DNA from: a virus
Direction: 5' to 3' (one strand)
Length of the DNA: 45,579 nt
IMG/VR virus record: IMGVR_UViG_3300014839_000013
Coordinates: 1-45,579 of that record
Under the pieces are notes generated by a model. It saw nothing but the letters and a program-made list of their open reading frames with translations, was not told where the DNA came from and made no database searches. A program made the translations under genes and the position numbers. Each line of letters begins with the position of its first letter. Positions within the stretch are counted from its first letter, which is position 1. Below, piece after piece: positions 1-45,579 of this stretch.

Positions 1-172
1 ATTAAACGTTTAAATTTTTAAGATTATGAAATTTTTCACAAAAAATGGAGAAAAATAATACCATTTGTCAATTTTTTAACTGGGATCTAAATTCAATAAT
101 GATATATAGTTATAAGGTTGGTACAATTTTTGCTTAATTTATATAATATATATATAATATATTAATTAATAT

Positions 173-192
173 GATAGATAGATAGATAGATA
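173..192 (+). repeat. GATA tetranucleotide microsatellite, five copies
   Basis: Five perfect tandem copies of GATA lie inside the non-coding leader, flanked by TA-rich sequence. Such tracts expand and contract by slippage, so copy number may vary between isolates. No function is evident. Confidence 0.9.
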
Positions 193-211
193 TAATATAC
201 TACATTAAGAA

Positions 212-327
212 CGTCCAACTGGAACACACATACCTATTTTCATTTCTTCATGTATTTTATCTTTTCTTGCTTTTTTACTCCGTGGTGGTATATGGACATT
301 ATCTCAGAGCTGTCGGCGAGTTGGACG
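212..327. repeat. Inverted repeat, 9-bp arms about 100 nt apart
   Basis: CGTCCAACT at 212-220 is the exact reverse complement of AGTTGGACG at 319-327. The arms are among the few GC-containing segments of the leader. They could close a long hairpin or mark the ends of a lost insertion. A 9-bp match at this distance is expected by chance several times in a window of this size, so this is only weak evidence for a real structure. Confidence 0.3.
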
Positions 328-459
328 GTCATTAAATTGCGTTTTTGTTAAATAGAAATTAATATTTAAATATTCTTAATACTTTTAATAGTAAAATATA
401 TTATATTAAAAATATATAAGAATTTTACATATCTTTTATGTAACAATAAGGAGTGCATT

Positions 460-1263
460 ATGGCCCAACCAGGTATTTTTGATCACAAACCACAACCTCA
501 ACCTGCAATGAGAACAGCTCCACCAACTCCTCCAGTTATTCCTAAGCAGGATTTTAAATTACCTATCGAGGCTGCAGCTGAGGCAGTGAGTAGAAGTAAG
601 ATGGTTGCAAAATCCGCGTTATCATCAAAAGAGGCTCAAAGAGAAGCGCAGCAAGATGAAGCTATAGCTGCAATCAATGATGCAGCTTCAGGTTCTTCTT
701 CAAAAGAAAATGAAGACGCTATTCAAGAACTTAGTAAAGTTACTGAAGAAGATTTAAAAATGGCTGAGGCTATGATTTTCAATGGTTATGCCGAAATGGT
801 GATCCCAGTTCCTAATTTTATTAATCATAATATAAAAGTCTGTACTACATCTCCTGAAGATATGGATATAGTAGATGAAATGATTTTTGATTTGATTAAA
901 CAAAATGAGAATAAAGATGATAATACGGTTAATTTATCAGATTCAAATGTAAAGTCAGCTAGAAATGTTTACACATTAGCATTAAGTTATATTGGTATGG
1001 ATAATAAAGATATTCATACTGACAAAACATGCCAGTTGAATATTATTAAAAAAGCCATAGAAAGTTTATATAATTATGAAGTTGATGGTGATATTAAAGG
1101 AATGACGAAGATGAAGGATGAAATTAAGAAAGCTATTCGTAAGAGATCGTATATGATTAAAAAGCTTCCAACTCCTATGATTGATTTTATATCAAACACT
1201 AAATATGAGTTTGATAGAAGAATGTTTGATATTATGAATATGAAAAATATTGCATCAAAATAA
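460..1263 (+). CDS. Probable tail assembly chaperone-like protein (first of a pair)
   Basis: This 267-residue protein is not recognised with certainty. The first 90 residues are low-complexity, Pro/Gln-rich and then Ala/Glu/Lys-rich, and probably disordered. The remainder (about 95-267) is a compact, mostly helical Lys-rich domain. The call rests on position: it is the first gene of the block, starts after AAGGAG at 448-453, and is directly followed by a small ORF in the -1 frame and then by a tape-measure-like gene. That is the order of the paired tail chaperones (G and GT type) in many long-tailed phages. The stop codon overlaps the next ATG as TAATG, and the -1 frame is open from 1230 to that ATG. 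It could equally be another tail-completion or virion protein. Confidence 0.45.
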   Translation: MAQPGIFDHKPQPQPAMRTAPPTPPVIPKQDFKLPIEAAAEAVSRSKMVAKSALSSKEAQREAQQDEAIAAINDAASGSSSKENEDAIQELSKVTEEDLKMAEAMIFNGYAEMVIPVPNFINHNIKVCTTSPEDMDIVDEMIFDLIKQNENKDDNTVNLSDSNVKSARNVYTLALSYIGMDNKDIHTDKTCQLNIIKKAIESLYNYEVDGDIKGMTKMKDEIKKAIRKRSYMIKKLPTPMIDFISNTKYEFDRRMFDIMNMKNIASK

Positions 1264-1559
1264 TGGGATCCACTACAGGGGCAGCTAGGGCCCAGTTTCT
1301 TTATGACGGTAAAAAATTTAAATACAATTCGATGCAAGAATCAATTGCAATTAAAGTTTTTAACGATATAAGAAATAAAGAATTGTTGCAACCAATCTTT
1401 TCTGTAGTGGATCCAAGTAAGGCTGATAAGTTGCTTAAACAATATCGAGGAGTTTTATTCCCAGAAGAACGATGGGATGATTTGAAATATATGAAGAGGG
1501 CCCAAAAATTATTTGAAAAATTAAGACATATGGTAATAAAGATCAAACCGTTAGGATAA
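1263..1559 (+). CDS. Small tail protein, possible second chaperone ORF
   Basis: This 98-residue basic protein has no recognised domain. Its ATG overlaps the stop of the preceding gene (TAATG) and has no Shine-Dalgarno of its own, because the upstream bases are AAATATTGCATCAAA. Translation therefore depends on re-initiation or on a -1 frameshift from the previous frame. No canonical slippery heptamer is present; the nearest candidate is GAAAAAT at 1242-1248, which is a weak match. Its place just before the endonuclease and tape-measure genes fits the second product of a tail-chaperone pair. A 172-nt AT-rich gap follows, holding the palindrome AAACTAATTAGTTT at 1683-1696. Confidence 0.45.
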   Translation: MGSTTGAARAQFLYDGKKFKYNSMQESIAIKVFNDIRNKELLQPIFSVVDPSKADKLLKQYRGVLFPEERWDDLKYMKRAQKLFEKLRHMVIKIKPLG

Positions 1560-1731
1560 TTAACTTCTTGTTACGTTTCCTACCAATATCGTACAATATA
1601 TATTATATTGTTATTAACTCCTTGTTTCTAACTTAAATATAATGGCGGTTCAGTAATGCCTCCATCTGCGCTCAATAAAAATAAACTAATTAGTTTAAAA
1701 CTAATCATAATTTAATTATTGGATAATTATA

Positions 1732-2490
1732 ATGGGTTGTGTATATCAAGCTAAAAATAAAATAAATGGAATGTGCTATATAGGCAAAACTATTGGTTCA
1801 TTAAAAGAACGACAATGGGGCCACATAGCTAATGGACAAACTATTACATATTTTTCTAAAGCTATTCATAAATATGGTCTTGAAGGATTTGAGTGGACTA
1901 TTTTATTAGAATCAAATAATGATGAACTCCTCTGTTGGTTTGAAAAATATTGTATAAAATTATCTCAATCAAAAGTTCCCTTAGGTTATAATTTAACTGA
2001 CGGTGGTGAAGGAACTGCTGGTAAAATAATGTCTGAAGAAGAGAAAAAAGCTATATCAATTAGAAATACAGGAAAAAAAAGAACTAAAGAACAAAAGAAA
2101 AGAATTTCTGAATCTATGATGGGTAGAATAGTTTCTAAAGAAACTAGAAAGAAAATGTCATTAAAAAGAAAAGGTGTTAAGCATTCTAAAGAATGGTGTG
2201 AAAAAATATCATTAGCTAACAAAGGAAGATATCGTCCTTCAAGATCTTTAAATATAAGACAAAAAATATCTCAAACCTTAAAAGGACATTCTGTTTCAAT
2301 AGAAACTAGAAATAAAATTTCTAGTAAACATAAAGGTATGAAAATGTCTAAAGAATTTTGTAAAAGAATATCTATTAGTAAATTAGGGTCAAAACAACCT
2401 GAAAGTTTTAAAAGAAAAATGTCTATAATAATGAAAAGTAGACCAAGAAATCCAGACGGTACATTTATAAAAATTATTGGTGTAAAATAA
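1732..2490 (+). CDS. GIY-YIG homing endonuclease with NUMOD3 repeats
   Basis: The 252-residue product begins with a GIY-YIG nuclease domain (about 1-95): the GxVY strand at residues 2-5, YIGKT at about 16-20, the catalytic-region Arg in LKERQWGH, and a later Glu in the WFEKYC helix. Residues about 100-240 are a Lys/Arg-rich array of short NUMOD3-type DNA-binding repeats (variants of SxExxKKIS and KGxxxS). The architecture matches phage homing endonucleases of the SegA/I-TevI type, which nick or cut DNA at a specific site and copy themselves into lacking genomes. The gene sits between a small tail gene and the tape measure and its stop overlaps the tape-measure ATG. No intron core was found around it, so it appears free-standing. 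Confidence 0.9.
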   Translation: MGCVYQAKNKINGMCYIGKTIGSLKERQWGHIANGQTITYFSKAIHKYGLEGFEWTILLESNNDELLCWFEKYCIKLSQSKVPLGYNLTDGGEGTAGKIMSEEEKKAISIRNTGKKRTKEQKKRISESMMGRIVSKETRKKMSLKRKGVKHSKEWCEKISLANKGRYRPSRSLNIRQKISQTLKGHSVSIETRNKISSKHKGMKMSKEFCKRISISKLGSKQPESFKRKMSIIMKSRPRNPDGTFIKIIGVK

Positions 2491-5400
2491 TGCCACAATA
2501 TGGACCTCAGGGACCACCTCCTTCTTTTGGAGGTTATGGCCCAGTAAATTATTCTAATTCGAATGTTCCATCAGATCCTTTCTCTGCTATGGAAAATTAT
2601 ATTTCTTATCAAAATCTTGTTCGCCAACAACAAGTTGATCAATATCAGCAGTCATTAATTCAACCTCCCGCAATGACCCAACATCAAATGTTCAGGGCAT
2701 TAACACAGGGTAGATTTTCTCAAGGTGTTGATGCTACTGCCAGAGAAACAATGTATAGATCATTTCAAAGAAGAAATGATTTACAGAGAGAAACTTATTC
2801 AGCTAAATTAGTTTCTGAAGCAGTATCGTGGGGTGCATATGGAGCTTTAGGTACTGGAATGGGCGCTTTAGCTGGTGGTGGATTATTAGGAGCTGGAGTT
2901 GGTTTATTAGGTCCAGCTGCTTTATTGGCTCCATTAACAATATCAGTAGATAAAGAATTACAAAGAAGAGAATTTGCCGCTAATATATCTACAGATCTTG
3001 ATACATATAGAAGACGTATTGGTGGTAATTTTAGTTATCAGCAAAATACAATGCTTGGCAGGCAACTTCAAAGATCAATGTATAGAGGAGAATTTACAAG
3101 ACCTGGAGAAACTGGAGATTTCTTTAATCCGACACAACAAATGCAAATAATGAAAACAGGCCTTGCTACAGGATTGCTTGATACAAAAAATCAAGATGTT
3201 GGAAGAATGATTACTGAAAGAGGTGGAGTATTAGATTCTGCAACCTTAGGAGCTATGAGACAGGGTGGAACAACTCAGCAGTTTACAAAAAATTTTGAAA
3301 TGCTTAGAGATACCACAAGAGATGTTGTTAAACTATTACAAACAACCCTTACTGGTGGAATGTCTGTTATTAAAGAATTACAACAATCAGGATTTACTTC
3401 AATTGGAGCTATTAGACAACAAGTACTGCAAGCTAAAGCATTTGGAGATGTTACTGGTGTAGGTGCTCAGAATATGATGTTGATAGGAAGGGCTGGGGCG
3501 CAGGCTGTACAGGGCACGTCTTGGTCTGGAGCTTCTGGTGCCACTATGTATCAACAGGCGGCTACAACAGCAGCATTACAGTCTCAGATAAGCCCTATGA
3601 TGGCCAGGGCTGTTGAACGTGCTGGTGGTGTAGGACAGGCTGGTGCTGCTCTAGCAACGGCACAAATGAATATGTTAAGTTCAGGTATGGGAACAAGAGT
3701 TGTTGCTGCAATGTTAAGACCTGATGGAAGTATTAATCCTGCAATGATGGATAGGATGAGATCTGGTGGAATGTCAGCTTATGAAATAACTTCCAGAGCC
3801 AGCGGCACGGGATATGCTATGGGTCCTGGTGGTAGAGCTGCATTCGATCTTACTAGGCAAAAAGCTCTTGAGTCTATGTCTGATATGGATAGACAAATGT
3901 TGACTCAGCAAGCTTTTAATGCTTGGAGGGGTAATAAGCAAGGTAATGCTGAACAACAAGCGTGGGTATATGCTGGAATGTGGACTAATAATCCTGCTGA
4001 ACGTGAATTGTTAATGCAGAATTTAGTCACTTCAAAACAATATGATGTCCAATGGGCTGGCCTACAAGCACAAAGAGGCGGATTAAATGCAGCTATAAAA
4101 CCTGCTTATAGAAATCCACTATCTCGTGGAATTGGTAATGCAATGGTTGGTGTTGGAAAATTAAGTGCTGCTTTTGGAGAAGGATTTGTAGATGAGGCTG
4201 CAATAATAGGCCAAGTAACCCAAAGTATTGGAAGAGGAGTAAAAAGAGGGTTTTATGGAGTTAATGATTTTCTTGAAGCAGCTATTGGATCAGATATGCA
4301 ATATGGCGGAATGTCTCGTGCTCCAACTGCTAATGTCGAATCTGTACTTAATAAATATTATAATGTTGGAAGGCAATTTACTGGGGCTGAAAGTAATGCT
4401 TTAGCAAGAACATCTAAAGTAGCTGCTGTTAGTATAGCAAATAAATATAGAATTAATGCTTCATCCGCAGCTGATTTTGCAGCTTGGAGTACTAAAAGTC
4501 CATTAGGTCCACAAGCTGAAATGAAAAGTATGAGTGCTATTTTTAGTTCTTTATCTGGCAATCAATACAATTTATTAACACAAGAGTTAGCTGGATATGC
4601 TACAGGAGCAGTTAATCCAGAATTATTAGCCCAATCATTTGGTTCTAATGGTGCTTTAGCTATGATGGGAATAAGAAAAGGTTCTGATTTACAAAATTTT
4701 TTAATGAATAGAGGTACTGCTAAAAAATTTGCTTCAGGAGCTTTAGTTCAATTGCAGGGAATGTTGCAAGGAGAAAATAAATTATCAACTGAAGCAACAT
4801 TAAGATTCTCACAATATGCAGCACAATCTAAAAATGGTGGAACTGATGCATTGTTAGTGCAACAATTATCAAATAAATTTATGGGTAGTAATTTAGGTTT
4901 TGAGGAATTACAAGGAACAGTCCTTAAAGGATTACCAGCAAATAAAACAAGTAGTCTTATTGCTGGAGCGGTAGCAGCTTCAGTAGTACAAGATAAAAAT
5001 AAAGCAAAAAATCTTTTTATTCCTGATTATGTTGGACAAACATGGGATGAACAAGCTGCTTCTAGAGCTACATATGATGCTGTTAAAAATTTGAAAACTG
5101 GATTAACTCCTGTTACTCAGTATAGAGCTGGCGCGTCTGGATTAGGAATGATATCAGCTAATGTTAATTCGTCTGGAGTGCAGTATAATAAATTATTAAA
5201 AGCATTTGGTGGAGATACAATACAAATGCTTCAATTTGCAAGAGATGCTACTTCATTAGATCCCCAAACATTACAACAAAAATATGGAACTGTTATAGCA
5301 GGCCAGGCATCAACTTTAGGACACTCTGGATGGACTGATGCAAAAAATATTCAATGGGGCGCTGTTAGAGATATGTCTTCAAGCGCTCTTACGTATGCTG

Positions 5401-6032
5401 GTAAAACAAATGTTGATAAAGTTTTAAAAGCTGCTGATGAAGAAGCATATGTAAGAGGAAAAAGTTTAGCCGAATCTAGAGCTAATACTTACTCAGCTTA
5501 TTATAAAAAAACTGGTTTAGGCACTTTAAGTGATAAACAAACAGGAATTTTATCTGCAGTATTTGGATATAGTGCTGGAGCAGACATTAGTGGTATTGAT
5601 AGAAAAGAACTTCAAAATGTTGCAACAAAACTTATGAAGGGGGAAGGCTTTTCGCTTGATTCAGGTAAAATGGATACAAATTCATTAATGTCTGTTTTAC
5701 ATGATAAATTAACTCTTGATAAAACTGGATTATCTGGATCTGTTTTAGCAAATACAGCTTTAACTAATGTTCAAAAAGAAATTAGAGAAGTTGCATCAAG
5801 CTTTACTCGTGTTAATGGTAAGTGGTTAGATAAAGATGGAAAAACTCCTTTAAGTGAGGATGAAGTTACAAAAAAACTTAACCAAACAGTATTATTACAA
5901 AAACAAGCAGAAGCTTTAAAAATTTCTACTCCATCAACAATGGCTGATGCTAATGCATCTAATTCTGGCCAAATGAACGCTTCAGTAGCTCCTCCTGTTC
6001 TTAATTATTGGAATAATAGGTGGACATTATAA
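2490..6032 (+). CDS. Tape measure-like tail protein
   Basis: This 1180-residue protein is the probable tail-length ruler. It starts with a Pro/Gln-rich disordered region (1-65), has a strongly hydrophobic Gly/Ala/Leu segment at about 113-150 able to cross a membrane, and then continues as a very long, mostly helical, Ala/Gln/Gly/Met-rich chain with no catalytic motif. This combination, plus its position after the putative chaperones and before the baseplate genes, is typical of tape measure proteins. At the usual rule of about 1.5 angstrom per residue it would set a tail near 170-180 nm, which is an inference. The start ATG overlaps the endonuclease stop (TAATG). The following gene has its own ribosome site (TAGGAG). 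Confidence 0.75.
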   Translation: MPQYGPQGPPPSFGGYGPVNYSNSNVPSDPFSAMENYISYQNLVRQQQVDQYQQSLIQPPAMTQHQMFRALTQGRFSQGVDATARETMYRSFQRRNDLQRETYSAKLVSEAVSWGAYGALGTGMGALAGGGLLGAGVGLLGPAALLAPLTISVDKELQRREFAANISTDLDTYRRRIGGNFSYQQNTMLGRQLQRSMYRGEFTRPGETGDFFNPTQQMQIMKTGLATGLLDTKNQDVGRMITERGGVLDSATLGAMRQGGTTQQFTKNFEMLRDTTRDVVKLLQTTLTGGMSVIKELQQSGFTSIGAIRQQVLQAKAFGDVTGVGAQNMMLIGRAGAQAVQGTSWSGASGATMYQQAATTAALQSQISPMMARAVERAGGVGQAGAALATAQMNMLSSGMGTRVVAAMLRPDGSINPAMMDRMRSGGMSAYEITSRASGTGYAMGPGGRAAFDLTRQKALESMSDMDRQMLTQQAFNAWRGNKQGNAEQQAWVYAGMWTNNPAERELLMQNLVTSKQYDVQWAGLQAQRGGLNAAIKPAYRNPLSRGIGNAMVGVGKLSAAFGEGFVDEAAIIGQVTQSIGRGVKRGFYGVNDFLEAAIGSDMQYGGMSRAPTANVESVLNKYYNVGRQFTGAESNALARTSKVAAVSIANKYRINASSAADFAAWSTKSPLGPQAEMKSMSAIFSSLSGNQYNLLTQELAGYATGAVNPELLAQSFGSNGALAMMGIRKGSDLQNFLMNRGTAKKFASGALVQLQGMLQGENKLSTEATLRFSQYAAQSKNGGTDALLVQQLSNKFMGSNLGFEELQGTVLKGLPANKTSSLIAGAVAASVVQDKNKAKNLFIPDYVGQTWDEQAASRATYDAVKNLKTGLTPVTQYRAGASGLGMISANVNSSGVQYNKLLKAFGGDTIQMLQFARDATSLDPQTLQQKYGTVIAGQASTLGHSGWTDAKNIQWGAVRDMSSSALTYAGKTNVDKVLKAADEEAYVRGKSLAESRANTYSAYYKKTGLGTLSDKQTGILSAVFGYSAGADISGIDRKELQNVATKLMKGEGFSLDSGKMDTNSLMSVLHDKLTLDKTGLSGSVLANTALTNVQKEIREVASSFTRVNGKWLDKDGKTPLSEDEVTKKLNQTVLLQKQAEALKISTPSTMADANASNSGQMNASVAPPVLNYWNNRWTL

Positions 6033-6049
6033 TTTAGGAGTAAAATAAA

Positions 6050-6865
6050 ATGTCTGATGGATTAAATGATGTACAAGTTAATAACGAATTAAGACCATAT
6101 TTTAGTTCTGTTACTGAACACGATCAGACTTTAGCCACTATAGTATTATTAAATGACACTCCACCTAATACGGCTGAAGATACAAATCAAAGTCTTGATT
6201 ATTTAACATCATTTTCATCATATGTTAATGATATCTCTCAAACTTTAGGTACTCAAATTCCAAGTTTAGCCACAAATTTTGTTCCAAGACTTTCATTAAT
6301 GGAAGTCCCTGGAGTGACGCAATATTATGGTTTGTTTAATAATTTTTCTTTAACTGGTGTTGTTGAATCAAAAGAACAATTAACTAAAGTTCATATGAAT
6401 TTTGGCGGATCATGGAATGCTTTCTTTTTTGGAGATAAACCAACTGTTTATTCATTTAATGGTTTCTTTTTAGATTCTAAGGAATATCCTTATTATCAAG
6501 AATTTATGGTTGCTTATGATAATTACTTATGTGGACGGAAATGTGTAGAAAATAAATTTCAAATGTTAATAGCATATGATGGTAAAATTATTAATGGATA
6601 TATTCTTGGTATTAATACAAATCTTAATGCTACAAATCCATATATGAAGTCTTTTAGTTTTTCAGTCTTAATAAAAGCGGAAGCTTGGTATCGCACCAAT
6701 ATCGTTAGAGGAATAAACAATCAATATGTCACTGGATTTAATTATAAGAGTTCCAAAAGAGTAACGTCATCTTATCTTGATTATAATAGTAATTTAATTC
6801 CAATTTCTAATAATACACAATTAATAAAACCTACTAGTCAAGGAAATATTGTAATTCCAAGGTAA
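6050..6865 (+). CDS. Tail/baseplate structural protein, function unassigned
   Basis: This 271-residue protein has no confident family. It starts 18 nt after the tape measure behind TAGGAG. A beta-rich central part (about 85-225) contains aromatic patches such as GGSWNAFFFGD and ends in a segment FSVLIKAEAWYR that looks like the edge of a tube or baseplate fold. The position between the tape measure and the hub-like gene is where contractile-tailed phages carry LysM-containing or gp53-like connectors that join the tape measure and hub. That role is inferred from gene order only. Confidence 0.5.
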   Translation: MSDGLNDVQVNNELRPYFSSVTEHDQTLATIVLLNDTPPNTAEDTNQSLDYLTSFSSYVNDISQTLGTQIPSLATNFVPRLSLMEVPGVTQYYGLFNNFSLTGVVESKEQLTKVHMNFGGSWNAFFFGDKPTVYSFNGFFLDSKEYPYYQEFMVAYDNYLCGRKCVENKFQMLIAYDGKIINGYILGINTNLNATNPYMKSFSFSVLIKAEAWYRTNIVRGINNQYVTGFNYKSSKRVTSSYLDYNSNLIPISNNTQLIKPTSQGNIVIPR

Positions 6866-6868
6866 AAT

Positions 6869-9601
6869 ATGCCTCGAAAAGGTTATAGTTATAATTTTAA
6901 AATGTTTATGGAAGGAATCGCCGTTCCTTTCCAAAGTGCTAATATTATATGTTCACCTAACGGCGTTGAAGCTTCTATTAATTGTCATTCTAATGAACAG
7001 TTGCTTGAATTAAAGCCTAAAACGGCAATACAGATTATGTACAAGGATTGGTGCGGTAAGAATCCTTTAGGATGGCATTTATTATGTGACGCATTCTTAT
7101 CTCGATTTGATAAAAATGAAGATGCTAAAGGTGGAGTTGGGGTCGCTATTCAAGCAAGAGATTTTAGAATGGATATCAGGAAAGCCCCCGCAGCTCTTTC
7201 ATATAGTGATGCCGGAGATATAAGTGGTGGAACATATTATCATACTGCCGGCGTATTTCAACATACTACTTATAAAACTGATATAGGAACATTTGATACG
7301 GCAACAAGAACATTTGATAATTCAGGATTAAATGATCTTGAATATCGAGTTATAATGATAGCTAATACCGCTGCTGGTGGATATGCCATTAAACAAGGCA
7401 CACAAAGATCTATCTCTACTGGAGAATATTATGGTCAATTTTCAAAAAGTTTTCCTCAAGCTCAGTCAAAAAATAAAACAGTTTTACATTCAAATATGCA
7501 AGGTAATGCGAATGGCGGATTTTTTCTTGATGCATTCGTTAGAGGAATTTGGCTGGATGCTGCTGGTGGAAGCAAGTTAGGAACGTTTTTGAATAAAAGA
7601 ATCAGAAGTGATAAACGCTTTATGGTCCCAATTAATAATGCCGGTTTTAATATGTGGAAAGCTCAACATTTAGGACAAATCGGCGGAGAGGCGGCAATGG
7701 CTGACTCTCAATTTACCAGTATTGAAGCTATTATTATGAGAATAGCTGGGATGTTTATGGTTCGCGTCTATTCTTGTAATACACCAAATTTAATAAGTTT
7801 ACTTGATGGCAGCCCCGCTCTTGAATATGTTATGAATGAAGATGTCCGACACTTCTGTGTTAAAATAGCATCGAAAGAATTTGGCCCTCCTTATATGTTA
7901 AATTCCTCAATGCTTCTTCCACCTCTTGAGTTTACCGCTCCACCTGATTGTAATTTAATTTTTCCTTGCATGTATCATAGAGTAGTATGGCAATATGATA
8001 TGGATGCTGAAATTACAAGAGGGTATTTTACGGCTACAGACTGTTTTAACACAGAAGGCTCTCCCTTATCTATCAAATGGGGACATCAGGTCCCTAATGG
8101 TTTATTTTATATGCCTAAAGCGGATCCTAAAAGTGGTAAACAAAAAGCATCAAGTGTTCCTGAATATAAGGCATCAAGATTAACTCTGGAAGAGCGTTAT
8201 AAGGGTGTCAATGTAATGACGGGTACTGTTGAAGAAATGGTAGCATATAGGGAATTAAATAAATTCTTATATAAAGCACAACTTAAACAAGGTGCTGCTG
8301 ATAAACTTGAAGCGGGAATGAGAAATCTCAATTCTTCTGTACAAAATAGTGGAAAAAGTAAAAAAAGTGTTGATGCTATAACTGCTGCAAAAGCTAAGGC
8401 AGAAAAACTGAATAAAGCAGCAAGTGATGAAGCAGCTGCAAATGTTAAACAATTTCTTATTACTAAAAATAATGAAAAAGCTGCATCTAATATTAAATCG
8501 GGAAGCGCTCTTGAAAAAGTTTTAAATCATCATGCTTTATTAAAATTTATTAATACAAGATATGCTGGAAGGGTTATTACTGTTGAGATGGCATTTAATC
8601 CTTATCTTATGGCTGGTTTTCCAGCTATAGTAATAGCGGATGACCATGGTGATGGAATAAAGACTCTTAAGTCAATGATAGGAATGTGTCAACAAGTAAA
8701 ACATTTTATTACCAGAGATGGAGAGGCGGTGTCATCTGTAGTAATCAACAATGTACGATTTATTGACGAGCCAACAGATATAGATGATAATGGAAATCCA
8801 TTATATTGCCAAGCTACTGACCCATATTCAGCACGTATTGATAAGGATTTAAAATATGTTAATCCAATGTATAAAATTGGACAAGGGCATAATAAAAATG
8901 ATGTTGCAGCCACATCGGAAGTAAAGTCAGTATTCATAGATTCAAAGCAATTGGATATACGAATGACTGATAATCCTACATTGAAAAAATATAAATATGC
9001 AAAGGATCTTTTAGCCATTTCAAGTGATGATGTTAAAAATGGAAAAATTAATGGCATTTATCTTGATGAAGTTTATAGTCCTAATAAAATATCACAATTT
9101 TATAAAGCTGTTTTTAATCAACGTAGTAATTTTATGGTTGGAAATACAGTTTCATATAATTTTATGTATGACTCTGTTCATGAAGCTATTGAAAATCTCA
9201 CTACTAATCCTCAAAAAAGAGGATTATTATCAAATTATGAAGATGCGATTGAATATATAAGGCGTGATGTTTGCTGTGAAGAAGGGTTTTTCTGTGGAAT
9301 ACTTGGTCTTTCTATAGATCAGCAAACACCTGCTGGAAGTACTGAATATGTAATGAAGTCTGATAGTTACGATCTAACTGCAACTCGTGAAGAATATTTT
9401 GGTATCAGTAATAAACAATGGCCAGGTCTTGATAAAGAAATTAAAGCAAATACAATTACAAAACCTGGTTTGTGTAGTAGTATAACAGAAAGTTCTCCTG
9501 TAACTGCATTTATTGAAGAAAGAAAAGAAGCGGTAAGAGCTTATAAAAAAAGCGTTTTAGCTCAAGTAGAATCTGTGAGTTTTTCTAATGAACAAATTTA
9601 A
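6869..9601 (+). CDS. Probable baseplate hub protein
   Basis: This 910-residue protein begins 4 nt after the preceding stop. It is beta-rich at the N-terminus (1-420) and C-terminus (about 560-900), with a charged Ala/Lys-rich coiled-coil-like insertion at about 455-545. Size, position after the tape measure and just before the wedge genes, and the opening layout (a membrane-free beta domain with many Trp and Cys) fit a baseplate hub of the gp27/gpD type. No lysozyme motif is visible, so it is not an evident tail lysozyme. The last 14 nt overlap the start of the sigma-like gene, suggesting coupled translation. The hub call is inference from synteny; a tail spike or a large wedge component are alternatives. 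Confidence 0.5.
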   Translation: MPRKGYSYNFKMFMEGIAVPFQSANIICSPNGVEASINCHSNEQLLELKPKTAIQIMYKDWCGKNPLGWHLLCDAFLSRFDKNEDAKGGVGVAIQARDFRMDIRKAPAALSYSDAGDISGGTYYHTAGVFQHTTYKTDIGTFDTATRTFDNSGLNDLEYRVIMIANTAAGGYAIKQGTQRSISTGEYYGQFSKSFPQAQSKNKTVLHSNMQGNANGGFFLDAFVRGIWLDAAGGSKLGTFLNKRIRSDKRFMVPINNAGFNMWKAQHLGQIGGEAAMADSQFTSIEAIIMRIAGMFMVRVYSCNTPNLISLLDGSPALEYVMNEDVRHFCVKIASKEFGPPYMLNSSMLLPPLEFTAPPDCNLIFPCMYHRVVWQYDMDAEITRGYFTATDCFNTEGSPLSIKWGHQVPNGLFYMPKADPKSGKQKASSVPEYKASRLTLEERYKGVNVMTGTVEEMVAYRELNKFLYKAQLKQGAADKLEAGMRNLNSSVQNSGKSKKSVDAITAAKAKAEKLNKAASDEAAANVKQFLITKNNEKAASNIKSGSALEKVLNHHALLKFINTRYAGRVITVEMAFNPYLMAGFPAIVIADDHGDGIKTLKSMIGMCQQVKHFITRDGEAVSSVVINNVRFIDEPTDIDDNGNPLYCQATDPYSARIDKDLKYVNPMYKIGQGHNKNDVAATSEVKSVFIDSKQLDIRMTDNPTLKKYKYAKDLLAISSDDVKNGKINGIYLDEVYSPNKISQFYKAVFNQRSNFMVGNTVSYNFMYDSVHEAIENLTTNPQKRGLLSNYEDAIEYIRRDVCCEEGFFCGILGLSIDQQTPAGSTEYVMKSDSYDLTATREEYFGISNKQWPGLDKEIKANTITKPGLCSSITESSPVTAFIEERKEAVRAYKKSVLAQVESVSFSNEQI

Positions 9602-10295
9602 TGATCGTGAAGATATAAAAAACATCGCTGAATGGCAGAAAAGCGGCGATGAAAATAAATTAACTGAATTAATTACAAGATATCAGCCAATTGTTCATTC
9701 TATTACTAATCGATATAGAACAACTGGAGTGGCACCAGCAACATTACGTGCTAAAGCCAATGCGCAGCTTTTGAAGGCCTTTAAAACCTATGATCCCACT
9801 AAGGGGGCATCTCCTGTTACTCATGTCTGGAACAATCTGCAGAAGGTTCAGAGAGTGGCTACAGAAAGTCTCCAATCTGGACATATTCCCGAGTATAGGA
9901 ATCTTAAGAAATCGACCTTTACGATAGTTAGAGATAATCTTACTGACCAATTAGGTAGAGAGCCCAATGTATCTGAAATGGCTGATGAATTAGGATGGTC
10001 ACATGCGGAAGTCGGAAGGATGAATAATGAATTATCTGGAGAGGTAACTGCTTCTGGGGCTGAATTTGATTTTTATGGTAATGCTGTAACACAGGAGCCT
10101 AAAGATAAATTACTTGCTGATTATCTTTATCACGAATTAGATAATAAAGATAAACTGATATTTGAACACACTTTTGGATATGGTGGAAAGAAAATATTGA
10201 ATAATAAAGAATTGGCTAAAAAATTACGGACAAATGAAATGTCAATACATAGATCTAAAAGTAGACTTGCTGATAAAATTAGGAGTTATCGTTAA
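9588..10295 (+). CDS. Sigma-70-family RNA polymerase sigma factor-like protein
   Basis: This 235-residue protein has the layout of a compact sigma factor. Residues about 25-90 match region 2: a helix around ITRYQPIVHSITNRY, then LLKAFKTYDPTKGASPVTHV, which corresponds to the A-x-x-x-FDP-x-G-x-F-x-x-W core. Residues about 110-140 resemble region 3, with the phrase SEMADELGWSHAEV. Residues about 180-235 form a region-4 helix-turn-helix (NNKELAKKLRTNEMSIHRSK). Such factors bind core RNA polymerase and direct it to chosen promoters. The ATG lies inside the end of the hub-like gene and the stop overlaps the next ATG (TTAATGA), so it is embedded in the late baseplate operon. It probably reprograms host polymerase for late genes. 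Confidence 0.8.
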   Translation: MNKFNDREDIKNIAEWQKSGDENKLTELITRYQPIVHSITNRYRTTGVAPATLRAKANAQLLKAFKTYDPTKGASPVTHVWNNLQKVQRVATESLQSGHIPEYRNLKKSTFTIVRDNLTDQLGREPNVSEMADELGWSHAEVGRMNNELSGEVTASGAEFDFYGNAVTQEPKDKLLADYLYHELDNKDKLIFEHTFGYGGKKILNNKELAKKLRTNEMSIHRSKSRLADKIRSYR

Positions 10296-12415
10296 TGACT
10301 ACTCAAAATCCTAATGGGCCTCCAGTACAAGCTTGTGTAGCTATAGCTACAGCGATGACTGCTGAAGCTAAAATTATCAAGTTCTATACTGATATAAAAG
10401 ATACGATTACAAAAGCTGTAAAATTATTATTGTCAATTTTATATGGGACTATAAATATTGCTGATATAATGGGAGCTGAACTTGTCACTGCAATTGGGGT
10501 TGCCGCAAGTGCAATTGCTGATACGGTTTTAAAATCAGTTTCTGGCGCTACAAATGCATTGCTTGAAGCTGTTCTATCTCAAATACTTGAAATATTACTA
10601 GCATTTCCAGATGCAATATATTCATTAGTAGCAATACCTTTAGAAAAAGCAGTTGAAGCATGTACAAATGAGCGTCGATATTTAGAAAAGGCTAGAAATG
10701 ATATCTATGCTGTTACTTCTATTTTAAATAGGTGGATTACTAATGTTAATGGTTATCATTTTTACCAACAGATTATTGATGCTCTTCCTTATATACAGAA
10801 AGCATTACAATTAATACAACAAATGATAAGTGAACTTGACGTTACATCTCAAAATACCGATAGTGGTAATGCTGTATTTGATCAGGGAAAATATGATCAA
10901 GTGAGGAATTTAATAAGACAGGCAATTAAGATTACTCAACCTATTCCTACTTTTGCACCAACTCAACAATTTACAGCCTCAATTGTAAATAAACTAAATA
11001 ATCAGAAAAAAGAAGAGATTTCAATAATAGAAAATAAATATCGTGATAAAAGGAAAGCGCTGGATATCAGTTTCACAAAACGAATTGCTGAAACTAATGC
11101 AAAAGCTAATAATTTAAAAGAAGCTCTTGTCATTGAAAAATTGAATTTAGAATGGGCAATGCAGATTAAAAAATTGAATTCTGATAAACAATTGGAAATA
11201 TCAACAGTAGAAGCTTCTATTGATTTTACTTCATTAGTTTCTGTTAATGCTTTGCAGAATCTAGGCACGAGTATATATGACTCTTTCACTTCAGACATGA
11301 ATCTGGTTGGAAATTATTTATATGATTTTGCTCAAAATATCAGGGATGCGTATACTCAGAATATTTCTTGTCAAACTCTCTGTGCAACAGTATATAATTC
11401 ACGAGACCTTATTTCACGATTAATTAAATATATGATTGCACTTTTACGAACAACGGGGAATGCATCAGCGCAACTTGCCATTACTGCATTGGAAGGATCA
11501 GAAGCATCTATCGCTACTGCAAAAACAATGTTTGAAAAAAAAGTGGAAGATTATAATGGAAATTATTCTGGACTTAATAAAAAAGTTCAAGCCAGTTCTT
11601 CGGCTATGGCAACAACTGTTAGTGTAGGAAATATCTTATTGCAGACCGCTGATGCAACTTTAACAGGACTTATTACAGATAGCCTTGTACAATTGATTAA
11701 CGCCGATGATGTTCTTGCTGCTGATAACGTCAATTTTGACGCTTTTATATTACGGCTTAAAAAAATACCTGATTGGGATCAGAAAACAGATTCTTGGGTT
11801 TTAGATGTTACTGGTGCCGTTTCTATCAATCCTTATATTCAATTAATTGCTGATATTACCAGCACAATTGTATTGTTACCAGTATTAGCTATTTCAAAAC
11901 AACCAGAAGATCAACAGCAATTAACTGGTATGATGTCAAATGTAAATCATAGTTTTAATAAAATTTTAGTTCATAATGGTGCTGTATTAGAAGTTATTAC
12001 TTCATATATTCCATATCAAAGTTCAGCATGTGGGCTTTTAAAAAGATTATTAAGTAGACTTGGATTACTTGATACATTTGCAATTTCGTTAAGTGTTTCT
12101 TCTGTAATTAATGCTCTTATCACTACCACTGCGTTTAATAAAGGATTAATGACACCAAACGAACAGAATTGCCGAGATTATTATCCAGATCTTTTTAATG
12201 ATTTAAATACCATTTCTTCTTCATATAGAAAAGATGCTGATGTTTTACCAGTTGCTGCAAATATTGAATGTCAACCATCACATGAAGCAATTGCTGAAAA
12301 ATATCCTTTTGATAAAAAGGCATACAATACAACAGAGCCAGATAAAGGAATACAAGCTGAAGATTTGCAATTTCAAGAATCTACTGTTGCGGCAGAAGGA
12401 TCGATACGAGAATGA
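10295..12415 (+). CDS. Large helical tail/baseplate-associated protein, function unknown
   Basis: This 706-residue protein is not recognised. Hydrophobic stretches at about 40-125 contain several segments long enough to be membrane-associated or buried helices. A charged coiled-coil region at about 230-300 (many Glu/Lys/Asn) and further Ala/Ile-rich helices follow. There is no catalytic motif. It is coupled to the sigma-like gene by an overlapping TAATG junction and followed by a gp25-like wedge gene, so it is probably a virion tail component. The hydrophobic helical content would also suit a protein that interacts with the host envelope during injection. Confidence 0.5.
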   Translation: MTTQNPNGPPVQACVAIATAMTAEAKIIKFYTDIKDTITKAVKLLLSILYGTINIADIMGAELVTAIGVAASAIADTVLKSVSGATNALLEAVLSQILEILLAFPDAIYSLVAIPLEKAVEACTNERRYLEKARNDIYAVTSILNRWITNVNGYHFYQQIIDALPYIQKALQLIQQMISELDVTSQNTDSGNAVFDQGKYDQVRNLIRQAIKITQPIPTFAPTQQFTASIVNKLNNQKKEEISIIENKYRDKRKALDISFTKRIAETNAKANNLKEALVIEKLNLEWAMQIKKLNSDKQLEISTVEASIDFTSLVSVNALQNLGTSIYDSFTSDMNLVGNYLYDFAQNIRDAYTQNISCQTLCATVYNSRDLISRLIKYMIALLRTTGNASAQLAITALEGSEASIATAKTMFEKKVEDYNGNYSGLNKKVQASSSAMATTVSVGNILLQTADATLTGLITDSLVQLINADDVLAADNVNFDAFILRLKKIPDWDQKTDSWVLDVTGAVSINPYIQLIADITSTIVLLPVLAISKQPEDQQQLTGMMSNVNHSFNKILVHNGAVLEVITSYIPYQSSACGLLKRLLSRLGLLDTFAISLSVSSVINALITTTAFNKGLMTPNEQNCRDYYPDLFNDLNTISSSYRKDADVLPVAANIECQPSHEAIAEKYPFDKKAYNTTEPDKGIQAEDLQFQESTVAAEGSIRE

Positions 12416-12451
12416 CTTTGATGGTAATATTAGAAAGTATATTTTAAGTAT

Positions 12452-12898
12452 ATGGCTGACATCGATTATACTATCTTAACAGACAATGGTTTTGAAGTCT
12501 CTCTTGGAGATGTTCCAACCAAGGCTACTGGTAATAAATTATTGTCTAATAGATTTACTATAACTTTCCTAACAACCATACGGCAGTATTTAATGGGGGA
12601 AACGCTAGTTACTGATAATTATGGCGGCGACGCATTGAAATATGTAGGACAACCACAGGCATTGAACAACCCACAAAGCATTGCATCTACTATCAGTATA
12701 GCAATGAATCAAACTATTGATTCAATAAAGTCATCTCAATCCACGGTGACTGATCCTACAGAACAATTAGCAAACGCAACACTGATAAATGTGTCGGTAG
12801 AAGTTGATAGGGTATATGCTACAATACAAATTTTTCCTGTTGCTTATAGTTCGCCGAATGAACTGTATTTCACAATACCAGTCATGGGAATAAAATAA
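12452..12898 (+). CDS. gp25-like baseplate wedge protein
   Basis: This 148-residue protein has the size and pattern of the gp25/GpW-like wedge family: a leading domain ending in a helix with R-Q-Y-L-x-G and then the phrase YGGDALKYV, a central helix rich in I/V/Q (about 75-105), and a final beta hairpin with IQIFPV. In T4-like phages gp25 sits at the wedge-tube junction and begins sheath assembly. The gene directly precedes a GIY-YIG endonuclease and then the gpJ-like gene, the usual partner of gp25. The start has no clear Shine-Dalgarno (TTTTAAGTAT precedes it). The stop overlaps the endonuclease ATG. Confidence 0.65.
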   Translation: MADIDYTILTDNGFEVSLGDVPTKATGNKLLSNRFTITFLTTIRQYLMGETLVTDNYGGDALKYVGQPQALNNPQSIASTISIAMNQTIDSIKSSQSTVTDPTEQLANATLINVSVEVDRVYATIQIFPVAYSSPNELYFTIPVMGIK

Positions 12899-13536
12899 TG
12901 TTAGATGTTACTTATATTTATGCACTTTTAGATCCATTTGAAAAACAAGAATTTCATATTTATATAGGAAAAAGTGACGATCCCTATAAAAGATATTATC
13001 AACACTTAAGGGAAAAAAGTAATACTCATAAATGTAGATGGATACAAAAATTATTACAACAAAACTTATTACCAAATTTACAAATATTAGAAGTTTGTAA
13101 TATTGAATATTGGGAAAATAAAGAACAAGAATGGATTATATATTATAAAAAATGTAATTATAATGTAGTAAATGAGCATAATGGAGGATGTGGTGGCTCT
13201 ATTCGTTGTTCAGATAATACTAAATTAAAAATTAGTAAAGCTCATATTGGTAAAATTCCTTGGAATAGGGGTAAAATTGGCGTTTATAATAAAGCAACAT
13301 TAAAAAAAATGAGTGATAAAAATAAGGGAAAAGCATCAAGGTTGGGGGCAGTATTGTCTGAAGAAACAAAAGAAAAAATTAGAAAATCATTACAAGGTAA
13401 AAAATTACCTTTAGCAGTAAAGCTTAAAATTAGTGAAGCAGAAAAGGGATGTAAAAATCCATTTTATGGGCACCATCATTCGGAGGAAACAAAAAGAAAA
13501 TTAAGAATAGCTCATTTAAAAAAAAATAATATTTAA
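12898..13536 (+). CDS. GIY-YIG homing endonuclease, second copy
   Basis: This 212-residue protein has a GIY-YIG domain at about 1-100: the YIYALL strand, YIGKSDDPYKRYYQHL with the catalytic-region Arg, the acidic KEQEW helix, and the terminal Asn in VVNEHNGG. Residues about 110-210 hold NUMOD3-type DNA-binding repeats (KLKISKAHIGK, KIRKSLQGKKL, KLKISEAEKGC). It is only distantly similar to the endonuclease at 1732, so the two are separate arrivals or old paralogues. It is wedged between the gp25-like and gpJ-like genes, joined upstream by TAATG, and is probably free-standing because no intron core is visible beside it. Confidence 0.9.
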   Translation: MLDVTYIYALLDPFEKQEFHIYIGKSDDPYKRYYQHLREKSNTHKCRWIQKLLQQNLLPNLQILEVCNIEYWENKEQEWIIYYKKCNYNVVNEHNGGCGGSIRCSDNTKLKISKAHIGKIPWNRGKIGVYNKATLKKMSDKNKGKASRLGAVLSEETKEKIRKSLQGKKLPLAVKLKISEAEKGCKNPFYGHHHSEETKRKLRIAHLKKNNI

Positions 13537-13551
13537 ATATTGGGAGTTAAT

Positions 13552-16521
13552 ATGTTTCAGTTTGTACAATTTTTAAGAAAAAAGTGGACTGAATATAGCC
13601 CATCTAGCGGTGCCAAAGGCACTGTTACAGATGAATTATGTACAAAACCAGCGGGACTTGTTCTTGCTGATTTTTATAATGCATTGGTAGAACAACAGGC
13701 TATCAATGACATCAACAATTGGCAGAATATGACTGATGAACAATTGGATTTTTTTGGAAATAAATTTTTTATCCCAAGAGTGCAGGGTGCGGTTGCCGCC
13801 GGATCAATAAGAATCTTTTTTGATGCAAAACAGGATATTGAAATAACTTCTACATTAAATGCACAGTCAAATACTGGCCTTTTATACAAGGCTGTAATGC
13901 CAAGTATTATCAGTAAGAATTCAATGCAAATTTCAAATGATACTTCAGCAAAATATTATGTTGATGTTCTTATTCAGGCTTTATTTGCTGGAGCAAATTA
14001 TAATGTCGACATAAACCAAATTACTTCATTGGTAAATGCGTCATTTACTTATAAAAAAGTTACTAACCCAGAAAAAATTTCAGGTGGTTCTGTAAGAGAA
14101 ACTAATGAACAATATGCTCAAAGATTAGTTTATTCTATTAATGATAGAAGTATGATGAATAAAAGAAGTTTGTTTGCAAATCTGCGAACTTATTTTCCTT
14201 ATGTAAGTTCTGTTTATGTTGCAGCTCCTAGTGATAAATATATGACAAGAGACCTAGTACAGGCTCTTGATCTTTCAGTTCCGTTAAAAAAATCTGAATT
14301 TTTAGGTAAAATACAAGGAGACAATAGCGTCAATAATTCAGCTTATTGGGGAACCTTTCCTCCTGAAGCAGGAAGTGTAGGTGCTGCTTTTAGAGATCCA
14401 CTTTCAATTTATTCTACATATCAATTTCCACAATCAATTGAACCTATCAATCTTGATGCAAGGGCAGATGTAGGACTTCATGGTTATCCATTAACTCAAG
14501 AAGCTACCACCCAAATGTATCAGGGTCTTTATTTTGATGATTATCGAAATTTTATGTCTGTTCAAACTTCAGATTTATTTAACATAATTAATGAAAATGT
14601 TTCCACGACCGCCATTACAAGTCCAAGTTCTGATTGGATTATTGGGGCAAATGGAAGACAAAATGGTGATTATGGCCAACTAAAAGCCGGCCTGGGAAAT
14701 ATTAATATTGTTCAATTTCAAAATAATAATATAACTATATCAGCTGGTTCTGCTAATACTGTTACTGTTTCAAAAGATATAAAAAAAAGAGTAGGAATTA
14801 AATTATCGGGAACATTTAAAACTCCTGCAACAGAATCGTCATATAATGGTGGGTTACAATTTATGGTGGCGGGAGTTGATAATATAGATGATAATAGTAT
14901 TAATGCTTTCACTGGTATAGGTTTTGGTATCAGAATAACAGGACCATCCACTGGAGAAGGTGGAGCTGCAAACGCAATGGTTTATTTTGCACATTCTGAA
15001 AGATATGGAGCGGGACAGATATTTGCAGCACATGATGATTTTGTTGGTAATAGTGTTAATGGTTTTATATCAACAGGCGGCATTAACGCACTCGCTGAAA
15101 AAGAATCAAAACTTACTCCTGGCGCTGAATATAGCTTTGAATTTTGTCTTAATGATGATTTAAGTTTAAGTTTATATCTTAAAAAAGTTTCTCCAGAAGG
15201 TAATGATCCTGATGATAAATTTAAACCTTGGCCCCTATCGCCAACGGTGTTAAATCCCTTTAGTAAATCAATTAATGACATTAATTCTCAAAATTATGGA
15301 ACATTAATGAGGGTTACTTTGGATACAAAATCAATGGAGAATACCACTGATCAATGGATAATTTCAAATTTAAAAGCATTTGATATAGCTTCACATCGAG
15401 CAAATGCTCTTTTTATTTTTGATGTTCAAGATTTGGAAGCGCCATTATCAATTTCTTTCAGAGGGTCTGCTTCGGGATCAATTAATCAATCAGTTGGCTC
15501 TGGATATTCTGTTTATATTTGGGATACAGAACAAGAATCTCCAGCCGGCGGAACTACAGCATTATCAATTGGTGGATGGTCTATTTTGGAAGATATATCC
15601 AATCCTACAGGTTTAAAAGATTCTATTACAACAAATTTAGTTCAAAATCTTGCTAATATTGATCAATATGTAATTGAAAGTAGATTTGGAACTTCTATTA
15701 TTCTTCTTGCAGTTGCCACAGGCAGTTCTGAGGCAAAAATAAAAGCGAATGGGAATCTTATGGATGATATTTATTCATCGATTGATATTGATTATGTTAA
15801 AATTGAAAGTGAACTCATTAATCAATACCATGCAAATAACAAATCTGATGTATATGTTTGCACCGTTCAAAATGAAGAAAATCTTGATACTGTTATTACA
15901 GTTGTTGATAAGGGTCCTTCAGAGTCATTTTTTCTTTTAAATAAAGCTAATGGATTTACAACTCCTATTGAAAGCATTAAAACGGTATCAATTAGTAATA
16001 ATGGTTTAGTTGAAACACTTGCGGAAAATACCTATAAAATAATCAGAAGTGATGTTAAGAATATTAATTCAATTTATGAGACAATGTATTTATCACTTGA
16101 TAATAAAAGTATTAATGAGATTACTATAGAATATTCTGCTTATAGAAATATTAATGATTTACAAAATTTCTATAATAGTTCTGAATTCAGTAGATTGTTT
16201 GGTAATATTCTTGTAAGACACAAATTTCCATGTTATCTTAATATTAATATTCTTTATACAGGTTTAAGTGCGGAAGAAGTTGTAATTGATGCTGTTAAAA
16301 CTTATGTTGATGCTAATAATGATGGAATATTTTCTATACCAGATATGATCAGTTATTTATACAATCAGAACATAGTTAATAATGTACAAATACCATTAAC
16401 TATATCATATTCACAATATGATGATAATATGAACATTGTAACTGGATCATTTACTAATACATTACAAATTAGAACAATTGATTTTTTCAGGATTCAAAAT
16501 ATTACAGCAAATAAATTATAA
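13552..16521 (+). CDS. Baseplate J-like wedge protein (gp6/gpJ family)
   Basis: The start is placed at ATG 13552 because GGGAG at 13542-13546 lies correctly upstream; an in-frame TTG at 13540 would overlap that site. The 989-residue protein has a gpJ-type core in its first 250 residues: an N-terminal helix, a phrase on sequence-spanning beta strands, then the SGGSVRETNEQYAQRLVYSI element. That element matches the well-known GG-x-x-x-E-s-d-e-x-x-R-x-R motif of Baseplate_J. Residues about 350-720 form an inserted beta-sandwich region and the last 250 residues return to a gpJ-like C-terminus (AYRNINDLQ, VNNVQIPLTISYS). The family forms the wedge ring that links the hub to the sheath. Confidence 0.75.
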   Translation: MFQFVQFLRKKWTEYSPSSGAKGTVTDELCTKPAGLVLADFYNALVEQQAINDINNWQNMTDEQLDFFGNKFFIPRVQGAVAAGSIRIFFDAKQDIEITSTLNAQSNTGLLYKAVMPSIISKNSMQISNDTSAKYYVDVLIQALFAGANYNVDINQITSLVNASFTYKKVTNPEKISGGSVRETNEQYAQRLVYSINDRSMMNKRSLFANLRTYFPYVSSVYVAAPSDKYMTRDLVQALDLSVPLKKSEFLGKIQGDNSVNNSAYWGTFPPEAGSVGAAFRDPLSIYSTYQFPQSIEPINLDARADVGLHGYPLTQEATTQMYQGLYFDDYRNFMSVQTSDLFNIINENVSTTAITSPSSDWIIGANGRQNGDYGQLKAGLGNINIVQFQNNNITISAGSANTVTVSKDIKKRVGIKLSGTFKTPATESSYNGGLQFMVAGVDNIDDNSINAFTGIGFGIRITGPSTGEGGAANAMVYFAHSERYGAGQIFAAHDDFVGNSVNGFISTGGINALAEKESKLTPGAEYSFEFCLNDDLSLSLYLKKVSPEGNDPDDKFKPWPLSPTVLNPFSKSINDINSQNYGTLMRVTLDTKSMENTTDQWIISNLKAFDIASHRANALFIFDVQDLEAPLSISFRGSASGSINQSVGSGYSVYIWDTEQESPAGGTTALSIGGWSILEDISNPTGLKDSITTNLVQNLANIDQYVIESRFGTSIILLAVATGSSEAKIKANGNLMDDIYSSIDIDYVKIESELINQYHANNKSDVYVCTVQNEENLDTVITVVDKGPSESFFLLNKANGFTTPIESIKTVSISNNGLVETLAENTYKIIRSDVKNINSIYETMYLSLDNKSINEITIEYSAYRNINDLQNFYNSSEFSRLFGNILVRHKFPCYLNINILYTGLSAEEVVIDAVKTYVDANNDGIFSIPDMISYLYNQNIVNNVQIPLTISYSQYDDNMNIVTGSFTNTLQIRTIDFFRIQNITANKL

Positions 16522-16523
16522 TT

Positions 16524-17039
16524 ATGAAGCCATTTGATCCTAATACTTTTTGGAATTTTATATCATCATTTTTTCAATTTTTAGATGAAAAATCTAAAAA
16601 TATAATGGAGAATTTTTTTGATGGTTTAAATACGTCAGCCGGAGATATGACTGATAGGGCTAATGATTTTGTTAATGCTCAAGCTCCAGAAAATGCCAAC
16701 ACTAATGTCCAAGAAAATTATTATGAAATTCCAGTTGATCCGTTAATAGCGTTACCTATAAAACTTGATCCAACTGATATTAATTCAAGGCAAATGATAA
16801 TATCAAAATCAATCATTACAGTTGAGCCAATATATATAAATGGAAGTCCTGTTTATGGAGATATTATAGAAATAAGCGCTGAAGATTATTACACTTTAAG
16901 GGATATTGCAATTGGAAATTATGCAGTTATAGTTCCAAAGGATTCTTCGATTCCAACAAAATATTTTAAGATAGATACTTTAAAGTCGTCTGAAGAAGAC
17001 CCGAATGGGGATAGATATTTTCCACCAACTAGTCTATAA
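16524..17039 (+). CDS. Small baseplate-associated protein, unassigned
   Basis: This 171-residue protein begins 2 nt after the gpJ-like stop, so it is likely co-translated with it. Residues 1-60 are helical and aromatic (FWNFISSFFQFLD), followed by a Pro/Asn-rich linker and a beta-rich C-terminal domain (about 75-171). In contractile-tailed phages the gene after gpJ is often the tail-fibre-attachment protein I or a gp53/gp7-like connector. That is the only argument for a baseplate role; the sequence has no recognised motif. Confidence 0.45.
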   Translation: MKPFDPNTFWNFISSFFQFLDEKSKNIMENFFDGLNTSAGDMTDRANDFVNAQAPENANTNVQENYYEIPVDPLIALPIKLDPTDINSRQMIISKSIITVEPIYINGSPVYGDIIEISAEDYYTLRDIAIGNYAVIVPKDSSIPTKYFKIDTLKSSEEDPNGDRYFPPTSL

Positions 17040-17048
17040 AAATAATAT

Positions 17049-19370
17049 ATGGCTTTATTTAAAATAACGATAGATAAGACGAAAGTTTCTGGATCACTCA
17101 CTAATTACGTGTATGTGTTTACAGAAGGTTGTTCTAATATACCCGCACACTTTTGGACTGGCGTTATAGATGTCAATGGATTAGATATTAAGTTTTATGA
17201 CTCAGATGATGCTACTGAATTAAAACGAACAATTGTTGTTTATGATTCTTCTGGTCAAAAAGTAGAAGTCCATGTAAAAATACCATCAATAGATTCTGGA
17301 ACAGATAAAGTACTTTGGTGTCATTATGGAAATACCACAAGGGCAAACGATATCGACGTATTTGCTTCTACTGATAGATATTATCCTCTTCAAACTACTA
17401 CACCAACTGATTATGGTCCAAATACAAGTTCTGGATCAGGAACAAACAATACTGCTGAGGCACAACAAGTAGAAAAAGGAAATTCATTTACTGGAACTGG
17501 ATACTTAAGTGGTGCTGGTTTAGAGTTTGATATAGGAAGTACCTGGACGTTTATTACTTGGGCAAAAACAAGTTCAGCGACTGCTCAGGAATTATTTGGT
17601 AAAGGATTTAGAATTAACTCAGGTAATAAAAATTATGTTCAATTTTATTATGGAGCTGATGGTAAAATAAATTATGATTATGAAAAAAATACCGGCCCTA
17701 ATGATTATGGTACTTTTTCAAATACATCATATAAAGATGGAAATCTTCATCAATTTGCATTCGTTAATGTTACAGATAGTTCTGTCTCATTTTATGCTGA
17801 TGGACAGTTTATAACGACCATTACCCTTTCAGCTACGGCTAGAGCATATAACGGATATAATACATGGTATGCTGGAGGGACTGCATCGTATATAGCCGGC
17901 CCTTTAACAGGCTCTATGGATTCAATTAGATTAAATGTTAGAGAAGTTGGCGCAGATGAAATTACAACTATTTATAATAATGAAAATTATCAATCAACAT
18001 TTTCTTCCGCAGAAGATGTTTCTTCTGAAAGTGCATCAATAAGCCCATCTGCATCAATAAGCCCATCCAGCAGTGAAAGTTCATCTCTTTCTCCATCATC
18101 ATCTATATCAGCTTCATTAAGTCCTTCTGAATCAGAGAGTCCTTCTTCATCAGAAAGTGCTTCTGTAAGTCCTTCGGTATCTGAAAGTGCTTCTGTAAGT
18201 CCCTCTGTGTCAGAAAGCGCCTCTATAAGTCCTTCTAAGTCAACTAGTCCCTCAGCCTCAAAAAGTACATCAATTAGTACGTCAGCATCAGTTAGCCCTT
18301 CATCTTCTGAAAGTGCTTCTGTAAGTCCATCTATATCAATTAGTCCATCTTTTTCAGAAAGCGCTTCCGTAAGTCCTTCTGTTTCAGAAAGTGCTTCAGA
18401 AAGTCCCTCATCATCTGAAAGTGCTTCTACAAGCCCTTCTGCATCAACAAGCCCATCTGAATCAGAAAGCCCATCTGAATCAGAAAGCCCTTCTTCTTCA
18501 GAGAGCCCTTCATCTTCTGAAAGTCCATCACTATCGCCATCGGCATCTGAGAGTCCTTCATCTTCAGAGAGTCCATCTGAATCAGTAAGTCCATCAACAT
18601 CAGAAAGTCCATCTATATCGCCATCATCATCAGAAAGTGCCTCAGTTTCTCCATCGGCGTCTGAAAGCCCTTCAGCATCAATTAGTCCATCTTATTCTCT
18701 TAGCCCTTCGGCCTCATTATCGCCTTCTGCGTCAAGATCGCCATCTTCCAGCGCCAGTAGTTCTGTATCGCCATCGCGCAGTAGGAGCCCTTCAGCCAGT
18801 CTCAGTCCTTCATCGAGTATCAGTGCGTCTTTTAGTCCCTCAGCGTCTGTAAGCGCTTCCAGGAGCCCTTCAACATCAATTAGCCCATCCACCTCAGAAA
18901 GTCCATCAGAATCAGTAAGTCCGCCTGCCTCTGAGTCGCCATCAATCAGTCCATCCGCTTCAATGTCGCCAAGCGTATCTATAAGTCCTTCATCATCTGC
19001 GTCGGCTTCTAAGAGTCCTTCAATCAGCCCATCTTCTTCGATATCGTCCAGCGTATCGCCTTCACTGAGCCCTAGCTCAAGTATGTCGCCATCAATGTCG
19101 CCGTCATCTTCTACAAGCCCGTCATCCAGTGCTTCGGCATCAGGAAGCCCATCTTCTTCAATAAGTCCAAGCGCTTCGGCATCACCAAGTATACCGATTC
19201 CACCTTCTTCTAGTTGTAAGTATGTAATTGTTTTAAAAGATGCTGATTTATCATATTTAAATGGTAAAGCATTCTCATTTTATATTACATCGGGTTCGGC
19301 ATATAATGTTGATCCTAAAGTATTATCGTTACCAAATGTTCAATCAGAAATAGGTATTTATAATGGATAA
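17049..19370 (+). CDS. Adhesin: DUF2341/LamG-like domains plus long Ser-Pro repeat
   Basis: This 773-residue protein has three parts. Residues 1-100 resemble DUF2341: FWTGVIDVNGLDIKFYDSD, then WCHYGN. Residues about 110-320 form a concanavalin/LamG-type jelly roll (FTFITWAKT-like strand, GSMDSIRLNVREVGADEI near the end). Residues about 328-715 are almost pure Ser-x-Ser-Pro repeats, and the last 55 residues are an ordinary short domain. LamG-type folds bind carbohydrates, so this is a candidate host-recognition protein on the baseplate with a long stalk. The start has no Shine-Dalgarno. The stop overlaps the next gene by 8 nt. Confidence 0.7.
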   Translation: MALFKITIDKTKVSGSLTNYVYVFTEGCSNIPAHFWTGVIDVNGLDIKFYDSDDATELKRTIVVYDSSGQKVEVHVKIPSIDSGTDKVLWCHYGNTTRANDIDVFASTDRYYPLQTTTPTDYGPNTSSGSGTNNTAEAQQVEKGNSFTGTGYLSGAGLEFDIGSTWTFITWAKTSSATAQELFGKGFRINSGNKNYVQFYYGADGKINYDYEKNTGPNDYGTFSNTSYKDGNLHQFAFVNVTDSSVSFYADGQFITTITLSATARAYNGYNTWYAGGTASYIAGPLTGSMDSIRLNVREVGADEITTIYNNENYQSTFSSAEDVSSESASISPSASISPSSSESSSLSPSSSISASLSPSESESPSSSESASVSPSVSESASVSPSVSESASISPSKSTSPSASKSTSISTSASVSPSSSESASVSPSISISPSFSESASVSPSVSESASESPSSSESASTSPSASTSPSESESPSESESPSSSESPSSSESPSLSPSASESPSSSESPSESVSPSTSESPSISPSSSESASVSPSASESPSASISPSYSLSPSASLSPSASRSPSSSASSSVSPSRSRSPSASLSPSSSISASFSPSASVSASRSPSTSISPSTSESPSESVSPPASESPSISPSASMSPSVSISPSSSASASKSPSISPSSSISSSVSPSLSPSSSMSPSMSPSSSTSPSSSASASGSPSSSISPSASASPSIPIPPSSSCKYVIVLKDADLSYLNGKAFSFYITSGSAYNVDPKVLSLPNVQSEIGIYNG
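18028..19200 (+). repeat. Coding low-complexity Ser-Pro repeat tract
   Basis: About 1.17 kb encodes an irregular array of S-x-S-P-S-x-S units with Ala, Glu, Ile, Val, Leu or Thr at x. Serine codons alternate among TCA, TCT, TCG, AGT and AGC, so the DNA is less repetitive than the protein. Codon choice changes along the tract: TCA/AGT/TCT dominate before about 18640 and TCG/AGC/GCG become frequent after it. This suggests two separate expansions or different age. Length variation between isolates is likely. A stiff, extended stalk or a glycosylation target are possible roles. Confidence 0.9.
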
Positions 19371-20286
19371 TGATGATATCATAAAATTAAAAAAAGATAT
19401 TGATTATCTTATTCATAATAACATAATCGAATTTAATCGAGATTATTTTGAAGAAGGCGTTGTCCAGCCAGGACAAAGTTTTTATGGAAAACTTACTGAT
19501 ATTATAGAAAAAAGTTTATACTCAACTTATGGTTCTCTTATCAGTCTTGATGATCCTAGTAAGTATAATTTTAATAATGTTAGTGGAAAAGCAGCGATTA
19601 ATACAGTTCTTCAGGCTTTGCAGAATTCTGGTTACATTTCAAATTATCAAAAGGCGTTGAATGTTTATTACGGTCTTCCAGTGGCACCGCAAAATTGTCA
19701 AGTTCTTGGATTATATGAATCTTATGATTACATTGTTGATTCTAACTGGACTTATTATCATGATGGAAATGTTATTCGAATTATTATTAAAACAGGAACA
19801 CATCTTCACAAATTTATTCAACAAGGCACAAAATTAAGAGTTGATAGATTGAATAAAGAACTTACAGTTGAGGCTGTGGATAATAGAGCATTAATTGTTG
19901 GGGAAACGACATTTGGTCAAATAACCGTTGATGATGCATCAGACGTAATTGCTGGAGATGCATTGAATGTAAAATTAATCAATAAGTATCCAATTGTAAG
20001 TATTACTCAAGAATCAGAATCTTTTGATGCAACAGTAACAATAAAAACCTCATATGAGTCATGTGCAAAACTTCAACATATTATTGACATTATTCAAGAT
20101 TTAACTGATAATAAAGAATATCCTGAAATTTTGATTTATGGTACAAGCGGTTTTACTCATAATTATGATGGTATTTATCATATAACTGAAGCTAGGGATT
20201 TATCTGGATTTGGTCAATTAAAAATTTATAATCCAGCAAATGATATTGAGCCGAAATATAATGATTTTGTATTTACAACTAATTGA
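19363..20286 (+). CDS. Tail/baseplate-associated protein, unknown
   Basis: This 307-residue protein is not recognised. It starts inside the last codons of the adhesin gene, so translation is coupled. Residues 1-75 are helical and acidic, about 110-220 are beta strands with alternating hydrophobic residues, and the C-terminal part (220-307) mixes helix and strand. The gene lies between two adhesin-type genes and probably encodes a fibre or baseplate attachment component. No enzyme motif is seen. Confidence 0.45.
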   Translation: MDNDDIIKLKKDIDYLIHNNIIEFNRDYFEEGVVQPGQSFYGKLTDIIEKSLYSTYGSLISLDDPSKYNFNNVSGKAAINTVLQALQNSGYISNYQKALNVYYGLPVAPQNCQVLGLYESYDYIVDSNWTYYHDGNVIRIIIKTGTHLHKFIQQGTKLRVDRLNKELTVEAVDNRALIVGETTFGQITVDDASDVIAGDALNVKLINKYPIVSITQESESFDATVTIKTSYESCAKLQHIIDIIQDLTDNKEYPEILIYGTSGFTHNYDGIYHITEARDLSGFGQLKIYNPANDIEPKYNDFVFTTN

Positions 20287-20293
20287 GGAATAA

Positions 20294-20809
20294 ATGAAAA
20301 TTTTTATTCCATATTCTGATCACAGTCCAATTAGCCAAGAAATTCTTGATTCTATTAAAGGTAATGTTATATTTATCAATTGTACTTTTGATAATACTAT
20401 TCCAAAAGTAAAAAGAATTATACAAGCTGAATATAAATTTAAAGAAATAGCACTAAAAGAAACATGTGATTTCTATGTATATCAACAAAGTGATATGTTG
20501 TCTATAAAAGAAGATAATTTTACTGTTATGCAAAAGTTTTTAACCGATCATATTGACTTTGGAGCTATAGCATTATCAAGATATAATTTATCATTGAATC
20601 AGCAAATTTATGATAGAATAAAAGTCAATACTATTCTTAGTGGATTTATAATGTTTACTCCTCCTGGTCTTAAGGCTGTTGAGTTTGAGGAGAAAAATAA
20701 TAATATGCCATTACCGTCATCTTATACCATTTCAAGATCTTTAGATAGTGTTGGCTATAAATATGGTTATGTTGATACTATAGCAAGAATAAGGCATTTA
20801 CAAGGATAA
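20294..20809 (+). CDS. Small GT-A-like (glycosyltransferase-like) protein, tentative
   Basis: This 171-residue protein follows the ribosome site GAGGAAT. Its pattern, an N-terminal MKIFIPYSDH strand-turn, a middle segment CDFYVYQQSDMLSIKEDNF recalling the acidic turn of GT-A folds, and SGFIMFTPPGLKAVEFE near the C-terminus, loosely resembles a short nucleotide-sugar transferase. A clean DxD motif is missing, so the activity may be lost or the match accidental. In a fibre gene cluster it could modify the Ser/Thr-rich neighbours or serve as a fibre-linked structural domain. Confidence 0.3.
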   Translation: MKIFIPYSDHSPISQEILDSIKGNVIFINCTFDNTIPKVKRIIQAEYKFKEIALKETCDFYVYQQSDMLSIKEDNFTVMQKFLTDHIDFGAIALSRYNLSLNQQIYDRIKVNTILSGFIMFTPPGLKAVEFEEKNNNMPLPSSYTISRSLDSVGYKYGYVDTIARIRHLQG

Positions 20810-20811
20810 AT

Positions 20812-22107
20812 ATGGCAACAAGTATTTGGTACGATATAAGTATAGATGGTGATGAATACTCTGATGGTAGTCAAGGAAATCCGTTTGGTTGGATTAATGC
20901 ATTTGATCCAGGTAATTCATATAATTGGAATGGGATTGGTGACGTAGATTTTTATGTTCGTGGTATAAGACATTTAACTTCAGGTTCTGTTTCTTTTGGC
21001 GATACATGTGGAATGAATATGCGTTGGTATCCATGGGATCTTAGTTTATATGGTCCATGGAGAATTGGTATTGATTCTGGGACTATTAATTGGGGAGGCT
21101 ACGAAACATTTGGTTATAGTTTAGATGGGGCAATATTAAAAGCCAATACTGTTAATATAGGATTTGATGAAGATTACTTTGGAATGATGATTACTCGAAG
21201 TGTAATATTAGCTGATGATATTAATTTTTATACATTTCCATATTTACCATATAATAATTCTTATTTTTATGGTAATTCTTTTATTGCAAATAATTCTATT
21301 AATTTTTCAGCCTCTCCCGCACCTTATCAAAATAATTATATTGATTGTATTTTTAAATTTACAACTGCTTCAAATTTAACATCAACTAACCTTTTTTCAA
21401 GTTGTGCGATGCCAACCCCAATTACTATTGTTGATGGTACAGTCATATATGATACTTGTAGAACTGATTGGGTCTCACCAGTATTTCCCGCATGGAATGA
21501 TACTAATCCAGATCATTGGGCACAAAGTATTCTGGCTGCAGGAATGCCGTGGCCGCCAGAAAATGGTCATCCCAATTATTCTGGATATGATACTGGGTTA
21601 TTTGGAGAACCAAGAACTGGTATAGGTGGATTATATTTTGATACTACCATTACTACCACAACTGGAAGCCCAACTACCACCACGACTGGAGGGCCAACTA
21701 CTACAACAGCCCCTTCAATGGATATTGGATTTGTTCATATATCATGGCCAACACATAAATATCTTCTTTTACTTCTTGAAGATGGAACATTATTTAAGGC
21801 TTATATTGATTCTCCATTGGACACCATTTACGATACTGGAGATTTTCTTACTAAGTATGATATAATATGCAGAAATGTTTCTGTAGCAAATAAAGAGTTG
21901 TTTCCTGATTGGAATAAATTTGATGGATTTAAAAGATTCAATGGATTGGATTTAGAAGGTTGTATACTTGAATTGATTAATTTTAATCCTTATATTGATT
22001 TTGGCAGTTATTTTCCAAGTGATTTTCAAAATTTAAATATAACGACCACAACAACAACAACTCCAGCTCCTACAACGAGTACGACAACTACAACGACATC
22101 ACCTTAA
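20812..22107 (+). CDS. Tail fibre/adhesin with Thr-rich linkers
   Basis: This 431-residue protein starts 3 nt after the preceding stop. Residues about 1-275 are beta-rich with many Trp, Asn, Tyr and Gly, resembling a right-handed beta-helix opening (IWYDISIDGDEYSDGSQGNP is like the N-terminal cap of such repeats). A Thr-rich linker (ITTTTGSPTTTTTGG and onward) follows at about 278-302. A 105-residue domain then follows, and the protein ends in a second Thr-rich stretch that runs into the stop with no domain behind it. The terminal linker suggests that a downstream domain has been lost or split off. Confidence 0.65.
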   Translation: MATSIWYDISIDGDEYSDGSQGNPFGWINAFDPGNSYNWNGIGDVDFYVRGIRHLTSGSVSFGDTCGMNMRWYPWDLSLYGPWRIGIDSGTINWGGYETFGYSLDGAILKANTVNIGFDEDYFGMMITRSVILADDINFYTFPYLPYNNSYFYGNSFIANNSINFSASPAPYQNNYIDCIFKFTTASNLTSTNLFSSCAMPTPITIVDGTVIYDTCRTDWVSPVFPAWNDTNPDHWAQSILAAGMPWPPENGHPNYSGYDTGLFGEPRTGIGGLYFDTTITTTTGSPTTTTTGGPTTTTAPSMDIGFVHISWPTHKYLLLLLEDGTLFKAYIDSPLDTIYDTGDFLTKYDIICRNVSVANKELFPDWNKFDGFKRFNGLDLEGCILELINFNPYIDFGSYFPSDFQNLNITTTTTTTPAPTTSTTTTTTSP

Positions 22108-22162
22108 ATAAAGATATATGTATATATATTGAAGATTTATATTATAATATAGGAAACACACT

Positions 22163-22585
22163 ATGGAATTAAATGACATTATCAGAAACATGGTAATTGA
22201 GGCCATTAAAAGCCAAATTGATGGTAATATTGGAGATCCAGGCAAAATAGTATTTAAAAATTCTAATGACGACTCACTAGTAACTGCATATTTTGCCCCA
22301 ACTTCTATGGTTGTCCATAGGGGTAAAGGTACATTTTTTGATATTAGCCCATATCTTAGAGGGGTTGTTACTGTTGAGGGATTTGCTAATAAATGGAGTA
22401 TTCAAAACGCTGCAGGATTTGAACTTATTAGCGGTACATGTGGTGATCAAAATCATTTAGATAAAGATATTATTTTTAATACTGAAGATTTGCATTGGTA
22501 TCAAAATGATGTTATTGTTATTGAATCATTATCTATAGAAATACCATCAGGTAATAATGAATATATAACTGAACCAGAGGTTTAA
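22163..22585 (+). CDS. Small structural protein inside the fibre cluster, unknown
   Basis: This 140-residue protein begins after the ribosome site AGGAAA at about 22151, 55 nt from the previous gene. The N-terminal 25 residues are helical, and the rest is beta-rich. No motif is recognised. It sits between a fibre gene that ends in a Thr-rich linker and one that begins with such a linker, and may be a fibre base or connector. Confidence 0.45.
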   Translation: MELNDIIRNMVIEAIKSQIDGNIGDPGKIVFKNSNDDSLVTAYFAPTSMVVHRGKGTFFDISPYLRGVVTVEGFANKWSIQNAAGFELISGTCGDQNHLDKDIIFNTEDLHWYQNDVIVIESLSIEIPSGNNEYITEPEV

Positions 22586-22587
22586 TT

Positions 22588-24297
22588 ATGTCTACGACAA
22601 CTACTACAACAACTCAAGCCCCTTGGAAAGATTTTGAACTTATTGAAGAGACTGCAACTCCTCCTTGGGGACATATAGATAATCAATTGCAAAAAGATAT
22701 TATAGATACAATGCTGGGTAGTTGTGCTCTTCCTGTAAAGGACACTGTGGGAGGTCATAAACATTTTTTATTTTATGATCATTCCGGCGTTGCAGTTTTA
22801 GAAGGTATTGATGGAGATACAACTGTTAAAAATAATTTAGTTGTTAATGGAAATATTGTTAATCCTACAATTTTTGGAAGTATAACTGTTTCTGGGTTTG
22901 TCGGAACTGCTGGAATAGTTCATAGTGATGCCTATGGAGTACTTTCTAGTTCTGCGATTGTTGATGCTGATATTGATAATTCTGCATCAATATCTTGGAG
23001 TAAAATTAATAATAATGAAGTGATTGTTAATAATAATATTTCAACAAGCGCTGATATAGCGTGGAGTAAAATACACACATTTGGATCTATAGTTAATAAT
23101 GATATATCACTATATGCTTTAATTGATTGGAATAAAATTAATAAATTAGGAGCTTCTCCATATGATATGGGTGCTTGTGGGATGACATCTGGAACTGATG
23201 TTCAAAAAGCTGATGGTAGTGGTGGGTTAATACCTTGTATAGCTTTAGAAGATATCACATATATACATGAAATATCTGAAACTGATTTAGATGCACCATT
23301 CGGAGATCCTGGCACTACAGCTGGGTTTTGTCAAAGAACAGCAGAAGGACATTATCAAATAAGTCCATCTTCAGTTACCGCTCATCCGATGTTATCAACC
23401 ACTCATACTGATGCGCATACTCAAACAGTAACAAGGGGATCATTAATAACAGGCCAGTATGATGGTGTTGGAGTTTCTGGTATTAATTGGAATTTGTTAA
23501 CAAAAGGTGCTCCTGGAACAATATTAACATGTAATACTGATGATGTAATATGGGATACGCCATCAAATATAGGAATTCAAGTTTATAGTGAAAATCTTAC
23601 TGCCATTGCGGAACTTACTTTTACAACAAATAGAGTAATTCTTTTAACAGGATCGGGATCATGTACTACAGGACCAATAACCAATGCCTATATTAGTAAT
23701 ACTGCATTAATATCTTTATCTAAACTTGCAGTAATGAATCAAAATACATACATAGGAAATGTTGCTGCAAGTGGCAATACTCCTATAGCATTAACTAGTT
23801 CACAAATGAAATCATCTCTTGGATATTATACATCTGGAGATAGTGCAAATTTATCAGGTCTAACAGTAACGCGACTTACCTCAAGTCATGCAACAATTAA
23901 TATTAATAGTTCTTCTTCTGGAGGAACCTTTTCAATTATAGGTTTTCAAAATGATGGAATTACTGCATGGAATATGAGCAGTGAGTCTCAAACCGAAAGT
24001 TATAGTTTTATACTTCGATCAAGAAAAACAACTGGTGTTGCGTATTGGGATGTTAACGCATTTGTGGTTCTTAGAACTTCCGCACTCCAAAAAATTGGTT
24101 TTGGGCTTAATGGCGGAACTAATCCTGTAACTAGTACAACTAATAGTTTTCATTTTTCTGGAGATACAATAAGATTAGATACTCCAAGATCAATATTTAC
24201 ATCTGGATATGTTGGAGAAATATGTTGGAACGCTGGTGGAATATCAGTTTGTACCAATGAATCTCCATTAACCTGGAGACATATAGCTTTTGCTTAA
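22588..24297 (+). CDS. Tail fibre protein with Thr-rich N-terminus
   Basis: This 569-residue protein starts with MSTTTTTTTQAPWKDFELI, so its first residues are a linker-type tract. It continues with fibre-like repeats: segments VDADIDNSASISWSKINN, NNISTSADIAWSKIH and NNDISLYALIDWNKINK repeat a DI-x-x-x-A-x-I-x-W-x-KI unit three times at about 130-185. Such units are common in phage tail fibres and their prophage relatives and form a trimeric beta shaft. The C-terminal 200 residues lie beyond the shaft and probably form the receptor-binding tip (SFHFSGDTIRLDTPRSIF region). The host receptor cannot be deduced. Confidence 0.7.
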   Translation: MSTTTTTTTQAPWKDFELIEETATPPWGHIDNQLQKDIIDTMLGSCALPVKDTVGGHKHFLFYDHSGVAVLEGIDGDTTVKNNLVVNGNIVNPTIFGSITVSGFVGTAGIVHSDAYGVLSSSAIVDADIDNSASISWSKINNNEVIVNNNISTSADIAWSKIHTFGSIVNNDISLYALIDWNKINKLGASPYDMGACGMTSGTDVQKADGSGGLIPCIALEDITYIHEISETDLDAPFGDPGTTAGFCQRTAEGHYQISPSSVTAHPMLSTTHTDAHTQTVTRGSLITGQYDGVGVSGINWNLLTKGAPGTILTCNTDDVIWDTPSNIGIQVYSENLTAIAELTFTTNRVILLTGSGSCTTGPITNAYISNTALISLSKLAVMNQNTYIGNVAASGNTPIALTSSQMKSSLGYYTSGDSANLSGLTVTRLTSSHATININSSSSGGTFSIIGFQNDGITAWNMSSESQTESYSFILRSRKTTGVAYWDVNAFVVLRTSALQKIGFGLNGGTNPVTSTTNSFHFSGDTIRLDTPRSIFTSGYVGEICWNAGGISVCTNESPLTWRHIAFA

Positions 24298-24325
24298 CCA
24301 TTAACAATCAGTGGGAGGATCTATC

Positions 24326-24700
24326 ATGGATATTAGTTTGACCAACAAAGAAATTGTCGAAGATGGAATGCTTAATGCTGCTCATGAACTTTTAAAAAAC
24401 AAACTTCCAATTCAGACTCGTTTACCTTTGGCAGATTTTGTTGAGTATGCAACAAGGAGATCGAGAAGATTTTGGGAAAACGTTAAAGTTATCGCAGATA
24501 AATATAAAATTCCTGACAATACTAAGTTTGAGGCTTTGACTGGAGAAGCAAAAACAGAAATGGATTTTTTAAGAAATTATGTTGGACGAATACAAATGGA
24601 ATTGATCCCATATCCAGATAGTCCAATAGAAGGTCATTACGAACTTATTCTCAATAAGTTATTCGTTAAAAGAGAATCTACTATTAAAGAGGTTGAATAG
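24326..24700 (+). CDS. Small helical protein before the giant fibre, unknown
   Basis: The start is ATG 24326, because GGGAGGA at 24313-24319 is placed correctly for it; an in-frame GTG at 24311 lies within that site. The 124-residue protein is helical and charged with no known motif. Its TAG stop overlaps the GTG start of the 2108-residue fibre gene, so the two are likely co-translated. Small genes in this position often encode a fibre chaperone or connector; nothing in the sequence proves it. Confidence 0.5.
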   Translation: MDISLTNKEIVEDGMLNAAHELLKNKLPIQTRLPLADFVEYATRRSRRFWENVKVIADKYKIPDNTKFEALTGEAKTEMDFLRNYVGRIQMELIPYPDSPIEGHYELILNKLFVKRESTIKEVE

Positions 24701-27700
24701 TGCATCAGCATCCTTTTGGTTTTAACTATCCATATGGAGTTAGTCCTCTTTTTAAAGATGACACTCCATATTATGGTAAACCACTATTTTTTTCAGTTGG
24801 CGATACCGGCGATTATCAGACTAAAGATTCCAATGGGGATCTTTTTATATCGATAAGAGCCGGTATCGCTCACTTTTCATTTCCTCAAGTTAATCCTAAT
24901 TTAGGTATAGGCGATAAAGTATCATTTGATGGAGTTTATTGTTTAATCAGTGAAAAAATAGACCAATCTAATTGGTATGTCACTAATACAGTTGGAACTC
25001 CATTTATAGATATTGATATTGTTCCAGTTACCAGTATTACAAAGGTATTTAATTCTTTAAATGCCGCGATTGGTGGAGATTCTCCTGAATTAGCTGATTA
25101 TATTTCTTACAACCTTACTGGTTTTGATATTCAACCAAATATTATTTGTTATTCAATTCAAGAAACAAATAATATTCTTTTTAAACAAAAATGGACTATT
25201 GACCCGTCTAGATACATTAAAATTTATACCCCATCAAGTTCTGCATATGAATGCAATTCTAGACAAAGACATCTTGGAGTTTTAGGAAATGGATATAAAT
25301 TACAAGCAACCTCAATATATGATGAAGCTCTTATTGTAGAACAACATAATGTTGAAATAAAGGGATTGCAAATAACAAATGCTAGTAACGGTTTACATCT
25401 TACTGGTACAAATATTAATGTTATTAATAATATTGTTGCAAACTGTGGTGGTGTTGGAATATCTGACTGGAATACTACTGGAACTTTAAACCACTATATC
25501 GGAAATACAATATATTCCTGCACAGCTTGTGGAATATCTGTTTCAAATGTTTTAATTCCTGCAAATAATAAAATTTCTTATTTATATAATAATACTGTTG
25601 TTGGGTGTGGAATTGGCGTTCAACTGGGCAGTCCTGATCCTAAAGTACAAATTTATATTAAAAATCAGCTATGTAACTGGAATGAGACTGATTATGTTAT
25701 AGTTGGTGGAACTGAAATTTATGGTTACAATTGTGTAAGTAGAGATAATACAGTACTTAACATCCCTCATATTGAAACATCTTGTTTTCCAGCTTCATTA
25801 GTAAAATTCAAAGATCGTAGCAATAATGATTATCATTTAAATACTGGTGATGATGGTGCAATAATTTCAGGATTAAACTTATCTCATGATCCGTATTATT
25901 CATTTAATACAGATATTGACGGAGACTTAATTGGTGATCCTTGGAGTATTGGATCAGATTATACTGCACATAAAGTTGTTTTTTCAGTTGGATCAACAAC
26001 CGATTATATCGGACCAGCAACAATTACCATATCTGACGGAATAGCAACATTTTCTGTTGCACAAACTGGCGACGCTTTTGGAGTTGGACATTTAGTCACG
26101 TACAATACGTCAGATACTTGTTATCTTATTGAAAAAATATCAACTTCTAAATATAGAGTTGCTTTAGCAAATGGCACAGCTCCTGCCGATATTATTGAGT
26201 CAGCAATAGTATCTGTTACTCCTGCTTTTGCTTCATTAAATGCTGCTTTAGACGGGTCAACATCTGGAATATATACTGCACTTGGCAATACTGAAGATTT
26301 AGTATCGCTAAATCTACAAATTGATGTGGCATGTTATAATATTTCAGATTCATTAGCATTAACAACATCTGATACATGGATAACAGATGAAATAAGAAAT
26401 TTCAAAATTTATGTCCCAACCGACACGGTGACTCAATGCAATACTATACAAAAATTTGCAGGAAAATTGGGAGATGGATATCAACTACAGGGCAACTTAG
26501 AAATATCAATTCCATATACAAAAGTTGACGGAATTCAAAATACTTTTGGAAGTATTAAAATGTTAAATGCGCCCAATAGTATGGTATTGAATTGTCTTTC
26601 TGCAAATCCTACAACAGGAATTTTATTCGAAAGCAGTTTTCCTGGAATAAATGTCATTGCGAATAATCTCATATATGATGGTTCTGGAGAAGGAATTTTA
26701 ATACATTGTCTTGAAACCAATATCAATGATACTTATTATTGCTATAATAACAACACGATCAAATGCACAAAGGGAATATCATTTGATACTCCAGTTAATA
26801 CATACTCAAATATCGTTGTGGTTAAAAATCATATTTCACAATTTAATGATGATGATTATTATATTGCTAATCAAGATTCTGGAAGAATGATAATTAGTAA
26901 TAGTGTCAGTAGTGATGCTACTGCTAATAAATTCGAAAATAAAACCAATACTATCAATAAATCTCTTGAATTTATAGATTATATCAATAAGGATTTTCAT
27001 TTAAGTATTTCTGATGCATTTACCATAAATCCTGGAGAAGATTTAAGTTATAACGCTCAATATCCATTTAGCGTAGATTTTGATAATGAAGTAAGGGCTC
27101 CAGGATATTGGAATGTTGGAGTTGATAATTTTACAAATACTTGTCGAAATGAAGTTTTTTATTCAATAGGGGCTTATCAAGGTTTTTTACAATCATTTAA
27201 CTCCCACATTACCATTTTGAATGGAATAGCATATTTTGATAATGCTCAATCATGTGCTCAACTTGGAATCGGTGATTGCATTACTTACAACACTTCTGTA
27301 AAATGTTATCTAGCAGAAAAAGTGAATTATTACTTATGGAGAGTTGTAACAGTTTTTGGTGCTAAACCATCAGATATCACGTTATCTCCAATCGTAAACA
27401 TTAAACGAACTTTCAATACGCTTAAGGGAGCTGTCGATGGGGCGTCTGGAGTTAATTTTCTTAATACAACAGACTTAACATCATTAGGAGTGCATCTTAA
27501 TTTAGTATGTTATGACGATGGGGTTATTGATGGCGACGCAATTACTGTTTCTGGATGGACTACCAATGTAAATAATCAAATTAAAATATATACAGCATGG
27601 AACACTAAAACTCAATCAAATAAAAAAAATGAGCATAATGGAAAATGGGGAAACGGATATAGTTTACTGGTTCCTGATTCTGATGCGGTTACAATTCATA

Positions 27701-30700
27701 ATGCATGGACAACTGTACAGGGACTTCAGATAGATGGTAGTAATAAAAATAATGGAAATAAAGGAATTTCTTTTGATACTAGTGCTGGAATTGTTATAAA
27801 AAATAATATTATTAAAAATTGTGAATCAGGAATTATTAGAGTAGATGGGGTATCACTTCCCGTAGATGATGTAATTGGTAATGTTATTTATGATTGTAAA
27901 AATGGAATACATGCTGTTTATTGTAATGTTTATAATAATACCGTCATAGATTGCACTGTCCTCGGATATTCGGTTGGAACAGATAGTGTTATTACTAATA
28001 ATATTGCTCAAGGAAGTGCTACTAATTTTAATGATGGCTCTATTGTGACTTATTGTATCAGTTCTGATGGAACCGCTACTGGAACAAACTGCCATACTCA
28101 AACTCTTGATTTTATTGATAAATTTAATAATGATTATCATTTAAGTAATAGTATTCATGACGCTGTTGCATTAGGTCACGGACTTAATCTTTCCTCTTCA
28201 TTCATACGTGATATCAATAATAATTTGATAGAAGACTGGTCTATAGGGGCGGATTGCCCATTAGTGACGCCATTGGTCACAACTACTCCCGCCCCAATTG
28301 TTCATTATAAAGTTTATTATTCAATAGGTACTAATATTAATGATAATCAAAGTGGTTCGGGCACAAATACAATTAGTATATCGAGTGGAATTGCAACTTT
28401 TTCGGTTCCTCAAACATCTGATTCTGCTCCCAAAATTGGTGTTGGAGATGTAGTTACTTATCAAAATGGATTACAATGTCATTTAAAAGAAAAAATATCT
28501 AATACACAATGGGTTGTCGTTAATCGATATGGAATTAGTCCTGATAATATTGAACATTCTTTAGTAAATTCAATTAAGAGAACGTTTAACTCTTTATATT
28601 TAGCAATGAATTATGGCCATGAATCTGTTTATGCTATGCTAGGAACAAAAGATTTATCTGGTAATAATTATCAATTAAATCTTCCTTGTTATAATGATAA
28701 TCCTGATTTTGGATCAGTAATGATTGCTGGATGGAGTACAAGTTCGGATTACTGTATTAATATTTACACTCCTCAAAATATAAATACAGAATGCAATAAA
28801 TCACAGAGACATAAGGGAAAATGGAATACTAATAATTCTGGACAGAGTACAAATCCTGGTGGATATAATATTATTGGGACATATAATGACGCTCTTCAAA
28901 TCAATACTGTAGATTATGTTAAAATAGAAGGTATACAAGCACAATCGACTAGTGGTGATGGAAATGGTATTCATTTAGTTAATTGTAATTGGAATACAGT
29001 GATCGCTAATATTGCTTATGGTTGTAGTAATGATGGAATATGCAATGAATCCCCATATGGAATGGGAAATACCTTTAATCATATAGTTAATAATTTATGT
29101 GATAGTAATTTTGTAGGTATACATGATATAGGAACTAATTACACCTCTGCAAATAACACATCTTGTATTTATAACAATACTCTTGTCAATAATTTTAGAA
29201 AAGGATTTCTTGTTGAACTTGGTGGCGCATATACTAGTCACGTAATCAACTCTAAAAATAATATGTTGCAATATAATCGTGGAGGAGCTGTACAACATAT
29301 TGGAACTGATACACTTAATTTATTAAGATGCTTATCTAATGACTATACTGTAACCCTTCCTACAAGCGTAGAATGTATCCCTGATCAATTGATATATTTT
29401 CTTGATACGAATGATAAGGTTTATACTTTAGATCCATCCAGAGATCAAAGAGCTATTGGATCTGGAGTTGATTTAAGTACTGATCCTGATTTTTCATTTT
29501 CTACTGATATTGCAGGAAGACTAAGAAATCCAGGATATTGGAATATAGGAGCCTTTGAATACATTCCTATTTTGGGAAGTGGAGAATTAATTACAGAAGT
29601 TATGACTATGCGAGGTTATGCTATTTCACAAAAGGAGTTTCCTCCATCAATTTTATATCTTAGAAAGACTGTAGATAGGCCTAATACATTTACCAGTATG
29701 GATACATTGAGTGCATTTCTTAGACAAGAAATATTTGGCAGTTATGCAATTTATATTCAGGGAAATGAGGAATTTTCAGGAACTGTTGATTTTGGTGCAA
29801 GGCTTGGGACAGGTACTCAATCAAAAACTATTACAATGCAGACAGATCCTTCAGAGCAATCTGATGGGCCCGCAATACTTATAGCTCTTTCTAATGATGG
29901 AAGTGCTGGAGCACCGTTAATATCCGATGGGTCAGAACAAGCTAAAATTACTTTTTTAAATATGAAATTAAGAATGAGCGATAGTTATTATGATGAAGTT
30001 TTTATCAAAGATACAGCTCACACAAGTCATATAGTTATAGAAAATTGTATTGTGCAATTAAATAATGATACTATAGTTGGAAATTTACCATGCAAAGTAG
30101 AAGTAATTAATTCTCAACTTATTTATAGAAATACTAGTGGAACAACTATTCTTTATATAAGTAAAAATACTACAAATCCAAATGTTATTGAAAATACAAA
30201 TATTATTACTTATACTGAATCAGATATAGATTTTAGTACAGAAAATTCTGATTCTGTTTATAATTGTTTATTATGGAATTTTTCTTCATTTAATCAAGTA
30301 TTCTCAAATCCAAATGTAATTAATTGTATTTCTGATAAAGATCCTCTTTTTATTGAAGGCCAAATTATATCATTGAATTTTATAATTGCAGAAGTTATGA
30401 GGCATACATTTATGCCTCAGTATTTATCACCATGTAGAAATGCAGGATATTTAGATCCAGATTATAGTATATCTACTGATATATTGGGAAGACCCAGGAT
30501 ATCTGAAGATACTATCGATATAGGTCCTTATGAATTAAGTGTATTTATTGCAGAATTTGATGTCAGTCAAATACGTGATGTATATCAAGATAAATTATTT
30601 TATAATAGTAATTCTGAAGTTTTTACCACATTAAAACGTCAAAAAATATATCGATATCTTCCTCAAAAATTTGCTTTAAATATTAGTACATGTAACGAAT

Positions 30701-31026
30701 TTGCAAGAGAATCTAAAATATTTATTGAATTAAAACCTTATACAAAAAGTTATTCATTATTTAGTGATAAAAACAATATCTCATTAATACAACTTGAAGC
30801 TTATTATGATAATGAGCAAAATACAATCGTGGTTAAAAAAATACCTCAATTAATAGGAAATTTATTTAATAAAATTTTTGAAACTGGACAATATTCCTTT
30901 ATATTTAATGAAAGAGAAAATCTCTTGCATATTTATATACTTAATACATATGATAAGGGTATGAGCGGACAAAGAAGTATAGTAAATAATGCGCGTTTTG
31001 GTGGATCCTCAATGACGAGTATATAA
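24700..31026 (+). CDS. Giant adhesin with four tandem beta-helix modules
   Basis: This 2108-residue protein starts at GTG 24700 overlapping the previous stop, with AGAGG upstream. Residues about 25-1625 consist of four successive modules of about 390-425 residues. Each begins with a F-x-S-[VI]-G strand, continues with I-x-x-G-[IV]-A-x-F and G-[VI]-G-x-x-[VI]-[ST]-[YF]-x-x-x-x-x-C-[YH]-L, and then runs into right-handed parallel beta-helix repeats rich in Asn ladders (NNIIKNC-like units). Modules start near nt 24778, 25966, 27142 and 28300. A short Thr-rich linker (VTTTPAP) precedes module four. Residues about 1625-2108 form a fifth partial helix and a different C-terminal domain. Such proteins are phage tailspikes or fibres that bind or cleave surface polysaccharide. 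Confidence 0.75.
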   Translation: MHQHPFGFNYPYGVSPLFKDDTPYYGKPLFFSVGDTGDYQTKDSNGDLFISIRAGIAHFSFPQVNPNLGIGDKVSFDGVYCLISEKIDQSNWYVTNTVGTPFIDIDIVPVTSITKVFNSLNAAIGGDSPELADYISYNLTGFDIQPNIICYSIQETNNILFKQKWTIDPSRYIKIYTPSSSAYECNSRQRHLGVLGNGYKLQATSIYDEALIVEQHNVEIKGLQITNASNGLHLTGTNINVINNIVANCGGVGISDWNTTGTLNHYIGNTIYSCTACGISVSNVLIPANNKISYLYNNTVVGCGIGVQLGSPDPKVQIYIKNQLCNWNETDYVIVGGTEIYGYNCVSRDNTVLNIPHIETSCFPASLVKFKDRSNNDYHLNTGDDGAIISGLNLSHDPYYSFNTDIDGDLIGDPWSIGSDYTAHKVVFSVGSTTDYIGPATITISDGIATFSVAQTGDAFGVGHLVTYNTSDTCYLIEKISTSKYRVALANGTAPADIIESAIVSVTPAFASLNAALDGSTSGIYTALGNTEDLVSLNLQIDVACYNISDSLALTTSDTWITDEIRNFKIYVPTDTVTQCNTIQKFAGKLGDGYQLQGNLEISIPYTKVDGIQNTFGSIKMLNAPNSMVLNCLSANPTTGILFESSFPGINVIANNLIYDGSGEGILIHCLETNINDTYYCYNNNTIKCTKGISFDTPVNTYSNIVVVKNHISQFNDDDYYIANQDSGRMIISNSVSSDATANKFENKTNTINKSLEFIDYINKDFHLSISDAFTINPGEDLSYNAQYPFSVDFDNEVRAPGYWNVGVDNFTNTCRNEVFYSIGAYQGFLQSFNSHITILNGIAYFDNAQSCAQLGIGDCITYNTSVKCYLAEKVNYYLWRVVTVFGAKPSDITLSPIVNIKRTFNTLKGAVDGASGVNFLNTTDLTSLGVHLNLVCYDDGVIDGDAITVSGWTTNVNNQIKIYTAWNTKTQSNKKNEHNGKWGNGYSLLVPDSDAVTIHNAWTTVQGLQIDGSNKNNGNKGISFDTSAGIVIKNNIIKNCESGIIRVDGVSLPVDDVIGNVIYDCKNGIHAVYCNVYNNTVIDCTVLGYSVGTDSVITNNIAQGSATNFNDGSIVTYCISSDGTATGTNCHTQTLDFIDKFNNDYHLSNSIHDAVALGHGLNLSSSFIRDINNNLIEDWSIGADCPLVTPLVTTTPAPIVHYKVYYSIGTNINDNQSGSGTNTISISSGIATFSVPQTSDSAPKIGVGDVVTYQNGLQCHLKEKISNTQWVVVNRYGISPDNIEHSLVNSIKRTFNSLYLAMNYGHESVYAMLGTKDLSGNNYQLNLPCYNDNPDFGSVMIAGWSTSSDYCINIYTPQNINTECNKSQRHKGKWNTNNSGQSTNPGGYNIIGTYNDALQINTVDYVKIEGIQAQSTSGDGNGIHLVNCNWNTVIANIAYGCSNDGICNESPYGMGNTFNHIVNNLCDSNFVGIHDIGTNYTSANNTSCIYNNTLVNNFRKGFLVELGGAYTSHVINSKNNMLQYNRGGAVQHIGTDTLNLLRCLSNDYTVTLPTSVECIPDQLIYFLDTNDKVYTLDPSRDQRAIGSGVDLSTDPDFSFSTDIAGRLRNPGYWNIGAFEYIPILGSGELITEVMTMRGYAISQKEFPPSILYLRKTVDRPNTFTSMDTLSAFLRQEIFGSYAIYIQGNEEFSGTVDFGARLGTGTQSKTITMQTDPSEQSDGPAILIALSNDGSAGAPLISDGSEQAKITFLNMKLRMSDSYYDEVFIKDTAHTSHIVIENCIVQLNNDTIVGNLPCKVEVINSQLIYRNTSGTTILYISKNTTNPNVIENTNIITYTESDIDFSTENSDSVYNCLLWNFSSFNQVFSNPNVINCISDKDPLFIEGQIISLNFIIAEVMRHTFMPQYLSPCRNAGYLDPDYSISTDILGRPRISEDTIDIGPYELSVFIAEFDVSQIRDVYQDKLFYNSNSEVFTTLKRQKIYRYLPQKFALNISTCNEFARESKIFIELKPYTKSYSLFSDKNNISLIQLEAYYDNEQNTIVVKKIPQLIGNLFNKIFETGQYSFIFNERENLLHIYILNTYDKGMSGQRSIVNNARFGGSSMTSI

Positions 31027-31027
31027 A

Positions 31028-34000
31028 ATGAAACGTTTTATTAATCCTCAAAAATCTACTTATTATAGCAATACTTTAGTGACGTTTTCAGATGAAAACA
31101 GGCCTATGTATACTGGTATTGTTAAAGGCTATAGTACTAAAAAATATAGTTGGATAAATGATTTTCTTTTTAAACATCGAACTAATTTTTCAACCAATTC
31201 TAATATCGCTTACGTTTCTTTTTTCAGTGATAGGGAAACAGTATATCAAGAATATGGAAATATTCCTGAATTATATATTCAATATCCATTTCTTCAAACT
31301 TATCAGCGAGAAAAGATTCCTAGCGCTTCTTATGAACTATCCTCACCTCAGTATAGAAAAATAGGACAGAAAAATACCGATTTTGATTTGATACAATTTA
31401 TTAATGCTTCTGGTAAATTATATAGTCAAAATGGTGAATTAAATATTAATCATTATTATAAATATGATCCAATATTTCACGCTGAAGGTTATAAAATATA
31501 CGGTTATCCAAATAATAAATCAAAATTTATTTGGATAACTAATTATGAATTTGGAGATCCGTTACAGACAGTCGATCAAACTAGATTAAATTTATCAAAT
31601 TTTGTTATTAATCTTGGTAATAATCAAAGCGATGTAGATCCAGATAGCAGACAATATGTGGAACTTAATGCTCCAGGCCACGTATCAAATGAAAGAGTAA
31701 TTGATTATAAAATTCAAATTGATCATAAAAATTTCTATTATTTCACTGACTTAAAAGAATGGGTTGTTTATTACACAAGAACTGAGTCTTTTAATGGTAA
31801 TGATAAAAAACCATATTTTGGGGCAGTAGTATGTTATGATATTAATAATAATGAAATGCATCCTTCAACTATACGATATTTCCCTGACGTATTGGTAGAT
31901 GGCAAAGTTGAGGCTGCAAAAATTATTATAACATGGCCTGAAAAAATTTCTGGAAAATGTGCATTTTATCCAGGCAATGTAAGTGGAGTACAAGATGATC
32001 AATCAAGATTTGTATGTCATATTTGCGATAAGATGTTTAATGATGATACTTATCCTATAATAAAAAAAGTGGTTGGTGGTGATGTTATTTATGATGGTAT
32101 AGATCTCGATACAGAAAGAAACAAAAGGCATTACGCCACCGTTATGACTGAACCTTATTTTATGACCAAAGCTATTAATAATGGAGTAATAGTAAAATAT
32201 AAATTTATTGATAAAAACAATAATGATATCAATTATGGAAATAATGAAAATACTTATATAGCCAATCCAGGTATATATCTTAAAATTAAATGTAATCTTG
32301 ACACTATTAAAGAAATAGATAGATTATTATCATTAGAAAATTATAATACTGATATTATTGATACTTTGATTATAAAAAATCCTGAAGAGAAACTTTTACC
32401 TAGTTCAGGCAGTTATTATAAAAAATTTAAAGATATAAGTATTCCTAATATTTTTTATCAACGTCAGGATGATGGAATTTTTGATTTATTATACAATCGG
32501 CTTGGAGAGACTGATCCATTTGCCAAACATGCCACATTTGTTATTCAAACGTGGAATGAAACTCAAGATAATTATTATGATGGTAAGCCTATTAATGATG
32601 GCAATCATTATATGAAGATTGCTGGAATTGGATTTTATACTGACACCGCTCTTAATGAATATAATAGTGTTATTGAAAATAAATATTTAGCGCTTTATTG
32701 TACGAATTACATCTCTGACAAATATGATGATGCTACCATTTTTTTAGATAATGGAGAAACGTCAGTTTTAAAAATTGATAGAAATGAAAAATTTAAACCA
32801 TTAATAAAACTTGATGGAATAAATGGTTATGTAAAAATATTGAAGAAAAATAAAACACTTCCTGTTACCCAAACCTCCGATGGTCAATATGAAGTTATTT
32901 ATACGGTCGAATTTCCTTATTGCCCAGGATCGTATACAGAACGATATAAAATGAATTTTTCTAGCGGGTATCAACCAACTCAAATACTTTATGTTGATAC
33001 TTATATCTCAGCTGGGAACAAGAAAATATATTCAGATGCACAACCAGTAACGGATTTTACTAATGATCGTAATATTTTATCTGGTGGCGATTCTTTTACT
33101 TATGTAAAATTTGCTGGATCTGGAGAATTTGTTACTACTATGAGATTTGAAGATGGTGGTGGAGTAGTTGCTGGTGATACATATGGAAAGCCAATTATTC
33201 TTTATCCTAAAAATAGAAATTTATTCTGTGAATCAAATTCTTCTTCTATTCCAGCTATGATTTCTTCTGAAATAAATGGGTCATCAGATTTAGAAGCGGC
33301 ATATAATTATCAGGTTACTTTAAAAAAACCTATTAGTTTTTATGATTGTCAGTTATTAATTCTAGCTGATAACAGAAGATGGAAATATGATGTTAAATAT
33401 GAACCTTATATTGGAAGAGAAAATCCTTCATATATATTTTCAATGGATGCATCTTCACTGTATAATGATTATAGAAAATTTCAAAAAAATAATGCATCAA
33501 TACCAGATATGAAAAGGTGGTTATACTGTTATATAAAAGGTTTGGCTACTACTTATGATAAAGATGGGGATGTAGATTTTTATTCTTCAGGTTCTGATAT
33601 AGAAATCGATGTATGGGATAGAAAGTCATTAATTACTCCAGTTACCACTACAACAACAAGAAGCCCAAGATCAAATACGCTCACATCTGTATCGGGCAAT
33701 TGGAGAAGTTTAACATTATCTCAGACGGATAGTGATAAAATAAAGGGTAATTTGATTATTGGAAGTTTATTTAAATATGGCAGTTCAACTTCAACCACGA
33801 CATCAGAACCAGTAATTGATGATTTTTGGACATATAGATTGGGATATTATAATCCAGTATTTTTACAACCAACAGACTTCCCAACTAATTTTAATTATGA
33901 AACTTATGACAGAAAATCTAATTTACTCTTATATGATTCAGTTCAAAAGATAAATTATCATGTAGCTTATATAAAATATTTAGAAGATATAGGGAGTGGT

Positions 34001-34477
34001 TATGAGGGTTTTGAGATTACAATTAAAAGAGATAATTTAAAACCCGAGCCATCTGGCGGTTCTGGACCATTACAACTTTATACTCCATTAACTTTTATTA
34101 ATAATTTTAAAGATTTTGAACTGTATTCAAATAGAGCTATTACAGTTGCTACTTCTAAAAATGAATGCGGATTATACAAACGATTTATCGATATAAGGAA
34201 AGATGATTATTTAGGTGATTGGAATCGATATGTTGATGATGATAATAAAATCTATTTAAGATTAAGGATTAATAGAAAAAGAACTTATCCAACAACCAAA
34301 ATTGATGTAGATAATGATGGTCTGCAATTTATTACCCAAGTCATATTAAACGCAAATAATCCTTGGAAAGATAAGGATAGTGGAGACTGGGATGAAGCCT
34401 TTGATTATACTAAAGTTGCATTCATAGAACAAGTTAAAAAATTAGGATTGACTTATTTTAAATTAGCTTCTCTCTAA
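31028..34477 (+). CDS. Large tail-fibre-cluster protein, unknown
   Basis: This 1149-residue protein starts immediately after the giant adhesin's stop. It is rich in Tyr, Asn and Asp, beta-rich, and has no recognised enzymatic motif. Two low-complexity Thr/Ser linkers (PVTTTTTRSP at about 870 and SSTSTTTSEP at about 920) divide a large N-terminal part from a C-terminal domain. The linkers match those of other fibre genes here, which marks it as part of the same surface apparatus, probably a fibre or baseplate appendage. Confidence 0.55.
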   Translation: MKRFINPQKSTYYSNTLVTFSDENRPMYTGIVKGYSTKKYSWINDFLFKHRTNFSTNSNIAYVSFFSDRETVYQEYGNIPELYIQYPFLQTYQREKIPSASYELSSPQYRKIGQKNTDFDLIQFINASGKLYSQNGELNINHYYKYDPIFHAEGYKIYGYPNNKSKFIWITNYEFGDPLQTVDQTRLNLSNFVINLGNNQSDVDPDSRQYVELNAPGHVSNERVIDYKIQIDHKNFYYFTDLKEWVVYYTRTESFNGNDKKPYFGAVVCYDINNNEMHPSTIRYFPDVLVDGKVEAAKIIITWPEKISGKCAFYPGNVSGVQDDQSRFVCHICDKMFNDDTYPIIKKVVGGDVIYDGIDLDTERNKRHYATVMTEPYFMTKAINNGVIVKYKFIDKNNNDINYGNNENTYIANPGIYLKIKCNLDTIKEIDRLLSLENYNTDIIDTLIIKNPEEKLLPSSGSYYKKFKDISIPNIFYQRQDDGIFDLLYNRLGETDPFAKHATFVIQTWNETQDNYYDGKPINDGNHYMKIAGIGFYTDTALNEYNSVIENKYLALYCTNYISDKYDDATIFLDNGETSVLKIDRNEKFKPLIKLDGINGYVKILKKNKTLPVTQTSDGQYEVIYTVEFPYCPGSYTERYKMNFSSGYQPTQILYVDTYISAGNKKIYSDAQPVTDFTNDRNILSGGDSFTYVKFAGSGEFVTTMRFEDGGGVVAGDTYGKPIILYPKNRNLFCESNSSSIPAMISSEINGSSDLEAAYNYQVTLKKPISFYDCQLLILADNRRWKYDVKYEPYIGRENPSYIFSMDASSLYNDYRKFQKNNASIPDMKRWLYCYIKGLATTYDKDGDVDFYSSGSDIEIDVWDRKSLITPVTTTTTRSPRSNTLTSVSGNWRSLTLSQTDSDKIKGNLIIGSLFKYGSSTSTTTSEPVIDDFWTYRLGYYNPVFLQPTDFPTNFNYETYDRKSNLLLYDSVQKINYHVAYIKYLEDIGSGYEGFEITIKRDNLKPEPSGGSGPLQLYTPLTFINNFKDFELYSNRAITVATSKNECGLYKRFIDIRKDDYLGDWNRYVDDDNKIYLRLRINRKRTYPTTKIDVDNDGLQFITQVILNANNPWKDKDSGDWDEAFDYTKVAFIEQVKKLGLTYFKLASL

Positions 34478-34516
34478 TGATTATAATAGCTATATTTAGA
34501 TATAGGAGGAGTATAA

Positions 34517-35656
34517 ATGAGTTCTAATTTACGGGCTGGAGCACTTGAGGGTTTTATCTGTGATTCAGCCGGCAATATTATTAGAAATGCCAATATAGTT
34601 ATAAGAGATAATGCCCCTGGCGGTTCTAATATCGTTGCATCAACCAACAGTGATGACTCTGGATATTTTATCACGACACCTTTGAAAAATGGAACTTATG
34701 ATATTTATGAATCTGGAGTAAAAACCTCAAGGACACTACATCTTCCACAGGGTCTTAATATCCAATCTTGGACTGCCACTCCAGATAATGTCCCGAGTAA
34801 TTTGCCAGTTTTTACACAAATGGATGAAACAAATGAAAACGATATTAATAAATTTCGTTATTATATTCAAATTGAAAATGACAATATTGATATTAAACAA
34901 CTAGATCATTTATTTCCAATATATAATTTTCCAATTAATGTACTATCCAGTGATTGGTATAATTTTTCAATTTTTCATGGACTCAATCAAGATTCAAGAA
35001 TAACTTCAACTAGATTCGACATTGAATATTACAATCCATTATTAACAGTTTCTGATATATATCGTAGACTGAGGTGGGTTGGAATACCAGCAATCAATTT
35101 TACCGCAGGTTCAAAATTAGTATTACCACTTGATTATTACTCAATGTGTTTTAATAGAATAAATAGTAATTCGATTTTTACAAATAATATAAAATATCAA
35201 GTCAAACAAGAATTAGAAGTTGTTACTATTTATGATGAATCAGACAATGATATGGCATTTAAAAATTTAGCCGATAGTATTGTTGTTGGTGATGTAGTAA
35301 AATTAACATTTTATCCTTCTACTACAACTACCACAACCACAACTCCAGCCCCTTCTGCAAGTATCTTTTATGGTATTTTTGTTAAAGAAACTGCTAAATA
35401 TTTATCTCCAGAAGAACTGCAAGTACATCGTTCTTTAATGTTTAAAAAATTAAAAAATTCAAATTATCAGTCAACACCAATAGAAACATTAAGTGAACAG
35501 AGCGGAATGTATATAATAGCAACTAAATATGATGGTTTTTTTAATGGAATTTCAAATATAGGATCTTCTGTAAATGAAAAATTTACTGTGATAGAAAATA
35601 TTTATGCTCAAGATGTAGCTAATGAATTATATAATTATAATGATATTCCTGGATAA
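34517..35656 (+). CDS. Fibre-cluster protein with carboxypeptidase-regulatory-like domain
   Basis: This 379-residue protein follows a strong ribosome site (AGGAGG at about 34504). Residues about 10-70 match the CarboxypepD_reg/CNA-B-like beta-sandwich: LEGFICDSAGNIIRNANIVI, then DDSGYFITTPLKNGTYDIYE. Such domains mediate protein-protein or protein-surface contacts in phage fibres. A beta-rich middle part (about 100-265) is followed by the linker STTTTTTTPAPSAS at about 267-281 and a C-terminal domain of about 95 residues. It is probably a structural accessory of the adhesin system. Confidence 0.6.
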   Translation: MSSNLRAGALEGFICDSAGNIIRNANIVIRDNAPGGSNIVASTNSDDSGYFITTPLKNGTYDIYESGVKTSRTLHLPQGLNIQSWTATPDNVPSNLPVFTQMDETNENDINKFRYYIQIENDNIDIKQLDHLFPIYNFPINVLSSDWYNFSIFHGLNQDSRITSTRFDIEYYNPLLTVSDIYRRLRWVGIPAINFTAGSKLVLPLDYYSMCFNRINSNSIFTNNIKYQVKQELEVVTIYDESDNDMAFKNLADSIVVGDVVKLTFYPSTTTTTTTTPAPSASIFYGIFVKETAKYLSPEELQVHRSLMFKKLKNSNYQSTPIETLSEQSGMYIIATKYDGFFNGISNIGSSVNEKFTVIENIYAQDVANELYNYNDIPG

Positions 35657-35658
35657 TC

Positions 35659-35678
35659 AGCCGACTGGGTGGCCGGCT
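35659..35678 (+). terminator. Intergenic hairpin after the fibre gene
   Basis: AGCCG at 35659-35663 pairs with CGGCT at 35674-35678 across a 10-nt loop, giving the only GC-rich structure in this gap. No T run follows, so it is a weak terminator at best and may instead be a transcript-stabilising or processing hairpin between the adhesin genes and the next gene. Confidence 0.35.
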
Positions 35679-35704
35679 TAACCTTCAAAAAGAGGAGCAG
35701 AATT

Positions 35705-36013
35705 ATGGAACAAAACGTGCCTAATAAGGAACTTCAACATAAGGCGGTAGCTTATGCTGTCCTTCATAAAGACGAAATGCCTGATGGTATTAAAAAGTTT
35801 ATTGAAGATCTTTACGGCTATGAAGAAACTGGCAAACGTCTTGAAGAAGTCAGAAGCCAAACAAGGGCTTCCCTCAGACAAATCGAAGAACAAATGACAC
35901 AGTTATACGGATCAATGGATGCGGTAATAAAAATAATAGCAAGAGAACTTGGGGATGCAAAAGTTCTTGAATTAAGCGCAAAGTATCAATTACCAGAAAA
36001 GTCCCAGGAGTAA
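35705..36013 (+). CDS. Small coiled-coil protein, unknown
   Basis: The start is ATG 35705 behind GAGGAG at 35692-35697. The 102-residue protein is highly charged and helical; the segment from about 45 to 75 (EETGKRLEEVRSQTRASLRQ onward) should form a coiled coil. No family is recognised. It lies 3 nt before a fibre-type gene, a place where small assembly factors are common. Confidence 0.5.
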   Translation: MEQNVPNKELQHKAVAYAVLHKDEMPDGIKKFIEDLYGYEETGKRLEEVRSQTRASLRQIEEQMTQLYGSMDAVIKIIARELGDAKVLELSAKYQLPEKSQE

Positions 36014-36016
36014 TGC

Positions 36017-36994
36017 ATGAGATTCACTATTAGTAAAAACGGTATCCAAGAAAGAGTGAATTATCTTATTGGAACCAATGATACAGATCCGTCTCCAGTT
36101 CCTACCATAGTTAAAGATAGTGGTCCTGCCACTTTAACTGATTGGTCTGCACAAGCCTCAATGATCACTAATATCAGACGACTTGTTAGGGGAATAACAG
36201 GGCAATCTTTAATTGGAAAAATCATGTCTGGTTTACAATTAACCCAGGCAACTACTGGGGGGTCAGAAATTTCAATAAGTAATGGTATTGGTTTTACTGT
36301 TGCTGGTAATATTATAATTCTAAATAAAAATATTACTAAAGATTTGTCGACAGCCGGTACTTATGAAATTTATTTGTTATATCAAGAAGCTTTCCTTGAT
36401 CCCACCGTAGCGCTTGATTATCATACTTCAGAAGTAATGGGGACATCTTTAACGCCAATTAATATTCTTGCCGACGATATATGTTCCAATACAGTCAATG
36501 ATGATTTAATTCGAGCACAAATAGCAATACACACAGTTACCTTATCAGAAAATGATGGACTATATCTTGGTACTGTTGAAGTTACTGGTACTATTGGCTC
36601 TTTTAATATGACTATAACTCCTGCGAATAATCAGGCAATATCAAAACATCTTAACGGAAGCTTTCAAGCAACACTAACTAATTTTGATACTATAGTGCCA
36701 GGTGTTGCTTATTATGAAGTTGTAGGAAACATATGTACTGTTCGCTTACCTGAGCTTCATGGAAATTCAAATGCAACAACACATAAATTAACTGGAATTC
36801 CAGACGTTATAATTCCGTCTGTTGCTACATTTTCCACAACAATTCCTATTAGTATGGCTAAAGGAATATGGAATCCTACAGCATTCTGGATTGATGTAAC
36901 ATCAGAATGGGGACTTACAGCAACAAATGGTGATGGTTTTGCGGCTGGAAATACGGAGGGTATTTGGCCCTGTACAATAATGTATTATCTTTGA
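36017..36994 (+). CDS. Tail fibre-like protein
   Basis: This 325-residue protein has a helical N-terminus, a beta-rich Thr/Ile/Asn-rich centre (SGGSEIS-like strands, GIGFTVAGNIIILNKN), and a C-terminal tip ending in IWPCTIMYYL. Similar Trp/Tyr-rich ends occur in receptor-binding tips of phage short fibres. It starts 3 nt after the coiled-coil gene. The fold call rests on composition and position only. Confidence 0.5.
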   Translation: MRFTISKNGIQERVNYLIGTNDTDPSPVPTIVKDSGPATLTDWSAQASMITNIRRLVRGITGQSLIGKIMSGLQLTQATTGGSEISISNGIGFTVAGNIIILNKNITKDLSTAGTYEIYLLYQEAFLDPTVALDYHTSEVMGTSLTPINILADDICSNTVNDDLIRAQIAIHTVTLSENDGLYLGTVEVTGTIGSFNMTITPANNQAISKHLNGSFQATLTNFDTIVPGVAYYEVVGNICTVRLPELHGNSNATTHKLTGIPDVIIPSVATFSTTIPISMAKGIWNPTAFWIDVTSEWGLTATNGDGFAAGNTEGIWPCTIMYYL

Positions 36995-37016
36995 ACTTAT
37001 ATAATAAGGAGTTATT

Positions 37017-37697
37017 ATGCACTACGCTCTTAGAGATGATCGTTACCCGATAGAGACAGCGGAACAAATCAAAACTGCGTCTGTTTATTTTTCTAATAAT
37101 CTTTCAAGATTTTCTCCATCTGACAGAGTTGAAATAGCAACCAATATGGAGAAACAGGCTGAAGTTTTAGGTGTTGAACTTAACCAACCTTGGGTCACAA
37201 ATTATAGTAGAATGATGAAAAAAGAAGCTTCATATTCTCCTGAATTTGAATCCAATATGAGGCGTAGAAAAGAGATTTGTGATGTTTATAATGTACAGAT
37301 TTCCGTCGGTGATAAAATGGTTAAGGCGGCTGAAATGGTCGATAAACTCATTGGTGAGAAAAATCAAACAGAACCAATACATATGGTGGCAGCTGTGGGT
37401 GAATTCGATAAACTGGCCAAATTGGAATACCATTATGACGACCGCATTATGGATCCTGTGTTTAGTGTTTTTGGTTCTCATGGCAATCCTGATTTTGACT
37501 TAGAAAAGATTGCCTGTTCTCTTACGGCAAAAACAATTAAAAAAGCTTCTAAAAATAAAGATTTTATGAAAAAGGTTGGTTCATTAATGGGCGCTGGTTT
37601 TGCTACTGATTTTGAAAAGAATCCAGTTGATATTTTTAAATCATTACCTCATCCTGAGCAACAACTAATGTCTGAACAAATATCCCAATTAAAATAA
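37017..37697 (+). CDS. Putative virion-associated protein, unknown
   Basis: This 226-residue helical protein follows the ribosome site AAGGAG at about 37005. It opens with YPIETAEQIKTASVYFSN and contains many Lys/Met/Glu helices. It includes the phrase FDLEKIA at about 165-171, which loosely resembles the short tag seen in the genes at 38483-40059. The role is unknown. It begins the short gene series leading to the portal, so head or neck proteins or internal virion proteins are possible. Confidence 0.45.
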   Translation: MHYALRDDRYPIETAEQIKTASVYFSNNLSRFSPSDRVEIATNMEKQAEVLGVELNQPWVTNYSRMMKKEASYSPEFESNMRRRKEICDVYNVQISVGDKMVKAAEMVDKLIGEKNQTEPIHMVAAVGEFDKLAKLEYHYDDRIMDPVFSVFGSHGNPDFDLEKIACSLTAKTIKKASKNKDFMKKVGSLMGAGFATDFEKNPVDIFKSLPHPEQQLMSEQISQLK

Positions 37698-37699
37698 AA

Positions 37700-38068
37700 A
37701 TGAAACAATTTGTTATATTTTTATTATCTATTATTATCAGTGCAACAGCATTTACAGCGATTGACTCTGTTACGGCATCAAATATTGTAAAAATTATAGA
37801 ACGCACTTGTAATAATTCTTTTGATTCAAAATGGACATTTTGTGCTATTGCAGAATATCCAATAGAAATGAAAGGAAAAGTAAAAGTTCCCGATCTTTCG
37901 CGTGGCAATATCTATTGTTGTAGGCCAGGAGTTGGTGGTATAGTATGGTCAGATAATGATACTGCTTGTATCTTAATAAAAAGATGGCTTAACAGTAAAG
38001 ATACCACCTATCAATTTATGTGGTTTGCTTTAAATAAAAATAAAGTAAAAATGATTCTTTTAAAATGA
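37700..38068 (+). CDS. Exported or membrane-anchored Cys-containing protein
   Basis: This 122-residue protein has a signal-peptide-like N-terminus: MKQFVIFLLSIIISATAFTA, a Lys followed by about 17 hydrophobic residues. The mature part has Cys residues at NERTC-like, TFC, IYCC and TAC positions, which may form disulphides outside the cytoplasm. Its stop overlaps the ATG of the XhlA-like gene (ATGA). A lysis or superinfection-exclusion role is conceivable from the pairing but unproven. Confidence 0.5.
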   Translation: MKQFVIFLLSIIISATAFTAIDSVTASNIVKIIERTCNNSFDSKWTFCAIAEYPIEMKGKVKVPDLSRGNIYCCRPGVGGIVWSDNDTACILIKRWLNSKDTTYQFMWFALNKNKVKMILLK

Positions 38069-38472
38069 CACAAAATTCTACAGGATCATCTATGGATAAT
38101 GGATTCAAGTTGTGGGCTGATTCAATTCAGTCTCAATTAAATGCTATGAATGAGACGTTAAAAAGTGTCAATGAAAATATGTTTAAAGTTACAGATATGG
38201 AAGCCTTTAAAACAGATGTATGTTTAGTAAGAGAACAACGGGTAAATGAACTTCATGAAAAAACAGAAGGATTAATTAAATTTAAAACTCAAATTTTAAC
38301 CATCGTTCTTGTAATTAACGTTTTATTTGCAGGTGCTATGTTTGCCCTGCAAGTTCTACAAATGCAAAATCTTAAAATTGAATTTAGAAACGCTACAGCA
38401 GTTACTACGGCTAATGAAGTGCAAACAGTAGTAAAAAAAATAGAATTAAAGAAATTGGCAGATTCAAAATAA
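38065..38472 (+). CDS. XhlA/holin-like protein: coiled coil plus one membrane helix
   Basis: This 135-residue protein has a charged coiled-coil N-terminus (about 15-75) and one clear hydrophobic helix at about 76-97 (ILTIVLVINVLFAGAMFALQV), then a short basic tail. This is the layout of XhlA-type proteins and of small holin-associated proteins, which anchor at the inner membrane. The translation overlaps the exported Cys protein by 4 nt. Its C-terminal IELKKLADSK resembles the N-terminal tag of the next six genes, which may be chance. Confidence 0.5.
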   Translation: MTQNSTGSSMDNGFKLWADSIQSQLNAMNETLKSVNENMFKVTDMEAFKTDVCLVREQRVNELHEKTEGLIKFKTQILTIVLVINVLFAGAMFALQVLQMQNLKIEFRNATAVTTANEVQTVVKKIELKKLADSK

Positions 38473-38482
38473 GGAAGTAATT

Positions 38483-38749
38483 ATGAACTTACAGGATATC
38501 ACAAAAAAAGCCTTTTATGATGAATTAAGCAAATTAGCAAGTGTCGGATCAGCTGCTAGATTATGGATGGCTGAAGCTAAAGGTATGTTTCCTAAAGGAA
38601 CTGCGGTTGGTGAGTTTTCTAGAGGAAAACTTCCTAAACAAGGAGGTTTTAAAATTCCAGGAACACCACAATCTTCAGTTGGAACAAGTTCGGCTGATTC
38701 TTTTTTATATCATGTTGGGAAAAGTTTACCCATTCAACAAATTAAATGA
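38483..38749 (+). CDS. Tagged miniprotein 1
   Basis: This 88-residue protein starts 7 nt after an AAGGAAG ribosome site. It begins with the shared tag (ITKKAFYDELSKLA at residues 6-19), then a Gly/Ser/Lys/Pro-rich basic, probably disordered tail with no known fold. The tag is shared with the five genes that follow. The stop overlaps the next ATG (ATGA), so translation is coupled. Function unknown. Confidence 0.6.
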   Translation: MNLQDITKKAFYDELSKLASVGSAARLWMAEAKGMFPKGTAVGEFSRGKLPKQGGFKIPGTPQSSVGTSSADSFLYHVGKSLPIQQIK

Positions 38750-38934
38750 ATATATTAATTAAAAAAGCATTTTTTCAAGAACTATTAAAATTAGCCGATA
38801 ATGTTGGCTCATATAGATGTCCAGAATGCGGTTATGACGCTCATGATAATGAACTTGATCAACCAGATTTTTGTCCTTATTGTGGAGCAGCCATGAACAC
38901 ATCCAGTACATCAGAAACTCATGTTAATTCATAA
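38746..38934 (+). CDS. Tagged miniprotein 2 with rubredoxin-like zinc ribbon
   Basis: This 62-residue protein carries the tag (IKKAFFQELLKLA, residues 4-16) and then CPECG at about 25-29 and CPYCG at about 46-50: two CxxC knuckles about 20 residues apart, as in rubredoxins and zinc ribbons. It probably binds one zinc or iron ion. Its start overlaps the previous stop. It shows that the same N-terminal tag is attached to a folded metal-binding domain. Confidence 0.6.
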   Translation: MNILIKKAFFQELLKLADNVGSYRCPECGYDAHDNELDQPDFCPYCGAAMNTSSTSETHVNS

Positions 38935-38961
38935 TTCATTTTAACTAAAGGAGTGATTGTT

Positions 38962-39174
38962 ATGCGTATCGATTTTGAGAAGATTGCTGAAGAGGCCTTT
39001 GTTGATGAACTAAATAAAATTGCCATGGCCCCACCACTTGGAGCTATTGGCCATGCCGCTAGTGCTGAAGGGTCACACGTATTTGAAGAAGCGTCGGTAA
39101 AGGCTAGAGAGGCTGCAATCAGAGCTAAAAAAATGGCACCTCGTCCCGCAACACCCTCAGCGCCAAAGGCATAA
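38962..39174 (+). CDS. Tagged miniprotein 3
   Basis: The start is ATG 38962 because AAAGGAG at 38947-38953 is placed for it; the in-frame GTG at 38953 overlaps that site. The 70-residue protein starts with FEKIAEEAFVDELNKIA (residues 5-21), followed by an Ala/Pro/Lys-rich tail ending PATPSAPKA. The tail looks disordered and basic, like nucleic-acid-associated virion proteins. Function unknown. Confidence 0.6.
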   Translation: MRIDFEKIAEEAFVDELNKIAMAPPLGAIGHAASAEGSHVFEEASVKAREAAIRAKKMAPRPATPSAPKA

Positions 39175-39176
39175 TT

Positions 39177-39425
39177 ATGGATCGAGATAGTTGGCTTGAA
39201 GATATAGAGAATATGGCTTTCAAAAGCGAATTGCAAAAACTTGCTGATAGCCCCATATATCCAGAAGAAAAAAATATTGATGAAGACGAACTCGAATTGG
39301 GAACTGAAGATGAGGGTGAAGATGGGTTTGTTTATCATTCAGATGATGGGATTATGATGAGAAACAATGTATCTGCAAAAGAAAAAATAGAGAAGTTGAG
39401 AAAAAAAGCTAAAAGGAAATTATGA
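39177..39425 (+). CDS. Tagged miniprotein 4, acidic tail
   Basis: This 82-residue protein has the tag in the form IENMAFKSELQKLAD (residues 10-24), then a strongly acidic middle (many Glu/Asp) containing VYHSDDG, and a Lys/Arg-rich end. The next protein has a related phrase, VIYHSND. The stop overlaps the next ATG (ATGA). The opposite charges of the two ends could support self-association. Function unknown. Confidence 0.6.
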   Translation: MDRDSWLEDIENMAFKSELQKLADSPIYPEEKNIDEDELELGTEDEGEDGFVYHSDDGIMMRNNVSAKEKIEKLRKKAKRKL

Positions 39426-39640
39426 TTAATTTAAACAAAATTGCACAAACAGCTTTCATAGATGAGTTATATAAACTCGCCAACATCGAAGTTGGAGATG
39501 ATGGTAAAGTAATTTATCATTCTAACGACAAAGATAATCCAAAGAAAAAAATGGATGATGCAAGATTAGGATATGAATCATATACAGAAGATACCGCAGC
39601 AGGAAGTGCTGTATTAAGAACGGAACCGTCACCAAATTAA
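39422..39640 (+). CDS. Tagged miniprotein 5
   Basis: This 72-residue protein starts with MINLNKIAQTAFIDELYKLA (residues 1-20), followed by a charged region with VIYHSNDK like miniprotein 4 (VYHSDDG) and a hydrophilic end. Sharing of both the tag and the YHS phrase marks 4 and 5 as the closest pair. Ribosome site AAAGG lies just upstream. Confidence 0.6.
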   Translation: MINLNKIAQTAFIDELYKLANIEVGDDGKVIYHSNDKDNPKKKMDDARLGYESYTEDTAAGSAVLRTEPSPN

Positions 39641-39651
39641 AAAAAAATATT

Positions 39652-40059
39652 ATGAATATTGATTTAATAAAAATTACAGAAAAAGCTTTTAAGGATGAAT
39701 TAAAAAAAATAGCATCTCTTAAAGAGGGTAAAAGATATCCATCCAAGGAAATGAAAAAGGAATTTGATACTGATGGGCCGCCACCAGATTTGGATTCAGC
39801 AACAGATTATAGTCCCAAATATCCTACAGATCATTTATCAATAAAAACAGCGGCAATGGTCCCAAATAAATTCCTTGTAAATAAAATATTAACCCGAAAA
39901 TATGTACCTCAATTTGGAAGTAGGTTAGCTAATAGGGCAGTAGAAGGACAACATTATTTAGAAATAGGAAGAAATTACTCAGCAATGTCAGATGATCAAG
40001 ATAATCAACAAGGCCATCCAAGTGCTTATCCTACACATTTGAAAAGGTTCATTAAATGA
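39652..40059 (+). CDS. Tagged protein 6
   Basis: This 135-residue protein is the longest of the series. It starts with IKITEKAFKDELKKIA (residues 6-21) and continues with a Lys/Pro/Asp-rich linker and a basic C-terminal part (about 70-135). There is no clear Shine-Dalgarno, because AAAAAAAATATT precedes the ATG. The stop overlaps the start of the 59-residue coiled-coil gene (ATGA). Function unknown. Confidence 0.55.
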   Translation: MNIDLIKITEKAFKDELKKIASLKEGKRYPSKEMKKEFDTDGPPPDLDSATDYSPKYPTDHLSIKTAAMVPNKFLVNKILTRKYVPQFGSRLANRAVEGQHYLEIGRNYSAMSDDQDNQQGHPSAYPTHLKRFIK

Positions 40060-40235
40060 AAAATCATAATTCTGAAAATAATGATTTAAGCAAACAATGT
40101 TCCAAATGTCCTATTTTAATTAAAGAAGTGGCTGTAATTAAGAATCTACAATTAGATGTATCTTCAAAACTTGAGACTCTTACCAATAAGGTTGATAAAA
40201 TAACGCTTATTCTTTTAGAAAAATTATCCAAATGA
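40056..40235 (+). CDS. 59-residue coiled-coil miniprotein
   Basis: This short gene is bounded by ATGA overlaps on both sides (start 40056, stop overlapping the ATG at 40232), which argues that it is real. The product has a small CSKC pair near residues 15-18 and then a heptad-rich helix (about 30-59; LDVSSKLETLTNKVDKITLI). It has no shared tag. It may be an oligomerisation or membrane-edge factor; XhlA-like proteins have similar heptads but also a membrane helix, which is missing here. Confidence 0.55.
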   Translation: MKNHNSENNDLSKQCSKCPILIKEVAVIKNLQLDVSSKLETLTNKVDKITLILLEKLSK

Positions 40236-40975
40236 ATGAAAAGAAACTGTCAGAACGCCTACAAGATGCTTATATGTTGGGCGACAAGGATTCTATAGCC
40301 AAACTGAAGCAAGAGGCCCAAGAGAAGGCTGAAGGGCTTCAGAAGAGGTCTAGAGTGGCTCCATTGGCTGTCAATACACTTCTTAATAATGAAAATTCTT
40401 CTGTTATTAAAATTAATGAATTCCTTGAAAGTGCTTTTGGTGATGATTGGTGGGAATTGGAACATGAAACGATAGAACGTCTTCTTTGGATCAAATATGG
40501 TACAGCACTTGAAGATGCAAATAGAGATAAGTTGTGGAGTATCAAATACTTACTTAATAGTCAAAGACCTTTTCTTGATTGGTTTTTATTTAATCAAATA
40601 ACTTTAGCTTTTGCTGGTGTTATAGCTGATTTTGAAGTCTTGAGAACGCCAACACCTGGAATGATAATTAATGCTGTCAATGCTATGAAACAATTACGGC
40701 CAGAAGAGCCATTTTCAAGAGAGGTTAAAAAATATATTTCCATCCTTTTAATTCATGAAGGTATTTATACTCCCCCGCCATCATTAGTAGATTTAATTAG
40801 TGATGAATTTGAATCTCTAGTAAAAAATTCAAATAAAGAAGAATGGAAAACTGTTTATAACAGATATAAAGAAATTCTTGAATCAAAAAATATTGAATTA
40901 CAAGAAACGTCATTAGATATACAAGCGAGAAGATTATTAGTAGCTGAAGAGGCGGCTAGTGAATATTCTAAATAA
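40232..40975 (+). CDS. Protein upstream of portal, unknown
   Basis: This 247-residue protein begins in an ATGA overlap. It is largely helical, with a Trp-rich centre (DDWWELEHETIERLLWIKYG at about 71-90; FLDWFLFNQITLAFAG at about 113-128). No motif is recognised. Its position next to the portal gene suggests a head or neck component, or a small-terminase-like or packaging factor, but none of these can be shown. The HNH gene overlaps its last 17 nt. Confidence 0.45.
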   Translation: MNEKKLSERLQDAYMLGDKDSIAKLKQEAQEKAEGLQKRSRVAPLAVNTLLNNENSSVIKINEFLESAFGDDWWELEHETIERLLWIKYGTALEDANRDKLWSIKYLLNSQRPFLDWFLFNQITLAFAGVIADFEVLRTPTPGMIINAVNAMKQLRPEEPFSREVKKYISILLIHEGIYTPPPSLVDLISDEFESLVKNSNKEEWKTVYNRYKEILESKNIELQETSLDIQARRLLVAEEAASEYSK

Positions 40976-41441
40976 AAAAAGTAATATACAAAGAATTTGT
41001 AAAAAATGTGGAAATCCCTTTACTGTTAAAGGTTTTACAGCGAGATCCACAAGTGGTGGCAGAAAAAATTCTGGAATATTTTGTTCAACTATATGTAGAT
41101 ATCAATATATGACTGGAAAAAATAATCATAGATATAATAAAAGAGGTAATGGTTGGAAAGATGGATATGGATATATTAGTTACAATGTTGATGGTAAAAG
41201 AATAAAAAGATGTAGGCACGTGATGGAACAAATATTAGGAAGAAAATTATTCTCTACTGAAAGTGTACATCATAAAAATGGCATTAGATCAGATGATTCT
41301 CCAAAAAATTTAGAGCTTTGGACAAGTAATCATCCCACTGGCGTTAGAGTTTCTGACTTAAATGAATGGGCTATTAATTATTTACAATCGCAAGGTTATA
41401 TAATAGAAATGAAATTAAAACAAATAGCAATTAATGGATAG
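40959..41441 (+). CDS. Free-standing HNH homing endonuclease
   Basis: The start is GTG 40959 with GAAGAGG at 40946-40952; no other start fits. The 160-residue protein has an N-terminal zinc ribbon (CKKCG at about 14-18, then CSTIC at about 42-46), a YGYISYNVDGKRI strand typical of phage HNH enzymes, and an HNH motif: VHHKNG at about 103-108, then the Asn in SPKNLELW. The enzyme is expected to cut one or both strands at a homing site. It lies 56 nt upstream of the portal gene, which contains a group I intron, and is not inside the intron. Confidence 0.9.
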   Translation: MNILNKKSNIQRICKKCGNPFTVKGFTARSTSGGRKNSGIFCSTICRYQYMTGKNNHRYNKRGNGWKDGYGYISYNVDGKRIKRCRHVMEQILGRKLFSTESVHHKNGIRSDDSPKNLELWTSNHPTGVRVSDLNEWAINYLQSQGYIIEMKLKQIAING

Positions 41442-41497
41442 GTTATATTTATTATAACTTATTTTTTTTAATTATTACTTTAATATTTGGAGGGTTA

Positions 41498-41623
41498 ATG
41501 TCTAATGATGGTTTTTCGGGAAACGGATTAGTAATACAAGGTCAAGCACCTGAGCATGGTTTGGATCGTCAAAGTTTTGCTCGTGGAGCTATACAGTACG
41601 ATAATCCGTTTATGGATGAGTCT
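41498..41623 (+). CDS. Portal protein, exon 1
   Basis: ATG 41498 follows a strong ribosome site GGAGGG at 41489-41494. The frame reads 42 residues up to the proposed splice site (ending FMDES) and then stops at 41633-41635 if unspliced. Joined to 41819, in the same reading phase, it gives a 691-residue portal protein with the junction phrase MDES/MTSTFIPRTIK, or one residue less if the 3' site is after 41821. The strong start signal makes this short piece hard to explain as an isolated gene, and exon 2 has no ribosome site of its own. Confidence 0.75.
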
Positions 41624-41818
41624 TTCGTCCTATAAAGGAGCAATCCTTTACAGCATAACCCGAATAACGGTTAATATCCTGAAGAGGACAAGACCGTAGC
41701 GGCAAGTGAAAATAAAGTTTTCAATCCGCTCTAACGACTGACAAGGGCTTCTCACTGAGAAGGATATACAGTCTGGCCTGCAGCTATAACAAGATGAAAC
41801 TGCAGATTAACAATAGCG
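41624..41818 (+). ncRNA. Group I intron, compact, in the portal gene
   Basis: The core folds by eye. P1: exon UCU plus UU (41621-41625) with AAGGA (41635-41639), placing a U-G wobble (U41623/G41637) at the splice site. P3 (tentative): 41644-41648 with 41743-41747. P4: ACGGT 41667-41671 with ACCGT 41693-41697. P5: 41678-41680 with 41685-41687. P6: AGCGG 41698-41702 with CCGCT 41726-41730, topped by GAAAA/TTTTC. P7: GACTG 41736-41740 with CAGTC 41769-41773. P8: CTTCTC 41748-41753 with GAGAAG 41757-41762. P9: CTGCAG 41778-41783 with 41800-41805. The R-like CTAACGACTGA and S-like AAGGATATACAGTC elements resemble those of T4-type group IA introns. The 3' end is G41818 (or G41821). At 195 nt, with no ORF, it is unusually short. 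Confidence 0.85.
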
Positions 41819-43768
41819 ATGACTTCCACGTTCATTCCGCGTACCATCAAATCCATGTTACGCTTTACCGCCGCTTTTGCCCTCGCTGATGGGCTTGTTT
41901 CTCAATGTATTTCAAAATTAGCAGAATACCCTATCACTAAATTGATTTATAATGATGAAAAAAAATCAAATATAAAAAAAGATCAAACTCTAAGTTATTG
42001 GGAAGATCTTTTTGAAAAGAAAATAGATATTCTTCGTGTCCTTAAACAATGTGGCATGGATTATTATGCCTATGGCAATAGTATTATATCAATAAATTAT
42101 CCATTTAGGCGTTTGCTTATTTGTCCACGTTGTAATAAAAGACATTCAGCGGAAGCGATGAATTATAAATTCAGGTCATTTAAATTTGAAGCATCTTGTA
42201 TTACTCCCAAATGCGGTTACAGAGGAGTAATGGATGCAATTGATGAGCCAACAAAAGAATTAAACAAATTAAAGATAGTTCATTGGGATTTACTCCATAT
42301 TGACATTAAATACAATTCAATCAGTGGAGATCATTTCTATTATTATACAGTTCCAGCTGATCTTGCTGGAGCCATTAGTTCTGGAGATAGGGACATTGTC
42401 AGAACAACAAGACTTGAAGTTATTGAGGCTGTGAAACGGAAGAAACAAATTAAGTTAATGTCTGATAATGTTTATCATCTCAAAAGAGCCGCTCCTCAAT
42501 ATATAATTCCATCCCAAAGAGGCTGGGGTATTCCTATCATAATGCCTATTATGAAGGATATGTTCCATAATAAGATCCTTAAAAAGGGAAATGAAATGAT
42601 CGCTTTTGATCATATCGTTCCTTTAAGAATTTTATTTCCAGCCGGAACAGGAGATGTCAGCCCCCATCTTACAACGAATCTTTCTAAATGGAAAACGAAT
42701 ATTGAATCTGAAATTTCAGCATGGAAGAGAGACCCTAATAGAATATCAGTAGTTCCTCTTCCGCTTGGAACTGTTAATTTCAGTGGTGACGCAAGACTTC
42801 TTATGCTTACTCCTGAAATTAAAGCTGTTGAAGATTCTATAATTACAGGTTTAGGGATTATACCTGAAATTGTAAGAGGTGGAGCTTCATGGTCTGGAAG
42901 TAATGTGTCTTTACGAATCGTTGAAAATACATTTATTAATCATAGGAATGACATATCTAATGTTCTTGATTTTGTTGTCGATAATGTTTCAAGATATCTT
43001 GATAAACCCAAAATTAGTATCAAAATGTCTGATTTTAAAATGGCTGACGATTTACAAAAGAAGCAATTAATGGTTCAAGCATCGCAAGGCGGAGTTGCTA
43101 ATGCTCTATTTTCAAAAGCGACAGTTACGAAAGAATTTGGTGTTGATCCTGATAAAGAATATGAATTAAAACAAGAAGAACTTAAGAAAACAATTGAAAC
43201 TGCCGTGCAAGAAGCTGAGGGACAAGCGGAAGCTCAGGGTGCTGCAGCTGTTATTGCCGCCCTCTATCAGGCTGATGCTCAAATGGAAAGCCAAAAGAGA
43301 CTGGATCAGCACGACAGGAAAAATATATCTGATAGGGACTCTGAACTTGAAAAAGAAAAAGCGATGAATGCCCAGAATGTTGAACAGGAAGCTATAACAT
43401 TAGCTAACGGAACACAAATTTCAGTGCCTAATCTTATTCTAATTCTTACTCAACGTTTTGCCAGACTTGCACAAATAGATATGGAGGAATTCAAGATCAG
43501 GATGATAGCTATGAAGAATTCTACTCCTAATCTTTATCATGAAGTCTATAATAATCTTAAAGAAATGAATCTTATTCAAGCTGATACAATGCCGAATATG
43601 GATGCTGTTCAACAATTAACTCCTGGGCAGATTCCCACATTTACTCAAGGTGATGAAAATGCTGAGTCATCTCCTGACGCGGCTGCAGCTGGAGGACAAC
43701 CAGCTTCTCAAGTACTTGAACCTCTACCGGAGGTCAGACCTCCGATGTCACAAACTGCATCGGTTTAA
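41819..43768 (+). CDS. Portal protein, exon 2
   Basis: The 649 codons carry nearly all of the portal protein, the dodecameric ring at the head vertex that DNA passes through. Features seen: the N-terminal STFIPRTIKSMLRFTAAFAL stretch typical of large-phage portals; a likely zinc ribbon in the first third (CPRCNKRH at about 101-108, then a CxxxxC pair); a basic wing and stem region at about 230-400 (SGDARLLMLTPEIKAVEDS); and a Gln/Glu/Ala-rich helical C-terminus. The final 50 residues are Pro/Ala/Gln-rich and disordered. The first ATG (41819) lacks a ribosome site, which fits translation from exon 1. It is the last gene of the plus-strand block. Confidence 0.8.
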   Translation: MTSTFIPRTIKSMLRFTAAFALADGLVSQCISKLAEYPITKLIYNDEKKSNIKKDQTLSYWEDLFEKKIDILRVLKQCGMDYYAYGNSIISINYPFRRLLICPRCNKRHSAEAMNYKFRSFKFEASCITPKCGYRGVMDAIDEPTKELNKLKIVHWDLLHIDIKYNSISGDHFYYYTVPADLAGAISSGDRDIVRTTRLEVIEAVKRKKQIKLMSDNVYHLKRAAPQYIIPSQRGWGIPIIMPIMKDMFHNKILKKGNEMIAFDHIVPLRILFPAGTGDVSPHLTTNLSKWKTNIESEISAWKRDPNRISVVPLPLGTVNFSGDARLLMLTPEIKAVEDSIITGLGIIPEIVRGGASWSGSNVSLRIVENTFINHRNDISNVLDFVVDNVSRYLDKPKISIKMSDFKMADDLQKKQLMVQASQGGVANALFSKATVTKEFGVDPDKEYELKQEELKKTIETAVQEAEGQAEAQGAAAVIAALYQADAQMESQKRLDQHDRKNISDRDSELEKEKAMNAQNVEQEAITLANGTQISVPNLILILTQRFARLAQIDMEEFKIRMIAMKNSTPNLYHEVYNNLKEMNLIQADTMPNMDAVQQLTPGQIPTFTQGDENAESSPDAAAAGGQPASQVLEPLPEVRPPMSQTASV

Positions 43769-43838
43769 TTGCAACCGTTGGGCCACCCACTGCTCCTCTG
43801 GTTGTAATTAGCGACAGGCTCCTCACAAGGGAGCCTGT
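43767..43838 (+). terminator. Two hairpins after the portal gene
   Basis: AATTGCAACC at 43767-43776 pairs with GGTTGTAATT at 43800-43809 (one G-U). A second hairpin, ACAGGCTCC 43814-43822 with GGAGCCTGT 43830-43838, has a 7-nt loop and is the most stable structure of the area. The T run behind it is poor (TCGTTAATGG). The following AT-rich hairpin at 43855 may complete termination of the plus-strand block. Confidence 0.6.
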
Positions 43839-43854
43839 TCGTTAATGGTTAAAA

Positions 43855-43881
43855 AAAAGAAGGTTTGTAGTCCCTTCTTTT
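43855..43881 (-). terminator. Intrinsic terminator of the ParB-like gene (bidirectional)
   Basis: AAAAGAAGG at 43855-43863 pairs with CCTTCTTTT at 43873-43881 around a 9-nt loop (TTTGTAGTC). On the minus strand, the eight A residues at 43851-43858 read as a U run directly after the stem, and the hairpin starts 10 nt beyond the ParB-like stop. On the plus strand the trailing TTTT gives a second, weaker exit. A near-copy lies at 44865. Confidence 0.8.
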
Positions 43882-43890
43882 CTATTTATT

Positions 43891-44718
43891 TTATACAAAG
43901 AATTTTTTATTCTCTCTCGCTTTTCCAAAATTATAGATATCTTGCATTAGCTTTTTATAAGAAACTATATCAGGTTGCTTTAAAAACATTGCATTTTGCC
44001 GATCAAACCCAAGAATCCTGATAAATTCCTTATGATTATAGTCGGGAAGAAGTCCAACTTGGCAATAAGCTCTGACAAAATTACGATTAAATACAAATTT
44101 AAATTTATGACTAGCGCGTCCCATTGAAGCAATTTGCCTTATTTGCGAAAGTCTTTCTTCTGCAAGAAAAACATTCCCCATCTCAAACAATCCTTCTCGA
44201 AAATCTTTAAGCATTTTAGAAGAATTATCTTTTCCCATCAATATCAATGACGTTTCTATGTTATTGATTTGATTTCGTTCCATCCAATATTTTAAATCAA
44301 GATATTGTTTGGCTTTCCATTCGCAGAATGAGTGCAAATAAGCAGCAGTTTCCCATGCTACCATTTCTGCACTATCTTTTTGAATAGCAGACAAAACTTG
44401 TCTTATAGTATTTTCATCATCCTTTTCATAATTATTTGTGAGGATAAATCTTATTGGAATATCGGCAAGTTTTGCTGCCTTTACTCTGTGTTGTCCGCAG
44501 AGTGAATAAAGTTTGTTTTTTATTATTACCATAAGACACATTGATGTCATAAGCCAACCTATAGCTAACATTGAAGACGATATTCCCTGAACATGGGAAT
44601 CAATGATTGGCCGATTTCCTTTTATAAAGAAAATATTATCATAATCTTTTGTCTCATAAACATGTCCAGGAACAATTGAGGATATAAATTTTGGAATTTG
44701 ATTAATTACTGGAAACAT
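43891..44718 (-). CDS. ParB-like nuclease-domain protein
   Basis: The start is set at ATG 44718 (MFPVINQIPKFI) because AAAGGA lies 7-12 nt upstream; the in-frame ATG at 44769 has no ribosome site. The 275-residue protein has a ParB/Srx-type fold at about 20-110: an opening strand with SIVPGHVYETKDYD, GNRPIIDSHVQ, then the hallmark LCGQHRVKAAKLADIPIRFI. The remaining helical part (about 120-275) is Lys/Arg/Gln-rich and probably contacts DNA. ParB-like domains in phages act in partition, DNA binding or nicking, or gene control; which applies here cannot be told. The leader holds a palindrome that could be an operator. Confidence 0.65.
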   Translation of the reverse strand: MFPVINQIPKFISSIVPGHVYETKDYDNIFFIKGNRPIIDSHVQGISSSMLAIGWLMTSMCLMVIIKNKLYSLCGQHRVKAAKLADIPIRFILTNNYEKDDENTIRQVLSAIQKDSAEMVAWETAAYLHSFCEWKAKQYLDLKYWMERNQINNIETSLILMGKDNSSKMLKDFREGLFEMGNVFLAEERLSQIRQIASMGRASHKFKFVFNRNFVRAYCQVGLLPDYNHKEFIRILGFDRQNAMFLKQPDIVSYKKLMQDIYNFGKARENKKFFV

Positions 44719-44785
44719 TTTATTTTCCTTTGTTTTAAGTGGCGACCTAGGCAATAGCCTTTTGGTCATTATGAAATTTACAGTT

Positions 44786-44806
44786 ATCCCAAAGTATGGG
44801 ATTATA
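44786..44806 (-). promoter_or_regulatory. Possible promoter and operator of the ParB-like gene
   Basis: ATCCCA at 44786-44791 and TGGGAT at 44797-44802 form a perfect 6-bp palindrome with a 5-nt spacer. On the minus strand TATAAT (44806 down to 44801) overlaps its edge, which fits a -10 box. No good -35 element is visible. The gene has a terminator just upstream (44865-44891), so it needs its own promoter. Binding of a repressor, possibly the gene product, would block it. Confidence 0.3.
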
Positions 44807-44864
44807 ATACTTTTTTAAATATAGATACCTCCTTTTTTTTCATTAAAATTAAAATAATAATAAT

Positions 44865-44891
44865 AAAAAGAAGGTTTGCAGTCCCTTCTTT
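44865..44891 (-). terminator. Intrinsic terminator, near-copy of the one at 43855
   Basis: The 27-nt segment is identical to 43854-43880 except one base in the loop (C for T). AAGAAGG pairs with CCTTCTT around a 9-nt loop and, on the minus strand, a U-rich stretch (TTTTTATTATTATTTT) follows. It lies 24 nt beyond the stop of the gene at 44916, which it presumably terminates. Confidence 0.75.
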
Positions 44892-44915
44892 ATCCCCCCC
44901 ATATACTTTCTAACG

Positions 44916-45155
44916 TTATAATGTTTTTAAAAATGTTTCAATTTGGTTCACCACTGTTCTTAAATCATTTCCATCAATGTTTTGAAGACCAGTAGTATTG
45001 CCATTTTCAAACCAAACTTTTGCACTAACAGGATGCTTATGAAAAAATTTGTCCTGTTTATGAATTTCTATAATAATTCGATCCACTTTATCTTTTAAAA
45101 ATGGATTTTTGAAATCTGTAGGTAAATGTATTCTTGATTCAATGAGATCAGGCAC
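44916..45155 (-). CDS. Small hypothetical protein
   Basis: This 79-residue protein starts at GTG 45155 with GAAGGGAG placed 5 nt upstream on the minus strand. It has mixed helix and strand character, no Cys, and no recognised motif. It is followed by the duplicated terminator. Probably an early or regulatory phage gene, as it lies on the opposite strand from the virion genes. Confidence 0.55.
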   Translation of the reverse strand: MPDLIESRIHLPTDFKNPFLKDKVDRIIIEIHKQDKFFHKHPVSAKVWFENGNTTGLQNIDGNDLRTVVNQIETFLKTL

Positions 45156-45167
45156 AATAACTCCCTT

Positions 45168-45359
45168 CTATGTCTTTTTTTTCCAGGGATGACCATTATG
45201 CCATGCCTTGCAAAACTTGCACTGGTATGGCACAATGTCATATTTTTTTTCTTTTTTTGCTGAATCAGCCGCTTGTTGAGCAGCCGCCTTGGTGGGATAA
45301 ATTCTTTTACGCCCACAGAAAAGATATCTGGCAAGGATTTCATCCATATAGACTACCAT
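45168..45359 (-). CDS. Small Cys/His protein with zinc-knuckle-like end
   Basis: This 63-residue protein has the series GRKRIYPTKAAAQQAADSAK (about 16-35), then YQCKFCKAWHNGHPW (about 45-59): a CxxC followed by two His, a plausible single zinc site. I recall similar short proteins in other phages and bacteria, none with a known role. An in-frame ATG at 45347 is an equally possible start. It overlaps the end of the gene at 45340. Confidence 0.55.
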   Translation of the reverse strand: MVVYMDEILARYLFCGRKRIYPTKAAAQQAADSAKKEKKYDIVPYQCKFCKAWHNGHPWKKKT

Positions 45360-45573
45360 CCCGATCTATTCCACCCTTTGGCTCATCCCACTGTTCAAGA
45401 GGCCCTGGACACGAAGGAAGATCCTTGTTTTCAAGGCATTCGTGTTTGCATTTATCACTTCCTGAGGTCATGCAAAAGAAATTTCCCTCTGCACAAACGG
45501 GAGTTTGAGGCTGTCTGAACACGAAATTTTGACGATGGATTCTCGTAAGTACGCCCTTGATAACCTCGAACAT
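45340..45573 (-). CDS. Small Cys-rich protein at the window edge
   Basis: This 77-residue ORF has five Cys residues (PVCAE, FFCMTS, KCKHEC, SCPG) and an acidic Asp/Gly-rich end, suggesting a metal site or disulphides. Its first ATG is only a few bases from the window edge, so the true start may lie outside. It overlaps the next minus-strand gene by 20 nt. The base composition here (45360-45573) is clearly more GC-rich than the virion genes. Confidence 0.5.
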   Translation of the reverse strand: MFEVIKGVLTRIHRQNFVFRQPQTPVCAEGNFFCMTSGSDKCKHECLENKDLPSCPGPLEQWDEPKGGIDRDGSLYG

Positions 45574-45579
45574 TTCGAC

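Follow-up and report, generated by a model that had tools for sequence, protein, structure and literature searches.

The window, a 45,579-nucleotide IMG/VR virus fragment that encodes baseplate and tail genes, homing endonucleases and a portal, carries six adjacent genes whose small products share an N-terminal tag, and this tag is probably a prohead-targeting propeptide that is cut by the head maturation protease. Entry into the head, cleavage, the exact bond and injection are all inferred, and there are no virion data for any tagged phage. The tag would consist of an amphipathic segment of about 20 residues, often with an upstream turn rich in isoleucine and leucine, ending in A-F-x-D-E-L-x-K-[IL]-A. 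It would dock its cargo to the prohead core, the scaffold or core partner being inferred, and carry small proteins and enzymes with nothing else in common into the head during its assembly, where the maturation protease would cut behind the final alanine at [LIVM]-x-K-x-A; the untagged cargo would remain with the DNA and probably be delivered into the host. The initial annotation had already proposed a targeting peptide for loading varied cargo into the head, by analogy with T4 internal proteins, and the proposal is supported by the occurrence of the tag on unrelated proteins of phages with one head module, by a tag-end pentapeptide that is invariant in the protease propeptide, enriched in head-assembly proteins and depleted in cargo, by the abundance of an untagged SNF2 homolog in Arash virions, and by the accessory nature of the cargo cassettes.

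A six-frame scan of the window with the pattern AF..EL.K[LI]A resulted in exactly six matches, all N-terminal in the six open reading frames, and the degenerate DNA pattern of the tag matched six times on the forward strand, with no reverse and no backward-control matches. For the looser pattern F..E[LMI].[KR][LIM]A, 0.07 matches are expected in the window from residue-shuffled six-frame translations, with a maximum of 1 in 100 shuffles. All six are genuine open frames in a single orientation (+ strand). The first gene (38483 to 38749, 88 amino acids) is preceded by an RBS-like AAGGAAG and encodes the core AFYDELSKLA at nucleotides 38510 to 38539, followed by a tail of unknown function. The product of the second (38746 to 38934, 62 amino acids; core AFFQELLKLA, 38767 to 38796) has a four-cysteine, zinc-ribbon- or rubredoxin-like tail (CPEC...CPYC), the only one of the six with weak zinc-ribbon-like matches, which lie below Pfam cut-offs. 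A basic Ala/Pro-rich tail follows the core AFVDELNKIA (38995 to 39024) in the third (38962 to 39174, 70 amino acids), which has AAAGGAG upstream of its ATG at 38962, and an acidic tail follows AFKSELQKLA (39216 to 39245) in the fourth (39177 to 39425, 82 amino acids). The fifth (39422 to 39640, 72 amino acids) contains a second site, LNKIA, ahead of its core AFIDELYKLA (39452 to 39481), and the sixth and longest (39652 to 40059, 135 amino acids) has the core AFKDELKKIA at 39685 to 39714. The initial reading of six small proteins with a common N-terminal tag and unrelated tails was thus borne out: all six were recovered, no family is common to the tails, and the tails gave no PHROGs match and nothing above Pfam cut-offs. 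The check that it had suggested, a search for the motif elsewhere in the genome and in relatives, found the window otherwise free of the tag and the tag recurring N-terminally in relatives. Two details of gene arrangement were wrong. The genes are not mostly joined by ATGA overlaps, the junction spacings being −4, +27, +2, −4 and +11, with the 4-nt overlap at only two of the five junctions, and they do not lie directly upstream of the portal, since a 59-residue open frame, a gene for 247 residues and an HNH endonuclease intervene. The portal itself had been identified correctly, since it is homologous to the protein annotated as portal in Salmonella phage Arash. As a separate observation, a small membrane-protein-like open frame before the cassette (38065 to 38472) has the C-terminal sequence IELKKLADSK, which contains an [LIVM]-x-K-x-A.

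The slot that holds the cassette is bordered on the left by a conserved gene at 37017 to 37697 (+ strand, 226 amino acids, weak DUF6582) and on the right by the conserved gene for 247 amino acids at 40232 to 40975 (+ strand), which adjoins the portal. Between these two borders lie six tagged genes in the window, one in G002 and none in G003, the two nearest divergent relatives of the window, and the cargo cassettes are therefore accessory. The DUF6582-like product contains seven K-x-A and four [LIVM]-x-K-x-A, compared with 0.4 of the latter expected, and because of this excess it is predicted to be a processed head protein. The main part of the portal is encoded at 41819 to 43768 (+ strand), with about 40 N-terminal codons separate at 41498 to 41617. 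This portal is homologous to the portals of Arash (E-value 2e-59; phmmer, 1e-64) and Vibrio phage D69, and on the criterion of a homologous portal the window phage belongs with the lineage that has the Arash-like head module. The fragment contains no protease, scaffold or MCP gene, so for this phage the link to the head module runs via relatives. The portal gene is split between 41498 to 41635 and 41819 to 43768: its first 40 or so codons (ending QYDNPFMD) and the remainder (beginning MTSTFIPRTIK) are contiguous in both G002 and G003. In the window the two parts are separated by about 200 nt, and an HNH endonuclease gene (40959 to 41441) is found just upstream. The insertion is intron-like, yet it gave no Rfam match.

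Beyond the window, the pattern AF.DEL.K[LIM]A was found in at least 120 stretches of viral contigs, compared with 71 in total for the codon-reversed control. Among the matches listed, 69 of 117 forward matches lay within 16 residues of the first ATG, as did 5 of 50 control matches, and the narrow form AFFDELEKIA was found in 10 stretches and its reversed pattern in none. In 47 motif-carrying records the pattern occurred up to 13 times per record, mostly on the coding strand, with 4 backward-control matches in total; since these records were selected for containing the motif or for being related to the window, one match in each is expected, but the further matches are not. A profile built from 131 tags identified 14 tagged genes in G031, 15 in G014 and 5 in G036, with 0 to 1 in shuffled proteins. 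In 128 aligned tagged proteins the phenylalanine, glutamate and lysine of the tag are invariant at a mean column identity of 4%, and the eighth position after the phenylalanine is alanine in 92% and serine in 8% of the tags. Judged by sequence, a consensus N-terminal tag, [AGS]F-x-D-EL-x-K-I-A, is carried by over 120 proteins, most of them unrelated, from large myophages that have not been cultured. The tag was not found in the more distant phages Myrna, E3, Stormageddon and I3, and a tblastn search of isolates with the bare 20-residue consensus gave no match, the query being too short. Bacillus phage G (W08) has one match to a loose pattern (76537 to 76562, minus strand), whose frame and gene position are unverified. 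One scan of cellular genomes resulted in 12 matches, mostly in ordinary cellular proteins such as PhoU, with L242 possibly a phage. Some single matches are chance look-alikes, as in PhoU of Hyphomonas and in the transketolase of L094, which was discarded as a natural look-alike of the tag.

The proteins behind the tag are highly varied, with about 129 clusters among 173 tails. Named domains include SNF2 helicase, C92 papain-like amidase, histidine phosphatase, GNAT acetyltransferases, HNH and MazG, and one tagged protein matches a PHROG named DarB-like antirestriction. SNF2 helicases with the strict tag occur in four motif loci (L011, L028, L040 and L117). The adjacency, similar size and common orientation of the six window genes could be explained by shared ancestry without function, the genes having been duplicated and their tails having diverged faster than their N-termini, but this explanation is hardly credible given that the identical N-terminus is found on enzymes with unrelated folds in many phages, that the tag codons vary freely among the six window copies, and that some SNF2 helicases carry the tag as a clean addition to the N-terminus, the Arash homolog starting directly at the domain. 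In two loci (L017, 8674 to 10665; L021, 9158 to 11539) a single open frame encodes a DNA ligase-like protein, then the tag, then a further domain, which in L021 is a papain-like amidase; the homology of the ligase-like part to the ligase domain of G031 was judged by eye. These fused frames are possibly polyproteins for cutting at the internal tag. A small FKSxAQ...LPEK/LPW motif was also observed beside or fused to tagged proteins (G014, 53276 to 53920; G031, 73019 to 73396; L053; L059) and is perhaps a second virion-associated module.

The tagged genes are associated with one set of head genes. The portal, head protease, scaffold, MCP or TerL of one lineage was present in 47 of 120 listed motif loci, compared with none of 71 control loci, and the gene order protease-scaffold-MCP is conserved. 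The head protease of tagged relatives matches PHROG 18299, head maturation protease, and neither the conserved histidines nor the serine motif SMG of this protease vary among 12 members. The best PDB match of the predicted structure is T4 gp21 (5jbl; probability 0.99, E-value 1.5e-3), followed by herpesvirus protease; with a mean pLDDT of 63 for the model and this E-value, the fold match to gp21 is only moderate. At the level of sequence and model, a gp21-type prohead protease is present in the related tagged phages, its gene lying outside the window fragment. The head proteases of L013, L047 and L024 contain intein-like insertions right behind the catalytic SMG motif (SMG|C).

The end of the tag conforms to [LIVM]-x-K-x-A, and the same signature is found in the protease. 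Some 30 residues of variable sequence precede the protease domain and end in [LM]-x-K-x-A, with lysine and alanine invariant in 12 of 12 sequences; the site is present in all 11 testable protease sequences (1.25 expected), and in the AlphaFold model residues 1 to 30 are disordered, exactly up to the site alanine. Head-assembly proteins are enriched in [LIVM].K.A, with 36 sites in Arash compared with 5.2 expected (about 7-fold), 38 in G031 compared with 8.6, and 25 in G029 compared with 7.8. No enrichment was observed in tail or metabolic proteins, where the ratio is near 1, or in RNA polymerase and portal proteins. The ratio of K.A to A.K is 66:10 in scaffolds, 110:210 in cargo tails and 305:300 in non-head proteins (Fisher P 3e-10 for scaffold and 3e-6 for cargo), with R.A and A.R balanced in cargo. 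Portals, checked for the same depletion of K-x-A, did not have it (51:49), and exposure is therefore not uniform. The N-terminus of MCP has a conserved K-[VIL]-A that often lacks the hydrophobic P5 residue and is only suggestive as a test of cleavage. The propeptide site is absent from Myrna, E3, Stormageddon and I3, and the protease of phage G retains LVKTA. Enrichment in parts destined for destruction, a single occurrence at each tag end and avoidance in cargo bodies are the pattern of a maturation site, and [LIVM]-x-K-x-A looks like the head-maturation cleavage site, although this is a statistical inference from sequences and cleavage itself is inferred. That the tag instead docks proteins to a target outside the head, such as a phage intracellular compartment, the host membrane or the tail, would be compatible with the lack of physical localisation data and with several glycine-rich, hydrophobic tails that resemble membrane proteins. 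We regard it as very unlikely, as the tag clusters with portal, protease, scaffold and MCP genes and the maturation-site signature is enriched in head proteins, not tail proteins.

The scaffolds may indicate where the tag came from. In one sub-lineage (L013, L027, L047, L111, L129 and others) the scaffold, encoded between the protease and MCP genes, contains the exact internal motif GR-x-MAR-AFxDELxK[LM]A. G031-like scaffolds have a weaker form in the equivalent place (shuffle P 0.003 to 0.07 where it is the best window), and matches of scaffolds to the tag profile are significant in some lineages and weak in others, the exact form being limited to the one sub-lineage. The presence of the motif in scaffold suggests that the cargo mimics part of the scaffold; the scaffold is the suspected docking partner of the tag, but the partner is not established. 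These scaffolds also bear on whether the tag is a mere leader for protease recognition and removal, with cargo entering through some other feature or through co-localised synthesis. Cleavage seems to require no more than the site itself, since F-x-D-E-L is missing ahead of many [LIVM].K.A sites of scaffolds and other head proteins. Arash, in addition, packages its helicase without a tag. However, the phenylalanine and glutamate are as invariant as the lysine over the 128 unrelated cargo proteins, which exceeds the needs of a bare site, and the scaffolds of the sub-lineage keep the entire AFxDELxK[LM]A, leaving a leader without a targeting role unlikely.

For the targeting of cargo into virions, the evidence is only indirect and comes from Arash. 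In its virion proteome the SNF2-type helicase gp217, an untagged relative of the tagged SNF2 helicases, is represented by 38 unique peptides and 1148 spectra, compared with 1333 spectra for MCP (PMC10585845). This abundance indicates that the SNF2 cargo type belongs in virions, though it is packaged untagged there, and the tag is therefore not needed by every member. Arash and D69 resemble the tagged phages in their homologous portal, head protease and MCP, in the same [LIVM]-x-K-x-A propeptide and in a site-rich scaffold, but the strict F-x-D-E-L tag is absent from both genomes, as it is from that of the isolate PA-SR01.

The closest known parallel is in T4, whose internal proteins form a highly diverse set in which only the capsid-targeting sequence (CTS) is conserved (PMC3012670; PMC5694885). 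The CTS of IPI-III and Alt is a short N-terminal propeptide of 10-20 residues on unrelated small proteins that is removed by a gp21-type protease, and the tag is likewise a short N-terminal segment common to otherwise unrelated proteins. T4 maturation sites end in Glu. The tag has no Glu at P1, its copies ending in K-[IL]-A with hydrophobic-x-K-x-A as the predicted rule, and it also differs from the CTS in sequence, in head-gene lineage, in the far greater number of cargo kinds and in occurring internally in fused multi-domain frames. The best reading of these sequences is that the tag works like the T4 CTS without being a member of it, targeting and cleavage being inferred. The large myophages phiKZ and SPN3US package and eject many proteins and have N-terminal propeptides that are cut by the prohead protease (PMC5694885); a packaged RNA polymerase, as reported for Arash (PMC10585845), is a further common feature. 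In contrast to the tag, with its 20 or so residues and K-x-A site, the SPN3US propeptides are mostly longer than 100 residues with the site A-x-E, and those of phiKZ are longer and also end in Glu (PMC5694885). No description of the tag was found in the open-licence literature, and searches there for the underlying idea led only to work on T4, P1 and SPN3US. The broadest interpretation is a general virion-import code independent of that of T4, in which a broad lineage of uncultured large myophages packages dozens of unrelated proteins by means of one cleavable peptide of about 20 residues, copied from a scaffold helix, and has a protease of new specificity (hydrophobic-x-K-x-A). It would allow injected host-takeover proteins to be listed from sequence alone, and it is possible but remains tentative.

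The proteins that large phages inject with their DNA are mostly unknown and normally cannot be read from sequence. If the targeting role is correct, the tag would single out more than 100 unknown cargo families as candidates for injected effectors and would define the mature N-terminus of each. A new cleavage rule would be predicted for a gp21-type protease, and the tag would provide a second packaging signal, independent of that of T4, with which foreign proteins could be loaded into phage heads.
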